This document shows, piece by piece, positions 1 through 52,414 of a stretch of DNA of 52,414 nt; within the stretch, counting starts at the first letter, position 1, and each line of letters begins with the position of its first letter. The notes beneath the pieces were generated by a model. That model did no database searches. It had not been told where the DNA came from and saw only the letters and a program-made list of their open reading frames with translations. Position numbers and translations under genes: made by a program. Source of the stretch: a virus; IMG/VR virus record IMGVR_UViG_3300046313_000852, positions 1-52,414 of that record; one strand, 5' to 3'.

Positions 1-221
1 TTTGTATAATTTCGTGGGTCATTTGTGGGAGTTTCGTCTATTTCAGTGGATTATTTATCAGATCCGCGAGGATGGTAGATGTGCCGTCTAATATGAACAC
101 AGTGGTATTAGGGTTTGTGTGTGTGTGTGCGTAACCCAAGCAATACCGTTTCTTGATAGTATCACGGTATTGAATAGTACTCAACTGATGGACAGATCTA
201 GTGGATATTTTTCGTATCGTA

Positions 222-317
222 CTAGTCCGTTTTATCAAAACTGGTCACAATACTTGCAATGCCAGCTATGACTGCTACAATAACTAACAACATAATAATA
301 CCATAAACATTAAACAT
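222..317 (-). CDS. Small single-pass membrane peptide (31 aa)
   Basis: A 31-residue protein whose core is a continuous hydrophobic helix (about residues 6-24) with a polar, Asp/Lys-rich C-terminus. The start is chosen because a good ribosome binding site (AAGGAAA) lies about 7 nt upstream of the ATG. Many phage early operons carry such orphan membrane peptides; no function can be assigned. A 66-residue frame reading through its end has only a TTG start and is not preferred. I see nothing supportable in the first 220 bases beyond this gene. Confidence 0.5.
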   Translation of the reverse strand: MFNVYGIIMLLVIVAVIAGIASIVTSFDKTD

Positions 318-395
318 ACTTTATTTCCTTATATCATACCACATACATTAATTCATTTGCGAGACTGTAGTCAACTCACAAGTACCATTGCAATA

Positions 396-424
396 AAAAT
401 AGGGCAGATTAGGTGCCCTATTTT
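396..424. terminator. Bidirectional intrinsic terminator
   Basis: A perfect 10-bp stem, AAAATAGGGC paired with GCCCTATTTT, around a 9-nt loop. It gives a U-tract on either strand and closes the minus-strand gene just above it. Confidence 0.8.
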
Positions 425-448
425 ATCTTGTATTAGAATTGCAAATTC

Positions 449-841
449 TTATCGCGCTGGTGGTGAGTAGCTTTGCAATTGGGCAGCAGTGCCGCCAATC
501 TGTCCGAGGCGAGGTTGTAAAATCTGCCCATTAGGAGTCAAGATTTTTGCAAGCTGGTGGTAGTACTCCAATGAATTCACACCATTACCCAGTGTCTTCT
601 GAGCCATCAACTCGTACAATGGAAACAATGTTGCTTGACGGCCAGAGATGATATCAACAAGGCGGCGTTTGTCGATTGAATCCAAGCTGCTCAACGGAAC
701 AAAGTGAACATTTCCATTTGCATCGACATTCAAGATTGCGACCTCTTCCCATACACCAGTTCCGGTAGGGTCGATCCATCCGATGTGTGGATATTTGCTT
801 GGACGAATCTCGATAGGGGTTTGATTTTTGTATTGAAACAT
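449..841 (-). CDS. Hypothetical phage protein (130 aa)
   Basis: Soluble 130-residue protein with no membrane segment and no motif I recognise. The C-terminal third (NGQILQPRLGQIGG then a Ser/Pro/Arg tail) is low in charge. It stands alone between two terminators, and a CTAAATA box, similar to the late promoters of this phage, lies about 60 nt upstream. That would fit a late, possibly virion-associated gene, but this is inference. Confidence 0.7.
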   Translation of the reverse strand: MFQYKNQTPIEIRPSKYPHIGWIDPTGTGVWEEVAILNVDANGNVHFVPLSSLDSIDKRRLVDIISGRQATLFPLYELMAQKTLGNGVNSLEYYHQLAKILTPNGQILQPRLGQIGGTAAQLQSYSPPAR

Positions 842-951
842 GATTTTATAGTAACTTTCTAGTAAAACTCCCTGGTATTATGCAGAAGAGCGCTGGTAAC
901 GTCACTATTTAGTATGCAAAAAACTGGGGTATTTTCATTCTAAGACATATG

Positions 952-985
952 GGCAAAAAAAAAGAGGCCCTTGTGAGGCCTCTTT
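952..985 (-). terminator. Intrinsic terminator of the tmRNA gene
   Basis: Nine-bp stem AAAGAGGCC/GGCCTCTTT followed on the minus strand by a run of U, ending the tmRNA transcript. Confidence 0.85.
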
Positions 986-1320
986 CTAGTTGTTGGGTGA
1001 TAAGGTAACCAGCCTCAGCGTGTTGTCGGTGTTTAGGCGACTAACGCAAATAATTCATCGTTGTGAGTTATTATTTGTTTGCCAGATTTAACGACGTTCG
1101 TGCGTGTCGGATTGTAATTAAATTCTATTCTCTGTCAGTCGATTCTAGATCGCCCCCATCAAAAACACTATACTCGCACTGGACATAATGTTTTTGGTGG
1201 AGGCGTCGGGATTTGCACCCGATTGTTGCCAGTTTTACCAATTTAGGTTTCCAGAGTTTCTAGCCCGAGGCGGATTAGAGTACCGCACCCTTCGGAAGCT
1301 CATCACAATCATTTCTTTTA
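985..1320 (-). ncRNA. ssrA: Permuted (two-piece) transfer-messenger RNA
   Basis: tmRNA rescues stalled ribosomes and appends a degradation tag. Here the gene is circularly permuted. Reading the minus strand, the acceptor piece comes first and ends in a T-arm (TCGGG TGCAAAT CCCGA), CGCCTCC and ACCA (3' end at 1195). A short intervening segment folds as an AAAAACA/TGTTTTT hairpin. The coding piece then begins GGGGGCG at 1157. The two termini pair as a 7-bp acceptor stem with G3-U70, the alanine identity pair. The coding piece starts GGGGGCGATCTAGAATCGAC, resembling the conserved tmRNA 5' end, and contains an open frame for GKQIITHNDELFALVA and a stop (1033-1083), with the ALVA ending typical of tags. 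An AATTTA/TAAATT pairing could form helix P2. Confidence 0.9.
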
Positions 1321-1324
1321 CTTA

Positions 1325-1927
1325 TTATAGTTGAGACAGAACTTGGTCACACCGGTCATTGATATCGAGGCAATTAACGATGATCTGTCGAGAGGTAGGA
1401 ACCATCACATCAAAGTATTTGCGCATTGTGTCATCAACAAGGCTTGTGTAGTGTTTGTTTACAGATGCTCGTTGCGCCTCGACTTGAGGTGCAAAGTGCC
1501 CACCTTCGATGAACACGACCTTGTTATATCCTGCTAGTGCGGATACACACTGGTGATAGTAATTATCCAACCAGTCAGAGCGGCTCTGAACTCCACCAAG
1601 AGCCATCAGCGCGTATACAAATAAATCCACTGGACTACGTTCCGTGAATATGATTGGATGTTGTAGTGGTGTGTGTCTACGTTGAACTTCAAGATATGTG
1701 GATGTATCGTCAGCGAGTTTTCTGGTGAGGATCTCATTCTGGAATTTTATTGTCAGTTCTGGATCGGAATTAATCTGATCCAGAGTGACGCCCCAATCCG
1801 TTTGTATCGATCGTGATGATTTTCTTGCGACCACATAGTGCCCATGGCACTCACTTAGTCGAGTAATTAGGGTAGTCTTACCAGCTGATTGAGCTGCGGT
1901 TATTGCGATGATTGATGGTGTTGACAT
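1325..1927 (-). CDS. P-loop ATPase/kinase (NadR/AAA_28-like)
   Basis: A 200-residue P-loop NTPase starting MSTPSIIAITAAQSAGKTT, with the Walker A motif at about residues 10-17 and a later acidic strand (FTERSPVD) where NadR/deoxynucleoside-kinase-like enzymes bind nucleotide. The family phosphorylates nucleosides or nucleotide cofactors; the substrate here cannot be read from sequence. A TTG 15 nt upstream would extend the protein by five residues, but the ATG gives the normal distance between start and P-loop and follows the previous stop by 8 nt. Its 3' end abuts the tmRNA, which probably shares its transcript. Confidence 0.75.
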   Translation of the reverse strand: MSTPSIIAITAAQSAGKTTLITRLSECHGHYVVARKSSRSIQTDWGVTLDQINSDPELTIKFQNEILTRKLADDTSTYLEVQRRHTPLQHPIIFTERSPVDLFVYALMALGGVQSRSDWLDNYYHQCVSALAGYNKVVFIEGGHFAPQVEAQRASVNKHYTSLVDDTMRKYFDVMVPTSRQIIVNCLDINDRCDQVLSQL

Positions 1928-1935
1928 GTGGAGGT

Positions 1936-2145
1936 TTACCAATTATCGTACTCAGTGAGATCTAGGACCTCATTGGTTACCAGATTTGTTACTGTTGTTA
2001 TTAGACCGAGTCCTGTTGGGGTGAAGGAGAATGTGTACTGGGTACCGAGCGCATCTCGCGATGCTGTGTGGTCTTTTACCCAAGTATCAAACTTCTCCTT
2101 GTCATATGTCGACAACACAAACATTGTTTGTGGCTCTATCGGCAT
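1936..2145 (-). CDS. Hypothetical protein (69 aa)
   Basis: Small soluble protein (MPIEPQTMFVLSTYDKEKF...) that starts 1 nt after the acb2 stop and is followed closely by the P-loop ATPase, so it belongs to that operon. No recognisable domain. Confidence 0.65.
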   Translation of the reverse strand: MPIEPQTMFVLSTYDKEKFDTWVKDHTASRDALGTQYTFSFTPTGLGLITTVTNLVTNEVLDLTEYDNW

Positions 2146-2146
2146 A

Positions 2147-2371
2147 TCAGAATGTAGTTGGTTGTGCTACACTACGAACCAGTGCCATAAGACCTGTCTG
2201 GAGATCAGTAGTACCAATACTTACCCAACGCTGATCGATGTCAGGATTTCCTCGAAGGCGTAAACACAGAGCCTCCAACACAACACCCTGTTGTTTGATC
2301 TCATTCATAAGATCAATTTCTACCTGAGAGAGGTCCCGATAGCCTTTGATGATTTTATGTTGGTTGTCCAT
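2147..2371 (-). CDS. acb2: Anti-CBASS protein Acb2 (cyclic nucleotide sponge)
   Basis: A 74-residue protein matching the Acb2/Tad1 hairpin-domain family: N-terminal HKIIKGYRDLSQVEIDLMNE, a second helix, then RWVSIGTTDLQTGLMALVR and a VAQPTTF end. Known members form hexamers that bind cyclic di- and trinucleotides made by CBASS (and related signals of Thoeris), so the effector nuclease or phospholipase is not activated. Length is normal for the family. It overlaps the next upstream gene by 17 nt, so the two are translationally coupled. The identification rests on recalled family sequence, but the match is extensive. Confidence 0.88.
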   Translation of the reverse strand: MDNQHKIIKGYRDLSQVEIDLMNEIKQQGVVLEALCLRLRGNPDIDQRWVSIGTTDLQTGLMALVRSVAQPTTF

Positions 2372-2591
2372 TTGATCCCTGTGTGAATAGTTGTTGGTTT
2401 TGAGTTGCGACTACCGCATTGTGGTCTCGCAGTTTGTCGGCAATTTTAGTTGATGTGATGGTGCTCAGTGTTGCTTGTGCTTCCTGATTTGCTGCTTGTG
2501 CAGTAGCGCTGTCACCTGCCGCCGAGGCTACATTACTAGCTTGAAGTGAGCCCAGCATTGACGTATATTGTTGCATGAGAATTGGATTCAT
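2355..2591 (-). CDS. Hypothetical Ala/Gln-rich helical protein (78 aa)
   Basis: Starts MNPILMQQYTSMLGSLQ and is rich in Ala, Ser, Thr and Gln with long predicted helices, similar in composition to small virion or scaffold-type proteins. It overlaps the start of acb2. No known domain. Confidence 0.6.
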   Translation of the reverse strand: MNPILMQQYTSMLGSLQASNVASAAGDSATAQAANQEAQATLSTITSTKIADKLRDHNAVVATQNQQLFTQGSNGQPT

Positions 2592-2605
2592 AGTTTACCT
2601 GTATG

Positions 2606-2866
2606 TTAATTATTATCGAGACAAAATATCCGATATTTTAGATTTCGCTGTTTAGCAGCGAGCCCTAGCTCATAACCAAATGCTGAAATTTCCCGCACCT
2701 GGCAATTTGTTGATTCGGCGATCAGTGTTGCTACATGGCGAGCAAACTCCAGTTCCTCCGTAACCAATTCACTCTCGATTACTAGCGTGTCACATCCACC
2801 AGCCAGGCGGATTAGTTGAGCATTGATGGAGGTAACATCACCACCCTTGACTTTGAATACATTCAT
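2606..2866 (-). CDS. Hypothetical protein (86 aa)
   Basis: Alternating beta/alpha pattern (LVIESELVTEELEFARHVATLI then VREISAFGYELGLAAKQRN), perhaps a small alpha/beta fold. Lies within the minus-strand operon. Function unknown. Confidence 0.65.
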   Translation of the reverse strand: MNVFKVKGGDVTSINAQLIRLAGGCDTLVIESELVTEELEFARHVATLIAESTNCQVREISAFGYELGLAAKQRNLKYRIFCLDNN

Positions 2867-2882
2867 ATATTACATAAGCCTC

Positions 2883-3161
2883 TCAGTGTTCACCGAACAG
2901 AGTCGTATACAACTCTCTCGTTGCTTCTTGCTTTGTCTCGACCTTTGTGAATGTCTGCTTGTGTCGCATCGAGATTACTTGATTGAGAATACCTGTGTCG
3001 ATTTTAAATTGTTCTTTAATCGCTGTCAACACTTCTTTTTTGTGAGTTCGTTCACCGTCTGCCCGCATCATACACGCACACGCTTCATCGATCATAATCG
3101 ATAATTGTTTGCGTTCTGCGTCACTTGTCGGGATAATAAAATCGAAACCTTCTGTTGCCAT
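2883..3161 (-). CDS. DsbA-like double-stranded DNA-binding protein
   Basis: A 92-residue, highly charged helical protein. The middle segment (KKEVLTAIKEQFKIDTGILN) and the following RHKQTFTKVE resemble the small dsDNA-binding protein DsbA of T4-type phages, which assists late transcription. No catalytic residues. It sits just downstream of the oxygenase gene and upstream of small operon members. Assignment is by pattern only; another small DNA-binding protein is possible. Confidence 0.5.
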   Translation of the reverse strand: MATEGFDFIIPTSDAERKQLSIMIDEACACMMRADGERTHKKEVLTAIKEQFKIDTGILNQVISMRHKQTFTKVETKQEATRELYTTLFGEH

Positions 3162-3178
3162 GATGGAAATACCTTTTT

Positions 3179-3811
3179 TTAAAAATTTGTCTTGAGCCAG
3201 TCTACGTACGTTCCTGGGAAATCCGATGGTTGAAACAATAGACCAGATTTGAACGATACGAATGTTTTGGTGGCGTATAGGTCTCCAACTTCAACTTGTG
3301 AGAATACATGAGTGAAGTGAGGGTCGCTAGGGTACACAACCATTGTACCTCGTTGGGGGTTAAAGCCAAACCCCCAAGTCGGGAATTCCATCTTACCGCC
3401 GTATACTTCAAAATCACCATCGAATGGTGGAGTTTCGTTGTAGTCTGATAAAAACACTACGGCTGTGATATCCCTATTGTGGATTCGTAACCACTTTCCC
3501 TTGATTCTCGAAGAATTATCACAAACTGGATTTGGGGCAACACTAGAGTCAGACCACAGTACCCTGGTTGGTTCATAATCAACTATCTCATTTTGATAGT
3601 GAGCTTCAATTTCAGCCGCTTTAGAATCCAAGAATTGTGTGATCAGTGTGTGAGCTAGTTCTGTGTGTTTTACAGATACTACTGGCACATTGTGTTTATC
3701 AACATCTGGAAACAAAAAGTTTGCATTTTGTATAATCTCCTCACACTGCATGGGTGAGAGAGCTTCTTCGAATATCAGAAATGGTGATCGAGTTTGTTTA
3801 GTTGTTGACAT
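3179..3811 (-). CDS. 2-oxoglutarate/Fe(II)-dependent oxygenase
   Basis: A 210-residue double-stranded beta-helix protein of the prolyl-4-hydroxylase-like group common in T4-type phages. The core shows LRIHNRDITAVVFLSDY (His111, Asp114), GDFEVYGG, a GTMVVYPSDPHFTHVF strand (distal His168) and VGDLYATKTFVSF, where a basic residue could bind 2-oxoglutarate. Family members hydroxylate proteins or nucleic acids; the substrate here is unknown. The first ligand pair is spaced HxxD rather than HxD in this reading, so the exact metal ligands are uncertain. Its start overlaps the nuclease gene upstream by 14 nt. Confidence 0.75.
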   Translation of the reverse strand: MSTTKQTRSPFLIFEEALSPMQCEEIIQNANFLFPDVDKHNVPVVSVKHTELAHTLITQFLDSKAAEIEAHYQNEIVDYEPTRVLWSDSSVAPNPVCDNSSRIKGKWLRIHNRDITAVVFLSDYNETPPFDGDFEVYGGKMEFPTWGFGFNPQRGTMVVYPSDPHFTHVFSQVEVGDLYATKTFVSFKSGLLFQPSDFPGTYVDWLKTNF

Positions 3812-4502
3812 GTTGAGCTTTAGATTCGTGAAATAGTGTAAAAATGTTTTGCACTATTTTTATATATGGATGAATCTTACGCTCAAATACTTGTGGTTTA
3901 AACGAGTTTTGGTTACCTATAATAATAACAATATCTTCGACTAATATACCAGTCATTTCATACCAGCACAGTGCATACACCGTTGCCTGGAGGAAGTAGT
4001 CTCTAATATCATCTTCACTCTTAACCTTATTGGCTGTCTTGAAGTCGATGAATGCTGGTTTGTTTTTCCAGATGCCAAGTAAGTCGGTCCGACCCGCAGT
4101 TTTCAGAGTATGGGAAACCAAGCAGTTCTCTTTGAGGATAATTTCTGATAGGTGTGCTTTGAGTAGTGCCCGAATCTGACGAACTGGGACAGCAATCTCT
4201 TTTGGTTGGTCTCCCAACTCAATCTCAATGTCGGTATTATCCAACCACACATCAAGAGTGTCATGAACCGCCGTACCTCTATCACACGCTGCCTCCGTTA
4301 CTTGAGCTGCGTGCTTTTTACCAACTGCAGCTCTCCACCTCTCCAACCCTGCTTGCTTTTCGACATTTGCAGTGCCGAGGACGGTTGTTACACTTGGATA
4401 CAGCACCCCCGGCGAAACCTCATACACCCGCTTTCCATTGGGGGAGGTCTTGCTGGAAAAGTTGTACTGTTCTAGATTGAGTGGAGTATTGATTGGAATC
4501 AC
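3798..4502 (-). CDS. PD-(D/E)XK exonuclease (RecB/MGME1-like)
   Basis: A 234-residue nuclease. The order of motifs is RGTAVHDTLD (GxxxH-type, about residue 76-84), GRTDLLGIW with Asp140, FIDFKTA with Asp153 and Lys155, and QATVYALCWYE, the Q/Y motif of RecB-family nucleases. These enzymes cut DNA with two metal ions and in phages process ends in recombination or degrade host DNA. It overlaps both neighbours by a few bases, indicating tight translational coupling in the replication/recombination operon. Confidence 0.85.
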   Translation of the reverse strand: MIPINTPLNLEQYNFSSKTSPNGKRVYEVSPGVLYPSVTTVLGTANVEKQAGLERWRAAVGKKHAAQVTEAACDRGTAVHDTLDVWLDNTDIEIELGDQPKEIAVPVRQIRALLKAHLSEIILKENCLVSHTLKTAGRTDLLGIWKNKPAFIDFKTANKVKSEDDIRDYFLQATVYALCWYEMTGILVEDIVIIIGNQNSFKPQVFERKIHPYIKIVQNIFTLFHESKAQHVNN

Positions 4503-5470
4503 TGAGGAATCTCATCCTGATTGTTTGCTGCTCTAAATTTTGCTAATCGGGCAACGAGGCGTGCGTTTTTTTGTTCTTCACGGGCTTCGTCTTCCTCTTG
4601 CTCCATGGCAGCGATTTCTTGGTGTTGGCTGATTTCTTGGTTGAGCTTGTCGTGTTCGACAGAAGCTAGTGTGGCGGCTGTTTTAGCTTTGTCTACCTCA
4701 ACAGCTGCTGCTCGAGCTTCTGTCTCTTGTTTCAGTAGGTTGATTACTGATTGCAGTAAATCGACTGTCGAAGCAGTATCCTCAACACTTGGTTCACTTA
4801 GCGCATCAGCTGCTGGTTCTTCGAGTTCTGGAGCCGCTGCATCATCCGCCAAATCTAGTGGTGGAGTGTCAGTCAATTCTGGATCTTCTGTGGGTTCAGT
4901 GTCAGCAGGCTCGTCTTCATCAGCCTCTGTGAGCTCTTCATCACCCTCAATATCCTCATTCCACTCTACATCTAAGATTTCAAAATCTTGACGTAAAATA
5001 TGGATAATTTCAGCAACTTCTTTGCCAGAAGCGTTATCTTCAAGCAAATCTGCTAACTGAGTTTCAAACTCCGCCGCATCTTCTCTTGGTACAGTAACCT
5101 TGATTATGTGTCCGTCTGCATCTTGAAGGCCAAACACAGATACAGCGGTGGGGGATGATGTTTCGGACTGTCGGACAGCACTATCAACACGGGAATTGGT
5201 ATCATCCACCGTGCGTTTAACACGCTCAGTAGCCTCAGCACTAATATCATCTTCCTCCGCCTCAATTAACAGGTTGCTTTTAGGTGTAGCATCAAACATC
5301 AGTGCAGTCGATAAATCAAACTGAACTAGGGTAGATTCACCCATTGTGATTGGGCGCCGGATCATTTTGCGGCGCTTGGCTTTTGGTACCAGCGCTGGGG
5401 TTGTTGCAATTGAGGTAGAAGATGTGCAACTTGCAGCATCTACCGCTTCTAGGATTTGAGTGAGTTTCAT
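4499..5470 (-). CDS. Acidic protein with candidate capsid-targeting peptide
   Basis: A 323-residue protein beginning MKLTQILEA, where ILE|A fits the (L/I)xE cleavage rule of T4 prohead proteases. The middle (residues about 165-235) is extremely acidic and Pro-rich with runs such as EDIEGDEELTEADEDE; the end is a long charged coiled coil (LVARLAKFRA). This composition is like T4 prohead core or internal head proteins, so a virion core or scaffold role is plausible. No enzymatic domain. It overlaps the start of the nuclease gene by 4 nt. Confidence 0.7.
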   Translation of the reverse strand: MKLTQILEAVDAASCTSSTSIATTPALVPKAKRRKMIRRPITMGESTLVQFDLSTALMFDATPKSNLLIEAEEDDISAEATERVKRTVDDTNSRVDSAVRQSETSSPTAVSVFGLQDADGHIIKVTVPREDAAEFETQLADLLEDNASGKEVAEIIHILRQDFEILDVEWNEDIEGDEELTEADEDEPADTEPTEDPELTDTPPLDLADDAAAPELEEPAADALSEPSVEDTASTVDLLQSVINLLKQETEARAAAVEVDKAKTAATLASVEHDKLNQEISQHQEIAAMEQEEDEAREEQKNARLVARLAKFRAANNQDEIPQ

Positions 5471-5502
5471 ATAGTACAGGACTTTTCGTATGTGGTATTG
5501 GA

Positions 5503-6906
5503 TTACTTATTGGTCAAATATGATTTGTATATGATGCCGATCACACCCGAAGTGGTTTGTTGGCTGCTAACTTTAGCGATCATTGATTGAATATCTGTTA
5601 TTATTTCAGCCGACATCGTTAGTGTCCGATTAATAATTTCAGGTGAATATTTGAATTCTCGTGAATCCGCGAGTTGCAATCTAAGAGTTGCTACGTGCTG
5701 CTTGAAGTTAGTGTTCAGTACCTTTGCTGATCGTAGAGCGTGCTCGAGGGCGGACACAACATCACTGCGGACTGAACTTACGTCGAGGGATGAGAAGTCA
5801 GGTGTAGTTGCCAGAAATTTTCTAATCATTGTTGGCCGAGCAAGTTGATCATACTCAAATATCTCCGATAGAGTTTTCAACAAGTCAGTATAAACTGATC
5901 CTGTTCTCGTATCGATCAATCGGAGTTCATCCGCCACCTGCTTTGGCATTGAGCTCTTTAGTTGCCCACGAATTGCAAAGTTGAAATTATTGAATGCTGT
6001 AAACACATCCTTATCAACAATTTTAACTTGTGTATTAGTTGCAGGGTCAAACAATACTACCCCCTCGACACCCGGATCGATGCTTTTATCAACACCACCA
6101 ACATCTCTCAGGGATGGAGTGAGGGTTCTGACAAATTTAATCAATAGTTCTTGTTTGATTGGGAGCTTGAAGTTGTGTAGGATTACATCACCTATCTGCT
6201 TCTTCAATGCAACAATTTCAGGTGCCCTCGATTGTAGAGCTATCAATTCTCTGATTGTTGGTGAACTCCCTGATGCTAAATCAACCGTACCGTCGAGGTA
6301 TTGATTCAGTTGAGAGATTTGCTCACTAAAGTCTACTGCAGATAATTGTTGAGTATCTAATTGTTGAGGAGTGACGAACCTCCAGGTAACTGGCTCATTT
6401 GAGTTAATTACTGTCTCTCCGTCTGTCGAAGTGTATAATTTAGTATCAATTGTCACTGTCGGAAACTTAATTCCTTTGAGAGAGGCAATGATGGAGTCAG
6501 AGTCAGGTGATAATGCCCGCAAAAATGCGATACACGACGATCCATATATAATTGCATTTGGTTGTGCGCCAAACAGTACTTCAACTTCAACTAAGGTATT
6601 TGCTGGTAATACAGGCTTCAGTAGTGGAGCGATTTGGCGCAGGGCTTGGTGTGCAGACTTAAACCCAGTCATTGCTGCGGAGTCTCCCCACTCTTCGGGG
6701 TCATATCGCCTCGTCGCTGACCCTTTCTGTTGCCGAGAACAGAAAAGCTCCCCACCATCATCAATTCCAAATGTGAGTGCAGCACCATCTAGCTTTTCAG
6801 TAGCTATAAATTTGGATAATCTGGTGATGACACCAATAAAAGAATCTAAATCGAGATCTTCTATGTGAGTGATTCCTTCTGAAAGATATTGCTTGAAAGA
6901 TCGCAT
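5503..6906 (-). CDS. ATP-dependent polynucleotide ligase-like protein with capsid-targeting peptide
   Basis: A 467-residue nucleotidyltransferase-fold protein. Motif I is TEKLDGAAL with Lys38 as the expected AMP acceptor, motif III is LVEVEVLFG, motif IV VEGVVLF and motif V VKIVDK, in the order seen in DNA/RNA ligases. The C-terminal half is helical. The N-terminus MRSFKQYLSEG ends in LSE|G, a T4-type capsid-targeting and cleavage signal, suggesting that the enzyme is packaged in the head and delivered with the DNA. An AATAAATA late-type box lies 28-35 nt upstream of the start. Whether it joins DNA, RNA or nicked tRNA cannot be told. Confidence 0.75.
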   Translation of the reverse strand: MRSFKQYLSEGITHIEDLDLDSFIGVITRLSKFIATEKLDGAALTFGIDDGGELFCSRQQKGSATRRYDPEEWGDSAAMTGFKSAHQALRQIAPLLKPVLPANTLVEVEVLFGAQPNAIIYGSSCIAFLRALSPDSDSIIASLKGIKFPTVTIDTKLYTSTDGETVINSNEPVTWRFVTPQQLDTQQLSAVDFSEQISQLNQYLDGTVDLASGSSPTIRELIALQSRAPEIVALKKQIGDVILHNFKLPIKQELLIKFVRTLTPSLRDVGGVDKSIDPGVEGVVLFDPATNTQVKIVDKDVFTAFNNFNFAIRGQLKSSMPKQVADELRLIDTRTGSVYTDLLKTLSEIFEYDQLARPTMIRKFLATTPDFSSLDVSSVRSDVVSALEHALRSAKVLNTNFKQHVATLRLQLADSREFKYSPEIINRTLTMSAEIITDIQSMIAKVSSQQTTSGVIGIIYKSYLTNK

Positions 6907-6933
6907 TAAATTCTAGCCTGAGTGTTAGTGGGT

Positions 6934-6941
6934 TATTTATT
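6934..6941 (-). promoter_or_regulatory. Late promoter box (AATAAATA)
   Basis: Minus-strand AATAAATA upstream of the ligase-like gene, one base from the T4 late consensus TATAAATA. Confidence 0.45.
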
Positions 6942-6951
6942 ATTTTACAAA

Positions 6952-8247
6952 TTATGTCAAGTCAAATATGCCTGTTATAGACTTGCGCTTTGGAAGTGGT
7001 GATTTTTCACCGTACTGTTTTTCTCGGGGATTGAAAATCTTCAATGATTTGGGTTTCCACCCTAGATTGACAATACTCCCGACACCATCAGAACTACGTG
7101 TTTTCAGAAACTGAAAACCGATCTGGCCAGCCGCCCGCATTGCGTCTGTCAAGTGGATAGCTAGACACCAATCTGAACTGCGGATCTTTTCCGCTCCACC
7201 AGCCTGATGACTCTGATCATATACCTCAACGTTCGCTGCACCTTTCGTAAGCTGAGAAGCTGTCAAGCCAATCATGTCATACTCCACAAGCAGATCAATA
7301 AATTCTTCAGTGATAAACTTATCACGAGTGCCGATGTTCTCAGTTGATACCGCCTGAATTGGGTAACACTTGTCGAGGTAGTCTAACACAATAACATCTG
7401 GTACCCACCCACGTTCGATTTCAATCTCTTTGATTAGCGCTCGAATATCATTGGCAGTTGTACCCAACCTCATCTTCTTGATTACTAAATCTCCATGAAA
7501 TTCTGATTGTGCATTCACAATTGCTTGCACATCCTCTACATTTTTATTGACATCTATTGAGCTTTTGTCAGAGATAATCATTTGGGTTCGTTTATCGAAC
7601 ATCTTCTCAGATAGCTCCAACGAGACACACAAACAATTCAAATACTTGCCATTCTCTTTCTGCTTGATCAAATTTAAACCAAAATTTAAAATCGACACAC
7701 TCTTGCCACCGCCAGATATTGCCAATACCAACATCATCTCCGTTCTTGCGATACCACCATCCATCTTCTGATCGAGATCAGCATACCCTGTAGAAAAACG
7801 AGTCACCTGAGCGTCTTGCCCTGCACGTTCTTCAATTTTATCAAAAAACGATATGCCGGTATCCTTATCAACACGAATAGAGATGGCGGTGCGGATTAGT
7901 GATTCTAACTCACCCAGTTTATTATTGATAATCAGTTCAGGTGATTTATCTACAATGATTAACCTGAGTGCTGATTGTTTACAGAACAGCTCCAGCCGCT
8001 CGGTACTAAATTTAATTTGATCTCTAGATAGCTCTACAGTAGGGACATCAACGGTAGTCTCTGTACGGATCATTGTAGAAGAGGGTATACCATTGTAAGA
8101 TACGTAATACTCTTGAATGAAGGAAATTACTTTGCGATATTCTGGATTGAAGTATTGTGGCTTTACGATTGTGGATGTTCGTGCAAATAGATTAGGGTCT
8201 GAAATCCAATGGGATATTAGTTGTAGCTGTTGTTCAGAGTTTAACAT
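6952..8247 (-). CDS. Replicative DNA helicase, DnaB/T4 gp41 family
   Basis: A 431-residue hexameric helicase. The N-terminal helical domain is followed by TGYADLDQKMDGGIARTEMM, the Walker A LAISGGGKSVS (about 176-184), a Walker B strand VIVLDYLDK (about 285-292), the GLTASQLTKGA sensor and a basic QFLKTRSSDG loop. Such helicases unwind the fork 5'-3' with the primase, which in this window is encoded about 40 kb away. Length is close to T4 gp41 (475). A terminator lies directly upstream of the gene, so its transcription starts locally. Confidence 0.93.
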   Translation of the reverse strand: MLNSEQQLQLISHWISDPNLFARTSTIVKPQYFNPEYRKVISFIQEYYVSYNGIPSSTMIRTETTVDVPTVELSRDQIKFSTERLELFCKQSALRLIIVDKSPELIINNKLGELESLIRTAISIRVDKDTGISFFDKIEERAGQDAQVTRFSTGYADLDQKMDGGIARTEMMLVLAISGGGKSVSILNFGLNLIKQKENGKYLNCLCVSLELSEKMFDKRTQMIISDKSSIDVNKNVEDVQAIVNAQSEFHGDLVIKKMRLGTTANDIRALIKEIEIERGWVPDVIVLDYLDKCYPIQAVSTENIGTRDKFITEEFIDLLVEYDMIGLTASQLTKGAANVEVYDQSHQAGGAEKIRSSDWCLAIHLTDAMRAAGQIGFQFLKTRSSDGVGSIVNLGWKPKSLKIFNPREKQYGEKSPLPKRKSITGIFDLT

Positions 8248-8270
8248 TAGTTGTTCGTAGTGGTAATGGT

Positions 8271-8315
8271 AAAAAGCACCAATAAAGCTCGCGTGTCACG
8301 AGCATAGTGCTTTTT
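8271..8315. terminator. Bidirectional terminator with internal hairpin
   Basis: Outer stem AAAAAGCAC/GTGCTTTTT (9 bp) encloses an inner GCTCG/CGAGC stem; U-tracts exist on both strands. It separates the helicase from the gene upstream. Confidence 0.8.
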
Positions 8316-8371
8316 CATAAAGTTGCCAACAGACTATCTGTTGGTTACCAACAGATGTATCTGAGTCAGGT

Positions 8372-8605
8372 TTAAGGAGTGTAGTATGGAACCAAGACTG
8401 TCGCACCATTTACAGTCGTCTCAGCCCAACCGGTTGGAGTTCCCAGTGCTGACGTGTTTCCGCCATAAAAAGTTGATGTAACTGAACTGTCATCAACAGT
8501 TACAGTAGGTGCAACGCCGGGTGCTAGTGGAGCTGATGCGTCTGGAATTACCACAGTCTCAAATCTACGTGAAGCTGTGTTGAAGGTTTTTAGAGTAGTG
8601 GCCAT
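8372..8605 (-). CDS. Small Thr/Val-rich hypothetical protein, possibly virion
   Basis: A 77-residue beta-rich protein (MATTLKTFNTASRRF then many Thr, Val and Pro, ending VLVPYYTP). The composition resembles small decoration or structural proteins. It is directly downstream of two genes that also look structural and upstream of a strong terminator. No known domain. Confidence 0.65.
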   Translation of the reverse strand: MATTLKTFNTASRRFETVVIPDASAPLAPGVAPTVTVDDSSVTSTFYGGNTSALGTPTGWAETTVNGATVLVPYYTP

Positions 8606-8635
8606 ATGTATATGTGATAGGTTTAAGTATATTTA

Positions 8636-9574
8636 CTACACAAGAATGTATTGCTTCGGGATTGTTGTCATGGACGCTGGGTTAGATAGGATAAGTTGAT
8701 ATGATTCTGCGACAAGACTACCGAACTCCGAATCTGTACCTTTCCAATAAACATTTTTTACAATATCCGCCGCGGTGATACTGGGAGCAGTAGTCAGTGG
8801 AATTAACCAATCCCCATCTACCATGAGTTGCAGCGTCGATCCACGAGCAAGTAGCGATTGTGGTAACGTTGCTGAGTATAAAAAATATGGCTTCTCTAAT
8901 GCAATGTAACTATATTGATTCCACGGAGACTGAGAGATAACTCTATTGGTACTGTGTGCGTGGCCTTCAAACACTAGTGTAGTAGTGGTATAGTTAGTGC
9001 TACTCAACAACTTGACACGAATTGGTATTTCAATAGTAGGCAAATTCCTATCAACCGCGATGGTGAGCCTGTTGTTAAACAGAAGCGGTGGTGAAGTTAC
9101 TACAGTCGGAGGCAAGTGTTTGACTGGTGTTCTGTATTGATTATCAGTAACCACAATTGTACCAGTCCGTGTGTAACCCAAATCGATTGTGATACTATAT
9201 GCTGTCTGCGCTACAATTGTGAATGCCATCTGCTTGATTGTAGTGACAGATGTGCCGTTCGACACAGAAACAAATGGTTCAATTATTACAGAACCAAGGT
9301 GCCCGAACTGGTGAGGAATTTCGACAATTTGTTTATCGACGAAAGAGTGTTTGAACACTCGCGTTTTTTCACGCCAAGTCAATTCTGATCGCGGCGATTG
9401 TTGTTGGTTGGCGTCCCGTACCATCCTGCCGCTACAATTTTCAGTCAGAGTGCAATTATCCAAAAAGGAAATAGTACCGCCAGTAATGCGCTTGTATGCA
9501 GCTTTTTTGCAAGTCAAGCAAACGAGCATTTTGTTCACTACTCGCTTCGTTGTGATATTTTCTAATGGTATCAT
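8636..9574 (-). CDS. Putative virion structural protein with N-terminal Cys cluster
   Basis: A 312-residue protein. The N-terminus has a possible zinc site (CLTCKK, then two more Cys in DNCTLTENCSG, about residues 18-48). The rest is beta-rich with Thr, Ser and Val and no catalytic signature, in keeping with a baseplate, neck or tail accessory protein. It overlaps the next upstream gene by 4 nt. I do not recognise the family. Confidence 0.65.
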   Translation of the reverse strand: MIPLENITTKRVVNKMLVCLTCKKAAYKRITGGTISFLDNCTLTENCSGRMVRDANQQQSPRSELTWREKTRVFKHSFVDKQIVEIPHQFGHLGSVIIEPFVSVSNGTSVTTIKQMAFTIVAQTAYSITIDLGYTRTGTIVVTDNQYRTPVKHLPPTVVTSPPLLFNNRLTIAVDRNLPTIEIPIRVKLLSSTNYTTTTLVFEGHAHSTNRVISQSPWNQYSYIALEKPYFLYSATLPQSLLARGSTLQLMVDGDWLIPLTTAPSITAADIVKNVYWKGTDSEFGSLVAESYQLILSNPASMTTIPKQYILV

Positions 9575-10056
9575 GTTGTGTAAATCAATTGAAGTAGTTC
9601 CCTATAAGAGGGGGCAACTGATTGAGATACCAGGACCACCTTGCGCATTCCGTATATTTCGAGTTCTGTGCCTTCCATAATCGCATCAGTCAACTCTCCT
9701 GTCGAACTGTATCTGTCTCGGAGCGTATATTCCAACAGCTCGAGTGATAGTATATCAACATCAGAATCCTGCTTGAATACGACTGGGCGCCAGCTAAATT
9801 CTCCTACTGGGAACGCATAGCAGGTCGAGTCGACATTTGTCGTCAGACACCTGACAGATGCTTTCGGATAATTGCTGAGTTGGTCCTGAATAAGGTGGTG
9901 TCTCCCCAAGTCAAATGAGGAGTGTCGAACTTTGCAGATACTAAACAAGCTGGTGGAGTTACCGCTCTTTAGACCGGCGGTTGTTAACCGATCCAGCGCT
10001 TGCTTGCAATTGTTTCTGATATATCTACACTGATCTGTGGATAATTCAATCATCAT
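9571..10056 (-). CDS. Hypothetical protein (161 aa)
   Basis: Soluble protein MMIELSTDQCRYIRNN with alternating helices and strands; the end (MRKVVLVSQSVAPSYRELLQ) is a likely helix. Translationally coupled to the putative structural gene downstream. A CTAAATA box in the loop of an upstream hairpin could serve as a late promoter. Function unknown. Confidence 0.7.
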   Translation of the reverse strand: MMIELSTDQCRYIRNNCKQALDRLTTAGLKSGNSTSLFSICKVRHSSFDLGRHHLIQDQLSNYPKASVRCLTTNVDSTCYAFPVGEFSWRPVVFKQDSDVDILSLELLEYTLRDRYSSTGELTDAIMEGTELEIYGMRKVVLVSQSVAPSYRELLQLIYTT

Positions 10057-10074
10057 CGTGGGTGGGTGTCGAGT

Positions 10075-10115
10075 ATTGGGGGTAGTGTGCAGTATTTAGC
10101 CTCACTACCCCCAAT
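10075..10115. other. 13-bp perfect hairpin between gene blocks
   Basis: ATTGGGGGTAGTG pairs exactly with CACTACCCCCAAT around a 15-nt loop that contains, on the minus strand, a CTAAATA late-like box. There is no U-tract on the minus side, so this is not a simple intrinsic terminator; it may act as a processing site or block read-through from rnlA. Confidence 0.65.
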
Positions 10116-10121
10116 AACTTA

Positions 10122-11264
10122 TTACTCAACTGAATCATCAACAGTCTCGATTGCCCATGCTGGTTTATATTCAGAATACCGCTTGATTAAAAATTGTGGG
10201 TAGTCCACAATCCGTCCCAAGTAGGTATTCATCATCAATTGCATCAGGTCAGGATGTTCACACTGTGCCTTGATTGCATATTCCTTGCGCTCAAGCAACT
10301 TGTTTTCAGCATAAAATTTACTGACTTGAGACTCAATCGAATTAAGAATTGGGAACACGTGATTCTCCATTGCTGTAATTCGATCTTGGACGTACTTGTC
10401 GTCGACGAAGATACTGCGAATATCATCCGTCCCCTGGACCGCGGCTAGTTCAAATAGTGCGCGGGGGCTGTTGACATTATCCTTCTGCTTATGCAACAGA
10501 ACGTATTTGTCAGCCTTACACTTCACCAGGTACCGTAGCCCTGTCGTAGGATTGTGCATCTCGACTACACAACCTTCACCTTCTTGCATTTGCTTGCAAT
10601 ACTCATTGAATTCTGATGGGATCATTTCTGGAACCCCGTGAGAGACTAGGTACTCACTCGGGACAGTAACACCAGTGACTTGTGCTATTTGTGTTGGGAG
10701 AATATACTCCCCTGTTGCCAAACTTCGGATGCCCAAAATTCGCAATTGTGGGATTTGATATCCCACGACGATTCGATTGTGTGGTGCGGTGTACTCCAGA
10801 CTGACTGTGTAACCAGATAACTCCAGCATTTTTAGCGCGATCCGCAGTTCTTCGTGGTATGAGATGTAATATGCTGCGTCGCCTGACTGATCAGAATACA
10901 CCGAACCCTTAGACTTAACATGTAGATTGCCGTTGACCAACATTGTGCTAATTAGTGATCCATCTAGTTTTTCCATTGCACTCGAAATAACACACTCATC
11001 GTGGTCCACCCCACCTTCGGCAAAATTAAAGAATTTTTGAGGTGGGAGAGAAATCAACTGAGGGTTGCCTGTGATGTCATATGTCGTGCCACGACAGTCA
11101 AGTGCACCTGGCTTCTGGAATTCTGTCCACGACGCGAGGCGGTAGTTGAAAATTCGAAGGACTCTCCCCAGATATTCAAAATCTTTGAAGTAAAAAGTAT
11201 CACCTTCACTGCATAGAGCCATAAGGTCTGTATACAATGTATTAGCATTGAACTTAGTTGACAT
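10122..11264 (-). CDS. rnlA: RNA ligase 1 (T4 RnlA family)
   Basis: A 380-residue ligase, almost the length of T4 Rnl1 (374). Motif I SAMEKLDGSLIS places the AMP-accepting lysine at residue 99, as in T4 Rnl1. Motif III is VSLEYTAPHNRIV, motif IV GEGCVVEM and motif V VKCKADKYV. The C-terminal helical domain that binds tRNA follows. In T4 the enzyme reseals tRNA cut in the anticodon loop by host suicide nucleases, which suits a phage with a large tRNA set. An early promoter lies just upstream. Confidence 0.93.
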   Translation of the reverse strand: MSTKFNANTLYTDLMALCSEGDTFYFKDFEYLGRVLRIFNYRLASWTEFQKPGALDCRGTTYDITGNPQLISLPPQKFFNFAEGGVDHDECVISSAMEKLDGSLISTMLVNGNLHVKSKGSVYSDQSGDAAYYISYHEELRIALKMLELSGYTVSLEYTAPHNRIVVGYQIPQLRILGIRSLATGEYILPTQIAQVTGVTVPSEYLVSHGVPEMIPSEFNEYCKQMQEGEGCVVEMHNPTTGLRYLVKCKADKYVLLHKQKDNVNSPRALFELAAVQGTDDIRSIFVDDKYVQDRITAMENHVFPILNSIESQVSKFYAENKLLERKEYAIKAQCEHPDLMQLMMNTYLGRIVDYPQFLIKRYSEYKPAWAIETVDDSVE

Positions 11265-11306
11265 GTTTAAATATTTCCTTGATTCGGGGATTGTTCAGAT
11301 GAGTTT

Positions 11307-11334
11307 ATTATACCCTAATTCCAGATTAAGGCAA
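11307..11334 (-). promoter_or_regulatory. Early sigma70 promoter for rnlA
   Basis: Minus strand TTGCCT, 16-nt spacer, TATAAT, in the same context (TTAGGGTATAAT) as the other early promoters of this phage. Confidence 0.75.
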
Positions 11335-11356
11335 CAGAGGTTCTGGATAAAATTAT

Positions 11357-11659
11357 TCAGAGTACTACAGAAAGTCCAAGCAACCCGACTGCAATTACCG
11401 CCAATACCGAGTTCACACCTGGAATCAACATCAAGATTATGAGAGTGGGTAGGTGCCAGTCGAGCCAATTACCAAACATCGGAACATTTTCTTCTTCCAC
11501 GAGAACTTCCACTCCATCAACTTGAGTACTTTGGAGTCGGTTACCAAACCGATCGACTCTCGCACTCAGCAATCGTTCTTTATTGTAGGCTTCGAACATA
11601 ATGAATCCGAGAGCCCCACAGAGTAACATGCTGACTACATACAATAAACCACTTGCCAT
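11357..11659 (-). CDS. Small membrane protein with IPGVN motif (100 aa)
   Basis: An N-terminal transmembrane segment (LLYVVSMLLCGALGFIMF), a charged middle region and a C-terminal hydrophobic hairpin with MLIPGVNSVLAVIAVGLLGL. The LIPGVN turn recurs in the next gene upstream, so the two are probably distant paralogs. Inner-membrane location is inferred; function is unknown. Confidence 0.65.
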   Translation of the reverse strand: MASGLLYVVSMLLCGALGFIMFEAYNKERLLSARVDRFGNRLQSTQVDGVEVLVEEENVPMFGNWLDWHLPTLIILMLIPGVNSVLAVIAVGLLGLSVVL

Positions 11660-11671
11660 ATAATTCTCCAG

Positions 11672-11944
11672 TTAAAATAATTTAGTGTCCAAGAAATTTC
11701 TCTTGTGGGAATCACGGTCTCTCGATGATCGATTGAATATATTATCGATGGAGACGAGGATAACCCACACACTGGTACCAAATACAATCATCACAGGAAT
11801 TATCATGTTGACCCCGGGAATGAGCGAGGTGACAATTGTGACTAATAGTGTCCCGATTGTGACAGCTCTGAAGTGCAATTTGATCGCAATTACCATCACA
11901 ACGAAGCAAATTGCAATAGACGTGAGATATAACTGAGTTTCCAT
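11672..11944 (-). CDS. Small membrane protein with IPGVN motif (90 aa)
   Basis: Three hydrophobic segments (LTSIAICFVVMVIAI, VTIGTLLVTIVTSLI and MIIPVMIVFGTSVWVIL) and a basic C-terminal tail. The SLIPGVNMIIPV turn matches the neighbouring membrane protein. It follows the coiled-coil gene after 1 nt, within one early operon. Confidence 0.65.
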   Translation of the reverse strand: METQLYLTSIAICFVVMVIAIKLHFRAVTIGTLLVTIVTSLIPGVNMIIPVMIVFGTSVWVILVSIDNIFNRSSRDRDSHKRNFLDTKLF

Positions 11945-11945
11945 A

Positions 11946-12110
11946 TTAAGGGGTCTCCGGTGTGGTTTTAGAGGGTGGTGAAAAGGTCTTCATTAGCTCT
12001 TCAAGCATTCTACGCTGGGATTCGAGTGTAGAGATTCGATCACTAAGTTTTTGGACAGCTGCCAAAAGGCGTGGTTCCAAAAGTGAATTCTGTGGGTCTT
12101 GTTCTGTCAT
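11946..12110 (-). CDS. Short coiled-coil protein (54 aa)
   Basis: Starting at the ATG of MTEQDPQNSLLE, the protein is a single heptad-like helix (LLAAVQKLSDRISTLESQRR) with a Pro/Thr-rich tail. An upstream ATG would overlap the previous gene, so the internal one is preferred. It sits between a hypothetical gene and two membrane proteins; a partner role for those is possible but unproven. Confidence 0.55.
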   Translation of the reverse strand: MTEQDPQNSLLEPRLLAAVQKLSDRISTLESQRRMLEELMKTFSPPSKTTPETP

Positions 12111-12118
12111 GTGTGCGT

Positions 12119-12415
12119 TTAGTCCATACAATAATCAATGAATCGGCCGGCTAAGTTCCGCGCGCACGCATACCCAAGAGCGTCGATTAGGATAGCCATG
12201 TCGCTACCAAAATGAATATCCGCGTGGTTAATATTTAAATTAGCGAGGTTCACGAGTTTGGATGCATGATATAGCACCAACTCAGCATCAGCGTGTGGAT
12301 GTTCCCTATAGGCGTCATATGAGATCAAAATATCTGCAACCTCAGCCTTTGTTCGGATGGAGTTTACGTAATCTGTCACATAACGAGTCAGAGATAGCAT
12401 TTTGTAGGTTCTCAA
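12119..12415 (-). CDS. Hypothetical protein (98 aa)
   Basis: Helical, soluble protein (MRTYKMLSLTRYVTDYVNS). An alternative start at the second Met would shorten it by five residues. It is the first gene of the early operon that runs to the membrane proteins. No domain recognised. Confidence 0.6.
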   Translation of the reverse strand: MRTYKMLSLTRYVTDYVNSIRTKAEVADILISYDAYREHPHADAELVLYHASKLVNLANLNINHADIHFGSDMAILIDALGYACARNLAGRFIDYCMD

Positions 12416-12436
12416 ATAAGTTGTGGTATAGATCCA

Positions 12437-12465
12437 ATTGTACTCAAATAAACACGAAAGGTCAA
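12437..12465 (-). promoter_or_regulatory. Early sigma70 promoter
   Basis: Minus strand TTGACC, 17-nt spacer, TACAAT, reading into the operon of small membrane proteins. Confidence 0.75.
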
Positions 12466-12483
12466 CACATCACACATACACCA

Positions 12484-12491
12484 CATAAATA
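12484..12491 (+). promoter_or_regulatory. Late promoter box (CATAAATA)
   Basis: CATAAATAGTGC lies 14 nt before the ATG of the N-terminal half of the fractured ATPase. Its CATAAATAGTG context resembles the TATAAATAGTG box that precedes the C-terminal half. Confidence 0.6.
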
Positions 12492-12504
12492 GTGCATCTA
12501 CACT

Positions 12505-13494
12505 ATGAGAACATTTATGAACTTCCTGAAATACTTATCTGAAGGCATCCGAACTGCAGATTTTGCGCGTTCTATTCAACTTATCAAGCAATATCTTGAA
12601 AAATCAACAGGCACCCTATATGCACTCCCTGAGATGGAGCACTACAAAGGCGCCGCCGGCACCGGAATTGGCTTGAGATATTTTACCGAATCAGGTAAGA
12701 GTGTTCGGTTCAACTGGACACGCAGTGACTCAGCGTCTGTACTCGAATCCATATCTGTTTGGGATGGCTCTACCAAGCACCCCAACTTTCAGATCACAGC
12801 TATTGATGGAGCACCACTCGGGACACTATCACTGGCAACCATTCTCCCTACACTCAGTGCTGTGATCGTATCACCAAGAGTTGGTGTGGTTGAATTGTCG
12901 ACTGAAGAGTCGCGTGCTCAAATTGCACTAGATGTAAAGGTGCTCCGCGAATCTGAGAGCGTTTATTACGTGAATACACTATCGAAGTCCCCTGTAATAT
13001 TAACTGAGGATGCGTATAGTGACGTTATTGATGCACTGAGTGCTGGTCCTGTGTCTAAGTTCAACATTTCCAAGATGGGCCGCAACCAAGAACGAATTTT
13101 TGGTGAGATTACTCAGAAGTACAAAGATGCATTTGATATTAAGACAGATGGTGCTGGAAGGCAGAGATTTACACTAATCGGCTCTAGCGCCGACTTTGAT
13201 CGTGACGAAATTGTACAAAGTGTTCTAGATTCCGCACCCAAGAAAGGAAGAGCAGCTTTGGAGGTTCGGAGTGGTGGTGATGAATCGACGAGTACTGATT
13301 CAGAAGATCGTGCAGCACGTGCTTACCCCGAGGCCACACAGAGTCGTATTCCTTATGAAGAGCAATTAGATGATATGAAAACCATCATCACGGCGGTAGC
13401 AAAGGGCGCAAGTAACTTCGCGATTGTATTAGGTGCTGGGGGACTAGGTAAATGCCAAATTGGAACTACAGAATTACTGGGTAAATTTGAGTAA
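12505..13494 (+). CDS. AAA+ ATPase N-terminal half fused to a 13-residue N-intein
   Basis: Residues 1-316 are the N-extein: a candidate capsid-targeting peptide (MRTFMNFLKYLSE|G), a beta-rich region, and the beginning of a P-loop, FAIVLGAGGLGK. The P-loop stops before its Thr. The next residue is Cys and only CQIGTTELLGKFE follows before the stop; an N-terminal Cys is the first catalytic residue of an intein. The missing T and Walker B are found on the other half of the gene 2.8 kb downstream. Trans-splicing would restore GAGGLGK-THTVEE. I infer that neither half hydrolyses ATP before splicing. Confidence 0.85.
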   Translation: MRTFMNFLKYLSEGIRTADFARSIQLIKQYLEKSTGTLYALPEMEHYKGAAGTGIGLRYFTESGKSVRFNWTRSDSASVLESISVWDGSTKHPNFQITAIDGAPLGTLSLATILPTLSAVIVSPRVGVVELSTEESRAQIALDVKVLRESESVYYVNTLSKSPVILTEDAYSDVIDALSAGPVSKFNISKMGRNQERIFGEITQKYKDAFDIKTDGAGRQRFTLIGSSADFDRDEIVQSVLDSAPKKGRAALEVRSGGDESTSTDSEDRAARAYPEATQSRIPYEEQLDDMKTIITAVAKGASNFAIVLGAGGLGKCQIGTTELLGKFE

Positions 13495-13654
13495 ACCCTG
13501 AAAATACTTGCGGTAGCTTGTGGGTATTTGAATAACAAGGTGGGTTCCGAACCCACCTGTTCCTAACATGACAGGTGGATATCCTTAATACCACCTGTTC
13601 CAACCATACCACGAGTAATGTATATTCGGAGTATCCCATCAACCATTAAGTAAT
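13495..13654. other. Twin hairpins between N-intein and endonuclease gene
   Basis: Two inverted repeats, GGTGGGTT/AACCCACC (around 13542-13558) and CAGGTGG/CCACCTG (around 13574-13599), share the GGTGG core. They could end transcription of the N-half or be part of the endonuclease target; neither has a U-tract. Confidence 0.4.
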
Positions 13655-14986
13655 ATGACTACAATCACAAAAACCAAATTGAAAGGTAGGTACGACAGAC
13701 AAGTAACTGTGTACGCTACTCTCACTACACCAGCAGATGTTATCGAGTATTGCATCACCCAGCAATTTTTGAAAGCGGACCAGTGGAAAGGTTGGTATCC
13801 AGAAACCTTACAAAATGTCCAAACGTTTTTGGAATTAGATACCGTAAGCTCCAAGGATGCTGACTTGATGATGCGGTTTAATATATTAAACCCGAATCGA
13901 ACAGCTAGACCCAACAATGTTGAATTTTATATTCGCCGAGGATACTCAACCATAGAGGCTACTGCTCAAGTATCTCAACTACAAAAAAGTAGGAATTCTA
14001 TAAAACAGTTGGAGATGAGCCCCGAATACTGGGTTAGTAAGGGGTATTCCCCAGAGGAAGCACAAAGTACTGCTGATGATAAGCGCAATGGATCCACGAT
14101 TAGGAGACCAGAATATTGGATGAAGCGGGGTTATTCAATCGAGGATGCTCAGAAAAAGGTATCAGATGTTCAGAAATCAGTATCCCCCAAATCAACTAAG
14201 TCATGGATTGATAAGGGACTCCCTGAAGATGATGCTGTCAAGGCGGTTAGTGCGGTTCAAACATATGCAGCTAGCAAGTTGCGCGAGGCTTGGAAATTGG
14301 GTACAATCGACCCTGCTTGTAGTGTACGGAGAATAGAGTATTGGTTAAAAAAGCACGATGGGGATGCGGCAGAAGCAGCAAAAAGTTTAAGTAAGTGGCA
14401 AACTACCTTCTCATTACAGATCTGCATCGAGAAATATGGAGAGGAAAAGGGTACCGCAATATGGGTACAACGGCAGGCAGCTTGGCAGCACTCTTTGAGG
14501 GATCGCTCTGCCGAAGAGCTAGATCAAATCCGAATGTCGAAAGGTTCTGGTAGTGGGAGATTGGGTGGATATGGCCTACTATCACAGTCCATGTTTTGGG
14601 ATATCCACGAACGGCTTACTAACCAACAGTTTGAATATGCTTATTATTTTGCACAACTCCACCCTGATACATTGACTAAGTCACTAGTCGGTAATTATGA
14701 ATATATCATAATTACTCCCAAAAGTGTAATAAAGCCAGACTTCTACATACCGGAGTTGAATTTAATCATCGAATTTGATGAGAAGCATCACTGGCAGACT
14801 ACTAAATTCAAAAACGCAGATGTTGTTCGTACTCAGTTGCTGGTTGAACACTTGGTAGACCCCACTATAATCCGAGTACGCGAGACAGAATATAAAGCAG
14901 ATCCGAAAAAGACTGTGGAGAGGTTAGTTCAAGCTGTTGAACGAGCTGCGGGCTGTCACAAAGCTTTTAGTACTCAGTTCCAGTGA
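13655..14986 (+). CDS. Vsr-like homing endonuclease inside the fractured gene
   Basis: A 443-residue protein. Residues about 105-280 hold degenerate tandem repeats of roughly 25-35 residues built on EYWxxKGYSxEEAQ (for example EYWVSKGYSPEEAQ and EYWMKRGYSIEDAQ), probably DNA-binding. The C-terminus has the Vsr/EDxHD-type nuclease core PDFYIPELNLIIEFDEKHHW. Endonucleases of this family are known to sit between the two halves of genes broken by split inteins, as here. It should cut an intact ATPase allele and spread the whole fracture. Confidence 0.85.
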   Translation: MTTITKTKLKGRYDRQVTVYATLTTPADVIEYCITQQFLKADQWKGWYPETLQNVQTFLELDTVSSKDADLMMRFNILNPNRTARPNNVEFYIRRGYSTIEATAQVSQLQKSRNSIKQLEMSPEYWVSKGYSPEEAQSTADDKRNGSTIRRPEYWMKRGYSIEDAQKKVSDVQKSVSPKSTKSWIDKGLPEDDAVKAVSAVQTYAASKLREAWKLGTIDPACSVRRIEYWLKKHDGDAAEAAKSLSKWQTTFSLQICIEKYGEEKGTAIWVQRQAAWQHSLRDRSAEELDQIRMSKGSGSGRLGGYGLLSQSMFWDIHERLTNQQFEYAYYFAQLHPDTLTKSLVGNYEYIIITPKSVIKPDFYIPELNLIIEFDEKHHWQTTKFKNADVVRTQLLVEHLVDPTIIRVRETEYKADPKKTVERLVQAVERAAGCHKAFSTQFQ

Positions 14987-14988
14987 AC

Positions 14989-15017
14989 AAAAAAACGCCT
15001 TCAAGGCGCTTTTTTTA
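14989..15017. terminator. Bidirectional intrinsic terminator
   Basis: CGCC-TTCAA-GGCG hairpin flanked by A and T runs, placed between convergent genes. Confidence 0.85.
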
Positions 15018-15040
15018 TAACACTCTGCGAGTTATTTAAA

Positions 15041-15643
15041 TCAGAGCTTACCGTTTGGCGTAAATGTCCCCGTCATCGCACCGTGAACATATTCCAGATA
15101 CTGTTCACCATCTCTCGTTACAGGATTACCATCCAGACCTGGTATGGAGCCAACCTTGGCAATCATGCCAGCTTCACAAACCTTACCCACGACAGTGTTA
15201 CCGATAATCTGGCCAGTGATTGATACACCTGCGGGTGATGCCATTCCGATTTTACCGTCAGGCATCACGCCACCCGTAACCGGAAAGTGTTCATCACTAA
15301 ACACTGTGATCCAAGATTTATCTGTCTTCTGCCCATTTGCATCGATTTCAAATGCATAGTGTCCACTCAACCAAATTCCGCCGTCAGGTGAACCTCCGCC
15401 AAGCACAGCATTATCAATTGAGTCGTCTCCTGTCACAGTGTGCCCGTGATTAACGAGACTTGTGTTGCGTGCAGCAATGCGAGCTTCGTGTGAAGGCATC
15501 GTGAATGACCCCACAAGTGTTCCTGGATAATATTTAACGGGCTCGGGAGCGGCGGGGGTTTGAACTTTAGGGCTGAAGTAGCCTAATTTGTACCCACGAT
15601 ATCCCAAGTACCCTAATACGATGAATAAGAATGCGAAAAACAT
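15041..15643 (-). CDS. Membrane-anchored protein, paralog of its neighbour (200 aa)
   Basis: An N-terminal transmembrane anchor (FFAFLFIVLGYLGYRGYKLG) is followed by a Pro-rich linker and a beta-rich domain. That domain shares landmarks with the next gene: LSGHYAFEIDANGQ versus LIGEFSFTIDHTGA, and a final GAMTGTF versus GNMTGEL. The domain is probably exposed to the periplasm. It lies inside the split ATPase locus but on the opposite strand. Family not recognised. Confidence 0.65.
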   Translation of the reverse strand: MFFAFLFIVLGYLGYRGYKLGYFSPKVQTPAAPEPVKYYPGTLVGSFTMPSHEARIAARNTSLVNHGHTVTGDDSIDNAVLGGGSPDGGIWLSGHYAFEIDANGQKTDKSWITVFSDEHFPVTGGVMPDGKIGMASPAGVSITGQIIGNTVVGKVCEAGMIAKVGSIPGLDGNPVTRDGEQYLEYVHGAMTGTFTPNGKL

Positions 15644-15655
15644 ATTAAAATTCCT

Positions 15656-16204
15656 TTAGTTAATGATGGCTTCGTCACACGGAGGGCGGAGCTCACCTGT
15701 CATATTACCTGCAATCAGTTGGTGTGCTCCACAGGCTACACCTGTTAATTTACCATACTTGATTATACCCTCACACGATAACCCATACGATCCATACGCC
15801 AGATGGAATGTTCCGTCATAATTAACCTTGCCGCTGATTATGGTTTCCTTGCGGGTGGTGTGTTGTGTTTTTACCCAACCAGATGTAATTGCTCCAGTGT
15901 GGTCGATTGTGAAGCTGAACTCACCAATCAAGAATACACCTCCGTGCTCCCCCGCGAGACCTGTTGCTGTATTATCAGTGACGTTGCTAATTTTTGGAAA
16001 TGATGGAACGTAGAGGCGCTCACCAAGGTATGCGTCCCTCAGCGATAACAGATAGTACTCATCACTACTTGGTGGACATATCGTACCTTCGACGACTCCT
16101 TGGTGGGGGTTAGTATACTGTGGGATGTGGGTAGGCTCTGGTGGTTGGTTACCTACCCAGAGTGCAGACCAAATACGGCGGGCGATGGAAATAATTGAAT
16201 TCAT
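15656..16204 (-). CDS. Paralog of the downstream membrane-anchored protein (182 aa)
   Basis: Shares the beta-rich domain of the adjacent gene (VFLIGEFSFTIDHTGAITSG, YGLSCEGIIKYGKLTG, IAGNMTGELRPP) but lacks a convincing transmembrane anchor; its N-terminus is amphipathic (IISIARRIWSALWVG). The two probably arose by tandem duplication and are cotranscribed, 12 nt apart. Function unknown. Confidence 0.65.
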   Translation of the reverse strand: MNSIISIARRIWSALWVGNQPPEPTHIPQYTNPHQGVVEGTICPPSSDEYYLLSLRDAYLGERLYVPSFPKISNVTDNTATGLAGEHGGVFLIGEFSFTIDHTGAITSGWVKTQHTTRKETIISGKVNYDGTFHLAYGSYGLSCEGIIKYGKLTGVACGAHQLIAGNMTGELRPPCDEAIIN

Positions 16205-16250
16205 GAGGAGGGATTTTTAATGGCTTCTTATTTAGTAAGCACTGCTGTGG

Positions 16251-16258
16251 TATAAATA
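16251..16258 (+). promoter_or_regulatory. Late promoter box (TATAAATA)
   Basis: Exact T4-type late box followed by GTGATTT, 22 nt upstream of the C-terminal half of the fractured ATPase. Confidence 0.8.
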
Positions 16259-16280
16259 GTGATTTACAGCAGGTACACTT

Positions 16281-17351
16281 ATGCACAATCTCGAAATTCG
16301 TTCCTTCCTTCAATTGGCGGAACACGTAAAACAAAATTTATCAATTGATGAATTAGAATTAAACAAACTATATGACACTCGAGAATTCGATTGGTTGATT
16401 CGCGATCAAGAGAATTGCCTAATTCCTGTGATTGGTCTGATTCGCAAGCAAGCCAAATTAATTGAATTTGAATTTTCTACCGGTGAGACTGTAGTGTGTG
16501 CAGATCATCACATGTTTGCTACTAATGCACGGAATGATGTCATCGTCGCAAGTGAAATGAAGGTTGGTGATCTATTAGCCAAGACATCTGGTGACATCGC
16601 CGTGGTAGTTTCTAAAATTTCCACAGGTGTTGTTAGTGATGTCTATGATATCCAAGTGCAATCTGAGAAGATGTTGTATAGCGACGCCGCAGGTTTTGTT
16701 CACCACAATACTCACACTGTTGAGGAAACTCTTCAAAATCTAGGCTTATCAGACGGCGATGGTTATTTTAAGAACACTTCATCAGGATCTGCTGCTGGTC
16801 TATACAAGACACTCTTTATGAATCGTACTGGAATTGTGGTTCTTGATGATTGTGACACGATCGTATCTACCCAAGAAGGTCGCAACTTACTGAAAGCTGC
16901 ACTGGATACTAAGAAGAAGCGTAAATTAGTTTGGGCGAAGGCTGCGTCGTGGTTGTTCGATCCAGCTGACGAAGCCCTCATGGGTGATGCACTGGATGCT
17001 GTTGATTCTGGAATGGAGCCTGAGAAGTTTCCACGATATTTCGACTTCGAGGGTCGTGTAATATTGATCAGTAACTTATCACCTGACGTGCTCGATCCCG
17101 ATGGTGCACTCGCCACACGAGGATTTATCATAACACTAGACCCCACAAAGGCTGAGGTGTTTGCATTCATGCGTAAGATTGCTCCCAACATTCCAATCGA
17201 GGGTACTCTCACACTCGAAGAGCGAATGGCAGTAGTCGACTTGATAGAGAAACAGACAGGTGCTGTTAATATCAGAAAATTGGTACGCGGGATGAACCTG
17301 GCGGCTTCGGGGGTTCCAAATTGGGCTCGATTGGTTGAGCGCTACTGCTAA
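16281..17351 (+). CDS. C-intein (143 aa) fused to the C-terminal half of an AAA+ ATPase
   Basis: Residues 1-143 are a split-intein C-part. They carry the block B-like TGETVVCADHHMFA, a KVGDLLA turn, the block F strand VYDIQV and the terminal AGFVHHN with the catalytic Asn143. Thr144 is the +1 nucleophile and also the P-loop Thr. The C-extein (213 residues) supplies Walker B (GIVVLDDCD), a sensor-1 strand (VILISNLSPD) and an arginine segment (LATRGFIITLDPT). With the upstream half this gives an AAA+ ATPase of about 529 residues. It has its own late promoter. Confidence 0.85.
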   Translation: MHNLEIRSFLQLAEHVKQNLSIDELELNKLYDTREFDWLIRDQENCLIPVIGLIRKQAKLIEFEFSTGETVVCADHHMFATNARNDVIVASEMKVGDLLAKTSGDIAVVVSKISTGVVSDVYDIQVQSEKMLYSDAAGFVHHNTHTVEETLQNLGLSDGDGYFKNTSSGSAAGLYKTLFMNRTGIVVLDDCDTIVSTQEGRNLLKAALDTKKKRKLVWAKAASWLFDPADEALMGDALDAVDSGMEPEKFPRYFDFEGRVILISNLSPDVLDPDGALATRGFIITLDPTKAEVFAFMRKIAPNIPIEGTLTLEERMAVVDLIEKQTGAVNIRKLVRGMNLAASGVPNWARLVERYC

Positions 17352-17438
17352 AAGCTAAAGTGTTTATTGAGCGGGGAACTACACTAAGGTTAACCCTGCT
17401 CTATTCTATTGCACATATCATAATTACAATACCACCAT

Positions 17439-17446
17439 TATAAATA
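17439..17446 (+). promoter_or_regulatory. Late promoter box (TATAAATA)
   Basis: Exact T4-type late box upstream of the adhesin/virion operon that runs to about 21.9 kb. Confidence 0.8.
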
Positions 17447-17495
17447 GTACACATATGTGCACTGAAATGAAAATTAGTATGAAAGATACCACCAA

Positions 17496-18020
17496 ATGAA
17501 ATTATATGGTTATACCCGAGCAACAGCGTTACCTACCTCTCCTGATGTGGGTCAGATTGTATTTTTATCAGTCGATGGTTTGACAGGGACACTACAACAC
17601 TGGGACGGTAGTGCCTGGGTGCTCGTTGGTGGTACTCCACAATTATTGAGTATTGTTGGTGATCAATTGACATTATCTGGCGGAGGTGGGTCTGTTACAC
17701 TGCCAACGTTCTCATGGCGTGAAGTCGTGAATAGTACAATTGTTGCCCCTATGGACGTCGCAAATGGAATTGCTGTGAGCAATTCCAGCGCCACTACAGT
17801 CACGATACCTCTCAATTCTGCTGTACCAATTGCAGTAGGATCATCTGTGTTGGTAGCTGCTGATGATGTTGGTACAGTGACACTGGTACCGGCTAGTGGT
17901 GTTACGCTACACGTCGGAAATGGTCTGTCCACTACTCTGTTGGGACAGTACTCTGTAGTAACACTTATCAAGCGATCACCTGATGTTTGGTATGCGGCTG
18001 GAGACTTCGCTACACCATGA
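17496..18020 (+). CDS. Putative tail fibre or virion protein (174 aa)
   Basis: MKLYGYTRATALPTSPDVGQ followed by FLSVDGLTGTLQHWDGSAW resembles N-terminal regions of phage tail-fibre accessory proteins. The rest is a Thr/Val/Ser-rich beta structure. It is the first gene of a late operon and overlaps the next gene by ATGA. Confidence 0.65.
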   Translation: MKLYGYTRATALPTSPDVGQIVFLSVDGLTGTLQHWDGSAWVLVGGTPQLLSIVGDQLTLSGGGGSVTLPTFSWREVVNSTIVAPMDVANGIAVSNSSATTVTIPLNSAVPIAVGSSVLVAADDVGTVTLVPASGVTLHVGNGLSTTLLGQYSVVTLIKRSPDVWYAAGDFATP

Positions 18021-18376
18021 AGACTTCTCTCCATGGAATCTTAGCCGATAGGCGAGAACTCACAGTAAGTGAATTCTTCACCAGTTCACTCTATGGATTT
18101 GAGATTAGTGATACTGCGTCTATAGGGCTACCTGGAGTGATATCTGGAAGTCTACCACCTTATGGGCTGGCTGAAGACACAGGTAGTATTGGACTACCAT
18201 CTATCGCATCAGGATCACTGGTTGATCTAATTATCAATACAAATATTGAAGACACAGGTAGTATTGGACTACCATCTATCGCATCAGGATCACTGGTTGA
18301 TCTAATTATCAATACAAATATTGAAGACACAGGTAGTATTGGACTACCATCTATTATTTCTGGAACATTAATTTAA
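18017..18376 (+). CDS. Repeat protein with shared MKTSL N-terminus (119 aa)
   Basis: The start at the ATG overlapping the previous TGA gives MKTSLHGILADRREL, matching the N-terminus of the RCC1/LRR protein (MKTSLAGILNRRR). It is followed by a degenerate and two identical copies of a 25-residue unit (EDTGSIGLPSIASGSL...) and a final partial copy. The repeats look like short beta strands with Gly/Ser turns. A virion adaptor or fibre role is inferred from position. Confidence 0.6.
   Translation: MKTSLHGILADRRELTVSEFFTSSLYGFEISDTASIGLPGVISGSLPPYGLAEDTGSIGLPSIASGSLVDLIINTNIEDTGSIGLPSIASGSLVDLIINTNIEDTGSIGLPSIISGTLI
18173..18355 (+). repeat. Tandem 75-bp coding repeat
   Basis: Two perfect 75-bp units (18173-18247 and 18248-18322) and a 33-bp partial third copy. 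Identity at every base suggests very recent duplication or ongoing slippage. Confidence 0.95.
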
Positions 18377-18377
18377 T

Positions 18378-19313
18378 ATGGAAACTACTATGCAACAAGA
18401 GCAAACAAATATTACAGCAGCAATGCACATGAGAGTATCAGGTGAATACAGCGCAGAAGTGCGGCACGCAGATGGTACAATAACAGAGATCCCGTGGTTC
18501 AAGAATCTGATCCTGGATTCGGGGCTTGATGATTTAGGAACAATGGCCGGTTTGCGTAATTACTGCCACGTTGGTACTGGGACGTCGACTCCCGTCGTGA
18601 CACAAGTTGCATTAGATGCTAAGATTGGTACATATGGATCATATGCGTCGGCGACGACTACTCAGATTGGTGCACCATCATATGCATGGGCTACTACACT
18701 CGCATACACATTCGCTATCGGAGCAATTGTGGGTAACATTACTGAGGTAGGTGTCGGGGCGACGATTTCAGGAACTCGGTTATACAGTCGGGCACGATTT
18801 ACTGATGGTGGTGGCAATCCAATTGCTATAACTGTGACAGCATCAGATCAACTAGTTGTGTATCACAAAGTAACAGTCACGCCCCCAATTACCGATGGGA
18901 CTGGATCAGTTGTGATATCGGGCACAACTTATAATTATACTACCAGGCTATTATACGCAGGTCTGACTGCTGATAGGTTCGAAAACATCGGGGTAGCTGT
19001 TTTCACGCTAGACGGCGCCGCGACCGTTTATGGATCTAACGCAGCTCTCTCAGCAATCACCGCATCTGCGCCAACTGGTACAGCGATTGGTAATGATTCT
19101 GGGGGAGGAACATACTCGACGTATGTTCCAGGAACATACTACCGCGACACCACAGTCGTTTGGTCACCGACTGTGGCGAATGATGCTGGTGGTATTAAAG
19201 GGTTTAGAGTTACAAGCAGTTGCGGGAACTTCCAAATTATCCTAAACACACCAATAATGAAGACCAACCTCCAGCAATTGACTATGGTGTTCAGAAGAAG
19301 TTGGGGTAGATAA
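18378..19313 (+). CDS. Putative tail fibre/adhesin protein (311 aa)
   Basis: The segment EVRHADGTITEIPWFKNLIL, then DSGLDDLGTMAGL and HVGTGTSTP, is a pattern found in phage fibre or collar proteins. The remainder is Thr/Gly/Ser-rich beta structure with no catalytic motif. It is spaced by 1 nt from its neighbours in the late operon. Confidence 0.65.
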   Translation: METTMQQEQTNITAAMHMRVSGEYSAEVRHADGTITEIPWFKNLILDSGLDDLGTMAGLRNYCHVGTGTSTPVVTQVALDAKIGTYGSYASATTTQIGAPSYAWATTLAYTFAIGAIVGNITEVGVGATISGTRLYSRARFTDGGGNPIAITVTASDQLVVYHKVTVTPPITDGTGSVVISGTTYNYTTRLLYAGLTADRFENIGVAVFTLDGAATVYGSNAALSAITASAPTGTAIGNDSGGGTYSTYVPGTYYRDTTVVWSPTVANDAGGIKGFRVTSSCGNFQIILNTPIMKTNLQQLTMVFRRSWGR

Positions 19314-19314
19314 T

Positions 19315-19890
19315 ATGATCCCAGGTAACACAATCATCACAACTGCTCAGGTTGGAGAGTTTACGTATCCAACCAATCTACCATATACAAAACAGTCCCA
19401 GACTGTGATGGGTGGAGTAGCACTAGGTGATCCGAGCCAAGGTAGGCTGTATCAGACTTGGGTGATTGCACTATCTGGAACTACTATTACAGTTGCACCA
19501 ACCGCAACTGGTGTTGCCGCATTCACAATGTCTGCGCCTGGGGCAGACATCAACAGTACCGTTGCTCTGGCTTTCGATTCCAATATGGCTCCAACCATCT
19601 GCTGGACAACGCCGGCTGGATGTAGTCTGTATTGGTACGACTCGAGTCTAGGTGCTTATACCACAACAAACTATCCTGGAGTCACAAGCTGCAGGGTAGC
19701 AGTGGACGATGCTCGTCCATTCTACTCGAGTGGATCAGATGTGATATTTGCTTATACTCTTGGTGGTACACTGTATTGGAGACAACAGCGCGATCGATAC
19801 GCAGTCGAACGTACGGTAGGTGCAACTACAAAGAAATTGGTGCGTGTAGGCTTATCAGACAAAAATCGTCTGCAATTTGAACTGAGATAA
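19315..19890 (+). CDS. Virion-associated hypothetical protein (191 aa)
   Basis: Beta-rich protein with many Thr, Ala and Gly residues and a C-terminal RVGLSDKNRLQFELR. It begins 1 nt after its neighbour's stop and lies in the adhesin operon. No homology recognised. Confidence 0.6.
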   Translation: MIPGNTIITTAQVGEFTYPTNLPYTKQSQTVMGGVALGDPSQGRLYQTWVIALSGTTITVAPTATGVAAFTMSAPGADINSTVALAFDSNMAPTICWTTPAGCSLYWYDSSLGAYTTTNYPGVTSCRVAVDDARPFYSSGSDVIFAYTLGGTLYWRQQRDRYAVERTVGATTKKLVRVGLSDKNRLQFELR

Positions 19891-19894
19891 TAAT

Positions 19895-21919
19895 ATGAAA
19901 ACATCCCTTGCTGGTATTTTGAACAGACGTAGAGTAGTTTCGGGTGTAGTGAATAATCTATTATTTGGACTTGGAGCTAACTGGTTTAACAATATATCAA
20001 CATCCAACACTCAATTTTATACCACTCCGTACCAAGTTGATAATTCAGAGTGGATTTCAGTTAGCAATGGTATACATTCAGCCTACGGAGTTAGATCTGA
20101 CGGGACGCTATGGGCTTGGGGACAGAATTCAGGTGATGATTTTTTAGCAGTAGGCAACATCAATCCTACTCACCCACTACAAGTCGGTTCAGATACTGAT
20201 TGGGCGAAAGTGGTTGGCTCTCAGTATGGTGCTTACGCCATCAAACAAGATGGGGCGCTGTATGCGTGGGGAGAGGATTCGCAAGTACTAGGTTTCGGCA
20301 ATACACAAATCAATGTAATGACTCCGTCACTCCTACCAGGAACCTGGTCGCATATCGCCGCAGCACAAGTTGTCACACTAGGTATCAAAACAGACAATAC
20401 CCTGTGGGCTTGGGGATCTGATTCGTATGGAGTGTTAGGGACAGGTGTAGAAGATGTTGGATTGTGGTCCCCAACACAGGTAGGGACCTCCACATGGAAT
20501 ACCGTCGACATGGTTAAAGATATGAGTATCGGGATTCAGTCAGATGGAACCATGTGGTCGTGGGGTAGGTGGAATAATGGTGCAACTGGGAATGGTGGTA
20601 CTACTGACATCACGGAATCACTACCAGTCCACATTGGTGTTGGGTATACGTGGTCACGTGTAGCTTGTGGAATCCAACACAAGCTGGCTATTAGATCTGA
20701 CGGAACCCTGTGGTCGTGGGGGTCAGGTGATTTGGGAGTACTAGGGTTGGGAGACCTCATCAATCGATATGAACCAACCCAAGTGGGTACAGACTCTGAT
20801 TGGGTCTTTATTAAAGCAGGGTGGTACTTCTCTAGTGCACTAAAGGCTGATGGGTCGCTGTGGGTTTGGGGCGAAAATGTTCAAGTTATGTCCGATGGTT
20901 CAGATTATGCTGCGGTCTTAATACCAACTAAGATATCAAAAGGACCATACAAATTTATATCTCACAGTATATCGATTGAACCTGAGACATTTTTGCTTAC
21001 AGGGACTAACACACTGCCGGTAGCAATTGCGTTCAATGCAATTGCTACTTTTTCGTTGGGTTACGATATTAGCAATTACACAACCATTGAGTTCAACGGA
21101 TTATTCAATGTGGTGCAGACCACTGTTGTTAACATAACCGCCAATGTTGCAGAACTGAATTTTTTAAACTCTAATGCGATAACTTATGGTAGTGGGTCTG
21201 GTGCGCCATTAGTTGAGTTAACACTAACTGAAGCTCAGGTTACCCAACCATCAGCTTTTAATGGTATTCCTACGCTACAGAAGTTCACGTGCAATACAAT
21301 GTCTACAATCGCAGCGAGCACCTTTCAACAGTGTGCCAGCTTACAGACAGTCATTCTTCCAGCAGTGAGTACAATTGGCACTCAAGCATTTGTTGGTTGT
21401 ACGGCATTAGATCTAGATCTTAGTGATTTTTCATCGTGCGTTGTCATCGAGGCTCAAGCATTTAGTGGATGCACTGCACTCACACCACACATCACCACCC
21501 AACACTTTCCAAGTTTAACTCATCTCGGTAAAGGTGTGTTTAGTGCATCTAGTGTAGGTAGAATTGAGTTGCCTACAGTGACGAGTGTTGACACCGATGG
21601 GCCAATATTCACTTCTGTTGGGCACATCCAGCTCAACGGACTTAGCTCAATACAAGGAACCTCTTTTGTGTACTGCACATCTTATATACTGGAGTTTGCG
21701 GGCTGTGTGAGTGTTGGGGATTATGCATTTGCAAACTGGAGTCCTGTCGGTGCTGCATTGTCGTGGTTATATCTACCGGTCGTAACCACTTGGGGCAATG
21801 ATGTATTTCATGGAGTCTCCGGATTGTCAGTTACTCTCACTATCCGCACAGATCAACAGAGTAATCCAAATGTATTATATCTTCAGGCGAATAATGATGT
21901 TACCTTGGTGTTAGTGTGA
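19895..21919 (+). CDS. RCC1 beta-propeller plus BspA-type LRR adhesin (674 aa)
   Basis: Three parts are visible. Residues 1-25 (MKTSLAGILNRRR) match the N-terminus of the repeat protein upstream. Residues about 50-350 contain at least six RCC1-type blades ending in DG(T/S)LWxWG (SDGTLWAWG, QDGALYAWG, TDNTLWAWG, SDGTMWSWG, SDGTLWSWG, ADGSLWVWG). Residues about 430-650 form BspA-like leucine-rich repeats (STIAASTFQQCASLQTVILP, IGTQAFVGCTAL, IEAQAFSGCTAL). Both folds are protein- or glycan-binding scaffolds, and position at the end of the late virion operon suggests a receptor-binding or tip protein. Confidence 0.8.
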   Translation: MKTSLAGILNRRRVVSGVVNNLLFGLGANWFNNISTSNTQFYTTPYQVDNSEWISVSNGIHSAYGVRSDGTLWAWGQNSGDDFLAVGNINPTHPLQVGSDTDWAKVVGSQYGAYAIKQDGALYAWGEDSQVLGFGNTQINVMTPSLLPGTWSHIAAAQVVTLGIKTDNTLWAWGSDSYGVLGTGVEDVGLWSPTQVGTSTWNTVDMVKDMSIGIQSDGTMWSWGRWNNGATGNGGTTDITESLPVHIGVGYTWSRVACGIQHKLAIRSDGTLWSWGSGDLGVLGLGDLINRYEPTQVGTDSDWVFIKAGWYFSSALKADGSLWVWGENVQVMSDGSDYAAVLIPTKISKGPYKFISHSISIEPETFLLTGTNTLPVAIAFNAIATFSLGYDISNYTTIEFNGLFNVVQTTVVNITANVAELNFLNSNAITYGSGSGAPLVELTLTEAQVTQPSAFNGIPTLQKFTCNTMSTIAASTFQQCASLQTVILPAVSTIGTQAFVGCTALDLDLSDFSSCVVIEAQAFSGCTALTPHITTQHFPSLTHLGKGVFSASSVGRIELPTVTSVDTDGPIFTSVGHIQLNGLSSIQGTSFVYCTSYILEFAGCVSVGDYAFANWSPVGAALSWLYLPVVTTWGNDVFHGVSGLSVTLTIRTDQQSNPNVLYLQANNDVTLVLV

Positions 21920-22011
21920 TCAGGTACCAATATGGGTCATGGCGGTGGTGGGTGACCCACTGCTGTTACTCAGCGCTAAGGATCTTTCTAACATTATAAA
22001 CGTACCGAATG

Positions 22012-22019
22012 TATAAATA
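22012..22019 (+). promoter_or_regulatory. Late promoter box without an obvious gene
   Basis: Exact TATAAATA on the plus strand. Within the next 130 bases only a 26-codon frame (22035-22115) is present before the convergent gene begins. Confidence 0.5.
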
Positions 22020-22034
22020 AGAATGTGAGCCACG

Positions 22035-22115
22035 ATGAACCAACATCTGCTCACTCTAACGCTTACAAGGAGCATCAGCAACTGTACGATACAGAGCATT
22101 GAGTTTGTATTTTAG
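22035..22115 (+). CDS. Possible 26-residue peptide
   Basis: Short frame MNQHLLTLTLTRSISNC to a TAG, 15 nt after a late box. No good ribosome binding site. Alternatively the late box drives an untranslated RNA antisense to the convergent gene. Confidence 0.2.
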   Translation: MNQHLLTLTLTRSISNCTIQSIEFVF

Positions 22116-22151
22116 CGATTGGCAGTACATTTAACTACCAATGCCCAAACA

Positions 22152-22721
22152 TTAAGCGCCCTTGGCTCGCTGCGCTCTTACTATTTTCAAGCAATTATAA
22201 ACGTATGTGGCGGCACCATTTGCGGTTAGTGCTAGTTGATCTCGAAATATCGCCTGCAATTCTTTATTACTCAACTCAGGGTGAGCTCGCACGATCTCAA
22301 CTGCTCGGTCTTGTTTAGACGCCGGTCGTGAGTGTGTTCGGGTCAGGTCTTCAATCTTCGCGCGGTGTTCATCATCTGATGCTCGGATCCATACCAATCG
22401 CTTCTTCGTTGGATTCTTAGAAGTAAACACATCAAAATATTTCTCTGCAGCTCGTTGCGCGCGGTTTAGTGAGCGGGCGATGTTAACTTCGTCATTGATG
22501 CTGTACTGTTCAACAATATCATCAACCAAATTTATATAGAACATTCGTGCCTGTTCCATAAAAGCTGTCTTGTAATAGACCCCTGTAGCTTTGAACACTC
22601 GCATCTCAAAGTCTTGTTGTGTTCCTTCAACATCTTGTGCCAGTGAGACAGCAGTCACCTGATTGTGGATTGTGATTCCTGAGTCACGAAGAGAAGCAAT
22701 AGGGTCAAAGTTGAACGTCAT
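22152..22721 (-). CDS. Putative DNA-binding protein (189 aa)
   Basis: Helical, basic protein. The C-terminal third (NKELQAIFRDQLALTANGAA then TYVYNCLKIVR) has the shape of a winged or helix-turn-helix DNA-binding domain. The middle is rich in charged helices. Transcribed on its own towards the late operon. Identity not established. Confidence 0.6.
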   Translation of the reverse strand: MTFNFDPIASLRDSGITIHNQVTAVSLAQDVEGTQQDFEMRVFKATGVYYKTAFMEQARMFYINLVDDIVEQYSINDEVNIARSLNRAQRAAEKYFDVFTSKNPTKKRLVWIRASDDEHRAKIEDLTRTHSRPASKQDRAVEIVRAHPELSNKELQAIFRDQLALTANGAATYVYNCLKIVRAQRAKGA

Positions 22722-22797
22722 TTAAGATATTAGCCTTGTAAAAAGATGTTGGGGATGGAATTGAGACACACCAGGACAAATTGCCTGATATGTCTCT

Positions 22798-22803
22798 ATT
22801 ATA
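22798..22803 (-). promoter_or_regulatory. Possible promoter -10 element
   Basis: TATAAT on the minus strand upstream of the putative DNA-binding gene; no convincing -35 hexamer. Confidence 0.35.
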
Positions 22804-22837
22804 CACTAAATTTTGAGAATTGCTACCTAAAAATAAA

Positions 22838-23518
22838 TTATTTTTGTGTTAATTTCACACCAGCAGCGAATTCAATCAGGGGGATTGCTGTACGATAGTT
22901 AGTGAATTTGTCACCTGGTTGATATTCTCGATTTTCCATCAAGTATCCTTCCGATGATCCAGATTCTGGTACAATAATCTTCCAGAAGTGAGTCGGCACT
23001 ACTACCCCACGTACACCAAGCTTAGCATCACCTGATTTTGGAAATACGACACCTGTATACACTACAGCTGTAGGGTGTGTCACCTGAACATACTTCTCAA
23101 GAGATCGCCACTGCCCTCGATTGAAGTTTGGAACCTGTGGGGCTGCGTTTGTGTACAAAAACGTATCATTATACGCCACCTTGTCACACGAGTGATTTGA
23201 TGCTGCTGCAAGGTGACCGATATCATAGGCCGACTGTCGATATGCGCTCTTATTTGCTTGTTTTGTAGATTGGATAGCAGAATCTGCGCCGAATTGTTTG
23301 GTGCGTACGATAGTGCACACCGATACTCGAGGTTCTACGACGAAGTGCGGAATTTTGTGTGTAGTATTATATGCTATTTCATATCCTGATTTACACAATG
23401 TCACACTAGGATCACTAGACTCTAATTTGGACGTGAGTTGGGAGGTTAGGCTGGGGCAGGTTGCCCCTGCAGATGTGGTCAGAATTAAAATTGAGGCGAG
23501 TCCGAGCATTTTAAACAT
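22838..23518 (-). CDS. Exported DNA/RNA non-specific endonuclease
   Basis: A 226-residue beta-beta-alpha-metal nuclease. The N-terminus MFKMLGLASILILTTSAGAT is a typical signal peptide. The active site is AYDIGHLAAASNHS, a variant of the DRGH motif with Ile for Arg and catalytic His102, followed by NAAPQVPNFNRGQWRSLEKY, which holds the metal-binding Asn and the RGxW segment. Family enzymes cut DNA and RNA without sequence preference. Several Cys would suit the oxidising periplasm. It is 3 nt downstream of rIIB, so it shares the rII operon. Confidence 0.87.
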   Translation of the reverse strand: MFKMLGLASILILTTSAGATCPSLTSQLTSKLESSDPSVTLCKSGYEIAYNTTHKIPHFVVEPRVSVCTIVRTKQFGADSAIQSTKQANKSAYRQSAYDIGHLAAASNHSCDKVAYNDTFLYTNAAPQVPNFNRGQWRSLEKYVQVTHPTAVVYTGVVFPKSGDAKLGVRGVVVPTHFWKIIVPESGSSEGYLMENREYQPGDKFTNYRTAIPLIEFAAGVKLTQK

Positions 23519-23521
23519 ATA

Positions 23522-24580
23522 TCAAACCTCCACATCTTCAAATCTCAACAATTCAACTTCTACATCCGATGTAGAGAATTTTGAAATAATCTTTCTGACT
23601 CCATCAAACTTCGATCGCACGTGGTCAATTACCTTGGCATTTGGCCAAGGATTGGGCGATTGGGTGAGTAGGTTATTATAGATCTTCGTCAGTTGAGAGT
23701 TAGTCAATTTGAGTAAACGATCGACAAGCTCAGTTTCTTGTAGTGTAGATTGCTCAGCAGGCGCGGGAGATGCAGGAATCGGCGGCGTAAACACCACAGG
23801 AGTTGCAGTAGCAGATAGGGTTGGCTTTGAATAGTCTACCAGGTGATCAACTACGGTGTATTCGCAGCATCGGCCTTTTGTGTCGTTGTAATCAGTTGGA
23901 ATTGCTACGACGTCACGTGGATTGATCTTCAGAATGACCACTGTATGTGAGCTTTGAATGCCATAACTGCTCAAATAATCATATGAACAAAAATGGAGAC
24001 CAGCCTCACAAGTTTTATTGTCGTCGTCATTGATCAGGGATCGAGGCATTGTACACACTGCGCCTACTGAGTTGTCGATGGTGTTTGTGTAGATGTCTTT
24101 GAAGCCGGCTGTGACTTTCTTATATGCAAGAAAGCAGCCATCTTCTGTGGTTGGCATATTGCCGTGTTCCAAAAATTGGTACAACCGGTTGACGACCGAG
24201 GAGCTCGGATTTTGATACAAATTTTCCAAAAACTTCAGGAAATACTGAAGTGGCTGAGTAAGACCACTTTTGTACAGATTCAGTGCGCGTGTGAGAAAAA
24301 TGCTGGCTACTGGATAACCCTGATAGGTCATCTGCCCTGTCACACCCGAAAATTGTAACCCCGAGTTGGAGGACTGTGTCGGGGGCGGCAATAGTGCTTG
24401 GACAATATCTACCAACTGTTCAATTTTGTGGAAATCCGACTCACTCAGCGCATATAAGATATCCTGAAAATTCAAGTGATCGCGTGTAATCACACGAGGG
24501 CGACCACTCAAGAACAGTGTGAGTTCGATTGGTTGTGAAGATAATGGATCTTGTTTAATTAGATATGGGATTGGTTTCAT
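23522..24580 (-). CDS. rIIB: rIIB-like protein
   Basis: A 352-residue homolog of T4 rIIB. Recognisable segments are TEDGCFLAYKKVTAGFKDIY, TCEAGLHFCSYDYLSSYG, VVILKINPRDVVAIPTDYN and KGRCCEYTVVDHLVD. T4 RIIB acts with RIIA at the membrane in lysis timing and resistance to rex-type exclusion. It lies 1 nt downstream of rIIA, the T4 order, and has a Pro-rich linker before a C-terminal helical segment. Confidence 0.9.
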   Translation of the reverse strand: MKPIPYLIKQDPLSSQPIELTLFLSGRPRVITRDHLNFQDILYALSESDFHKIEQLVDIVQALLPPPTQSSNSGLQFSGVTGQMTYQGYPVASIFLTRALNLYKSGLTQPLQYFLKFLENLYQNPSSSVVNRLYQFLEHGNMPTTEDGCFLAYKKVTAGFKDIYTNTIDNSVGAVCTMPRSLINDDDNKTCEAGLHFCSYDYLSSYGIQSSHTVVILKINPRDVVAIPTDYNDTKGRCCEYTVVDHLVDYSKPTLSATATPVVFTPPIPASPAPAEQSTLQETELVDRLLKLTNSQLTKIYNNLLTQSPNPWPNAKVIDHVRSKFDGVRKIISKFSTSDVEVELLRFEDVEV

Positions 24581-24581
24581 T

Positions 24582-26930
24582 TTAAGCGCTTTCTGGTGTT
24601 GATTGTACTAAATTGTCTACCATATTGATGTAAGTTGTCAACATATGGTAGTGTGATCGGTCCGAGTCTACAATCTTCAACATTGGGTATCGGTCCGCGA
24701 GTGTTTTTTCACTCGCCCTAAGGGCTTCTAGTTGTTGAGAACAATTAGATGTTTTGGTAGGACGTACGTCAAAGCAACCACCCAATTCACGTAGTTGATG
24801 GGGCTCTCTATCTCCGACCGCTCTTTGTGCAGCTTTTCCTAATTCAACGCAGTGCTTGTATTGCTCGATAATAGGTAAGAAGCCTGTTGGGACACCATCA
24901 AGCTGAGTAGTGTAATACTCTACTAACCGGGTTATTGTGGATAGATTATACCGATGAGAGTGTGATTTTGATCTGTGCAGGTAAAATGCTGCAAGTTCTG
25001 TCTCTACCAATTTTTCATCTATCACCAAGGCCAGCACACGCTTGATATAAGCATAGACGTTCTCCCACGAGTTGGGGACCGACTTGATATGCTTGGGCTG
25101 AACACCAATCACAACTACATTACTACCAAACAAGCCGAGTTGACACAAATCAGCAAAGTAATTACCAAACAACTTAGTCTGATGCGAAGTTTCACCAGAT
25201 GCTGAATCAACAACGGAGTGACCTTTGCGAGGAATATACAGTACTTTTTTTGATCCTGAATTATCTAATTGGTCAGTGAGTTGTACCCACGACGTGGGCA
25301 TATACGGAGTTGCTGGTGTTTTGGTTCCATAACGTCTGCGTGTGTCAGCGACTTTACCTGTCCACACCAAGTGCTCGAAGGAGTTTTTTACCTTCGTTGC
25401 ACGTGCTGGGGATGGTCTCAATGATGAGCTCAACACTACTGAAGATGCTGGGAATCCACCTAGTGCAGTCAGATACTTAGTGAGTGCAGCATCAAACTCT
25501 TGTTGAGTGACTTTTGAGTGCTTTTTTTCAATTAATACAATTTGTCTAGCAGAATCATATAATGGGCTAGCAGTGCGCAAATAATTATATTTAATTTTAT
25601 CGAGAGCGCTGGTACCATCATCTTTGACGACAACAGTAAAACTAACTATCCGCGACGGGAAGGTGTATATTGTGTGCTCACGATCAAATCTGGCTTTGTC
25701 ATTCGCGTTGTATGGAGGCATTGTTCCCAGCACATTCAACCGAATCTTTAGCACAGCATCCAATTCGACGAGTACATCACGTGGAACCTCAATGTGGTTG
25801 GCAGGGCTAAACGGGACCCCATCGATCAAGTACGGGCTAAGCTTTAGTAGACCCTCACGGATTGGTTCTGATAATCCCACACCCAATTGTCGGCGGGTTT
25901 TGCCATACACCAGTGCAGTTAAAAATTTACTTCCACCACCCTGATCAAGTTGCTTGTGCAGTAGATCTGCAAGCTCTCGAATAACATTGGTGCACTGCAG
26001 CGACAACTGCTCTTTGGTGTGATTAGTATACTGCAGTTCTTCACGAGATGGTGCAAAATCTAACGTACCAATGGGGGCAGTTATAATGAGGCGGTTATGT
26101 GGGGTGAGGCCATCTGCAGTAAGTGTATCAATGAATGACTGCAATTCAGGAGAGATGGGTGTACCCTGTATAACAGGGAATGCGGCCGTGACATCAATTG
26201 GGTACGGAACATTACCCTGCACAACAATGAGGGTATTCTTAACCTGGGCGTTGCGTTTTGGTGTAATGGACCAATTGCTTCCTACTACAGCGCCGGGGGC
26301 TGTAGGCTCAAAACGATTGGTCAGCGTTCCCCCAGTGATATTTGGAAATGTTGTAGCCCACGTGCTAAAGAACAAGCTGGCTTCATCAACAAATGTATTG
26401 AAATCTCGAGCCTTGACCTCAAACAAAACTTCAAACCCGGATCGTTCAGCAGAAGGTTCGGATCCAACGTGTGACAGAGATGGTGCTCCACTCGAGTCAA
26501 TGAACGCAATGTAAAGAGATTTAGTTCCTTCAGACCAACTAGTCACCGTGAAAGTTTCGGTGTATGAGAATGGGCTTTTGCTGCCCAACCCGAGTGCTCC
26601 AACTTGCGTGTTAGAATTGGTCTTGGTGCTTCGAAAGTAGGTTGTGTAGATTGCTTGGATATCATCTGCAGCAATTCCTGTCCCAAAGTCTCTGATTGAG
26701 AACCAGCTTTCCAGTGCATTAGGTAAATGGATATCAAAAGGATCTATACTGCCAGACATTGTGTGAGAGTCGAGTGCATTACAAGAGAGTTCTCGAATAA
26801 TCGCTCGAATTGGATTCTTGTAGATGGAGTTCGACAAAATTTGAAAGGCTTTGGCTGAGCTTTCAATTGTAAATGCTTGGCTAGTCGCGCCGACTAGCGT
26901 CATTGGTTTGTGTGGGGTTGTTAAAATCAT
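24582..26930 (-). CDS. rIIA: rIIA-like protein with GHKL ATPase domain
   Basis: A 782-residue protein, near T4 RIIA in length (725). The N-terminal GHKL fold shows the N-box ELSCNALDSH, the G1 box SIRDFGTGI and GALGLGSKSPF (G2). The C-terminal half is helical and poorly conserved, as in the family. It interacts with RIIB and affects lysis inhibition and exclusion by prophages. Confidence 0.92.
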   Translation of the reverse strand: MILTTPHKPMTLVGATSQAFTIESSAKAFQILSNSIYKNPIRAIIRELSCNALDSHTMSGSIDPFDIHLPNALESWFSIRDFGTGIAADDIQAIYTTYFRSTKTNSNTQVGALGLGSKSPFSYTETFTVTSWSEGTKSLYIAFIDSSGAPSLSHVGSEPSAERSGFEVLFEVKARDFNTFVDEASLFFSTWATTFPNITGGTLTNRFEPTAPGAVVGSNWSITPKRNAQVKNTLIVVQGNVPYPIDVTAAFPVIQGTPISPELQSFIDTLTADGLTPHNRLIITAPIGTLDFAPSREELQYTNHTKEQLSLQCTNVIRELADLLHKQLDQGGGSKFLTALVYGKTRRQLGVGLSEPIREGLLKLSPYLIDGVPFSPANHIEVPRDVLVELDAVLKIRLNVLGTMPPYNANDKARFDREHTIYTFPSRIVSFTVVVKDDGTSALDKIKYNYLRTASPLYDSARQIVLIEKKHSKVTQQEFDAALTKYLTALGGFPASSVVLSSSLRPSPARATKVKNSFEHLVWTGKVADTRRRYGTKTPATPYMPTSWVQLTDQLDNSGSKKVLYIPRKGHSVVDSASGETSHQTKLFGNYFADLCQLGLFGSNVVVIGVQPKHIKSVPNSWENVYAYIKRVLALVIDEKLVETELAAFYLHRSKSHSHRYNLSTITRLVEYYTTQLDGVPTGFLPIIEQYKHCVELGKAAQRAVGDREPHQLRELGGCFDVRPTKTSNCSQQLEALRASEKTLADRYPMLKIVDSDRSHYHMLTTYINMVDNLVQSTPESA

Positions 26931-26936
26931 ATTGGG

Positions 26937-27224
26937 TCACTCATCAGTATATTCACAGGGAGCCATTGGATATGGTTCGTATATAAAGCTCGGAGGGAGT
27001 TGCAGTTCTTTCAGATCACTAAGTGCTAAATTTCTTCGGTGACCATCTTTGCTTACTTGGTATCCTGGAGGGACACACGTGTAGGAACTCTTCCATCCTT
27101 TGCGAGGTTTCATTGGACGCAGTACCCCCGAGACTTTAAGTGTGTAGAGTTGTTGCTCGGTGACTGACCAGAAATATCCTGGATAGTTCTTGATGCTGAC
27201 AAAATCTTCACGTAAGTGAATCAT
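26937..27224 (-). CDS. Hypothetical protein (95 aa)
   Basis: The ATG overlapping the previous stop (ATGA), with GGAG 7 nt upstream, is chosen over a start 12 nt earlier. The segment KNYPGYFWSVTEQQLYTLK and later DGHRRNLALSDLKEL resemble the pre-domain of HNH proteins, but no nuclease domain follows. It lies just upstream of rIIA. Confidence 0.65.
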   Translation of the reverse strand: MIHLREDFVSIKNYPGYFWSVTEQQLYTLKVSGVLRPMKPRKGWKSSYTCVPPGYQVSKDGHRRNLALSDLKELQLPPSFIYEPYPMAPCEYTDE

Positions 27225-27583
27225 GTAGTGCTCCACGAGCAGTACTCACCAACCCGTTCCGGATACAGGTGCGTATTACCATTGATAGGACTCAGCACAT
27301 CTTCAATCCAGCGAACTCCTAAACCCATACGAGGGGCGGCGAATTTAACAACATCTTCATCATGTACCGCGAAGAATAAGTCATTGCGGTCACCAGTACC
27401 TGGTACAGGATATCCACTGGTATCCAAATCAGCGCGTGTGTTGATTTGTTCGAGGTACTGCACACGAGTACCGAACTCTTTTTGGAAGAAGTCCACAAAA
27501 TCACCAAAGTCATCTGGACTGAGCACTGTGCCAGGCCACACACAAACTTGGGTAAATGAAGGGTTTAATTTGATGTTTGACAT
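27221..27583 (-). CDS. Hypothetical protein (120 aa)
   Basis: Starting at MSNIKLNPSFTQVCVWPGT (AGGTAA upstream), it has an alpha/beta pattern with DDFGDFVDFFQKEFGTRVQY and a GDRNDLFFAVHDEDV segment that recurs in phage hypothetical proteins. Function unknown. Confidence 0.7.
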   Translation of the reverse strand: MSNIKLNPSFTQVCVWPGTVLSPDDFGDFVDFFQKEFGTRVQYLEQINTRADLDTSGYPVPGTGDRNDLFFAVHDEDVVKFAAPRMGLGVRWIEDVLSPINGNTHLYPERVGEYCSWSTT

Positions 27584-27596
27584 TTTTGTATTACCT

Positions 27597-27803
27597 TTAA
27601 CCATCTAATCCATTAAACGCCATAACTGTTTCTGTACAATCATCCCGAACATAATCTACTAGTTTATTCATATGAGATACAAATTCGTTTTTGGTCATCT
27701 GGCCAGTCTTCGCCCACATGAATACGTTCTCGTGTGGAACCGTCAGTGCTGTGAATATAGTAGAATTTGTTACAAATTCACCGGTATTCATGTTGTATTT
27801 CAT
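27597..27803 (-). CDS. Hypothetical early protein (68 aa)
   Basis: First gene after an early promoter, with an AGGAAATCCAAA leader before the ATG. Contains FMWAKTGQMTKNEFVSHMNK. No domain recognised. Confidence 0.7.
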   Translation of the reverse strand: MKYNMNTGEFVTNSTIFTALTVPHENVFMWAKTGQMTKNEFVSHMNKLVDYVRDDCTETVMAFNGLDG

Positions 27804-27838
27804 TTTGGATTTCCTATATTCGCTTGCTCTTAGGGTCT

Positions 27839-27866
27839 ATTATACCCTAAATTTACGTAAGGTCAA
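27839..27866 (-). promoter_or_regulatory. Early sigma70 promoter
   Basis: TTGACC, 16-nt spacer, TATAAT, followed by AGACCCTAAGAGC; directs the rII-region operon. Confidence 0.85.
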
Positions 27867-27923
27867 CAGTTATTTTTCAACAACCTGCCTGGCGAACAAG
27901 CGCTATTGGCAATTGGTAACACA

Positions 27924-28694
27924 TCACGTCCAGAGATGGTCTCTATATTTCACAATGTTAGTACAATGTTTCGTGACTTCATCATCAAATGTTTTCTCCA
28001 ACTCTGCAATTTTCTTATATGCTTCAGACTTTTCAGGCGTAGTCTCAAATGGTTTACTTGACTCGAAATCATAATCCACGAGTTTCCAAGCATCGAAATT
28101 AAAATATTCATATTTTGCAAAATAATATGCAGCCATAAGTTTCTGGTATGGGTGCCTATCAATATCACGTTTATTTTTCGCAAATGCTCTGATTTGATAA
28201 TTCAACCACTGCACACCATATTCACAACGAACAGCTGAATCGATTTTCATTGGAAACAGTTTACGCTTCAAATACGACTGGTTGTTGTATGCGATAATTA
28301 CTGGATCAGTGGTATCCGAATCGTAACAAACCATCATGTGGAAGGCTTCTACCTCAACAAAGTCGATAATCGATAACATTAGTGCGTCTGGAATTTTTGT
28401 GACCAGGTCAGACCACGTACCGGGTTTGGTTTGCGTTTTCAACACGTGGGTCTGATTCTGTCTATTGGAAACGTAATATACCAGACTTCTAATTTTGTCA
28501 GGGACGTACATAACAATATTCTGAACCGTGTTTAATTTTTCTACAAGAAAATACCCAAACTTTGATTTCTGTTTTGATTCACTTCTATAAGTTTTCCACC
28601 CGTCGAATGATGCCGCTGCTGGTAGGGTGGTGATACCGAACAAGACTCGAATCTTATCAGCAAATTTAGAATTTGACCAGTATGAACTTCTCAT
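27924..28694 (-). CDS. Hypothetical protein (256 aa)
   Basis: Basic, aromatic-rich protein with a helical C-terminus (KKIAELEKTFDDEVTKHC). No membrane segment or catalytic motif identified. Overlaps the coiled-coil gene upstream by ATGA. Confidence 0.65.
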   Translation of the reverse strand: MRSSYWSNSKFADKIRVLFGITTLPAAASFDGWKTYRSESKQKSKFGYFLVEKLNTVQNIVMYVPDKIRSLVYYVSNRQNQTHVLKTQTKPGTWSDLVTKIPDALMLSIIDFVEVEAFHMMVCYDSDTTDPVIIAYNNQSYLKRKLFPMKIDSAVRCEYGVQWLNYQIRAFAKNKRDIDRHPYQKLMAAYYFAKYEYFNFDAWKLVDYDFESSKPFETTPEKSEAYKKIAELEKTFDDEVTKHCTNIVKYRDHLWT

Positions 28695-29044
28695 TTTAAT
28701 ACACCAATCAATTTATTAAGTTCCGCAATAGGGTCCCCAAAATGTGGACTTAGTGAAGCAGCAGCAATCAATTTATTTGAAGCAACAATATGATTACTTC
28801 GTTCGAGATTTACTCTATTGTGTGCCTCGAGGTTTTCTGTGATATTCGAAACATATGAATCAAACTTAGCATCTAATGATGTTGTGTGTGTCATAACACT
28901 ATTGATGTGATCAACCGAAATCTTATTGCAAGTCTCAATACAACCATCGACATAGGTTTTAAGTTCATTCGTATAGTTCTTAAACTCACTCTTCAGTTCA
29001 TTAGCGATCCTAATGAATTCGACCAGTGTTTCTTCATTTGTCAT
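28691..29044 (-). CDS. Coiled-coil protein (117 aa)
   Basis: Start at MTNEETLVEFIRIANELKSE, where GGAAAG lies 8 nt upstream; an earlier start would overlap the membrane gene. Long amphipathic helices (LKTYVDGCIETCNKI, DSYVSNITENLEAHNRV) suggest oligomerisation. Function unknown. Confidence 0.65.
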   Translation of the reverse strand: MTNEETLVEFIRIANELKSEFKNYTNELKTYVDGCIETCNKISVDHINSVMTHTTSLDAKFDSYVSNITENLEAHNRVNLERSNHIVASNKLIAAASLSPHFGDPIAELNKLIGVLK

Positions 29045-29076
29045 GTAATTCTTTCCAGTTTTGATTTGTAAACTAC

Positions 29077-29259
29077 CTACAAGGCACCGAGCCACAGAAA
29101 TAGAGGAACGATAATAACATATACTAGATATGCAATAATTGCGGCGGCGCCTACCAGTGCTGCAATGATTGTTCCGGTGCTTTCTTTCGCATAGAACCCC
29201 CAGTACACTAGAGCGAATGCGGGGATTAGGATTAGTAAATGTTGATATAGATTCATCAT
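29077..29259 (-). CDS. Two-span membrane protein (60 aa)
   Basis: Two transmembrane helices (LLILIPAFALVYWGFYA and IIAALVGAAAIIAYLVYVIIV) with short loops. Overlaps the preceding gene's stop by 4 nt. Confidence 0.65.
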   Translation of the reverse strand: MMNLYQHLLILIPAFALVYWGFYAKESTGTIIAALVGAAAIIAYLVYVIIVPLFLWLGAL

Positions 29260-29588
29260 TGTGTTCCTGTTGCCTTTAAAATAACTGCATCCAACTTTTC
29301 CAGCGCTTCATAGAACCTAGTAGGGCTAAACCTCGCGCTCGCTTGGTGTTGTCCACTTTTCATGATTTGTCGGACTTCGTTGGAAGCCTTTAATAGCTCG
29401 GGTGCTACTGCGATAAGTCGGGCATTGGCTAACATTTCATCACATGAAATCACAACCTCACCAGTATTAGCATCTTGTCGGTCGAGTGAGCAAGTTAGGT
29501 TATATTGAACACCCAAGTTGACATCACAGCATTGGTTATTTTCATCACCCAAGGTCCACGGGCCAGGTGTATGGTGAAATGTAGTCAT
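29256..29588 (-). CDS. HTPGPW-family hypothetical protein (110 aa)
   Basis: Member of a widespread phage family recognised by N-terminal HTPGPW and ANARLIAVAPELLKA, ending ILKATG. A tandem paralog lies directly upstream with a 4-nt overlap. Role unknown. Confidence 0.8.
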   Translation of the reverse strand: MTTFHHTPGPWTLGDENNQCCDVNLGVQYNLTCSLDRQDANTGEVVISCDEMLANARLIAVAPELLKASNEVRQIMKSGQHQASARFSPTRFYEALEKLDAVILKATGTQ

Positions 29589-29938
29589 GATTGTGTTCCT
29601 GTTGCTTTAGCAATTGCAATTTCAGCATTGTGAATAGATTCATCCATTGATGGACTAATGGCGTAAACCCCAAAACCTTCTTTAGCCTGCAGCACTTGAC
29701 CATATAAATTTTGTAGAGCATCTAGTAGATCCGGTGCCGCTGTTATAAGTCGGGCATTGGCAGCAAACATCTCTCCGCAGTGCGTACCCTTACGCACTGC
29801 GGGAACCGTGCAAATACCTTGGTAACCCCTACCATCCCAATTTACAGGGTCTTGTTTGATGTGCCAGTTTCCAAACGACATGTTGCAAGCCCAAGGTCCC
29901 GGCGTGTGAGTTCCCTGTACTTTAGTTTGGTTACTCAT
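29585..29938 (-). CDS. HTPGPW-family hypothetical protein (117 aa)
   Basis: Paralog of the next gene downstream: THTPGPW, ANARLITAAPDLLDAL and a final IAKATG are conserved, the middle is not. Confidence 0.8.
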   Translation of the reverse strand: MSNQTKVQGTHTPGPWACNMSFGNWHIKQDPVNWDGRGYQGICTVPAVRKGTHCGEMFAANARLITAAPDLLDALQNLYGQVLQAKEGFGVYAISPSMDESIHNAEIAIAKATGTQS

Positions 29939-30446
29939 GTAGTTCCTTTGTCAATTCGACTTTGATTAATTCTTGTACGATTTTTGGATCCGCCTTGATT
30001 ATCTTCAGTACACTCCCAACTAGTGCACCAATAGCTTTAGTATTACCGGACCGATATTGATCAGCCGCCCTCTCATTCTTTGCAATGACGTCACGCACTA
30101 CAACTAAAATATCGGTAGAGCTTGCTTCGTTCATCAATCGTGAAGAACGCAAATAGTCGATGATGTTGTACCCACAGTAATTATACCAACAATCATCGAT
30201 AATTTTTTTCGCGTGAGAATATGATATAGTTTTGTGGTGTAGGCAACAAGCGACATCTGCTGTCAGTTGAGTGAATCCATAATGATAGTACTCAATATCA
30301 CCAATATCGGTGTCTTCCTTTTCCAATTTGGGTAGAATTTCATTTATCATTAGCTTAGCTAGATATGGGCCCGCCTCATTGGGATGGGCGCTAGTCAAAC
30401 ACGACATCATGATCGCACCCAATTTATCTTTTTCAGTTTCAGTCAT
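29931..30446 (-). CDS. Protein with GatB/YqeY-like C-terminal domain (171 aa)
   Basis: The C-terminal 60 residues (RAADQYRSGNTKAIGALVGS then VLKIIKADPKIVQELIKVEL) match the helical tail of GatB and YqeY, which in GatB binds the D-arm side of tRNA during transamidation. The N-terminal part is unrelated to GatB catalytic modules and contains several His and Cys. A tRNA-binding role would suit the large tRNA set, but this is inference. Confidence 0.65.
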   Translation of the reverse strand: MTETEKDKLGAIMMSCLTSAHPNEAGPYLAKLMINEILPKLEKEDTDIGDIEYYHYGFTQLTADVACCLHHKTISYSHAKKIIDDCWYNYCGYNIIDYLRSSRLMNEASSTDILVVVRDVIAKNERAADQYRSGNTKAIGALVGSVLKIIKADPKIVQELIKVELTKELHE

Positions 30447-30458
30447 TGTTAAAGTAGT

Positions 30459-30830
30459 TTAATCTACATCCAACACGATGTCCATCAATCGGATAGGTTC
30501 TTCGCGATCACCACAAGAACCTTTGTGTGCAATGTAAACATCCACACCCCCATACATGGTATATTCGCCACCTTTGTAACCGAAGAATTTCTTATCGAGC
30601 GCTTCATTCACCAACATTGACAAAAACTCACCAGCTGTAAATTTGTCGTTGGCCGGTTCGATAGCCAACTCACAATAGTATCCGCGATAGCTGTGCGGAT
30701 TTACAAATTTCTTTACTGGTTCATCAGACGGCATCGACCTCAAATGTTTGATTAACTCACTGAGAGTCAAACATTTTTCGAATGTTTCTTGCAAGTTTTT
30801 GAGTGCTTGGTATTGTGTATTGAGATGCAT
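30459..30830 (-). CDS. Hypothetical early protein (123 aa)
   Basis: Contains KFVNPHSYRGYYCELAIEP and GGEYTMYGGVDVYIAHKG, a pattern I associate with an uncharacterised phage family. First gene behind an early promoter, with AAGGAAATACAAAA before the ATG. Confidence 0.75.
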   Translation of the reverse strand: MHLNTQYQALKNLQETFEKCLTLSELIKHLRSMPSDEPVKKFVNPHSYRGYYCELAIEPANDKFTAGEFLSMLVNEALDKKFFGYKGGEYTMYGGVDVYIAHKGSCGDREEPIRLMDIVLDVD

Positions 30831-30867
30831 TTTTGTATTTCCTTGTGTTTTGTTAGCAGATGAGTCA

Positions 30868-30895
30868 ATTATACCCTAATTCGACACCAAGTCAA
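30868..30895 (-). promoter_or_regulatory. Early sigma70 promoter
   Basis: TTGACT, 16-nt spacer, TATAAT. Confidence 0.85.
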
Positions 30896-30898
30896 CAA

Positions 30899-31229
30899 TT
30901 ATTTTCTAAAATTGTTTAATTCTTCTTCAATCTGCCACTCAAATTCATTTAGCTTGCGGCTGAGGGCATCCAGTCTGGAAGAGGAAACCACCTCTTTGGC
31001 TCGTTCCAGCACTGCTCGCTCACTCGCAACATCAAACTGCATCAATATATCATGCAGTGCATCCAAGAAGTCTACACTCTCACCGTTGATTGTTAGTTCA
31101 ACATCAACTGTGGTATTACCAACACCCAATCCAAATTTGTTGAACATTTCGGCGCCATATTTTTTTTGCGAGAGTGTTGATTATGAAAACTGATGGAGTG
31201 TCGTGACCACCTAATTCGATCTTAGCCAT
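30899..31229 (-). CDS. Hypothetical protein with a frame break in an A8 run
   Basis: A start with a canonical AAGGAAATTCAAA leader at 31229 opens MAKIELGGHDTPSVFIINTL. The frame then enters a run of eight A (31160-31167) and terminates after WIGCW. If one A is skipped, translation continues into NKFGLGVGNTTVDVELTING and a full protein of about 109 residues. The downstream part alone would start at an internal ATG without a good ribosome binding site. The break is a sequencing error, a mutation or slippage at the A run; coding potential on both sides suggests one gene. Confidence 0.65.
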
Positions 31230-31269
31230 TTTGAATTTCCTTAAAGGTACGTTACCTGCGCTCAGCTTG

Positions 31270-31491
31270 TCAAAACAATACAGTGATATTAGGCATTTTG
31301 CCAGTAACTTCTAAAATATCAAGCGCTCGCGATCCTGCGTAAATTGCTTCATCTTCATTCTCAAACAATGGAGCCGACTCGACGGTATTGAGGATATATT
31401 CATCCCCAGGAGTACCACCGTAAGTAACAAAACTGATGCTGAACTTGTCAGATGTGCTGTGATAGTTAACAATGTCGAGTTGAGTGCGCAT
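31270..31491 (-). CDS. Hypothetical early protein (73 aa)
   Basis: Starts at the ATG of MRTQLDIVNYHSTSDKFSIS with AGGATCTTGAAA upstream; two residues further 5' are in frame but less likely. Small alpha/beta protein with an EDEAIYAGSRALDIL helix. Unknown function. Confidence 0.7.
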   Translation of the reverse strand: MRTQLDIVNYHSTSDKFSISFVTYGGTPGDEYILNTVESAPLFENEDEAIYAGSRALDILEVTGKMPNITVLF

Positions 31492-31527
31492 TTTCAAGAT
31501 CCTTATTTAAATTTGATTGATGAGTCA

Positions 31528-31555
31528 ATTATACCCTAATTTCACATTAGGTCAA
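31528..31555 (-). promoter_or_regulatory. Early sigma70 promoter
   Basis: TTGACC, 16-nt spacer, TATAAT. Confidence 0.85.
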
Positions 31556-31577
31556 CAGAGATCGCCGAATTATTACT

Positions 31578-31952
31578 TCACAAGGAGGTGTCAGTGAGAC
31601 GAAATTTTTCTTTGAGCTCGAGGTATAATTTATACTCTGGATCACTCTGTAGCTTCAGGTATTGTGCAATTTCACCAACTTGTGTGGGTGTTTCTGGTGT
31701 AGTTCCCAATACAGAATACCGGGCTCTCAGAACTTCACCAACGGTATACTTTGGTTCGCCCAGCACTTTAGTTGAGTCGTCAACTAATTTTATTTCTCTC
31801 CATACAATATCATGTATGGCGCAACGATGATCACCGGATTTATCAGTATTTGGGCAAACGTTATCTGATATAAATGCACACCCGACACAGCTTTGCTGGC
31901 TGGACTGGACTGGCTCTGATTCGTATTTCTTGCCTTTTAATTCCAAAATCAT
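31578..31952 (-). CDS. Cys/His-cluster hypothetical protein (124 aa)
   Basis: Start at MILELKGKKYESEPV, preceded by AGGAACTTCAAA. SCVGCAF, VCPNTDKSGDHRCAIHD form a CxxC...C...CxxH group that could bind a metal ion. The C-terminal half is helical (SDPEYKLYLELKEKFRL). Uncharacterised family. Confidence 0.7.
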   Translation of the reverse strand: MILELKGKKYESEPVQSSQQSCVGCAFISDNVCPNTDKSGDHRCAIHDIVWREIKLVDDSTKVLGEPKYTVGEVLRARYSVLGTTPETPTQVGEIAQYLKLQSDPEYKLYLELKEKFRLTDTSL

Positions 31953-31989
31953 TTTGAAGTTCCTAGTATTCTGATTGCTCTTGGGGTCT

Positions 31990-32017
31990 ATTATACCTAG
32001 TTTTCTGATAAGGTCAA
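31990..32017 (-). promoter_or_regulatory. Early sigma70 promoter
   Basis: TTGACC, 16-nt spacer, TATAAT, between the tRNA-Gln gene and the Cys-cluster gene. Confidence 0.8.
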
Positions 32018-32038
32018 CAAAATAAGTGTACAATTATT

Positions 32039-32115
32039 TGGCAGGGGCGGAAGGACTCGAACCTTCGCATGCTGGAATCAAAATCCAGTGCCTTAACCAA
32101 CTTGGCGACGCCCCT
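32039..32115 (-). tRNA. tRNA-Gln (UUG)
   Basis: Acceptor AGGGGCG/CGCCCCT, anticodon arm CTGGA-TTTTGAT-TCCAG, T-arm GAAGG-TTCGAGT-CCTTC, discriminator G, CCA encoded. Confidence 0.95.
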
Positions 32116-32278
32116 ATAAAAAGATACTGGTTTCTTTCCCACCAGCAAAGTCACGGTTCAGCAGTCAGCGCCGTTGTAACGCTAGAGCAGTGTGCCTTGG
32201 TCGATTATACCTAGAATCATCGACCTTCCGAAGTCGTTGGAATTGCTGCAGACAACTCTCAACGACTCTATATCCAGA
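32116..32278 (-). other. Intergenic region with hairpins upstream of tRNA-Gln
   Basis: Contains GTCGTTG/CAACGAC and GGTCGA/TCGACC inverted repeats and a minus-strand TATAAT with a weak TTCGGA -35, possibly the promoter of the tRNA-Gln transcript. Confidence 0.35.
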
Positions 32279-32821
32279 CTAAATCAACAGTCCAAGAGCA
32301 TTTAAACCTTGTGTATGATAGTCGGCTGTAGATTCGAGTGCTTGTGGTGTAGACATGTGAGCAAATGCGGCCGTGTGAAAGATTTCATCAGGTAAGATCT
32401 TCTGGAATACACTGCGAATGTCAGAGTCAATTTCATTGTCACTACACAGGGCACGAATCCGAATCAATCGCATCTTCTCAGCGTGGTGACCCGCGCCAGC
32501 GAGCTCTTCAAAGTTTGTGAGATTTTTGAGGATTGGTTCCCAGTAACGATCACCAGCATAGGTAATCGCAGGTAGAGGGATTCCCCTGGTGGTGAGTAGT
32601 TCACCGATCCAATCTCGATGAGTAGCTTCATCAACTGCAATGCGTCCTAGAATCCTAGCCTTACCTGTTGTATCATCTGCAAATTTAAGTAGGGGAGACT
32701 CCATCAAACTATCCAATCGAGAGGCTGCGAGCGCCTCACCAATGTACTGTCGAGTTAGCCAGTGGGTCAACTTGGCGCTACTCTGTTTAATTTCGACTAA
32801 CCATTGTTCAGTTGTTTTCAT
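32279..32821 (-). CDS. Ferritin-like diiron-type protein (180 aa)
   Basis: Four-helix-bundle signature: VDEATHRDWIG (ExxH), GAGHHAEKMRLI, and ILPDEIFHTAAF (second ExxH), spaced as in ferritin-like diiron carboxylate proteins. The start MKTTEQWLVEIKQ is preferred over one four residues upstream. Enzymes of this fold include the tRNA hydroxylase MiaE as well as unrelated oxidases. The position between tRNA genes makes a tRNA-modifying role worth testing, but sequence alone does not show it. Confidence 0.6.
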   Translation of the reverse strand: MKTTEQWLVEIKQSSAKLTHWLTRQYIGEALAASRLDSLMESPLLKFADDTTGKARILGRIAVDEATHRDWIGELLTTRGIPLPAITYAGDRYWEPILKNLTNFEELAGAGHHAEKMRLIRIRALCSDNEIDSDIRSVFQKILPDEIFHTAAFAHMSTPQALESTADYHTQGLNALGLLI

Positions 32822-32843
32822 GGAACTACTCACTAAAATAATA

Positions 32844-32917
32844 TGGTACCCTCTACTAGATTCGAACTAGTGACCTGCGCCTTATCGGGCGTTGCTCTAC
32901 CACTGCGCTAAGAGGGT
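32844..32917 (-). tRNA. tRNA-Ile (GAU), 6-nt anticodon loop
   Basis: Acceptor ACCCTCT/AGAGGGT, T-arm ACTAG-TTCGAAT-CTAGT and encoded CCA are regular. The anticodon stem CGCC/GGCG leaves the loop CGATAA, one base short, with no U before GAU. Confidence 0.8.
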
Positions 32918-32926
32918 GTATGTTTG

Positions 32927-33016
32927 TGGTGGGCTTGGGGAGGGTCGAACTCCCATGTCCTTTTACAGACGGTAGGACCTAAACCTACTGCGTTTCCTGA
33001 GTTTCGCCACAAGCCC
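32927..33016 (-). tRNA. tRNA-Leu (UAG)
   Basis: Class II tRNA with long variable arm; anticodon arm GTAGG-TTTAGGT-CCTAC, acceptor GGGCTTG/CAAGCCC, A73 and CCA encoded. Confidence 0.95.
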
Positions 33017-33026
33017 GATTTGTCTA

Positions 33027-33272
33027 TTATCTATCAGAAAGCATTTGTGCAATCTTTAAATTTAATACGAAATTTTCTACGGTTAATTTGACGGCCGTCG
33101 CCAATAGTACCATGTCCCTGCAATCGCGTTCTGTAGCCAGGTATGTGTCTAACACGCCGGCGGCTATCAATCGATACGCATCACGCTCAGAGATCTCCAA
33201 CATTCCCCAATCAATTGGGTCGCCACACTCTATTTGCTGAGCGAGTTCGACGAGTTGTTCTGTTAGGTTCAT
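33027..33272 (-). CDS. Hypothetical helical protein (81 aa)
   Basis: MNLTEQLVELAQQIECGDP with DWGMLEISERDAYRLIA, a small soluble helical protein located between tRNA genes. Similar short proteins are frequent in phage early regions. Function unknown. Confidence 0.7.
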   Translation of the reverse strand: MNLTEQLVELAQQIECGDPIDWGMLEISERDAYRLIAAGVLDTYLATERDCRDMVLLATAVKLTVENFVLNLKIAQMLSDR

Positions 33273-33283
33273 ATTTTATTCTA

Positions 33284-33427
33284 CTACAATACGTATCGAG
33301 TGAGAATTAGTTCAATTGTCAAGTACCACGCCCAAAATGGGAGGCAGAACGCAATAAGTGTTGACCAGAAACCTTTGGCAATTACGATACCAGCTACCCA
33401 GAATACAAGCACGGTTAATCTAAACAT
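33284..33427 (-). CDS. Small membrane protein (47 aa)
   Basis: Two hydrophobic helices (LTVLVFWVAGIVIAKGF and LIAFCLPFWAWYLTIELIL); GAAGGA lies about 9 nt upstream of the ATG. Confidence 0.55.
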   Translation of the reverse strand: MFRLTVLVFWVAGIVIAKGFWSTLIAFCLPFWAWYLTIELILTRYVL

Positions 33428-33444
33428 TGACACAGTTCTTCCTT

Positions 33445-33560
33445 CATTAATGATAATGGTGACTTTTAAGCAGGTGGGTAGCCTAAGGCATAACTACCAT
33501 GGGTGAGAATCCGCTCAGAGGGTCGCGTTTCCGATTACCTCATTATTTGCCTCACCTTTT
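33445..33560. other. Unassigned segment with several hairpins
   Basis: Contains GGTAG/CTACC (with a nested GCC/GGC), GGTGAG/CTCACC and CCTC/GAGG pairings between tRNA-Thr and a small membrane gene. It could be a decayed tRNA or another structured RNA; no standard T-arm is present. Confidence 0.35.
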
Positions 33561-33584
33561 GCGCTGATCAGACGCCTATATTAC

Positions 33585-33659
33585 TGGTGCTCCCACAAGG
33601 ACTTGAACCCTGCTTTCCGGATTACAAAACCGGTACATCGCCGTCTATGTTTTGAGAGC
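33585..33659 (-). tRNA. tRNA-Thr (UGU)
   Basis: Acceptor GCTCTCA/TGGGAGC, D-stem ACAT/ATGT, anticodon loop TTTGTAA, T-arm CAGGG-TTCAAGT-CCTTG, CCA encoded. Confidence 0.92.
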
Positions 33660-33670
33660 TTTATCTTTAC

Positions 33671-33763
33671 TGGCGGAAACGAAGGGATTCGAACCCTTGA
33701 TGAGGCTCAACACCCCATACTCCCTTAGCAGGGGAGCACCTTCGGCCACTCGGTCACGTTTCC
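33671..33763 (-). tRNA. tRNA-Ser (GCU)
   Basis: Class II; anticodon arm CTCCC-CTGCTAA-GGGAG, long variable arm, G73 and encoded CCA. Confidence 0.95.
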
Positions 33764-33766
33764 TAC

Positions 33767-33871
33767 TCAACTATAAAAATTCACAACAGCCTTTACGAAT
33801 GCAAAACCTCCCTCAACTGCTGCGATTGATGCCAGTGCAATGATGTACCGTGCATCCCACGATGCTACCAT
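33767..33871 (-). CDS. Possible small membrane peptide (34 aa)
   Basis: MVASWDARYIIALASIAAVE with a hydrophobic core; its ATG overlaps the stop of the peptide gene upstream. Confidence 0.35.
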   Translation of the reverse strand: MVASWDARYIIALASIAAVEGGFAFVKAVVNFYS

Positions 33872-33960
33872 AGTGGAGGGCAACTCAGCATACAATATCG
33901 ATAGGTGATTACGAGAGCGGCGGTGGCAATAATTGCGGAGAGGATCAAAGAACTAGTCAT
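33865..33960 (-). CDS. Possible small membrane peptide (31 aa)
   Basis: MTSSLILSAIIATAALVITY, one hydrophobic helix. A longer frame that includes it would read through three tRNA genes and is rejected. Confidence 0.35.
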   Translation of the reverse strand: MTSSLILSAIIATAALVITYRYCMLSCPPLW

Positions 33961-33995
33961 ATTGTTATGTATGGTATTTGAGGTAGTGAGAAATT

Positions 33996-34082
33996 TGGTG
34001 GAGGTGGTAAGATTCGAACTTACAAGGCCGTTAGGCACCGGGATTACAATCCGGCGGGGAAACCAGTCTCCCCAACACCTCC
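33996..34082 (-). tRNA. tRNA-Tyr (GUA)
   Basis: Class II length; loop TTGTAAT in a CCGG/CCGG stem, T-arm GTAAG-TTCGAAT-CTTAC, acceptor GGAGGTG/CACCTCC, CCA encoded. Confidence 0.92.
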
Positions 34083-34109
34083 ATGGAATAGGCGTGAAAT
34101 AATGAATAT

Positions 34110-34184
34110 TGGCGGACTGTGTGGGGAACGATCCCACGACTTCTTGCTCGACAGGCAAGCGCTCTACCACTGAGCTAACAATCC
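34110..34184 (-). tRNA. tRNA-Asp (GUC)
   Basis: Anticodon arm CTTGC-CTGTCGA-GCAAG, acceptor GGATTGT/ACAGTCC, G73, CCA encoded. Confidence 0.95.
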
Positions 34185-34202
34185 TTATGTATGTGTGTAA
34201 CT

Positions 34203-34291
34203 TGGACCAAGCACTCAGATTTGAACTGAGGTGTGCATGTGATACATGCGGATTTGCAATCCGCCCCCTTCGGCCACTTGGGTATACTTGG
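34203..34291 (-). tRNA. tRNA-Cys (GCA) with long variable arm
   Basis: Acceptor CCAAGTA/TGCTTGG, U73 (a Cys identity base) and encoded CCA. The anticodon arm is GCGGA-TTGCAAA-TCCGC. Unlike normal tRNA-Cys it has a class II D-arm (CCC/GGG) and a 17-nt variable region with an ATGT/ACAT stem. Confidence 0.88.
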
Positions 34292-34299
34292 TTATGTTG

Positions 34300-34375
34300 T
34301 GGCTGACCAGGTTGGTTTCGAACCAACAACCTTCGGTTTTGGAGACCGACGCTCTGCCAATTGAGCTACTGATCA
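34300..34375 (-). tRNA. tRNA-Trp (CCA)
   Basis: Anticodon arm TCGGT-CTCCAAA-ACCGA, acceptor TGATCAG/CTGGTCA, G73, CCA encoded. Confidence 0.95.
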
Positions 34376-34387
34376 AAAAAAATTACT

Positions 34388-34462
34388 GGTGGCATCACAT
34401 GAGGACTCTTACCCCAGAGTGTGTTATGGAGAACACACCAACAAACGATGCATCATGCCACC
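34388..34462 (-). ncRNA. tRNA-like RNA with TAAGAGT T-loop (copy 1)
   Basis: Closed by GGTGGCAT/ATGCCACC. Contains GTGTGTT-CTCCAT-AACACAC where an anticodon arm would be, and TGGGG-TAAGAGT-CCTCA in the T-arm place, with 4 extra bases before the closing stem. The same T-arm-like hairpin occurs in a second element about 1 kb away. It is not a standard tRNA. Confidence 0.5.
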
Positions 34463-34507
34463 ACGATGCATTCTGTTTACTATTTCGGTTAATTACGCCG
34501 ACTAATT

Positions 34508-34583
34508 TGGTTGCGGATGGAACGATTTGAACGCCTCCTTGAGGTTATGAGCCTCGTGTGCTGCCGGATTACACTACACCGCG
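34508..34583 (-). tRNA. tRNA-fMet-like (CAU)
   Basis: Anticodon loop CTCATAA in a GAGG/CCTC stem, T-loop TTCAAAT, A73 and CCA encoded. The unpaired C1/A72 at the top of the acceptor is the hallmark of initiator tRNA. The acceptor has two further mismatches and the T-stem is irregular, so activity is uncertain. Its 5' half overlaps the end of the HNH gene. Confidence 0.75.
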
Positions 34584-34587
34584 ATAA
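34557..34587 (-). repeat. 31-bp direct repeat, copy A (tRNA-fMet 5' half)
   Basis: Identical to 35362-35392. The two copies flank the HNH gene, whose stop codon lies within this copy. Confidence 0.95.
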
Positions 34588-35296
34588 CTTTTAATTTACT
34601 TACAGATTTCCGTAGAAAATAACCCGTTGGTGGTTTTGTTAATTCCCACTTTTTTACCCAACGATTCACGCCATTGTCTGACATATTATACTTTTTACCA
34701 ATTTTTGTTAACGGTATCTTCCACAATAATTCTTGCAATTCCTCTTTTGTAAAGTTTGCTTTTATAGGTTGTGGAATATATGGCGGCTTCTTTGCAACTG
34801 GTGAGTTCAATTGGGTTTTATTCCTACCAGCAAATGTGGTGGTTTGACTATGACAATTCGGACATAAGAAGCACAAATTTTCTAATCTGTGATCAGTTCG
34901 TACTCCATTCTTGTGTTCTAGTTGTAAAGTAATGGGAGTACCTTGCCAAATTGGCCCCATATCACAATTTACACATTTGTATTGTAGAACACCTTCCTTA
35001 ATCAAACGCTTTTTCAAAGACGAACGGTCATAATTCGTGGATTCTATTAATATTTCTGACAGTGGGCGGCCGGTAGATCCATTTCTTGTCTGAGGTCTAT
35101 TTAAGTGAGGATCGAAATGTGAAATATCTATCCCATACTTCGCAACATATTTCCTAAATGTAACAGCATTTGATGCAGGAGTAAGCCCCAGCTGTCTTAA
35201 TACTTCACTCATTGAGACCGATTTTTTAATCAACTCCTCCAACATTTGGCGATTATGCCAATCTACTTTAAAACTACCTCTTTTTATATTGACCAT
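34574..35296 (-). CDS. HNH homing endonuclease
   Basis: A 240-residue protein with N-terminal helices (MVNIKRGSFKVDWHNRQMLE, a MSEVLRQLGL turn), then LQYKCVNCDMGPIW (zinc-binding CxxC), LQLEHKNGVRTDHRLENLCF (the EHxNG...N HNH core) and LCPNCHSQTTTFAGRN (second CxxC). Its end (NMSDNGVNRWVKK) is a helix-turn-helix. It is a freestanding mobile endonuclease inserted at tRNA-fMet. A CATAAATA late box lies upstream. Confidence 0.9.
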   Translation of the reverse strand: MVNIKRGSFKVDWHNRQMLEELIKKSVSMSEVLRQLGLTPASNAVTFRKYVAKYGIDISHFDPHLNRPQTRNGSTGRPLSEILIESTNYDRSSLKKRLIKEGVLQYKCVNCDMGPIWQGTPITLQLEHKNGVRTDHRLENLCFLCPNCHSQTTTFAGRNKTQLNSPVAKKPPYIPQPIKANFTKEELQELLWKIPLTKIGKKYNMSDNGVNRWVKKWELTKPPTGYFLRKSVSKLKVIAV

Positions 35297-35321
35297 ACTA
35301 TAGATTTGTCATCTGCTTGTC

Positions 35322-35329
35322 TATTTATG
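35322..35329 (-). promoter_or_regulatory. Late promoter box (CATAAATA)
   Basis: Minus-strand CATAAATAGAC upstream of the HNH gene, the same box as before the second HNH gene. Confidence 0.55.
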
Positions 35330-35361
35330 ATGGCCAGCGAGATGGTTAGTTGGTGGGCTCA

Positions 35362-35392
35362 TGTGCTGCCGGATTACACTACACCGCGATAA
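35362..35392 (-). repeat. 31-bp direct repeat, copy B (orphan tRNA 5' half)
   Basis: A second copy of the acceptor 5' strand and D-arm of tRNA-fMet. No anticodon or T-arm follows, so it is a remnant left by insertion of the HNH gene. Confidence 0.9.
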
Positions 35393-35398
35393 ATTTCT

Positions 35399-35497
35399 GG
35401 GTCCATTCTGTGAGGACTCTTACCTCAGATTTTCTTCTACCCTTTCGGGGGCAGACACTGTATACACTGTATACACAGTAAGAATGACCATAGACCC
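35399..35497 (-). ncRNA. tRNA-like RNA with TAAGAGT T-loop (copy 2)
   Basis: Closed by an 8-bp stem (GGGTCTAT/ATGGACCC on the minus strand, one G-U). Holds CTGCCC-CCGAAA-GGGTAG as the central hairpin, two TGTATACA palindromes and TGAGG-TAAGAGT-CCTCA near the 3' end, as in copy 1. No anticodon loop of 7 nt is present. Confidence 0.5.
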
Positions 35498-35590
35498 GAG
35501 ATCAGTTCTGTTTACTTCTACATCACGTCTGATGTACTAATTTTGGCTTTAGTTGCTACTGAGCTATATGCTAATGATAAAATGATAATT

Positions 35591-35692
35591 GTGAGGCTGT
35601 GCGAGCTCATCTGCACACTTAGGCTTTTTGTCTTCTCGGTCCAGCTGGCTCTTACGACTGTAGCGTCACCTCAAAAAAAGGTGCTCCCTCAC
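35591..35692 (-). ncRNA. Candidate structured RNA, cloverleaf-like
   Basis: A GTGAGG/CCTCAC closing stem encloses CACCT/AGGTG and TGTGC/GCACA hairpins. Only base pairing supports it; it may be another derivative of the tRNA-like family. The flanking 35498-35590 shows a CATCA/TGATG hairpin and no gene. Confidence 0.35.
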
Positions 35693-35715
35693 TCAATCAT
35701 ATAAAGTACACAAAG

Positions 35716-35801
35716 TGCTGGACACAGGATTCGAACCTGCGATGGATAATAAAATCAATAGCTTACAAGGCTATTCCCGTCAACCGCTTGGGTAATCCAG
35801 C
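35716..35801 (-). tRNA. tRNA-Thr (UGU) with long variable region
   Basis: Acceptor GCTGGAT/GTCCAGC with the ThrRS identity pairs G1-C72 and C2-G71, anticodon arm ATAGC-CTTGTAA-GCTAT, T-arm GCAGG-TTCGAAT-CCTGT, A73. The D-arm (CCC/GGG) and the 17-nt variable region are of class II type. CCA is not encoded. Confidence 0.82.
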
Positions 35802-35847
35802 ACTTTGTATACTCACTATGAGTGGTGGGTGCACGTTGTATGTCTTC

Positions 35848-35918
35848 AGCGGAATGTCAGAATCGAACTGACAACCACAGTTTGGAAAACTGTCGTTTTA
35901 CCATTAAACTAATCCCGC
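35848..35918 (-). tRNA. tRNA-Gly (UCC)
   Basis: Anticodon arm ACAGT-TTTCCAA-ACTGT, acceptor GCGGGAT/ATTCCGC, U73; CCA not encoded. Confidence 0.92.
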
Positions 35919-36018
35919 ATAAGTTGGACGTGTGTCGATGAAGCCCCACGATTATCCAATACGTGGTATTTTTCGGACTTGGCTTTCCAGTATTTACTGA
36001 CTGGATACATTTCAGAAC

Positions 36019-36108
36019 TGGCGGAAGTAGTGAGATTCGAACTCACGGACGAATTGCTCCGTCGGCAGTTTTCAAGACTGCTCCATTAAACCACTTTGGT
36101 ACACTTCC
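36019..36108 (-). tRNA. tRNA-Ser (UGA)
   Basis: Class II; anticodon arm GCAGT-CTTGAAA-ACTGC, long variable arm, G73 and CCA encoded. Confidence 0.93.
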
Positions 36109-36129
36109 TTAAAATATTCCCATAATTTT

Positions 36130-36205
36130 TGGCAGGCCGGGCAGGGTTCGAACCTGCGACACTTCGCGTCAAAGGCGAATGCTCTACCAGCTGAGCTACC
36201 GACCA
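36130..36205 (-). tRNA. tRNA-Gln (UUG), second copy
   Basis: Anticodon arm TTCGC-CTTTGAC-GCGAA, T-arm GCAGG-TTCGAAC-CCTGC, G73 and CCA encoded. Position 1/72 is a U-U mismatch. Sequence differs widely from the first tRNA-Gln. Confidence 0.92.
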
Positions 36206-36216
36206 ACAGAAAATTA

Positions 36217-36291
36217 TGGTGGACCGTCCCAGAATCGAACTGGGGACTATAGCTTGCAAAGCTATCGTGTTACCATCTATACCAACAGCCC
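36217..36291 (-). tRNA. tRNA-Ala (UGC)
   Basis: Anticodon arm ATAGC-TTTGCAA-GCTAT, acceptor GGGCTGT/ACGGTCC with the G3-U70 pair, A73, CCA encoded. Confidence 0.95.
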
Positions 36292-36310
36292 TTTTGTTTA
36301 CGTGTGCGTG

Positions 36311-36385
36311 TGGGTCAAATAATGGGGATCGAACCCATGCTAACAGAATCACAATCTGTGTTGCTACCATTACAACATATTTGAC
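36311..36385 (-). tRNA. tRNA-His (GUG)
   Basis: Anticodon arm ACAGA-TTGTGAT-TCTGT, acceptor TCAAATA/TATTTGA with G-1 opposite C73 as required for HisRS; CCA encoded. Confidence 0.95.
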
Positions 36386-36388
36386 ATA

Positions 36389-37006
36389 CTATAACTCACC
36401 AAGTTGTTGTGCGCTAATCACGATCCTACGTGCTTGGTGTTTATTGTCGATTCCCCAAATTTCCTTGTTTCGACCGAGCGTCCGATACTCAACGTCGCTT
36501 TTAATTTGGGTAATTTCACGAGGTGGTATCAGACTTACGTAGTATACCCACAAATCCATGCGTAGCGCATCCAGAATCCTATTGTCCCAGAATCGTTGCC
36601 CATCTTCCGTTTGTTGGGAGTCGGTAATGATTGATCTATACTTCGGTAACAAGCACTCGAAGAATACGAATTCGGTGAGCCCCCTTGTCTGAAATACCTG
36701 GGAGTCTCTCCACACCATTACTTGCTGTGCGCAAGTTGTTCTGAGGTATGAGTTTGAGCCAACGGTAAATTGCATTGCGTATGCCGCTCTCTGAGTATCA
36801 TTTTCGATCAGTGCGTATGCTCTCGTCGACTCGTAAAGAGTATAGTCACCTATTTGTTTGATCGCTATTGGTCGCTTTGTTTCGAAAAACTTGTGAGTAA
36901 ATGCGGCATTCTTAATGTTATCCATCAGATGAAAATCAGTCGGAAACACAGACTGAGGCATTTCAAACAGCACCGCCGGTTCGACCAGCGATTGTATAAA
37001 TTTCAT
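36389..37006 (-). CDS. Hypothetical protein with possible capsid-targeting peptide (205 aa)
   Basis: Start MKFIQSLVEPA is preferred over one eight residues upstream; its LVE|P could be a prohead-protease site. The protein is mixed alpha/beta with no recognised catalytic motif (YTLYESTRAYALIEN, FVFFECLLPKYRSII). It lies inside the tRNA cluster 3 nt from tRNA-His. Confidence 0.65.
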   Translation of the reverse strand: MKFIQSLVEPAVLFEMPQSVFPTDFHLMDNIKNAAFTHKFFETKRPIAIKQIGDYTLYESTRAYALIENDTQRAAYAMQFTVGSNSYLRTTCAQQVMVWRDSQVFQTRGLTEFVFFECLLPKYRSIITDSQQTEDGQRFWDNRILDALRMDLWVYYVSLIPPREITQIKSDVEYRTLGRNKEIWGIDNKHQARRIVISAQQLGEL

Positions 37007-37025
37007 TGTGTATCCTAGGTTATGT

Positions 37026-37098
37026 TGCAACTACAGAGAATTGAACTCTGATTACTGGCGATGAAACCCCAGCGTCCTAGACATTAGACGATAGTCGC
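37026..37098 (-). tRNA. tRNA-Glu (UUC), irregular copy
   Basis: Acceptor GCGACTA/TAGTTGC, T-arm CAGAG-TTCAATT-CTCTG, loop GTTTCAT. The anticodon stem CTGGG pairs with C-CCAG only if one G is bulged. CCA not encoded. A regular tRNA-Glu lies 1.2 kb away. Confidence 0.78.
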
Positions 37099-37109
37099 AT
37101 TTATTTTTG

Positions 37110-37204
37110 TGGCTCCCCAGGCAGGCATCGAACCTGCATATTACGGCTTCCGCCCTTTACGTCTGATTAACAGTCAGGTCTCTTACCAATTAGAGTACCG
37201 GGGA
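37110..37204 (-). tRNA. tRNA-Asn (GUU) with 24-nt variable arm
   Basis: Acceptor TCCCCGG/CTGGGGA, anticodon loop CTGTTAA, T-arm GCAGG-TTCGATG-CCTGC, G73 and CCA encoded. Between anticodon arm and T-arm there are 24 nt containing a CGG-AAG-CCG-type hairpin, where normal tRNA-Asn has 5. Confidence 0.88.
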
Positions 37205-37250
37205 ATATATTATTGAAAAATTCAATTTGGCTCTTACTCTGAGTAACGAT

Positions 37251-37258
37251 CATAAATA
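37251..37258 (+). promoter_or_regulatory. Late promoter box (CATAAATA)
   Basis: CATAAATAGATAC upstream of the plus-strand HNH gene. Confidence 0.6.
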
Positions 37259-37282
37259 GATACGACTCATTGGGGAAATGTT

Positions 37283-38131
37283 TTGACACCTTCACAACAA
37301 TCGGATATTAAAATCATACAAGATTTTGTAAAAATGCATCAACGATTGCCTACGTACACAGAAAATACCAAGACTATTGGATTTCCTAATGGCGCATATT
37401 GGCGAAAGAATTTTGGTACATTCAAAAACGCTTTAACTATGGCAGGGTATACTAATAATAATGGTGTTAAATTGACAGAGACATTTGCATGCAGTTGTTG
37501 CCACACTGAGTTTACACTAGTAGGATCCAAATTGTCCAGTCATAAACAAACAAATAGAGGGGACACACATTTTTGCTCTAGAACTTGCTCCACCAGGTTT
37601 ACAAATCTACGGCGAGGCCCAAAGACAGAAGAGGTTAAACAGAAGATAAAACAGTCTGTTCAACGATACAAAGACTCTGTACCAAATCCAAAGAGATTAG
37701 TAGCGGCGGGTCCACATAGCAAGTTGGTTACATGTAACTGTGCACACTGTAATCTGAAATTTGCGTCGCGACTCCGCCGCAAATATTGCACAAGCCATGT
37801 GGATATGTACAAGAGCAACAATCGAAATCAATATGCTTTTACTTTTGGTCTTTCTGATCATCCCACACTATTTCCCAACCTTGTTGAGTTATTAACAACA
37901 TATGGTGTGTGGAGCTATACAAATACAACTGGCATCACCAGAGATCACCGGATTTCTGTCAATGAATCAATCAAAAACGGCTACGACCCATATTATATCA
38001 AACACCCCATCAACTGTGAACTTATGAGTTGGAGCGATAATAACAAAAAGAAGACTCGGTGCTCAACCACTTATAGTGAACTTGTTAAAGCGGTTGATGA
38101 ATATGATAAAAACTATAACTCTTGCACTTGA
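37283..38131 (+). CDS. HNH homing endonuclease (282 aa)
   Basis: Contains two Cys4-type clusters (CSCCHTEF with HFCSRTC, and CNCAHCNLKF with KYCTSH) and the HNH core GITRDHRISVNESIKNGYDP followed by HPINCELMSWSDNNKKK. A helical region with RRGPKTEEVKQKIKQS, reminiscent of NUMOD3, separates them. It is the only plus-strand gene in the tRNA cluster and lies between two copies of an Asn-Glu tRNA unit. Confidence 0.88.
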   Translation: MTPSQQSDIKIIQDFVKMHQRLPTYTENTKTIGFPNGAYWRKNFGTFKNALTMAGYTNNNGVKLTETFACSCCHTEFTLVGSKLSSHKQTNRGDTHFCSRTCSTRFTNLRRGPKTEEVKQKIKQSVQRYKDSVPNPKRLVAAGPHSKLVTCNCAHCNLKFASRLRRKYCTSHVDMYKSNNRNQYAFTFGLSDHPTLFPNLVELLTTYGVWSYTNTTGITRDHRISVNESIKNGYDPYYIKHPINCELMSWSDNNKKKTRCSTTYSELVKAVDEYDKNYNSCT

Positions 38132-38139
38132 TTTTAATT

Positions 38140-38217
38140 TGGTCTCTGATGTGGGATTTGAACTCACACTATGCATCTGTTCGACAGATGTGCCGCACCA
38201 GATTAGGCGAATCAGAG
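38140..38217 (-). tRNA. tRNA with CGA anticodon but short variable loop
   Basis: Acceptor CTCTGAT/ATCAGAG, D-stem GCC/GGC, anticodon arm CATCT-GTCGAAC-AGATG, T-loop TTCAAAT, A73 and encoded CCA. CGA would read Ser UCG, yet the variable loop is 6 nt and the serine long arm is absent. The T-stem has an A-C mismatch. Confidence 0.75.
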
Positions 38218-38225
38218 ATATTATT

Positions 38226-38299
38226 TGGTACAGATACGGGGAGTCGAACCCCGCTTAGTAGAGAGAAAATCTACTGTCCTACCGATAGACGATATCTGC
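38226..38299 (-). tRNA. tRNA-Glu (UUC)
   Basis: Anticodon arm GTAGA-TTTTCTC-TCTAC, T-arm CGGGG-TTCGACT-CCCCG, acceptor GCAGATA/TATCTGT, CCA encoded. Confidence 0.93.
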
Positions 38300-38304
38300 A
38301 TTTA

Positions 38305-38350
38305 TTTTTGTGGCTCCCTAGACAGGCATATTGAACCTGCATATTACGAC
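38305..38350 (-). pseudogene. Truncated tRNA-Asn copy
   Basis: Matches the 3' part of the tRNA-Asn at 37.1 kb, including GTAATATGCAGG, most of the T-arm and GGGAGCCACAAAAATAAATGC, but with an insertion in the T-loop and no anticodon half. Confidence 0.75.
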
Positions 38351-38351
38351 T

Positions 38352-38425
38352 TGGTCAGGGTAGAAGGAATCGAACCTTCACCACGACGTCCCAAACGTCG
38401 CATGATACCATTTCACCACACCCTG
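38352..38425 (-). tRNA. tRNA-Pro (UGG)
   Basis: Anticodon arm CGACG-TTTGGGA-CGTCG, acceptor CAGGGTG/TACCCTG, A73, CCA encoded. Confidence 0.94.
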
Positions 38426-38433
38426 ATAACTAA

Positions 38434-38612
38434 TTAGATCTAAGTGTGCTCCCGTTACAAACCATAGGTGAGTTGAGGCCTGGCGTAGTGCACACTTAGA
38501 TCTAATCACTCAGGGTTGAGAGAAACAAATTGTATTAACGGGAGGAATGAGGCGTCAGCGACCACTCATATTACCAACTCACAAATTAATACAAAGCGCT
38601 TCACGCCCTGAG
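38434..38612. ncRNA. Candidate pseudoknotted RNA
   Basis: No gene is present, yet complementary segments are dense. TTAGATCTAAGTGTGC pairs with GCACACTTAGATCTAA (16 bp, 38434-38449 and 38490-38505). CTCAGGG pairs with CCCTGAG (38509 and 38606). TTGTATTAA pairs with TTAATACAA (38530 and 38586), and ATGAG with CTCAT. Two segments of the first loop, TCCCGTTA (38450) and GTGAGTTG (38468), pair with TAACGGGA (38536) and CAACTCAC (38575), which crosses as an H-type pseudoknot. Strand is unknown. Confidence 0.55.
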
Positions 38613-38693
38613 CAATAAGATATTATTTCACACCTATTTGTTAATGATCATTTTTGCTACAGAATTCGATGATTCTGAGTGCACATATAATTG

Positions 38694-38726
38694 AAAAGAG
38701 CCTTGTAAATTACTTGGCTCTTTTTT
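38694..38726. terminator. Bidirectional intrinsic terminator
   Basis: AAAAGAGCC/GGCTCTTTT stem with a T-run on the plus side and an A-run (U on the minus strand). Confidence 0.85.
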
Positions 38727-38758
38727 GTGTTTGTTATAATTTTTGTTATTCTGAATGA

Positions 38759-38887
38759 TCAAATTCTTTTTCGATCACCATAATTTCGATTATCACATAC
38801 ACAGGGAGCATTACTATCCGCCGGTGACCAATAATTGGCTTCCGTCTGGCAATGTTCACTTCCTGTATTATACGAATTCAAAATCAT
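38759..38887 (-). CDS. Possible small early protein (42 aa)
   Basis: MILNSYNTGSEHCQTEANYW... with three Cys, placed between an early promoter and a terminator. The ribosome binding site is weak. Nothing else explains the transcript expected here. Confidence 0.4.
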   Translation of the reverse strand: MILNSYNTGSEHCQTEANYWSPADSNAPCVCDNRNYGDRKRI

Positions 38888-38916
38888 TTCTTGATCTCTT
38901 TATTTGCTATCTGTCT

Positions 38917-38945
38917 ATTATATATGCTTTATTTATATAAGTCAA
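38917..38945 (-). promoter_or_regulatory. Early sigma70 promoter
   Basis: TTGACT, 17-nt spacer, TATAAT. Confidence 0.8.
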
Positions 38946-38967
38946 CAATTATTTTACCAAAATTTTA

Positions 38968-39086
38968 AAAATATTTTCAAATCAAATTTTAGAAAGAACT
39001 TGAACCTCCCATCCAATAGGATAGCAATTGAACGCCGCTCCGACTGCTCTACCAATGAGCTATAAAATTTGATTTGAAAATATTTT
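38968..39086 (-). ncRNA. tRNA-like RNA with 24-bp terminal helix (element 1)
   Basis: A perfect 24-bp inverted repeat brackets a D-arm (TA-GCTC-ATTGGTA-GAGC), an ATCC/GGAT variable hairpin and a T-loop-like GGAGG-TTCAAGT. The inner 7 bp of the repeat occupy the acceptor position. No 7-nt anticodon loop can be drawn. A sigma70-type promoter lies just upstream. Confidence 0.65.
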
Positions 39087-39110
39087 AGATTTTCTAACTA
39101 CTTAGACCCC

Positions 39111-39138
39111 ATTATCGACATTTATTCGAAAATGTCAA
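39111..39138 (-). promoter_or_regulatory. Sigma70-type promoter for element 1
   Basis: TTGACA, 16-nt spacer, GATAAT, between tRNA-like elements 2 and 1. Confidence 0.65.
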
Positions 39139-39156
39139 CGATTATTTTCAAGTTGA

Positions 39157-39333
39157 AAAATAAATTTAGAAAGAGTGAGTAAGGGGAGATCGAACCCCAA
39201 CAACTCTGTGGATTTCTCGATAGGTAATATTACCTCCTATCGTGGCACAGACCCTCAATACTAATTAGGAGTCTACTAATCTATGCCCACACGAAGTTGG
39301 CTGCCTTGCAACCACTCTTTCTGAATTTATTTT
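39157..39333 (-). ncRNA. Large tRNA-like RNA with 21-bp terminal helix (element 2)
   Basis: A 21-bp inverted repeat with one mismatch closes a four-armed fold. The arms are D-like GTTG/CAAC, a long central stem (CGTG..GGCATAGA with TCTGTGCC..CACG), a GATAGG/CCTATC variable hairpin and a T-arm GGGG-TTCGATCT-CCCC. The central arm is about 60 nt, far larger than any anticodon arm. Confidence 0.65.
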
Positions 39334-39346
39334 ATACAAGAATTGC

Positions 39347-39503
39347 ACTAAAATCTGAACACAGTACTCGGTTGGATTTGCGCCAACTACCACCTGATGG
39401 TTACAGGTCGTACTATTCTCATGGGCTTTATAGCTAATATTTCCCACTACCTTTGTACTAGCTCTACTACTTAAGCTATCGTTTACTATGTTCAGATTTT
39501 AAT
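39347..39503 (-). ncRNA. Large tRNA-like RNA with extended terminal helix (element 3)
   Basis: Inverted repeat of about 20 bp with two mismatches, then D-arm GCTT-AAGTAGTA-GAGC, a large central domain, variable hairpin ACCTG-TAACCAT-CAGGT and T-arm GTTGG-CGCAAAT-CCAAC. The T-loop resembles that of the tmRNA in this genome (TGCAAAT). Confidence 0.65.
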
Positions 39504-39523
39504 GTAATCCTCACTTGATATCC

Positions 39524-39551
39524 ATTATCCATGAAACCTCAAGTAAGTCAA
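39524..39551 (-). promoter_or_regulatory. Sigma70-type promoter for elements 3 and 2
   Basis: TTGACT, 16-nt spacer, GATAAT. Confidence 0.65.
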
Positions 39552-39560
39552 CAATTATTT

Positions 39561-39761
39561 TTAATTTACTTTCTGACCAGTGTTGGAGTTGATGCACACA
39601 AATCGGCTGGTATTAGAGTCTCCAACTTTACTAGCCACAAGTAGTGTGGTGCTTGCATTTTTGCAAGCAAGTTCTGATGCATAATTACCTAACACAGCTG
39701 GTGCAGCTAATGGATTGTGGAATGATGCTGCAATGTAAATTAGTGTGTATACGGTCGCCAT
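39561..39761 (-). CDS. Small protein with N-terminal hydrophobic segment (66 aa)
   Basis: MATVYTLIYIAASFHNPLAA, then LGNYASELACKNASTTLL and RFVCINSNTG. It has two Cys and resembles a second gene at 44.1 kb (LGEYASPTACEQAKAQIL, AYICVPTG). Possibly exported and disulphide-bonded. Canonical AAGGAAATTCAAA leader. Confidence 0.7.
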   Translation of the reverse strand: MATVYTLIYIAASFHNPLAAPAVLGNYASELACKNASTTLLVASKVGDSNTSRFVCINSNTGQKVN

Positions 39762-39797
39762 TTTGAATTTCCTTTATTAAACTTGCTCTTAGGGTCT

Positions 39798-39825
39798 ATT
39801 ATACCCCAAATCGGAGTAAGGTCAA
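39798..39825 (-). promoter_or_regulatory. Early sigma70 promoter
   Basis: TTGACC, 16-nt spacer, TATAAT, then AGACCCTAAGAGC. Confidence 0.85.
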
Positions 39826-39864
39826 CAAGTAATTCAAGTTTTTATGGTTTTAATCAAAAAAAGT

Positions 39865-40209
39865 TCAGATATCGTGGTAATCCCAGTTTTCAATACATGA
39901 ACCATATGATTCGATAAAATTATTGTAGGCAGCTTCCGTCGAGGCTTCTACCAACGATTCTAAATCTCCAACCACTTTACCGTACACTAGGTGTGATGCT
40001 TCAAAGTGGTTCACCCACTTGTAATAGTCTTCATGAACTTCCGCGACCACTGTCCATCCAGACACTTCATCATATCCAATACAAACTGGATTAAGCGTAA
40101 TTGCTTCTGTTCTTCTTTGCACACACGAGTTAACTTTAAATGGTAACTCGTCAACGGTAGGGACAATTGGTCTGTTCAAAAACTCGGTTAATGCTTGATT
40201 ATTCATCAT
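39865..40209 (-). CDS. Hypothetical early protein (114 aa)
   Basis: Start at MMNNQALTEFLNRP, with GAAGGA just upstream; this ATG overlaps the stop of the gene before it. Contains CIGYDEVSGWTVVAEVHEDY. No known domain. Confidence 0.65.
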   Translation of the reverse strand: MMNNQALTEFLNRPIVPTVDELPFKVNSCVQRRTEAITLNPVCIGYDEVSGWTVVAEVHEDYYKWVNHFEASHLVYGKVVGDLESLVEASTEAAYNNFIESYGSCIENWDYHDI

Positions 40210-40372
40210 TGATTCCTTCGGAGTACAATCTATCTGCCTCATCGCACGGGTCTTCGTCGAGTGGATTAGTATCAATCATGATGTGCCCGATGTGAATTTT
40301 ACCATCTTCAGTTGCACAGCACGGGTCACCAATGAAGTGTTGGCCAGCGAGTAGCGTTACTTTATTTTTCAT
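40199..40372 (-). CDS. Hypothetical early protein (57 aa)
   Basis: MKNKVTLLAGQHFIGDPCCA..., an acidic small protein ending SEGINDE. Its final ATGATGAATAA overlaps the next start, so the two are coupled. Confidence 0.6.
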   Translation of the reverse strand: MKNKVTLLAGQHFIGDPCCATEDGKIHIGHIMIDTNPLDEDPCDEADRLYSEGINDE

Positions 40373-40385
40373 GTCAAACTTTCAG

Positions 40386-40664
40386 TTACAAAACCGTTGA
40401 TGCGTCGATACAATTGTTGTCTGATTCCAAAAACCAGTGTGCGTCAATTAGTACCCCATTCACAGGAACTCGACTAAGTTTTGTTGAGCTATACAGATTG
40501 ATATTAATATAATGTCTCCAGAAGTCACCACAATCGAGGTATGCTTGTGGTGACCTTGTTATCTCACAAGCATACCGATATGCTGCACCGACAATAGGTG
40601 GTGAACGGTGTACAATATTCCGATACTTGCGCAGTACGTCTGGGTGAGCAGTGTATTTAAACAT
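40386..40664 (-). CDS. Hypothetical protein (92 aa)
   Basis: MFKYTAHPDVLRKYRNIVHR; aromatic-rich, soluble, no domain recognised. Located in an early cassette. Confidence 0.65.
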   Translation of the reverse strand: MFKYTAHPDVLRKYRNIVHRSPPIVGAAYRYACEITRSPQAYLDCGDFWRHYININLYSSTKLSRVPVNGVLIDAHWFLESDNNCIDASTVL

Positions 40665-40677
40665 TATTTTGATCTAC

Positions 40678-40923
40678 TCACATCCAATGGTCATCTACCG
40701 ACCCAAACGCCAGACTGTCGGTTTGCTGAAGTTCGACGAGTGCACACTTAACCACATATCGACCGTGTTGTTCGTCTTGTGTTAGATCAGGGTCTTTCAA
40801 GAAATATTCTACGGCGGCACCTTCTATGAAATCCTGCAACTCTCCATCCAGAACATATCGTTCCTGTAGATGTGGCATCACATATTTCATCGATGTTACT
40901 AATAGTTTCTTTGAATATTTCAT
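40678..40923 (-). CDS. Hypothetical early protein (81 aa)
   Basis: MKYSKKLLVTSMKYVMPHLQ, helical; first gene behind an early promoter. Unknown function. Confidence 0.7.
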   Translation of the reverse strand: MKYSKKLLVTSMKYVMPHLQERYVLDGELQDFIEGAAVEYFLKDPDLTQDEQHGRYVVKCALVELQQTDSLAFGSVDDHWM

Positions 40924-40958
40924 TATAGGCTTTCTATCGTATATTGCTCTTAGGGTCT

Positions 40959-40987
40959 ATTATACCCTAATTCACATCAATGGGCAA
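40959..40987 (-). promoter_or_regulatory. Early sigma70 promoter
   Basis: TTGCCC, 17-nt spacer, TATAAT. Confidence 0.8.
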
Positions 40988-40990
40988 CAG

Positions 40991-41632
40991 TTATTTTGAA
41001 CTTATTTTTCCGTTTGGACTAGCATTTTTGAGCCAGTGTTGATCTGTCTGCACGTGTCCAGCCCTGACGTACTTTGTGACACAAGAGCTGAAGTTCTCGT
41101 AATTGAATGCGCGTGTCGCCCTCACAACAAAACCTTCCTCAATCGCAGTATCAAGATTTGCCGCGAGTTCCTTGAGTGCACTCTCATCATATACACCTCT
41201 ATACAGTTGTTTTGGTGTTGGGAGGGAAAATAGTTCAGCATACATCAGCGTGTCGTCGTATGACAGGCAAGTGTCATCATTCCACACAGACAGCAAATAT
41301 AGGTACCCCTCCAGGTAACCATCTGGATAGTGGATCGAATGTTTGGCATATACATTCTCGCAACACAGCCTGTACCCGATTGGTATATCGTGGGCAATTT
41401 GTGAGTGAATTTTCTTAGCAATATCACGAGTCCAATTAGACACCGAGTCGATCGAACGTGCGTGTAGATACCCATCTGGGTACAGCGTAGTGTTTTCACC
41501 ATCCATTTTCAGTGTCACGACAACTTCAGATCCTATCAGATCCTCCATAGATTGGATGACCTTGTCGTCTGATTGGAGGCCTGGGGAGAATGGTAGGTGG
41601 TACGTTCGAGGGTATTTTGTTCTAGAGGTCAT
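40991..41632 (-). CDS. RNA ligase, Rnl2-like family
   Basis: A 213-residue nucleotidyltransferase. Motif I is TLKMDGENTT with Lys42, motif III CCENVYAKHSIHY, motif IV EEGFVVR and motif V TKYVRAGH. Such short Rnl2-like ligases join or repair RNA, usually sealing nicks in duplex-like RNA. With RNA ligase 1 and the packaged ligase-like protein it is the third ligase fold in this window. Confidence 0.87.
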   Translation of the reverse strand: MTSRTKYPRTYHLPFSPGLQSDDKVIQSMEDLIGSEVVVTLKMDGENTTLYPDGYLHARSIDSVSNWTRDIAKKIHSQIAHDIPIGYRLCCENVYAKHSIHYPDGYLEGYLYLLSVWNDDTCLSYDDTLMYAELFSLPTPKQLYRGVYDESALKELAANLDTAIEEGFVVRATRAFNYENFSSCVTKYVRAGHVQTDQHWLKNASPNGKISSK

Positions 41633-41646
41633 ATAATGGACGGTAA

Positions 41647-42030
41647 TCAGAATGAGTGCGCGGCAATTTTGTACTTTGCAGCGATCTCGATTTTCTTGGC
41701 ATCAGCTCTCGCCAAATCTACCATTTGGGCGGCATAGAATTCCCGTCCACTCTTCACGCCTGAGTTATTAAGCTCCCGTAACTTATTACAGTGCATTAGG
41801 TACTCAGTGCTATTGGTGTATTCCAATTTCGCTGCGGTTTTGATCGCCTCACGAGCGCATGTGATGTTCTGCTTAATTTGAGTGTAGCCTAAGCCTGTAT
41901 GTTTAGTTGCGCATACACGACCGTAATTGAACACTTCACCAGTTCGCTCAACTAGGATCGTGAATTTCAAGCCAGATTTCCCACAGCAACCACAGGTAGT
42001 GATCGAGTCGTCTATTCCTAGTATGTTCAT
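41647..42030 (-). CDS. Cys-cluster hypothetical protein (127 aa)
   Basis: Start at MNILGIDDSITTCGCCGKSG, preceded by AGGTGG. CGCCGK and YGRVCATKHTG look like a treble-clef-type zinc site; the rest is helical (AREAIKTAAKLEY, ARADAKKIEIAAKYK). A recurrent but uncharacterised phage family. Confidence 0.7.
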   Translation of the reverse strand: MNILGIDDSITTCGCCGKSGLKFTILVERTGEVFNYGRVCATKHTGLGYTQIKQNITCAREAIKTAAKLEYTNSTEYLMHCNKLRELNNSGVKSGREFYAAQMVDLARADAKKIEIAAKYKIAAHSF

Positions 42031-42060
42031 GAATCCCACCTTATTTTGTTAGATGATTCA

Positions 42061-42088
42061 ATTATACCCCAATTTCAGATCAGGTCAA
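42061..42088 (-). promoter_or_regulatory. Early sigma70 promoter
   Basis: TTGACC, 16-nt spacer, TATAAT. Confidence 0.8.
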
Positions 42089-42120
42089 CGCACACCGTGC
42101 TTCGTGGCTGACACCACAAT

Positions 42121-42483
42121 CTACGTATAAAATGCGTAATACAACAACCCAATATACGTCAGCGAGTGTAGGAACTGATCTAGTCCAAGCAACCACCAGA
42201 ATTCTCCGTGAGTATTTGGTCCAAATCCATAGTGCGCATTAATATTCATCTTCGCCCAATCAATATGGTAGTGAACAACAAAATCAACCAGAGCAGCAAT
42301 CATTGCGGTACTGAGTGATAGTAGTGAGAAGCAGGCGAGTGTAGTAATACCGTGTAGTCCAGCGTGCAATAATCCACCTGGGTGGAAATATGTACCTTTG
42401 TTACTCCACTGATACTTTGTTTGTATTAGGAAATCAACAACGAAATGTTTAATTACCAGGAGTGTGAGAACTATTAGTATCAT
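42121..42483 (-). CDS. DUF3307-like membrane protein (120 aa)
   Basis: About four transmembrane helices with the DUF3307 hallmarks KHFVVDFLIQTKYQWSNKG and a GGLLHAGLHGITTL segment, plus His/Asp residues in the membrane (FVVHYHIDW). Function of the family is not known. Confidence 0.75.
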   Translation of the reverse strand: MILIVLTLLVIKHFVVDFLIQTKYQWSNKGTYFHPGGLLHAGLHGITTLACFSLLSLSTAMIAALVDFVVHYHIDWAKMNINAHYGFGPNTHGEFWWLLGLDQFLHSLTYIGLLYYAFYT

Positions 42484-42492
42484 ATCAATTCC

Positions 42493-42747
42493 TTATAACA
42501 TAGATGTTGCCTCTTTGATTAGTGCTGGCAAGTATGACCGCTTAATAGCGCCAAATACTTGTTCTGCATCATCTATATCAACATCAAAAGGCATCGAGCG
42601 TTTTAATAATACAGTCCCACCAAGTTCAATGAAAACATCCACTAATCCTACCGAGCGCACGTCGCCATCGGACAGGAATAGTACCTTGTTGTAATCAGTA
42701 ATGTGTGCTGTAATATTGAAGAAATCATGGTCGAATTGTTTAATCAT
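42493..42747 (-). CDS. Hypothetical early protein (84 aa)
   Basis: MIKQFDHDFFNITAHITDYN, a small alpha/beta protein; precedes the DUF3307-like gene by 9 nt. Confidence 0.65.
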   Translation of the reverse strand: MIKQFDHDFFNITAHITDYNKVLFLSDGDVRSVGLVDVFIELGGTVLLKRSMPFDVDIDDAEQVFGAIKRSYLPALIKEATSML

Positions 42748-42761
42748 TTTGGCTCTTAATA

Positions 42762-42977
42762 TTATTCACCTACATCAATATAGAATGGTACATTTACTGT
42801 GAGATTATTGACACGCTGTTGAATCAATTCCTTCGCCTCAATGTGATTACCAGCAACTAACAAATCATATACATCTTCGATTAGTTTTACACAACGCTGC
42901 TTATCAGCCATCACAATTTCCCAATCAGATCGAGGGAGATAATCAGCGGGCACATTGACGTGTTCTGAGAAGTTCAT
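42762..42977 (-). CDS. Hypothetical early protein (71 aa)
   Basis: MNFSEHVNVPADYLPRSDWE; acidic and helical; has the AAGGAAATTCAAA leader typical of early genes here. Confidence 0.7.
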   Translation of the reverse strand: MNFSEHVNVPADYLPRSDWEIVMADKQRCVKLIEDVYDLLVAGNHIEAKELIQQRVNNLTVNVPFYIDVGE

Positions 42978-42988
42978 TTTGAATTTCC

Positions 42989-43420
42989 TTATGAATGGGA
43001 TGGTTCAAAAAACATTTCGATACTATCTGCAATGTCATTAAATGTAAACCTACCAGAATCGTTAATACTCGCTAACGACTGAAAGTCAATCATGTATCCA
43101 GTTTTGTCTCTCATCTTTTTAACAAACTCTTTTTGCTCGTCTGTAGTAGCAACAACATATGGATTTTTTGTCTCATCATTTGGTGTTGGAAACGCATGCG
43201 ATGACCTACATCCAGTAACCTCATCAAAATAATATCCGCAAGTATCATCAAATTTAAACTTAGAAACTTCACATAACACACCAAGGCAACAATGAGAACA
43301 TGTACCGGCTTCTTTATCCGAAGTTCTAAGAAGTACTCTACCTTGAGTATACTCACCTGAGCGCAGACCGAACAGCCAGTTAGTAAATTGCTCTTGTGAT
43401 AAAAATAGTTGCTGTTTCAT
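42989..43420 (-). CDS. CCLGVLC-family phage protein (143 aa)
   Basis: Belongs to a common phage family of unknown function: WLFGLRSGEYTQGRVLLR, CSHCCLGVLCEV, and a C-terminal LASINDSGRFTFNDIADSIE. Cysteines may bind a metal. Canonical early leader. Confidence 0.85.
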   Translation of the reverse strand: MKQQLFLSQEQFTNWLFGLRSGEYTQGRVLLRTSDKEAGTCSHCCLGVLCEVSKFKFDDTCGYYFDEVTGCRSSHAFPTPNDETKNPYVVATTDEQKEFVKKMRDKTGYMIDFQSLASINDSGRFTFNDIADSIEMFFEPSHS

Positions 43421-43450
43421 TTTTGAATTTCCTTCATGATAAATTATTAC

Positions 43451-43525
43451 TGGTGAAACGGGTGGGAGTTGAACCCACTTCCCCCATCTTATGAGGATGG
43501 CGCTCGACCGTTGAGCTTCCGTTTC
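43451..43525 (-). tRNA. tRNA-Met or tRNA-Ile2 (CAU)
   Basis: Anticodon arm CCATC-CTCATAA-GATGG, acceptor GAAACGG/CCGTTTC, T-arm GTGGG-TTCAACT-CCCAC, CCA encoded. The CAU anticodon could be lysidine-modified to read AUA; sequence alone does not decide. Confidence 0.92.
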
Positions 43526-43536
43526 AATATATTAGT

Positions 43537-43611
43537 TGGTCCGGCGTAACGGAATCGAACCGCTATTTGAAGAGTAGAAATCTCCAGTATTATCCATTAT
43601 ACGAACGCCAG
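43537..43611 (-). tRNA. tRNA-Arg (UCU)
   Basis: Anticodon arm GGAGA-TTTCTAC-TCTTC, acceptor CTGGCGT/ACGCCGG, A73, CCA encoded. Confidence 0.92.
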
Positions 43612-43615
43612 ATTA

Positions 43616-43897
43616 TTAAAGATGTTTTAATTTGTATTCTATAGTACCGCTGCACCACTCACGAAACCCCACCATACCCTCCACATTGGCGTTGTGGTGA
43701 ATAATTTTCAATAATCGTTCCATTGATGTAACTCGCTCCTGAAGAACTTCAATTACATCTGCTGCTGTATCCATTACGGTATCGCAACTAATCGCTCGAC
43801 CAGTTTCATAGTCACACACCTGCCCATCACGCAACGATTTTTTGAGGGCTGTCAAGTATTCAGGGCTTGTGATTATGGATTTATATTCAATAGTCAT
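43616..43897 (-). CDS. Hypothetical early protein (93 aa)
   Basis: MTIEYKSIITSPEYLTALKK, helical with DTAADVIEVLQERVTSMERL as a likely coiled coil. Starts 2 nt after the stop of its neighbour. Confidence 0.7.
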   Translation of the reverse strand: MTIEYKSIITSPEYLTALKKSLRDGQVCDYETGRAISCDTVMDTAADVIEVLQERVTSMERLLKIIHHNANVEGMVGFREWCSGTIEYKLKHL

Positions 43898-43899
43898 TA

Positions 43900-44076
43900 T
43901 CAGTTCGCTCCATTGGAAGAAATTTCCTGTACTTCTGCCAGTGCAGTCACATCGAAAGAGTCAGCACCGATGCTGAGATACCCTGTAGACATGTTGCCAT
44001 AACGATCAGCAATTGCTAGCGCCTCGTCGCGGTCCGCGACTGTCACTCGGATAGTTACTGTGATATCAAATTGCAT
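43900..44076 (-). CDS. Hypothetical early protein (58 aa)
   Basis: MQFDITVTIRVTVADRDEAL... with a ferredoxin-like strand-helix pattern; TAAGG 7-8 nt before the ATG and an early promoter just upstream. Confidence 0.65.
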   Translation of the reverse strand: MQFDITVTIRVTVADRDEALAIADRYGNMSTGYLSIGADSFDVTALAEVQEISSNGAN

Positions 44077-44112
44077 ATGTGTACCTTAGTTGAATTGTTT
44101 GTCGATACGGTA

Positions 44113-44141
44113 ATTATCTACCCTAATTTGCAAAAGGTCAA
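44113..44141 (-). promoter_or_regulatory. Early sigma70 promoter
   Basis: TTGACC, 17-nt spacer, GATAAT. Confidence 0.75.
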
Positions 44142-44144
44142 CGG

Positions 44145-44357
44145 TTAATTTTTGTTAATTTTCCCCGTTGGTACGCATATATAAGCGGCGGGAATATATG
44201 TAGGTAGGACGCCCATCATGCGTCCTACAGTAATGTGATTCAAGATTTGCGCTTTAGCTTGTTCACATGCAGTCGGAGATGCGTATTCACCAAGTAGTGT
44301 AGGAGGGCTTGAAGCTGATGCGGCAAAAAGCAAGATTGTCAAAATTGTTGTGGTCAT
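44145..44357 (-). CDS. Small protein with N-terminal hydrophobic segment (70 aa)
   Basis: MTTTILTILLFAASASSPPT could be a signal peptide; LLGEYASPTACEQAKAQIL and YICVPTG match the paralog at 39.6 kb. Two Cys. Confidence 0.7.
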   Translation of the reverse strand: MTTTILTILLFAASASSPPTLLGEYASPTACEQAKAQILNHITVGRMMGVLPTYIPAAYICVPTGKINKN

Positions 44358-44388
44358 GGTATCCTTAGATTGGTTGCGCTTTGGGTCT

Positions 44389-44415
44389 ATTATCCCCTAA
44401 TTTACAAAAGGTTAA
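44389..44415 (-). promoter_or_regulatory. Early sigma70 promoter
   Basis: TTAACC, 15-nt spacer, GATAAT; a weaker member of the family. Confidence 0.65.
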
Positions 44416-44421
44416 CTACTA

Positions 44422-44970
44422 TTATCTCAAAATTAATTTCACATCACCAACGGAGATCCAATGGGTAATATATCCATAACAATCAGTGTCTCCTTCATTA
44501 GCGACAAAGCCATATTCACTAAAGTAATAGTCTGCCACAAATCTACCCCTACCAATGGGTCTGAGGTCGTGAATAGCAAACACCCGTTCGCCATATTTTG
44601 GAGTGCGGGCGATGACATCTACCCACTCAGACATTCTTGATATCAGCGACTCATGTTTCTGCCAGCGTTCAGCGTATTCAGCATTAGTCAACTTTGGTTT
44701 CGGTACATATCCAGTAGTAAGTGGATCATACTCTGGTGTTGTAGAATATGAATCAATTTCCCCTAAAATTAGGTCTGCAATGTCATCACAATCGATGAGT
44801 AGATTACTACCCGCGAAGGATATTTTAGGACCAAATGCTTGAGGCAGGGCGACATAATCTGAATCAGGGTGATCTTCATCCCACCTTTTCAGCAGTTCAG
44901 CCATGCGTACAATTTCTGCGACTAGTGTATCGGACGAGTCGTCGTGGCGTAACGTTGATAGTTTTATCAT
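44422..44970 (-). CDS. Hypothetical protein (182 aa)
   Basis: Soluble alpha/beta protein (MIKLSTLRHDDSSDTLVAEI), with YGERVFAIHDLRPIGRGRF as a likely beta hairpin. Abuts its neighbours in the early operon. No domain recognised. Confidence 0.7.
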   Translation of the reverse strand: MIKLSTLRHDDSSDTLVAEIVRMAELLKRWDEDHPDSDYVALPQAFGPKISFAGSNLLIDCDDIADLILGEIDSYSTTPEYDPLTTGYVPKPKLTNAEYAERWQKHESLISRMSEWVDVIARTPKYGERVFAIHDLRPIGRGRFVADYYFSEYGFVANEGDTDCYGYITHWISVGDVKLILR

Positions 44971-45159
44971 TCATGTGGACTCCTCAAGTTGTCTAAGTTC
45001 ATACTCTTGTAGTTCTAACCAACAAATTTTAGGTTCGTTGAGATTTGCAAACTGATAGAACCAACCAAGCGGGTGGCGCTGTGCACCCAAATATACCAGG
45101 ACTACAGTACTGTTTATATATTTGTAGTTTTTTCCAACTGACATTTGAGATAGGTACAT
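44971..45159 (-). CDS. Hypothetical protein (62 aa)
   Basis: MYLSQMSVGKNYKYINSTVV, aromatic-rich; stop lies directly next to the following ATG. Confidence 0.65.
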   Translation of the reverse strand: MYLSQMSVGKNYKYINSTVVLVYLGAQRHPLGWFYQFANLNEPKICWLELQEYELRQLEEST

Positions 45160-45161
45160 TT

Positions 45162-45488
45162 CTACTCCAATACACTCAAATACAGATCAACATCCCAATA
45201 GTGCTCATTAGCCTCATGCACCAAAATTTCAGCATGCAGCTCATCTACCATTGCCACAAATTTCTTTACATCGGTAAGCTCATCAGTGATTAACCTGGTT
45301 GCACGTTTGGAAAGCGCCCATCGGTCAAATGTTTCATTGCTTTCCGACAATTCAAATTCATTATCACAATTGATCCGCCAATGCCTGTTCTTACCAATAC
45401 CGACATAATCACCATCTCGAATTGGTTCATTATTGTACCGACGTAGATTAGCTGCTTTAAGGAATGACCCTTTGATTTTCTTAATCAT
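45162..45488 (-). CDS. Hypothetical early protein (108 aa)
   Basis: MIKKIKGSFLKAANLRRYNN; basic N-terminus and acidic C-terminus. GGAGTTCAAA leader; overlaps the preceding gene by 4 nt. Confidence 0.7.
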   Translation of the reverse strand: MIKKIKGSFLKAANLRRYNNEPIRDGDYVGIGKNRHWRINCDNEFELSESNETFDRWALSKRATRLITDELTDVKKFVAMVDELHAEILVHEANEHYWDVDLYLSVLE

Positions 45489-45772
45489 TTTGAACTCCAG
45501 TGTACGTGTGTTGCCCAGTCTGGTTTGTTGTGCAGCATAGCAATATTAAATTCTGTAGAGGAATCATCCTGCATTACACTAGAACAAACAATTGTAGATG
45601 GGTCATAGTAAAAATCACCCTCATGTTTGCATGCATAGTGCGGGTCAAGGTCTTCATCCTGATATTCTTCACACTCAAGATCTAAAAGAAAAACTGGAAT
45701 TGGCTCCACCCAACTCGACTCACTCCACTTTGTCAGTGATGCAATGTGATTATCTGGTGCTATTTCGATCAT
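45485..45772 (-). CDS. Hypothetical acidic protein (95 aa)
   Basis: MIEIAPDNHIASLTKWSESS with an acidic LDLECEEYQDEDLDPHYACK stretch. Unknown function. Confidence 0.65.
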   Translation of the reverse strand: MIEIAPDNHIASLTKWSESSWVEPIPVFLLDLECEEYQDEDLDPHYACKHEGDFYYDPSTIVCSSVMQDDSSTEFNIAMLHNKPDWATHVHWSSK

Positions 45773-45781
45773 AATTTACTC

Positions 45782-46057
45782 TCAGATTAATTGTTGTATG
45801 TTGACGACACATCTATGCGAAACCCAGTCATTATATTGGCTGGCTTCTATCACGCCAGATACATGTTGCCCGTCGGGTGTAACATAAACAATCTTTACAC
45901 CGTATGCTGAAAAACTAACACTAACTAATTCATTAGATAACCCACATTGTTTAGCAAAGCCGCCAGTAAACTCAAACATGAATGAATTTTCATTTGCAAA
46001 GATGAATTCTTCGGCGGTTGACAAATAATCTAAAAATTCACCACGTAAACTAGCCAT
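45782..46057 (-). CDS. Hypothetical protein (91 aa)
   Basis: MASLRGEFLDYLSTAEEFIF, followed by alternating strands (VSFSAYGVKIVYVTPDGQHV). First coding gene after the tRNA-like element at 46.1 kb. Confidence 0.65.
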   Translation of the reverse strand: MASLRGEFLDYLSTAEEFIFANENSFMFEFTGGFAKQCGLSNELVSVSFSAYGVKIVYVTPDGQHVSGVIEASQYNDWVSHRCVVNIQQLI

Positions 46058-46076
46058 AATTTAAATCTCCTAATTG

Positions 46077-46177
46077 TAGTCTCTATAGGGCTCGAACCTA
46101 TTTCATTACCAAGTCAGCGACGCCTGTTTTCTGACTAATCGAAGGGTAATGGTCTTACCGTGTTAAACGAAGAAACC
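46077..46177 (-). ncRNA. tRNA-like RNA with expanded anticodon arm
   Basis: Acceptor GGTTTCT/AGAGACT (with G-U pairs), D-arm GTTT/AGAC, T-arm ATAGG-TTCGAGC-CCTAT and A73 are all tRNA-like. The anticodon arm is replaced by a 7-bp CATTACC/GGTAATG stem with a 34-nt insert that has its own GTCAG/CTGAC hairpin. CCA not encoded. Confidence 0.6.
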
Positions 46178-46190
46178 TTAAATACACACA

Positions 46191-46382
46191 TTATTTCACT
46201 ACAATTTCATGAGAACATGAAGGACACTTAATGAAATTATAATAATCTTTGTCACCAGTATAATCTGTTGTATATGATCGTTGCACGTCAGACGGTGTAT
46301 ATTCCAATGTCGAACCGCAGTTCTTACAAACAACTTCTTTAACTACACTTTTATGTGGTTTTGTATCAATAATTCTAATCAT
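46191..46382 (-). CDS. Zinc-ribbon protein (63 aa)
   Basis: Two CxxC knuckles, VCKNCGS and KCPSCSH, separated by about 28 residues, form a zinc ribbon of the type seen in small nucleic-acid-binding phage proteins. Downstream of the zinc-free gene of the same operon by 3 nt. Confidence 0.8.
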   Translation of the reverse strand: MIRIIDTKPHKSVVKEVVCKNCGSTLEYTPSDVQRSYTTDYTGDKDYYNFIKCPSCSHEIVVK

Positions 46383-46385
46383 AAT

Positions 46386-46781
46386 TCACCAATCAATATT
46401 AATTGCGTACTCACCTGCAGGCAGTAGACCTTTGGCATGTAGATCATTGATAACCATATCAACACTAGGATAAAAATTTCGAGCCCAGAATAAATCGATA
46501 TACCACTGAGTATTTTGATCTGGGATACCGTACCATTCTTTTGGGTCACGAGCGAGCCAGGCGCTGAAACTCACACCCCGCTCTTCACCATTAACTTCAT
46601 CTGGAATTGTGTCGTTATCATAATCCCCAAGATACCCATCTGATGGAACTGTGATATATTCCAACCCACGAGATTTACAACTATCTTGTTGTTGGAAATT
46701 GTAGATGCGTCCATATGTATCCATGACTAATTGGTCAAAATCATCTACATTGATTGTGTGTAGTGTTTTAATTCTAATCAT
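46386..46781 (-). CDS. Hypothetical protein (131 aa)
   Basis: MIRIKTLHTINVDDFDQLVM with many aromatic and acidic residues (WLARDPKEWYGIPDQNTQW). Overlaps its neighbour by 4 nt. Unknown. Confidence 0.7.
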   Translation of the reverse strand: MIRIKTLHTINVDDFDQLVMDTYGRIYNFQQQDSCKSRGLEYITVPSDGYLGDYDNDTIPDEVNGEERGVSFSAWLARDPKEWYGIPDQNTQWYIDLFWARNFYPSVDMVINDLHAKGLLPAGEYAINIDW

Positions 46782-47110
46782 ACATATTCCTTGGTTTGTG
46801 TTTCTTCTATCCAGCGGGCCCAGTAGCCATGTGCATTTATGGTTTCGTCTTGCGTCAATGAGCCAGTAGACACCCAGTGAAAGATGCCACCTTCATTATC
46901 AATGTACGCGCGGGACTGATAGGTCTTCACCTTGGGTCGAATACGAAACTCTGCGAGCTCATATCGGCCTTCGTAGTTACTGATGTATGCTCGCAAAGTT
47001 CGTTCGACTGGCGTGGCTGCACTATTGAAACAGTCCCACTGCTCCCCTAGGAACTTAATGTCTAAGACATCACCAGCGAGGATGGCTTTGATGATTTCTA
47101 CTTGGTTCAT
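46778..47110 (-). CDS. Hypothetical protein (110 aa)
   Basis: Start MNQVEIIKAILAGDVLDIKF at the ATG overlapping the upstream TGA (ATGA). Contains RAYIDNEGGIFHWVSTGSLT. Family unknown. Confidence 0.7.
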   Translation of the reverse strand: MNQVEIIKAILAGDVLDIKFLGEQWDCFNSAATPVERTLRAYISNYEGRYELAEFRIRPKVKTYQSRAYIDNEGGIFHWVSTGSLTQDETINAHGYWARWIEETQTKEYV

Positions 47111-47271
47111 TTGAAAAATCCACCAAAGTATACACACGCCCAAGCTGGGCTAGCGCACACGACACTAACCCAAAAGTTGTAATTTCCGACTTGCGGCTTA
47201 CCATGCATGTGTGCTAAAAATAAAGCACCCACAATCTGCAGGCAAATATAAGCTATTGCATAATTACTCAC
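47107..47271 (-). CDS. Small membrane protein (54 aa), GTG start
   Basis: MSNYAIAYICLQIVGALFLA and a second hydrophobic stretch (FWVSVVCASPAWACVYFGGF). GAGGAA 7 nt upstream of a GTG codon; translationally coupled to the next gene. Confidence 0.55.
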   Translation of the reverse strand: MSNYAIAYICLQIVGALFLAHMHGKPQVGNYNFWVSVVCASPAWACVYFGGFFK

Positions 47272-47291
47272 AATCTAATTCCTCTATGTTT

Positions 47292-47552
47292 TTAGTATAC
47301 TCGAACAATCGCTACAACTTCATTCAAATCGAGCGTTTCCAACTCAATTAAGTTGCGTGCACTACCAGATTGTACGAAATTGCTGATCGATCGATTGCAC
47401 AGAGACTGAGGGCTTATGGGGCTGTACGAAGAATATGCCTGATTTGGGTATGCCGTGAGGTTCTCGGTGTTAAAATCGATGTCACAAGACTCAACTTTGT
47501 CAAGCTCGATAATCGCACCAGACTTCATGTAAATTTTTAATGAATATGTCAT
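47292..47552 (-). CDS. Hypothetical protein, paralog of 48.3 kb gene (86 aa)
   Basis: Start MTYSLKIYMKSGAIIELDKV (GGAGA upstream). It shares the MKSGxxxxLDxV opening and a following beta strand with the gene near 48.3 kb. Unknown function. Confidence 0.65.
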   Translation of the reverse strand: MTYSLKIYMKSGAIIELDKVESCDIDFNTENLTAYPNQAYSSYSPISPQSLCNRSISNFVQSGSARNLIELETLDLNEVVAIVRVY

Positions 47553-47635
47553 ATTATGATCTCCATTAGTTGTGGGTTCGTTGGATGGGGTTTCACATCT
47601 CACATACATGAGTCTAGTGAGTTGATGTAGGGTCT

Positions 47636-47664
47636 ATTATATACTAAAATTGGAATAAGGTCAA
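47636..47664 (-). promoter_or_regulatory. Early sigma70 promoter
   Basis: TTGACC, 17-nt spacer, TATAAT. Confidence 0.8.
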
Positions 47665-47855
47665 CAGATCGAAATCGTGCGTGTCCAAACAAACCTAGTA
47701 GACGCTGGTACCCACTTGACTTCACACCGCTTGTGTTGAGGTTTATGGAAGTCAACACAAATGCAAAACCAACCGCGCTCTGGAGCAAAAGCAACAGTGT
47801 CTACAAATTTCATGATTTGAACAATTGTCCCGTCGATAGTTTTTGCAATTTGCAT
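47661..47855 (-). CDS. Hypothetical protein (64 aa)
   Basis: Start MQIAKTIDGTIVQIMKFVDT, with GGAGAAAA upstream. Small beta-rich protein with several Cys. The end overlaps the early promoter for the next gene. Confidence 0.6.
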   Translation of the reverse strand: MQIAKTIDGTIVQIMKFVDTVAFAPERGWFCICVDFHKPQHKRCEVKWVPASTRFVWTRTISIC

Positions 47856-47896
47856 AATTATTTTCTCCCAGGTTCGAATTCTATCGCATGCGGACA

Positions 47897-48155
47897 TTAC
47901 ACGATTATTCGTGCTAAGCTCTCACACCTGATCTCTCTAGCAATTTCATCAATAACATCTAGCACACCGAATTTCCACAGTTTGTTGAAAGAAATCATAC
48001 GACACCGATTCGACGATAGTATCGCACAACTGTCGCAACTGTCCTGGTCCTTTTTTGCGCATCGCCACAGTTTCACCAACACGTGGGATTGGAACGGCTG
48101 TCCCTGTTTCACCACTAATCACTTCACAACCTTCAGCGCTAATATAAAAGTTCAT
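47897..48155 (-). CDS. Hypothetical early protein, apparently frameshifted
   Basis: A good leader (AAGGAAAACCAAG) opens MNFYISAEGCEVISGETGTA. That frame ends after QQTVEIRCARCY. The +1 frame continues from the same point as GVLDVIDEIAREIRCESLAR, giving one natural-looking protein of about 85 residues if one base is removed near ATTCGG (around 47970). Either sequencing error or a recent mutation. Confidence 0.6.
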
Positions 48156-48189
48156 CTTGGTTTTCCTTGTTTGTTTGATCTTAGGGTCA

Positions 48190-48217
48190 ATTATACCCTA
48201 ATTCTACATCATGTCAA
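48190..48217 (-). promoter_or_regulatory. Early sigma70 promoter
   Basis: TTGACA, 16-nt spacer, TATAAT. Confidence 0.85.
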
Positions 48218-48277
48218 CACTTATTTGAGAAATGAGATTTTTACTCACAAAAGTCCACAGTATTGTTAAATTGCGTT

Positions 48278-48508
48278 TCAATAAAATAGTGTGTATGTTG
48301 GGTTTGAATACGTGATCGCTTCAATTTGCAAGAGCTCAATGGATTGGACCAACAATCTGGTCTTTGCTTGAGTGCTTTGAGCAAGTTTAAATGACGAAAT
48401 CACACTATTCGTATAGTCCACAGTTATTTCCTTGACCCGATCGAGTACCAGTGAGTTTCCAGATTTCATAAAAATCTCAACAGTGTGAATTTTTGTAATT
48501 TTAATCAT
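48278..48508 (-). CDS. Hypothetical early protein (76 aa)
   Basis: MIKITKIHTVEIFMKSGNSL then LDRVKEITVDYTN; paralog of the gene near 47.3 kb. AAGGAAGTTCAAA leader. Confidence 0.7.
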   Translation of the reverse strand: MIKITKIHTVEIFMKSGNSLVLDRVKEITVDYTNSVISSFKLAQSTQAKTRLLVQSIELLQIEAITYSNPTYTLFY

Positions 48509-48538
48509 TTTGAACTTCCTTGTTTGATCTTAGGTTCA

Positions 48539-48566
48539 ATTATACCCTAATTCAACATCAAGTCAA
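48539..48566 (-). promoter_or_regulatory. Early sigma70 promoter
   Basis: TTGACT, 16-nt spacer, TATAAT. Confidence 0.85.
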
Positions 48567-48580
48567 CACTTATTTTGGAT

Positions 48581-49570
48581 TTATGATGCCCAATGTCCCA
48601 GTTTCATTTGTGCACTAAATTCACTATCAACAATTCCTTGTGTAATTGCACTTTCGAGGTACATACTCCCATATTTGCGCAGGGCTTCGTTAAGATCGCT
48701 GCAAGATCCAATGTCGGGGAAACTCAGTGAGAACCCAACACTAAGGGCTTGCTTAGCCATCACAGCGCCATTTGCATCTTTATTTGGTACGATGATTTTT
48801 CTACCACGCGCTTGCGTCAATTTGTGAACGTGATACTTAGAGAAAGTGCTCCCCAGTATTGCAACACCATTAGACACCGATAGAGCATCCAATGATCCCT
48901 CACACACTACAATATCATCTTCCGAGAACCGCGGAATTGAATTGTAATTGAACAACACGTTCGTCTTGGGGTGGATAGGTGATTCCCAACGCTTTGTGTT
49001 GGGGTTGCCTGTTATGTCACGACCTTGAAAAAAAGTTACCTGATTAGCTTGGTTGCGGCACAAAACAATCAACCTGTCTTGCCACTTGCCTCCTATTTTA
49101 TCACTCACCATAAACTCATGACTGGAAGGCTCGAGTGCTCGAGTGCGTAAGTAATCCACATATGTAGTATCTCGAGTTGGATCCAGCGGTCTGAAGAAGG
49201 TCGGTAGTTCAATCTGAGAGGCTTCAGCGAGGTTAGCTGGGATATACTGAGTAGAGTCGACTTGCCGACCACCTGCGGCGAATGCCGAGAATAGTACTGA
49301 TTTTGCGCTATCCAATAACCCAAAGTCTGATAAAACCGTTACCATTTTTTCAGAGAATCGGCTAGCGCCGGCTTTGTATCCAGCTGTGGTAGAGCAATTA
49401 AAACAGTGGTAGCTTGCGCTTCCACCCTCAAATTTCCACCCGCCGCGCGACTTCTTATCATTACACACCGGACAACGCAGTGTATACCACCCAGACGGGG
49501 AGCGGGATCCTAGGATCCCGCTTGATGTGATTATCTGCTCGAGAGTGTCGTCAGATCCAGGCAGTACCAT
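48581..49570 (-). CDS. DNA primase (T4 gp61/DnaG type)
   Basis: A 329-residue primase. The N-terminal zinc-binding domain has Cys33, Cys36, Cys56 and Cys59 (LRCPVCNDKK and YHCFNCS). The TOPRIM domain follows with VVCEGSLDALSV (Glu224) and the RKIIVPNKDANG strand, where one Asp of the usual DxD is Asn-Lys-Asp here. Length is close to T4 gp61 (342). It makes RNA primers for the gp41-like helicase, whose gene lies at the far end of the window. Confidence 0.88.
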   Translation of the reverse strand: MVLPGSDDTLEQIITSSGILGSRSPSGWYTLRCPVCNDKKSRGGWKFEGGSASYHCFNCSTTAGYKAGASRFSEKMVTVLSDFGLLDSAKSVLFSAFAAGGRQVDSTQYIPANLAEASQIELPTFFRPLDPTRDTTYVDYLRTRALEPSSHEFMVSDKIGGKWQDRLIVLCRNQANQVTFFQGRDITGNPNTKRWESPIHPKTNVLFNYNSIPRFSEDDIVVCEGSLDALSVSNGVAILGSTFSKYHVHKLTQARGRKIIVPNKDANGAVMAKQALSVGFSLSFPDIGSCSDLNEALRKYGSMYLESAITQGIVDSEFSAQMKLGHWAS

Positions 49571-49581
49571 GTGTGTATGTA

Positions 49582-50265
49582 TTATTCAATGGGTTGATCG
49601 GGATTGGGTTTAGCTAATTTTGAAGTTAATTTTTTTGGTTTAGGTTCTTGGAGAGTTGATTGCGCTTGCTTGGCTAGTTCCTTCAGTCGCTTCTCAATTG
49701 TCTCAGAAAGTAACCAAAGTTCTTCACCGTTGTCTATCTTCTTAATCTCATCGCTGGTGAGAAACTTTGAACATATCTTCTTGACGAGATTTGAGTATTG
49801 TCTCTTGTATGCGACAATCTGTCGATCGACGTCCGAACTCTTACCATAGAATCCACCACTGAATGTGTGGAACATCAACATTGTACAATCATGCACAACA
49901 TACTGGTGCCCCGCAAGGAAAATAATTGCAGCCATCGAGCTAGCACTAGAATCTAGCACTGTCGTAACAGTCGCTCGTGATTCAGCAATTGCGCTACAAA
50001 TTGCAATACCAGTATCGAGTCTCCCACCATCCGAATTTAGGTATATCGTGATGTCATCGTGTGGTTCTGCAGTGCGAATCGTATTGATCATCTCAACATA
50101 ATTAGCGGGTGCGCCGATCGGTCCATACAAGTAGTACGGATGTTGTTTTACGGGGATTACCCGCGAAAGACTTTGCTTGTATACGATGTTAATCGGGGCA
50201 TCATCTAATTCTGCTTCTTCATCAAGATTGTTATTTTTGGAGATTTTGCTCATTGCCTGATTCAC
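49582..50265 (-). CDS. ClpP-like serine protease (227 aa)
   Basis: ClpP/crotonase fold: IYLNSDGGRLDTGIAICSAI, nucleophile in LDSSASSMAAIIFLAG (Ser110), and catalytic His133 in MLMFHTFSGG. The C-terminus is Pro/Lys-rich. Host ClpP works with an AAA+ unfoldase. No unfoldase is encoded beside it, so it may act alone or combine with host ClpA/X. A second start (MSKISKNN) four residues in is possible. Confidence 0.85.
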   Translation of the reverse strand: MNQAMSKISKNNNLDEEAELDDAPINIVYKQSLSRVIPVKQHPYYLYGPIGAPANYVEMINTIRTAEPHDDITIYLNSDGGRLDTGIAICSAIAESRATVTTVLDSSASSMAAIIFLAGHQYVVHDCTMLMFHTFSGGFYGKSSDVDRQIVAYKRQYSNLVKKICSKFLTSDEIKKIDNGEELWLLSETIEKRLKELAKQAQSTLQEPKPKKLTSKLAKPNPDQPIE

Positions 50266-50283
50266 CGTACCTTTGTGTGTAAA

Positions 50284-50838
50284 TTAAGTTCTCACATAGT
50301 CGACAAAGACAAAATTATCTCCGTCGAGCTCGCCGGCTTTATTTACAGGCACAAAGTTTGTGGAAATCGCCTTTATGGGGTAGAATACATCGCAATCATC
50401 TGTGTTCTTGACTACAGTCATGTAACAGTGTGTTGTGAAGGGTAGTGTTTCTACAAACAAATAATACCCTCCAATTACAAATACAGTCTCACCATCCTGC
50501 ATGATGTTTATATCACGCAATTTACCTACGCTGGGAATTTTGGTGGCGTGGGCCGGGGTAAAGTCCTCAGTATTACTAACAACATAACACTTGCGACCTG
50601 GCAGAAATTCAATACCCTTCTCTTGAGCAATTCGCTCAACATCCAGATACGTCCTCCTCCCCATCACGACAGTGTGCCCCATAGTCAGTTCTTTGAATCG
50701 CTTCAAATCTTCCTTTATGTACCAAGGTTGTTTGCCGTCTTTGCCGATTCCACCGTACGAATTGACACTGACGATGTGCTTGAAGCCGTTATCGATAGTT
50801 AGTGCGTTAACCGCAGGGGTTACATTTTGAAATATCAT
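50284..50838 (-). CDS. folA: Dihydrofolate reductase
   Basis: A 184-residue DHFR: GGIGKDGKQPWYIKEDLKRF (Met20-type loop and substrate helix), HTVVMGRRTY, PGRKCYVVS and VFVIGGYYLF. It reduces dihydrofolate with NADPH to support thymidylate synthesis for phage DNA. An N-terminal extension of about 15 residues precedes the first strand. Confidence 0.93.
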   Translation of the reverse strand: MIFQNVTPAVNALTIDNGFKHIVSVNSYGGIGKDGKQPWYIKEDLKRFKELTMGHTVVMGRRTYLDVERIAQEKGIEFLPGRKCYVVSNTEDFTPAHATKIPSVGKLRDINIMQDGETVFVIGGYYLFVETLPFTTHCYMTVVKNTDDCDVFYPIKAISTNFVPVNKAGELDGDNFVFVDYVRT

Positions 50839-51044
50839 TTAGTTTGGTGGGGAAAATAAATTGTAGTGCCTACAATCCGGGCACCAAGAACACTGTTCAC
50901 CATATCAATATTGTGCATTTGGCGTATTTTGCTTTTTACAGTATCTCGTCTGATGCACAGGGCCGCGATTGAATCCATAATCTCAGCGAGTTCAGTGTTG
51001 AGTTGGTCTAGCGGTGTGGGAAAGTCGAATTCTAGTTGTACCAT
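50835..51044 (-). CDS. Helical hypothetical protein (69 aa)
   Basis: Start MVQLEFDFPTPLDQLNTELA, with GGAGGA about 9 nt before the ATG; an upstream frame would overlap the phosphoesterase. A single long helix (LAEIMDSIAALCIRRDTVKS) then a short beta region. Overlaps folA by 4 nt. Confidence 0.65.
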   Translation of the reverse strand: MVQLEFDFPTPLDQLNTELAEIMDSIAALCIRRDTVKSKIRQMHNIDMVNSVLGARIVGTTIYFPHQTK

Positions 51045-51048
51045 TTTA

Positions 51049-51528
51049 TCAGTCCTCCAACTTAGAGTGATATTCGCTCGTGAGCACGATTCTTGGTAGT
51101 GTTGATACGTCAGGCAACTCACCTGACCATTCCTTAGACAGTGTGATGTGAGGGAGATACTCATCATAATCATACTCAGCTCCACACTTCATGTATTCTT
51201 TGAACCTCTTTGTCGCATAGGGACACTTCACACGGACTACCAACAGTTTAGTCTGGGTATTTGGTGTTTCAAACACATCAAACTTAGTCGGCTGAGCCTC
51301 CACATTCTCCAGATCAGTTTTGAGAGTGGTCCAATCATACTCAAATGGTGTCTTTGAGTACGCAGTTGTGATGTGTAGGTCGTACTCATCATCAATTTTG
51401 ATATTATGATTGCGCGCCCAATCTTTGATGGCAGCAATACTGGTATCACTCAGTGAGAGTGCAGCATAATCCCCGGCGGGTTTCTTTGCTTCCAATAATA
51501 TATGGAGTTTCTTGATGAATTCAAACAT
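51049..51528 (-). CDS. 2H phosphoesterase (159 aa)
   Basis: Two HxT motifs, DLHITTAY (His52) and LPHITLS (His127), about 75 residues apart, define the 2H phosphoesterase fold. Known members open 2',3'-cyclic phosphates in RNA, and the phage anti-CBASS protein Acb1 also uses this fold to degrade cyclic nucleotides. The N-terminus MFEFIKKLHILLEA could be a capsid-targeting peptide (LLE|A). Which activity applies is not settled by sequence. Confidence 0.8.
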   Translation of the reverse strand: MFEFIKKLHILLEAKKPAGDYAALSLSDTSIAAIKDWARNHNIKIDDEYDLHITTAYSKTPFEYDWTTLKTDLENVEAQPTKFDVFETPNTQTKLLVVRVKCPYATKRFKEYMKCGAEYDYDEYLPHITLSKEWSGELPDVSTLPRIVLTSEYHSKLED

Positions 51529-52105
51529 TTGCGTCTAGTGCTTTATTGAAAATAGTACGAATCATTCTGACCGCTTTGAGTGCAGCTTGAGCATCTTCAA
51601 GTGAATTGTGCTTGTCACGAACTACATTGAACATCTCAAACAACTCATTCGAGTCCTTGGTGTTATATAGGATAGACCCAACTGAGAACGAATCGATGCT
51701 GTGCCCCGACAACTTGAGAGCCATGTTGTATTTGTCGAACCAACTTAGTAAGAAATGCCGGTCGAACGTATCTACATTGTGTCCACCAAGCGTTAGAGCC
51801 TTGTTCGTGTCGAAGTTTTCGCTCAAGAATTCACAGAATGCTGCAAGAGCTTCCTCTTCTTCAACACCATTCTCCTCTAGGTACTCTCTCGACAGTCCGT
51901 GTACAGCCTCTGCTTCACTGTCCCACAAACTCATACCATTTGGTTTAATTTCAATATAGAATGAGTTTCCTTCTTTGAGCGTTTTAGTATCTGATACTAC
52001 CCCTCCAAGGGATACAATTTGGTACTTGTAGCCGTTGCTCCGATCCATGCCGGTATTCCTACTATATCCACTAGTCTCAACGTCAATGAATAAGACTTTG
52101 CTCAC
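51521..52105 (-). CDS. DnaQ-like 3'-5' exonuclease (194 aa)
   Basis: DEDDh exonuclease: Exo I LFIDVETSG (Asp8, Glu10), Exo II LGGHNVDTFDRHF, Exo III RDKHNSLEDAQAA. Similar to RNase T or the epsilon subunit; may proofread or degrade nucleic acid. Overlaps both neighbours by a few bases. Confidence 0.88.
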   Translation of the reverse strand: MSKVLFIDVETSGYSRNTGMDRSNGYKYQIVSLGGVVSDTKTLKEGNSFYIEIKPNGMSLWDSEAEAVHGLSREYLEENGVEEEEALAAFCEFLSENFDTNKALTLGGHNVDTFDRHFLLSWFDKYNMALKLSGHSIDSFSVGSILYNTKDSNELFEMFNVVRDKHNSLEDAQAALKAVRMIRTIFNKALDANV

Positions 52106-52414
52106 AATACGTCCTTATCAAATTCTGTCGTTGGACGAGCAATATTGCTGGTGGCTGTGTCCTTCCAGGATGTACCAAGTTGATTGTTGTACGTACCATC
52201 ATACAACTTAGCTGAATCACTGTCCCACAACACCATCTGGGCTAACCGCATATTCTCTTCAACGGCGATTGTGTAATTGACGTGTAACAGCATTCCACAG
52301 TTTGTTGAAGTGAAGCCGGAATCGTACAAACCACTTACCCCAAAGCAACCATTGCGCACGAATGTACTGCGCAGGTGCAATGTTGCAGCTACCCCCAAGG
52401 GCAATGCACACCCT
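52102..52414 (-). CDS. dCTP deaminase/dUTPase-like protein, 5' part outside window
   Basis: The C-terminal region reads RNGCFGVSGLYDSGFTSTNCG then EENMRLAQMVLWD, matching the GLYDPGF and (I)AQ segments of the Dcd/dUTPase trimeric fold. The frame is open to the edge of the window, so the start lies beyond it. These enzymes lower dUTP and supply dUMP for thymidylate synthesis, in line with the nearby DHFR. Confidence 0.75.
   Translation of the reverse strand, partial: GCALPLGVAATLHLRSTFVRNGCFGVSGLYDSGFTSTNCGMLLHVNYTIAVEENMRLAQMVLWDSDSAKLYDGTYNNQLGTSWKDTATSNIARPTTEFDKDVL

Follow-up and report, generated by a model that had tools for sequence, protein, structure and literature searches.

How does a phage obtain a whole protein from a gene that is broken inside its nucleotide-binding motif, and which parts of such a locus move? 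The uncultured T4-like phage considered here (IMG/VR record IMGVR_UViG_3300046313_000852; the window is the whole analysed stretch of 52,414 nucleotides) carries an NrdC.10-like AAA+ ATPase gene in two halves, the break falling within Walker A, GAGGLGK|T. The reading favoured here, at a probability of about 0.88, is that a naturally split class-1 intein with an early S1 split occupies Walker A of this ATPase, that the two halves trans-splice to a 529-residue protein, and that a Vsr/EDxHD-like endonuclease drives the exchange of a cassette consisting of the intein N-part (IntN) and the endonuclease gene.

The N-half open reading frame (12505-13494, plus strand) encodes 329 amino acids, 316 of extein and 13 of intein, and ends GAGGLGK|CQIGTTELLGKFE*. 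Its N-extein (12505..13452, plus strand) supplies the N-terminal 316 residues of the ATPase, the last of which is the Walker A Lys. The C-half (16281-17351, plus strand; 356 amino acids, MHNLEIR...GFVHHN|THTVEE...) consists of 143 intein and 213 extein residues, and its C-extein (16710..17348, plus strand; stop 17349-17351) opens with the Walker A Thr, the +1 nucleophile. A search for an alternative start of the C-half between the upstream stop and the ATG at 16281 found none. The initial annotation had placed the split exactly before the P-loop Thr, between a half ending in Cys and 12 further residues and a half whose 143-residue intein C-part (IntC) ends in HHN, and the reading frames bear this out to the base. 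The 4847-bp locus shows zero mismatches to two further independent IMG/VR contigs.

That the two halves belong to one ATPase, as had also been proposed, is confirmed by intact homologs, to which comparison had been recommended. In three other phages (L031, L032 and L052) the gene is intein-free and reads GAGGLGKTHTVEETL / GAGGLGKTHTVEE in one frame through GAGGLGKT, matching the junctions of the split gene exactly; the break therefore brings in an intein without any loss. When residue 316 is linked to the Thr that follows HHN, the ancestral 529-residue protein is recovered exactly. N-extein identity to these three homologs is 53-56%, and C-extein identity to L031 and L032 is 77-79%. The joined gene belongs to the T4 NrdC.10-like AAA+ ATPase family (phrog_1250); the window C-half matches phrog_1250 at E=3.6e-20 and the intact L031 gene does so at E=7e-27, and the N-extein was assigned through the intact homologs, the L031 match and Ac42 nrdC.10. 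The same fracture is found in a diverged relative (L005/L030/L035).

IntN (13453..13491, plus strand; stop 13492-13494) is Cys followed by 12 residues, and in relatives it measures 14, 17 and 20 residues. The four differing tails all keep the pattern C-x4-[TSV]-x-L-x-G-x-[FW], and Cys1 (13453-13455) is retained in L003 (contig 3300046336_000166), L005 and L029. IntC (16281..16709, plus strand) starts at HINT strand b3 and contains block B (CADHHMF), YDIQV and the GFVHHN end. Across five sequences H77, D123, G138 F139 and H142 N143 are invariant, with Thr at +1, and all class-1 catalytic positions are retained in the window and in L005. IntC matches Pfam PF14890 at E=0.00087, and its AF2 model (mean pLDDT 80.6) gives 48 Foldseek matches in the PDB at E<=0.001, with intein and intein-like structures, including gp41-1, VidaL and DnaB, at probability 1.00. 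As a single sequence IntC gave weak matches against the PDB, and a five-row profile was needed, which finds VidaL as best match (E=2.6e-8). The catalytic residues, the Pfam and profile matches and the HINT fold model thus uphold the assignment of a class-1 split intein with a 13-residue N-part. Comparison with the contiguous intein of Serratia phage Kevin shows that the split comes immediately after beta strand 2, within the b2-b3 loop, which with an IntN of 13 residues makes it an S1-type split as defined in PMC13014065. Natural early-split inteins have N-parts of 15-35 amino acids (PMC13014065, PMC10189870), so that such short N-parts are indeed rare, as had been remarked, and the present one is shorter than the shortest natural one described in those two sources, of 15 amino acids. 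A scan of genome contigs for a bacterial source of the intein returned zero relatives.

The gap between the halves holds the putative homing endonuclease (13655..14986, plus strand; 443 amino acids), composed of N-terminal repeats, a conserved TFSL-CIEKYGE module and a C-terminal PDFYIP...IEFDEKHHW nuclease. Its Pfam matches (MTES_1575, PvuRts1I-like, DUF559) are weak and below cut-off, its sequence matches AbaSI at E=0.009, and its low-confidence model (mean pLDDT 67.6) resembles AbaSI, PvuRts1I, I-Bth0305I and Vsr with probabilities of 0.38-0.99 at Foldseek E>0.05; weak as they are, these matches agree with the Vsr-like assignment made initially. Two minus-strand reading frames had been overlooked there: R1 (15041..15643; 200 amino acids, with a hydrophobic N-terminal segment) and R2 (15656..16204; 182 amino acids), both non-nuclease and 28% identical to each other across 88 residues. 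Neither matches Pfam, PHROG or NCBIfam. Among the viral contigs searched R1 occurs only in this fracture, and it has no match in isolated phages.

What moves at this locus is seen by comparing the window with contig 3300046336_000166, a near-identical phage that keeps the N-extein, C-part and C-extein and has another N-part, of 14 amino acids, and an endonuclease 40% identical to that of the window. The exchanged segment (13431..14955, plus strand) comprises P-loop codons, IntN and endonuclease; DNA identity is 97.8% before it, about 40-60% inside it and 99.6% after it, with IntC and the neighbouring genes 99.6% identical between both alleles. The left breakpoint coincides with the P-loop/Cys1 codons and the right one with the end of the endonuclease gene, and from these boundaries it follows that N-part and endonuclease moved jointly and the C-part stayed. 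Judged by the sequence of the two alleles, IntN and endonuclease moved together in this exchange without IntC, and this visible replacement against a constant IntC is new here.

The proposal that the broken gene, its intein and the endonuclease travel as a single mobile unit is not borne out by the relatives compared. It could be defended by regarding the exchange as a secondary event in a unit of IntN, endonuclease, R1, R2 and IntC that otherwise travels together, and the intein-free homologs, which lack all these parts at the site, favour this: both intein parts must have come in with the first invasion, in their present form or as a contiguous intein that was split later. Such joint mobility is nevertheless rather unlikely, as L005 has the fracture without R1/R2, the endonuclease gene of L029 is inverted, and in L003 IntN and endonuclease alone were replaced.

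The difference between the two alleles could also be a chimeric assembly, since the exchanged version lies on one contig only, and a search for another contig carrying this junction found none. This is a little more doubtful still. One breakpoint falls at the intein/P-loop junction and the other where the endonuclease gene ends, the synonymous changes form a cluster at 13431-13449, within the final 24 bases of the N-extein (scan P ~0.003), and the replacement segment still codes for an intact endonuclease and for a tail with a valid Cys1.

If the exchange is genuine, homing endonuclease and tiny IntN would form a mobile cassette: homing would replace only IntN and endonuclease (13-20 intein codons), the resident IntC would accept differing tails, and the early split would let the endonuclease carry an interchangeable splice donor. 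This extension is tentative, and on balance held to be less probable than its opposite. If it is true, IntN would be pressed to be both short and promiscuous, which would explain a length below that of any natural IntN characterised in PMC13014065 and PMC10189870. The two alleles pair an identical IntC with tails that agree at few positions, and one of the two pairings might therefore be inactive.

The proposed mechanism is as follows. The precursors of 329 and 356 amino acids would be translated separately, and the 13-residue IntN would dock onto the 143-residue IntC as the missing first two HINT strands. Cys1 would then attack, the chain would pass to Thr+1 and Asn would cyclise, releasing the 529-residue ATPase with the whole GAGGLGKT. 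As the P-loop is incomplete in each half, no activity is expected of the gene product unless it is spliced. The free-standing endonuclease most likely cuts the P-loop codons of related alleles; the cut alleles would copy the segment with IntN and endonuclease, and homing would thereby produce the cassette exchange against a standing IntC.

Alternatively, the locus might be decayed, with an endonuclease insertion that broke the gene, intein parts that are non-splicing remnants, and an ATPase that is dispensable or whose halves are used non-covalently. A gene broken by a free-standing endonuclease can stay functional although its pieces are not spliced, as in the ribonucleotide reductase case cited in PMC10448857, and IntN is unusually short and variable, but decay is improbable in the face of purifying selection on both IntC (dN 0.40 against L005, with a saturated dS of 2.43) and the N-extein (dN 0, dS 0.11 against L003; the comparison with L005 being saturated for the N-extein, these two sets of values were used). 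This selection makes ATPase and intein both look functional. The L005 IntC, at 55% identity, keeps every catalytic residue, and non-covalent pairing would not easily mend halves that each lack part of Walker A. A rejoining at the RNA or translational level (trans-spliced intron, frameshift or bypass) in place of protein splicing has a negligible chance, for strong hairpins at the gap start (fold z-score -2.9) are its one attraction, set against a 2.8 kb gap with genes on both strands, a C-half whose head encodes an intein C-part with predicted HINT fold, and a search of 12300-17600 that gave no Rfam match at E<=0.1, whether to group I/II introns or to any other RNA family.

Split inteins in fractured genes, accompanied by Vsr-like endonucleases, were reportedly described by Dassa et al. 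2009, and the locus is such a known fractured-gene arrangement, as is L005; in both, an endonuclease gene separates the two extein-intein halves. Common to the Dassa genes and the present one are the break at a conserved site, the intein parts on the halves, the free-standing Vsr-like endonuclease in the gap and the phage metagenome origin, whereas the NrdC.10-like gene, the opposite-strand R1/R2 and the visible replacement distinguish the present case. The closest solved relative of IntC is VidaL (PDB 6vgv), likewise naturally split after beta strand 2 and Cys-dependent, but with an IntN of 16 amino acids (S1 split; PMC13014065) and 24% sequence identity in structural alignment. The PolB16 OarG intein shares the natural S1 split and a very short IntN, of 15 amino acids (PMC10189870), but is Ser1/Ser+1 and cysteine-independent, whereas the window intein is Cys1/Thr+1. 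The terminase (TerL) mini-intein of Serratia phage Kevin (PP869623), 32% identical to IntC, also lies at a P-loop (SGK|C...SHN|T), but is contiguous and without internal endonuclease. The nuclease domain matches the fold of the EDxHD homing endonuclease I-Bth0305I (PDB 3r3p; target TM 0.60, probability 0.89), from which the window enzyme differs in its long N-terminal YW-G-S-EEA repeat array and in the absence of a phmmer sequence match.

Peptides of 13 residues are easily synthesised, and if it splices well, an IntN of this length would make a practical tool for N-terminus labelling, with a Cys/Thr junction in a P-loop context. One IntC facing two unlike tails is a natural test of how little an intein N-part must specify, and the exchange boundaries are direct evidence, at the level of single bases, of what is mobilised by the endonuclease of a fractured gene.

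T4-late-promoter-like motifs lie upstream of the N-half (CATAAATA, 12484..12491, plus strand), where L005, L031 and L032 also have one before their homologous gene, and upstream of the C-half ATG (TATAAATA, 16251..16258, plus strand). The presence of a late-promoter motif was by itself discarded as evidence, since the window has 4 copies of TATAAATA against 2.8 expected, which is no enrichment over chance; only the conserved position of the motif ahead of the gene counts. Related fractured UvsW genes occur in metagenomic contigs (L045, L046), and there is also a TerL C-half with IntC (L047); in all three the C-half is immediately preceded by a related endonuclease.

The broken gene lies in a 52,414-base virus record with T4-like genes, namely a T4 RNA ligase 1 homolog, a Toprim-like primase and, by our reading, a gp41-like helicase. 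It encodes an ATPase with an AAA-type P-loop and no assigned function, belongs to phrog_1250 and has a match in Acinetobacter phage Ac42, nrdC.10. The upstream half (12505-13494, plus strand, 329 codons) ends in NFAIVLGAGGLGK-CQIGTTELLGKFE and a stop, and the downstream half (16281-17351, plus strand, 356 codons) starts with MHNLEIRSFLQ and contains AAGFVHHN-THTVEETLQNLG. No start codon is found from the upstream stop to the ATG at 16281, so that the downstream half cannot begin elsewhere. The same 4847 bases are carried by two other contigs with 0 mismatches. The homologous gene is in one piece in viral contigs L031, L032 and L052, with GAGGLGKTHTVEETL at the break position (identity 53-56% in the N-extein; 77-79% in the C-extein for L031 and L032), and is uninterrupted, at lower identity, at 20 additional loci (L006-L025). 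Without the tail of the upstream half (13 residues) and the head of the downstream half (143 residues), the gene reads at the break as the intact homologs do, with 0 residues gained or lost, and comes to 529 aa.

The element breaking the gene is an intein. The Pfam intein splicing domain matches its C-part (IntC) with E=0.00087, below the curated cut-off, and the N-terminal strands of that domain sit on the other protein. An AlphaFold2 model of IntC, built from five natural sequences (pLDDT 80.6), is matched by solved inteins at probability 1.00, with gp41-1 first and VidaL at rank 9, and a PDB search with the profile of the joined family has VidaL on top (E=2.6e-8). H77, D123, G138, F139, H142 and N143 are invariant in all five IntC sequences; the fractured relatives conserve Cys1, and one of them, L005, also Thr+1. 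Judged by sequence comparison with L005 (dN 0.40; dS 2.43, saturated), IntC is under purifying selection. The N-extein differs from that of the relative L003 only synonymously (dN 0, dS 0.11). In the proposed mechanism, both halves would be translated as separate proteins, the 13-residue tail would dock on IntC, completing the HINT fold, and splicing would link Lys316 to Thr, restoring the P-loop.

The N-part (IntN) has 13 residues here (CQIGTTELLGKFE), 14 in L003 (CLDPNSELAGVFGE), 17 in L029 (CQLGTTNLIGSWGICGV) and 20 in L005 (CASSAVLLNGSFKNWEKSLA), and the four tails share the pattern C-x4-[TSV]-x-L-x-G-x-[FW]. The terminase intein of Serratia phage Kevin is likewise inserted in a P-loop (SGK/C...SHN/T, slashes marking the junctions), but is contiguous; placed by eye against it, the split would fall in the loop that connects strand 2 to strand 3, the S1 position. 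Natural early-split inteins have an IntN of 15-35 aa, as in the S1-split VidaL (16 aa) and PolB16 OarG (15 aa) (PMC13014065), and 15 aa is described as the shortest characterised IntN (PMC10189870). The present one is thus shorter than all of these, within the literature accessible outside subscription. It is plausibly workable chemically, by analogy, because an artificial M86 fragment of 11 aa splices (PMC13014065).

The gap between the halves holds a predicted endonuclease (13655-14986, plus strand, 443 aa) with repeated YW..G.S.EEA units and a C-terminal nuclease region, PDFYIP...IEFDEKHHW. Sequence and fold matches on a low-confidence model point to kinship with the AbaSI/PvuRts1I and I-Bth0305I/Vsr nucleases. 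Its TFSL-CIEKYGE module also occurs near other phage genes, as in Caulobacter phage Cr30, where a copy with 55% identity across 74 residues adjoins the large terminase gene. UvsW-like helicase genes of the uncultured phages L045 and L046 (IntN 29 and 44 aa) are fractured at the P-loop (GSGK/C...HHN) with related endonucleases in the fractures. In L047, likewise from an uncultured phage, a terminase C-half that carries an IntC has a related endonuclease upstream. In L029 the endonuclease gene (7049-8323) is inverted within the same fracture, and the contig stops before the C-half. The fractured arrangement is already known in kind; what is new is the very short N-part, and IntN and endonuclease exchanged against a constant IntC.

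This exchange is seen against contig 3300046336_000166 (L003/L028), whose DNA agrees with the window at 97.8% up to 13454, within the Cys1 codon, and at 99.6% from 14955 on, in the endonuclease's last codons. Between these points IntN and endonuclease differ all along, the endonuclease proteins being 40% identical. Six of the 24 synonymous N-extein differences fall in its last 24 bases, the P-loop codons (hypergeometric 1.4e-5; 0.003 when scanned over all positions). The simplest reading, known from one contig, is that another phage supplied a different segment of IntN and endonuclease, P-loop codons included, and that the resident IntC was retained. The endonuclease probably cleaves the P-loop codons of related phages in co-infection, and repair would copy its segment into the cut phage. 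The initial annotation had correctly identified the parts (fractured ATPase, split intein with a 13-residue N-part and, probably, a Vsr-like endonuclease), but its view of them as one mobile unit is too simple: in the one exchange seen, IntC remained constant.

Two strong hairpins, GGTGGGTT-ccg-AACCCACC and ACAGGTGG...CCACCTGT, lie directly 3' of the IntN stop (13538-13600; fold z-score -2.9, with 1 of 200 shuffles equally good); they are absent from the exchanged allele of contig 3300046336_000166.

The gap also contains two minus-strand ORFs, R1 (15041-15643) and R2 (15656-16204), 28% identical over 88 aa; neither gave a known family in Pfam, PHROG or NCBIfam. Among the viral contigs and isolated phages searched, R1 is seen in this fracture only; it is present in that of L029, and the compact relative L005 has the fracture without R1 and R2. 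A T4-late-promoter-like TATAAATA at 16251 precedes the C-half, which would need its own promoter once minus-strand genes part the halves.

Elsewhere in the window, an ORF at 17987-18376 carries a 75-bp in-frame tandem repeat, with 2.4 perfect copies (18172-18354) here and 3.7 or more in contig 3300046336_000166 (L028, 11543-11819), which is nearly identical otherwise; the copy number thus varies in what is likely a repeat of a tail protein or adhesin (...EDTGSIGLPSIASGSLVDLIINTNI...). The repeat ORFs are followed downstream by a gene for a 674-aa protein (19895-21919) that starts as they do (MKTSL.GIL) and combines RCC1 repeats with leucine-rich repeats of the BspA type (Pfam); it resembles a recognition protein associated with the tail. 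Two further probable homing endonucleases, at 34574-35296 (minus strand) and 37283-38131 (plus strand), are suggested by weak HNH matches and HNH_repeat PF18780, and each is preceded by a late-promoter-like CATAAATA site.

Follow-up and report, generated by a model that had tools for sequence, protein, structure and literature searches.

Three consecutive tRNA-like RNAs encoded on the minus strand of a phage genome fragment have no anticodon loop and are closed by helices of 21 to 24 bp. They are best read as divergent, anticodon-less members of a wider class of phage tRNAs in which pairing of the 5′ leader with the 3′ trailer extends the acceptor stem. We refer to this pairing as the clamp and propose, at a probability of roughly 45%, that the long closing helix is an RNase III release cassette in phage tRNA and tRNA-like genes. 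Our analysis gives moderate confidence in this putative mechanism for the class and lower confidence for the three RNAs themselves.

The window, by which we mean the whole stretch of 52,414 nucleotides that was analyzed, is part of the genome of a large tailed phage; this 52-kb fragment encodes RIIA/RIIB, a DnaB-like helicase, a primase, and two RNA ligases. ARAGORN finds 21 tRNAs, all on the minus strand and 19 of them within 32.0-38.4 kb. The three elements are located just upstream of this array in the direction of transcription and are transcribed in the order 3, 2, 1. The features considered here are the following.

39524..39551, minus strand: sigma70-type promoter upstream of element 3, TTGACT-16-GATAAT
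39346..39504, minus strand: element 3, tRNA-like RNA, fold z -7.3
39157..39333, minus strand: element 2, tRNA-like RNA, fold z -4.4
39111..39138, minus strand: sigma70-type promoter between elements 2 and 1, TTGACA-16-GATAAT
38968..39086, minus strand: element 1, tRNA-like RNA, fold z -5.3
38917..38945, minus strand: sigma70-type promoter after element 1 and before a short reading frame, TTGACT-17-TATAAT
35704..35814, minus strand: tRNA-Thr(UGU) with a type II body, a normal anticodon loop, and no CCA, fold z -5.6

A first-pass annotation had placed three RNAs at 38968-39503 and described them as having D-arm and T-arm signatures, closing helices of 18-24 bp, no 7-nt anticodon loop, and, in two cases, an enlarged central arm. 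The three elements are borne out by their helices and by folds far beyond those of shuffled sequences, with 0 of 200 shuffles as stable as the native sequence for each stretch. In element 1, 39063-39086 pairs with 38968-38991 in 24/24 Watson-Crick pairs and encloses a D-arm (~39046-39060), an extra arm, a T-arm (38992-39010), and, by the Rfam alignment, 25 nt where the anticodon arm is expected. The helix of element 2 joins 39313-39333 to 39157-39177 (20/21 paired, one mismatch), and the T-arm at 39183-39198 (GGGG-UUCGAUCU-CCCC) is accompanied by a large, branched central arm and a weak D-arm. Element 3 is closed by 39484-39504 with 39346-39366 (21/21 paired, including two G·U) and contains a D-arm (~39459-39478), an enlarged central arm, an extra arm, and a T-arm (39371-39387) whose loop is CGCAAAU. 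The T-arm signature thus holds for all three and the D-arm signature is weak in element 2; the helices are long as claimed, with actual lengths of 21-24 bp; and the two enlarged central arms are those of elements 2 and 3. Both the folds and the Rfam alignment confirm that a 5-bp anticodon stem with a 7-nt loop is not present in elements 1-3, and none of them encodes CCA. Element 1 scores 29.1 bits against the Rfam tRNA model RF00005 at 38984-39069 (threshold 29), and elements 2 and 3 do not match this model. No other foldback stem of the region comes close in strength to the three closing helices and the 20-bp helix of tRNA-Thr(UGU). When elements 1-3 were compared with cultured phages in DNA searches for near and distant relatives, only short chance matches came back. 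Inspection by eye for an intron in the anticodon loop of element 3 gave no fitting bulge-helix-bulge motif, and this idea was rejected.

The promoters that had been noted upstream of elements 1 and 3 are present, and a third follows element 1. TTGAC-N16-19-ATAAT sites occur 14 times in the window, every one on the minus strand, against 1.1 expected, and judging from these sequences the promoters near the elements belong to a phage-wide set that is not specific to elements 1-3. The set has the form TTGAC...(AATTAGGG)TATAAT, with 14 copies from 6939 to 48566 on the minus strand only, and its GGG part is missing in the three sites around elements 1-3.

Other features of the window were observed alongside. 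An RNA ligase (PF09414) is encoded at 40991-41632 on the minus strand, 1.5 kb away from the elements, a second RNA ligase with a T4 Rnl1 C-terminal domain is encoded at 10122-11264, and a permuted (two-piece) tmRNA lies at 1033-1253 on the minus strand (Rfam RF04321, 73 bits). Structured RNAs within the array at 34389-34470 and 35395-35500 (minus strand) have the arm TGAGGTAAGAGTCCTCA, or nearly so, in common and shorter closing helices. Two long foldback RNAs at 38431-38508 and 38505-38616 (minus strand) are located between tRNA-Pro and element 1; the first folds into a 19-bp stem (z -6.8) and shows no clear T-arm. At 34512-34582, 34574-35296, and 35360-35395, part of tRNA-Met recurs beyond a reading frame, as would result if the tRNA had been split and duplicated by a mobile gene, possibly a homing endonuclease. 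Finally, the variable arm of a tRNA-Asn at 37110-37204 (95 nt with CCA) is unusually long, and this tRNA recurs in truncated form at ~38310-38352, before tRNA-Pro.

The hyper-extended helix is not confined to the three elements. In the window, tRNA-Thr(UGU) at 35704-35814 is the canonical member of the clamped class, with an acceptor lengthened by a 13-bp leader-trailer helix to 20 bp in total; its ortholog in Synechococcus phage BUCT-ZZ01 is unclamped and bears CCA. Overall, at least 63 distinct phage tRNAs without CCA, the majority of them Asn-GUU, carry the helix, and their leader-trailer pairing runs 11-13 bp past the acceptor and then stops. Cases in cultured phages include a canonical tRNA-Asn of Sinorhizobium phage Phosso (421197-421271) and a tRNA-His of BUCT-ZZ01. 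A scan of 80 loci around relatives of the neighboring RNA ligase gave otherwise normal tRNA-Asn(GUU) genes with the long helix and without CCA in L017 and L081 (twice in the latter). Two seeded pattern scans of IMG/VR yielded 117 matches, in which the extension is always 11-15 bp when a 7-bp acceptor is in register and almost always 5-9 bp when it is out of register. Pairs 6-13, which are not forced by the seed, are formed in 23-26 of the 26 distinct in-register matches, and pairing among these same matches falls to 12, 6, and 9 at positions 14-16; 48 out-of-register control matches pair at chance throughout. Pairs 6-13 also covary: 80 double changes are counted over these eight positions, at which 95.7% are paired; 0 of 500 shuffles comes close, and slid controls are 39-47% paired. 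An independent seed (TATGC/GCATA) added 14 in-register cases, paired in 14/14 at positions 6-11, 12/14 at position 12, and 8/14 at position 13; twelve of these are tRNA-Asn, and in an ARAGORN-based tally Asn-GUU accounts for 16 of 41 clamped genes. Among 1,301 phage tRNAs that were not selected by seed, the extension is 0-8 bp in 1,283, 9-10 bp in none, and 11-17 bp in 18. The bimodal extension, the covariation, and the in-register behavior therefore mark a discrete class of measured length and not the tail of chance pairing, with the caveat that the class sequences are partly related to one another and the IMG/VR records are fragments. Since a fully paired encoded CCA occurs in only 1 in-register match among 92, the class is essentially CCA-less. 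Its distinguishing features are a helix of ~20 bp formed by leader-trailer pairing and no CCA, and elements 1-3, with CCA-less helices of 24, 21, and 21 bp, fall within it, their helices being slightly longer than the class norm. Stretches of XacN1, PA5oct, Caulobacter RB23, and T4 contained no clamped tRNA.

Long inverted repeats in L075 and L079 were at one point candidate class members and were removed from the set as attC sites (RYYYAAC / GTTRRRY ends); these ends are absent from the inverted repeats of elements 1-3. In both viral-classed contigs (L075:8700-10700, L079:1180-2620), relatives of the neighboring RNA ligase occur as cassettes within arrays that resemble those of integrons and have attC-type sites.

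Elements resembling 1-3 were recovered by a T-arm-based scan in L181, L252, L092, L015, and L124. The 21-bp helices of elements 2 and 3 resemble those of the anticodon-less elements in L252 (20 bp), L015, and L124 (20 bp), and that of a tRNA-Asp-like element in L490, a relative of the window phage.

L181:2217-2347: tRNA-like element resembling 1-3, 28-bp helix
L015:1438-1644: anticodon-less element, 21-bp helix with 165 nt inside
L490:7504-7600: tRNA-Asp-like element whose 7-nt anticodon loop is well formed, with a 21-bp closing helix and an odd T-loop

Two further peculiarities of such phages came to light. In L490, L092, L166, L183, and L273, the T-loop of some well-formed tRNAs with CCA reads AGCRUWA or GGCNGNN in place of UUCRANY, as though A54-U58 had replaced U54-A58; the L490 copies (7222-7292, 8702-8774, 8793-8877, 11239-11309, and 11626-11695) are missed by ARAGORN. 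Phage tRNA arrays also contain a second, sequence-conserved element, CCATATTGAARYRCAYT ... 60-100 nt ... ARTGTRYTTCAAYATGG, in at least 99 distinct copies with an essentially invariant outer 10 bp; among the matches listed, the interiors form 73 unrelated clusters and the first three bases are the CCA of the tRNA directly upstream in 47 of 98. Six loci of this element were tested and gave no Rfam family except tRNA. Copies are located at L494:8446-8564, L534:2797-2898 and 5671-5766, L524:5326-5427 and 9402, L713:173-272, and in L092, L252, L671, and many more.

From the long helices and the missing anticodon loop, the first-pass annotation had argued that the elements cannot be normal adaptors. 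This conclusion holds for elements 1-3 on account of the missing anticodon loop, whereas the argument from the helix does not, because the same helix occurs, in the window and in many other phages, on tRNAs whose anticodon arm is perfect, and also on chromosomal tRNAs of Patescibacteria, and therefore does not exclude an adaptor role. With the same seed, bacterial genomes yielded four in-register cases. Two are clamped tRNA-Trp genes in Dojkabacteria, one of them just before nusG-rplKAJL (genes named by reading frames); the Dojkabacteria bin has three tRNA-Trp genes, so tRNA-Trp is not single-copy there. The third is a clamped tRNA-Gln(UUG) in a Paceibacterota genome, the sole tRNA-Gln(UUG) among the tRNA loci read, and the fourth is a clamped tRNA-Asp adjoining rsmH/murD-like genes. 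The clamped chromosomal tRNAs of Patescibacteria should be needed for translation.

In the proposed mechanism, the clamp would act as a release cassette. Pairing of the 5′ leader with the 3′ trailer would add ~13 bp to the 7-bp acceptor, and stacking on the 5-bp T-stem would yield a continuous helix of ~25 bp with the tRNA ends mid-way. Host RNase III would bind this helix and cut it at the tRNA ends in a staggered fashion: the leader strand between -1 and +1, the trailer strand after nucleotide 74, with the usual 2-nt 3′ overhang (N73-C74) as a result. Neither RNase P nor RNase Z would be needed to free the RNA from the array transcript. True tRNAs of the class would then be completed by the CCA-adding enzyme, and elements 1-3 would probably be released likewise as stable tRNA-like RNAs, comparable to the T4 species 1 RNA. 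We infer RNase III as the enzyme, the cut positions, and the stability of elements 1-3; a host RNase III is assumed because none of 52 phage records encodes one.

Besides the bimodal length, the covariation, and the occurrence on chromosomal tRNAs described above, the case for this model draws on the pattern within the clamp. At position 11, 36 of the 63 distinct CCA-less phage tRNAs have a G·U wobble (leader G, trailer U) and 9 have G-C; at any other of positions 6-13, G·U occurs in at most 5 of 63. Position 12 is A-U in 38/63, and AG/UU at 11-12 is found in 27/63. In Escherichia coli, the RNase III distal box is UU/AG at positions 10-11 from the cut center (PMC5141509), and a U-G wobble is enriched in the distal box of both Bacillus subtilis and E. 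coli (PMC11780869). The conserved G·U at 11 followed by A-U would match the distal box by pair type and position, leaving aside which strand carries which half of it. Setting the box at 11-12 would place the center between extension pairs 1 and 2 and the cuts at the tRNA ends, with the acceptor and T-stem giving a similar helix length on the other side of the predicted cut. Products of RNase III have 2-nt 3′ overhangs (PMC4858673). The E. coli proximal box is CWUW/WAWG at positions 2-5 (PMC5141509); in the clamped set, positions 3-5 were forced by the search patterns in most sequences. At 21-24 bp, the closing helices of elements 1-3 have the approximately two helix turns of an RNase III substrate. 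The G·U/A-U combination at the distal-box position is absent in all three, and tRNA-Thr(UGU) has G-C and A-U there; for elements 1-3 the model is thus extended by analogy. Several observations also count against the release model: a general processing site does not explain the Asn-GUU bias, most tRNAs without CCA have C74 in any case (446/507), the CCA-adding enzyme is not enriched among clamped phages, and most changes in the closing helices of a close relative break pairs.

This last point comes from two IMG/VR contigs that cover the elements and end within ~130 bases of element 1. One contig is identical and the other, L005, is ~96% identical, differing at 17/454 sites in the elements and 12/216 in the spacers. 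In L005, the element 2 T-arm carries a compensatory double change (39198 G>A / 39183 C>T), a G·U of the element 1 T-arm becomes G-C, and the element 3 T-loop changes C>U, towards U54, to give UGCAAAU. By these changes, the T-arms of elements 1-3 look constrained. Of five changes in the closing helices, four break a pair, and constraint on these helices is therefore not visible over this short term.

The broken pairs are what would be expected if elements 1-3 were relics of decaying tRNA pseudogenes whose inverted repeats arose from fold-back copying at replication. Perfect 24-bp complementarity is the expected product of such copying, and the anticodon and CCA are missing. Decay would not account for the class-wide length limit and covariation, for T-arm changes in L005 that keep or improve pairing, one of them double, or for three consecutive elements with their own promoters, and we regard this explanation as unlikely. 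Another possibility is that the elements are stable tRNA-like RNAs that have a function of their own and need no special processing, with a stem that only shields the ends from exonucleases. The long stems of elements 1-3 have no sequence motif, and the T4 species 1 and 2 RNAs provide a precedent within a tRNA cluster; given that the measured length and G·U motif of the class would be left unexplained, we consider this rather improbable.

Decoys or sponges are a different kind of alternative, in which the helix locks the 3′ end against charging and the tRNA body occupies a tRNA-cutting defense nuclease or a modifying enzyme. Such a role would suit the missing CCA, the paired discriminator base, the Asn-GUU bias (16/41 and 12/14 in the two tallies above), and the frequent presence of a normal copy as well, such as the second tRNA-Thr(UGU) of the window at 33585-33659 or a tRNA-Asn in L081. 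There is also a precedent in YrlA, whose tRNA-like domain has been proposed to inhibit an anticodon nuclease by competition (PMC7790460). A decoy would have no need for a fixed-length extension with G·U at position 11, and the clamp is found on chromosomal tRNAs of Patescibacteria. Because elements 1-3 offer no anticodon loop, the earlier suggestion that they are decoys for tRNA-targeting nucleases is unlikely for them where anticodon nucleases are concerned. The companion suggestion of a sponge for processing enzymes comes nearest to the findings, although the helix resembles a cleavage site more than a sponge. Overall, a decoy or sponge role seems improbable. Bacterial Y RNAs combine a tRNA-like domain with a long end-to-end stem, and the clamped RNAs could in principle mimic tRNA and partner a Ro60 (TROVE) protein that binds the stem. 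Jumbo phages can encode TROVE proteins (PMC7824862), and 5 of 23 clamped records have one; so do 9 of ~46 control phages, which is no enrichment. The window, L004, L005, G001, and G002, all fragments, contain no Ro60/TROVE gene, the Rfam YrlA model (RF02553) scores 14 bits against a threshold of 69, and stem sequences vary from case to case, making this reading very improbable. Both the decoy and the Y-RNA readings are weaker than the reading of the clamp as an RNase III release site.

In the prevailing view, tRNA 5′ ends are made almost universally by RNase P. If the release model is true, a measured helix with an RNase III-like site at both tRNA ends would constitute a second bacterial route, which phages carry and which also occurs on the chromosomal tRNAs of bacteria that are reduced. 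In its broadest form, the proposal is that phages and some Patescibacteria make both ends of certain tRNAs by one RNase III event, bypassing RNase P and RNase Z, and that phages release anticodon-less RNAs likewise; we put this forward tentatively, as a possibility still open to considerable doubt. The clamp also provides a simple mark by which tRNA-like RNAs that are not adaptors, and that escape tRNA finders, can be recognized in phage tRNA arrays.

The class of clamped tRNAs is apparently undescribed, as no description of it was found in the open-access literature searched. The same holds for structured non-adaptor tRNA-like RNAs in this setting, which are absent from Rfam and the open-access papers searched, in agreement with the first-pass annotation. 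The nearest known systems each have some of the features in common. The T4 species 1 and 2 RNAs (rnaC, rnaD) are small stable RNAs in a phage tRNA cluster, which is also the setting of the elements, and in species 1 a T-arm is combined with a large central arm; unlike elements 1-3, neither has an extended closing helix. YrlA (RF02553) resembles the elements in its tRNA-like domain and long end-to-end stem, but the elements fall far short of its model and no Ro60 gene is present in these fragment records. Canonical tRNAs (RF00005) have the D- and T-arm in common with the elements, and element 1 is at the score threshold, whereas elements 1-3 have no anticodon loop or CCA and an acceptor stem of at least 20 bp. 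With respect to mechanism, the closest likeness is to the leader-trailer helices of 16S and 23S rRNA, in which distant strands pair around a stable RNA and RNase III leaves a 2-nt overhang (PMC4858673), as proposed for the clamp; in contrast to the rRNA helices, the clamp surrounds single tRNAs and its predicted cut is at the mature ends.
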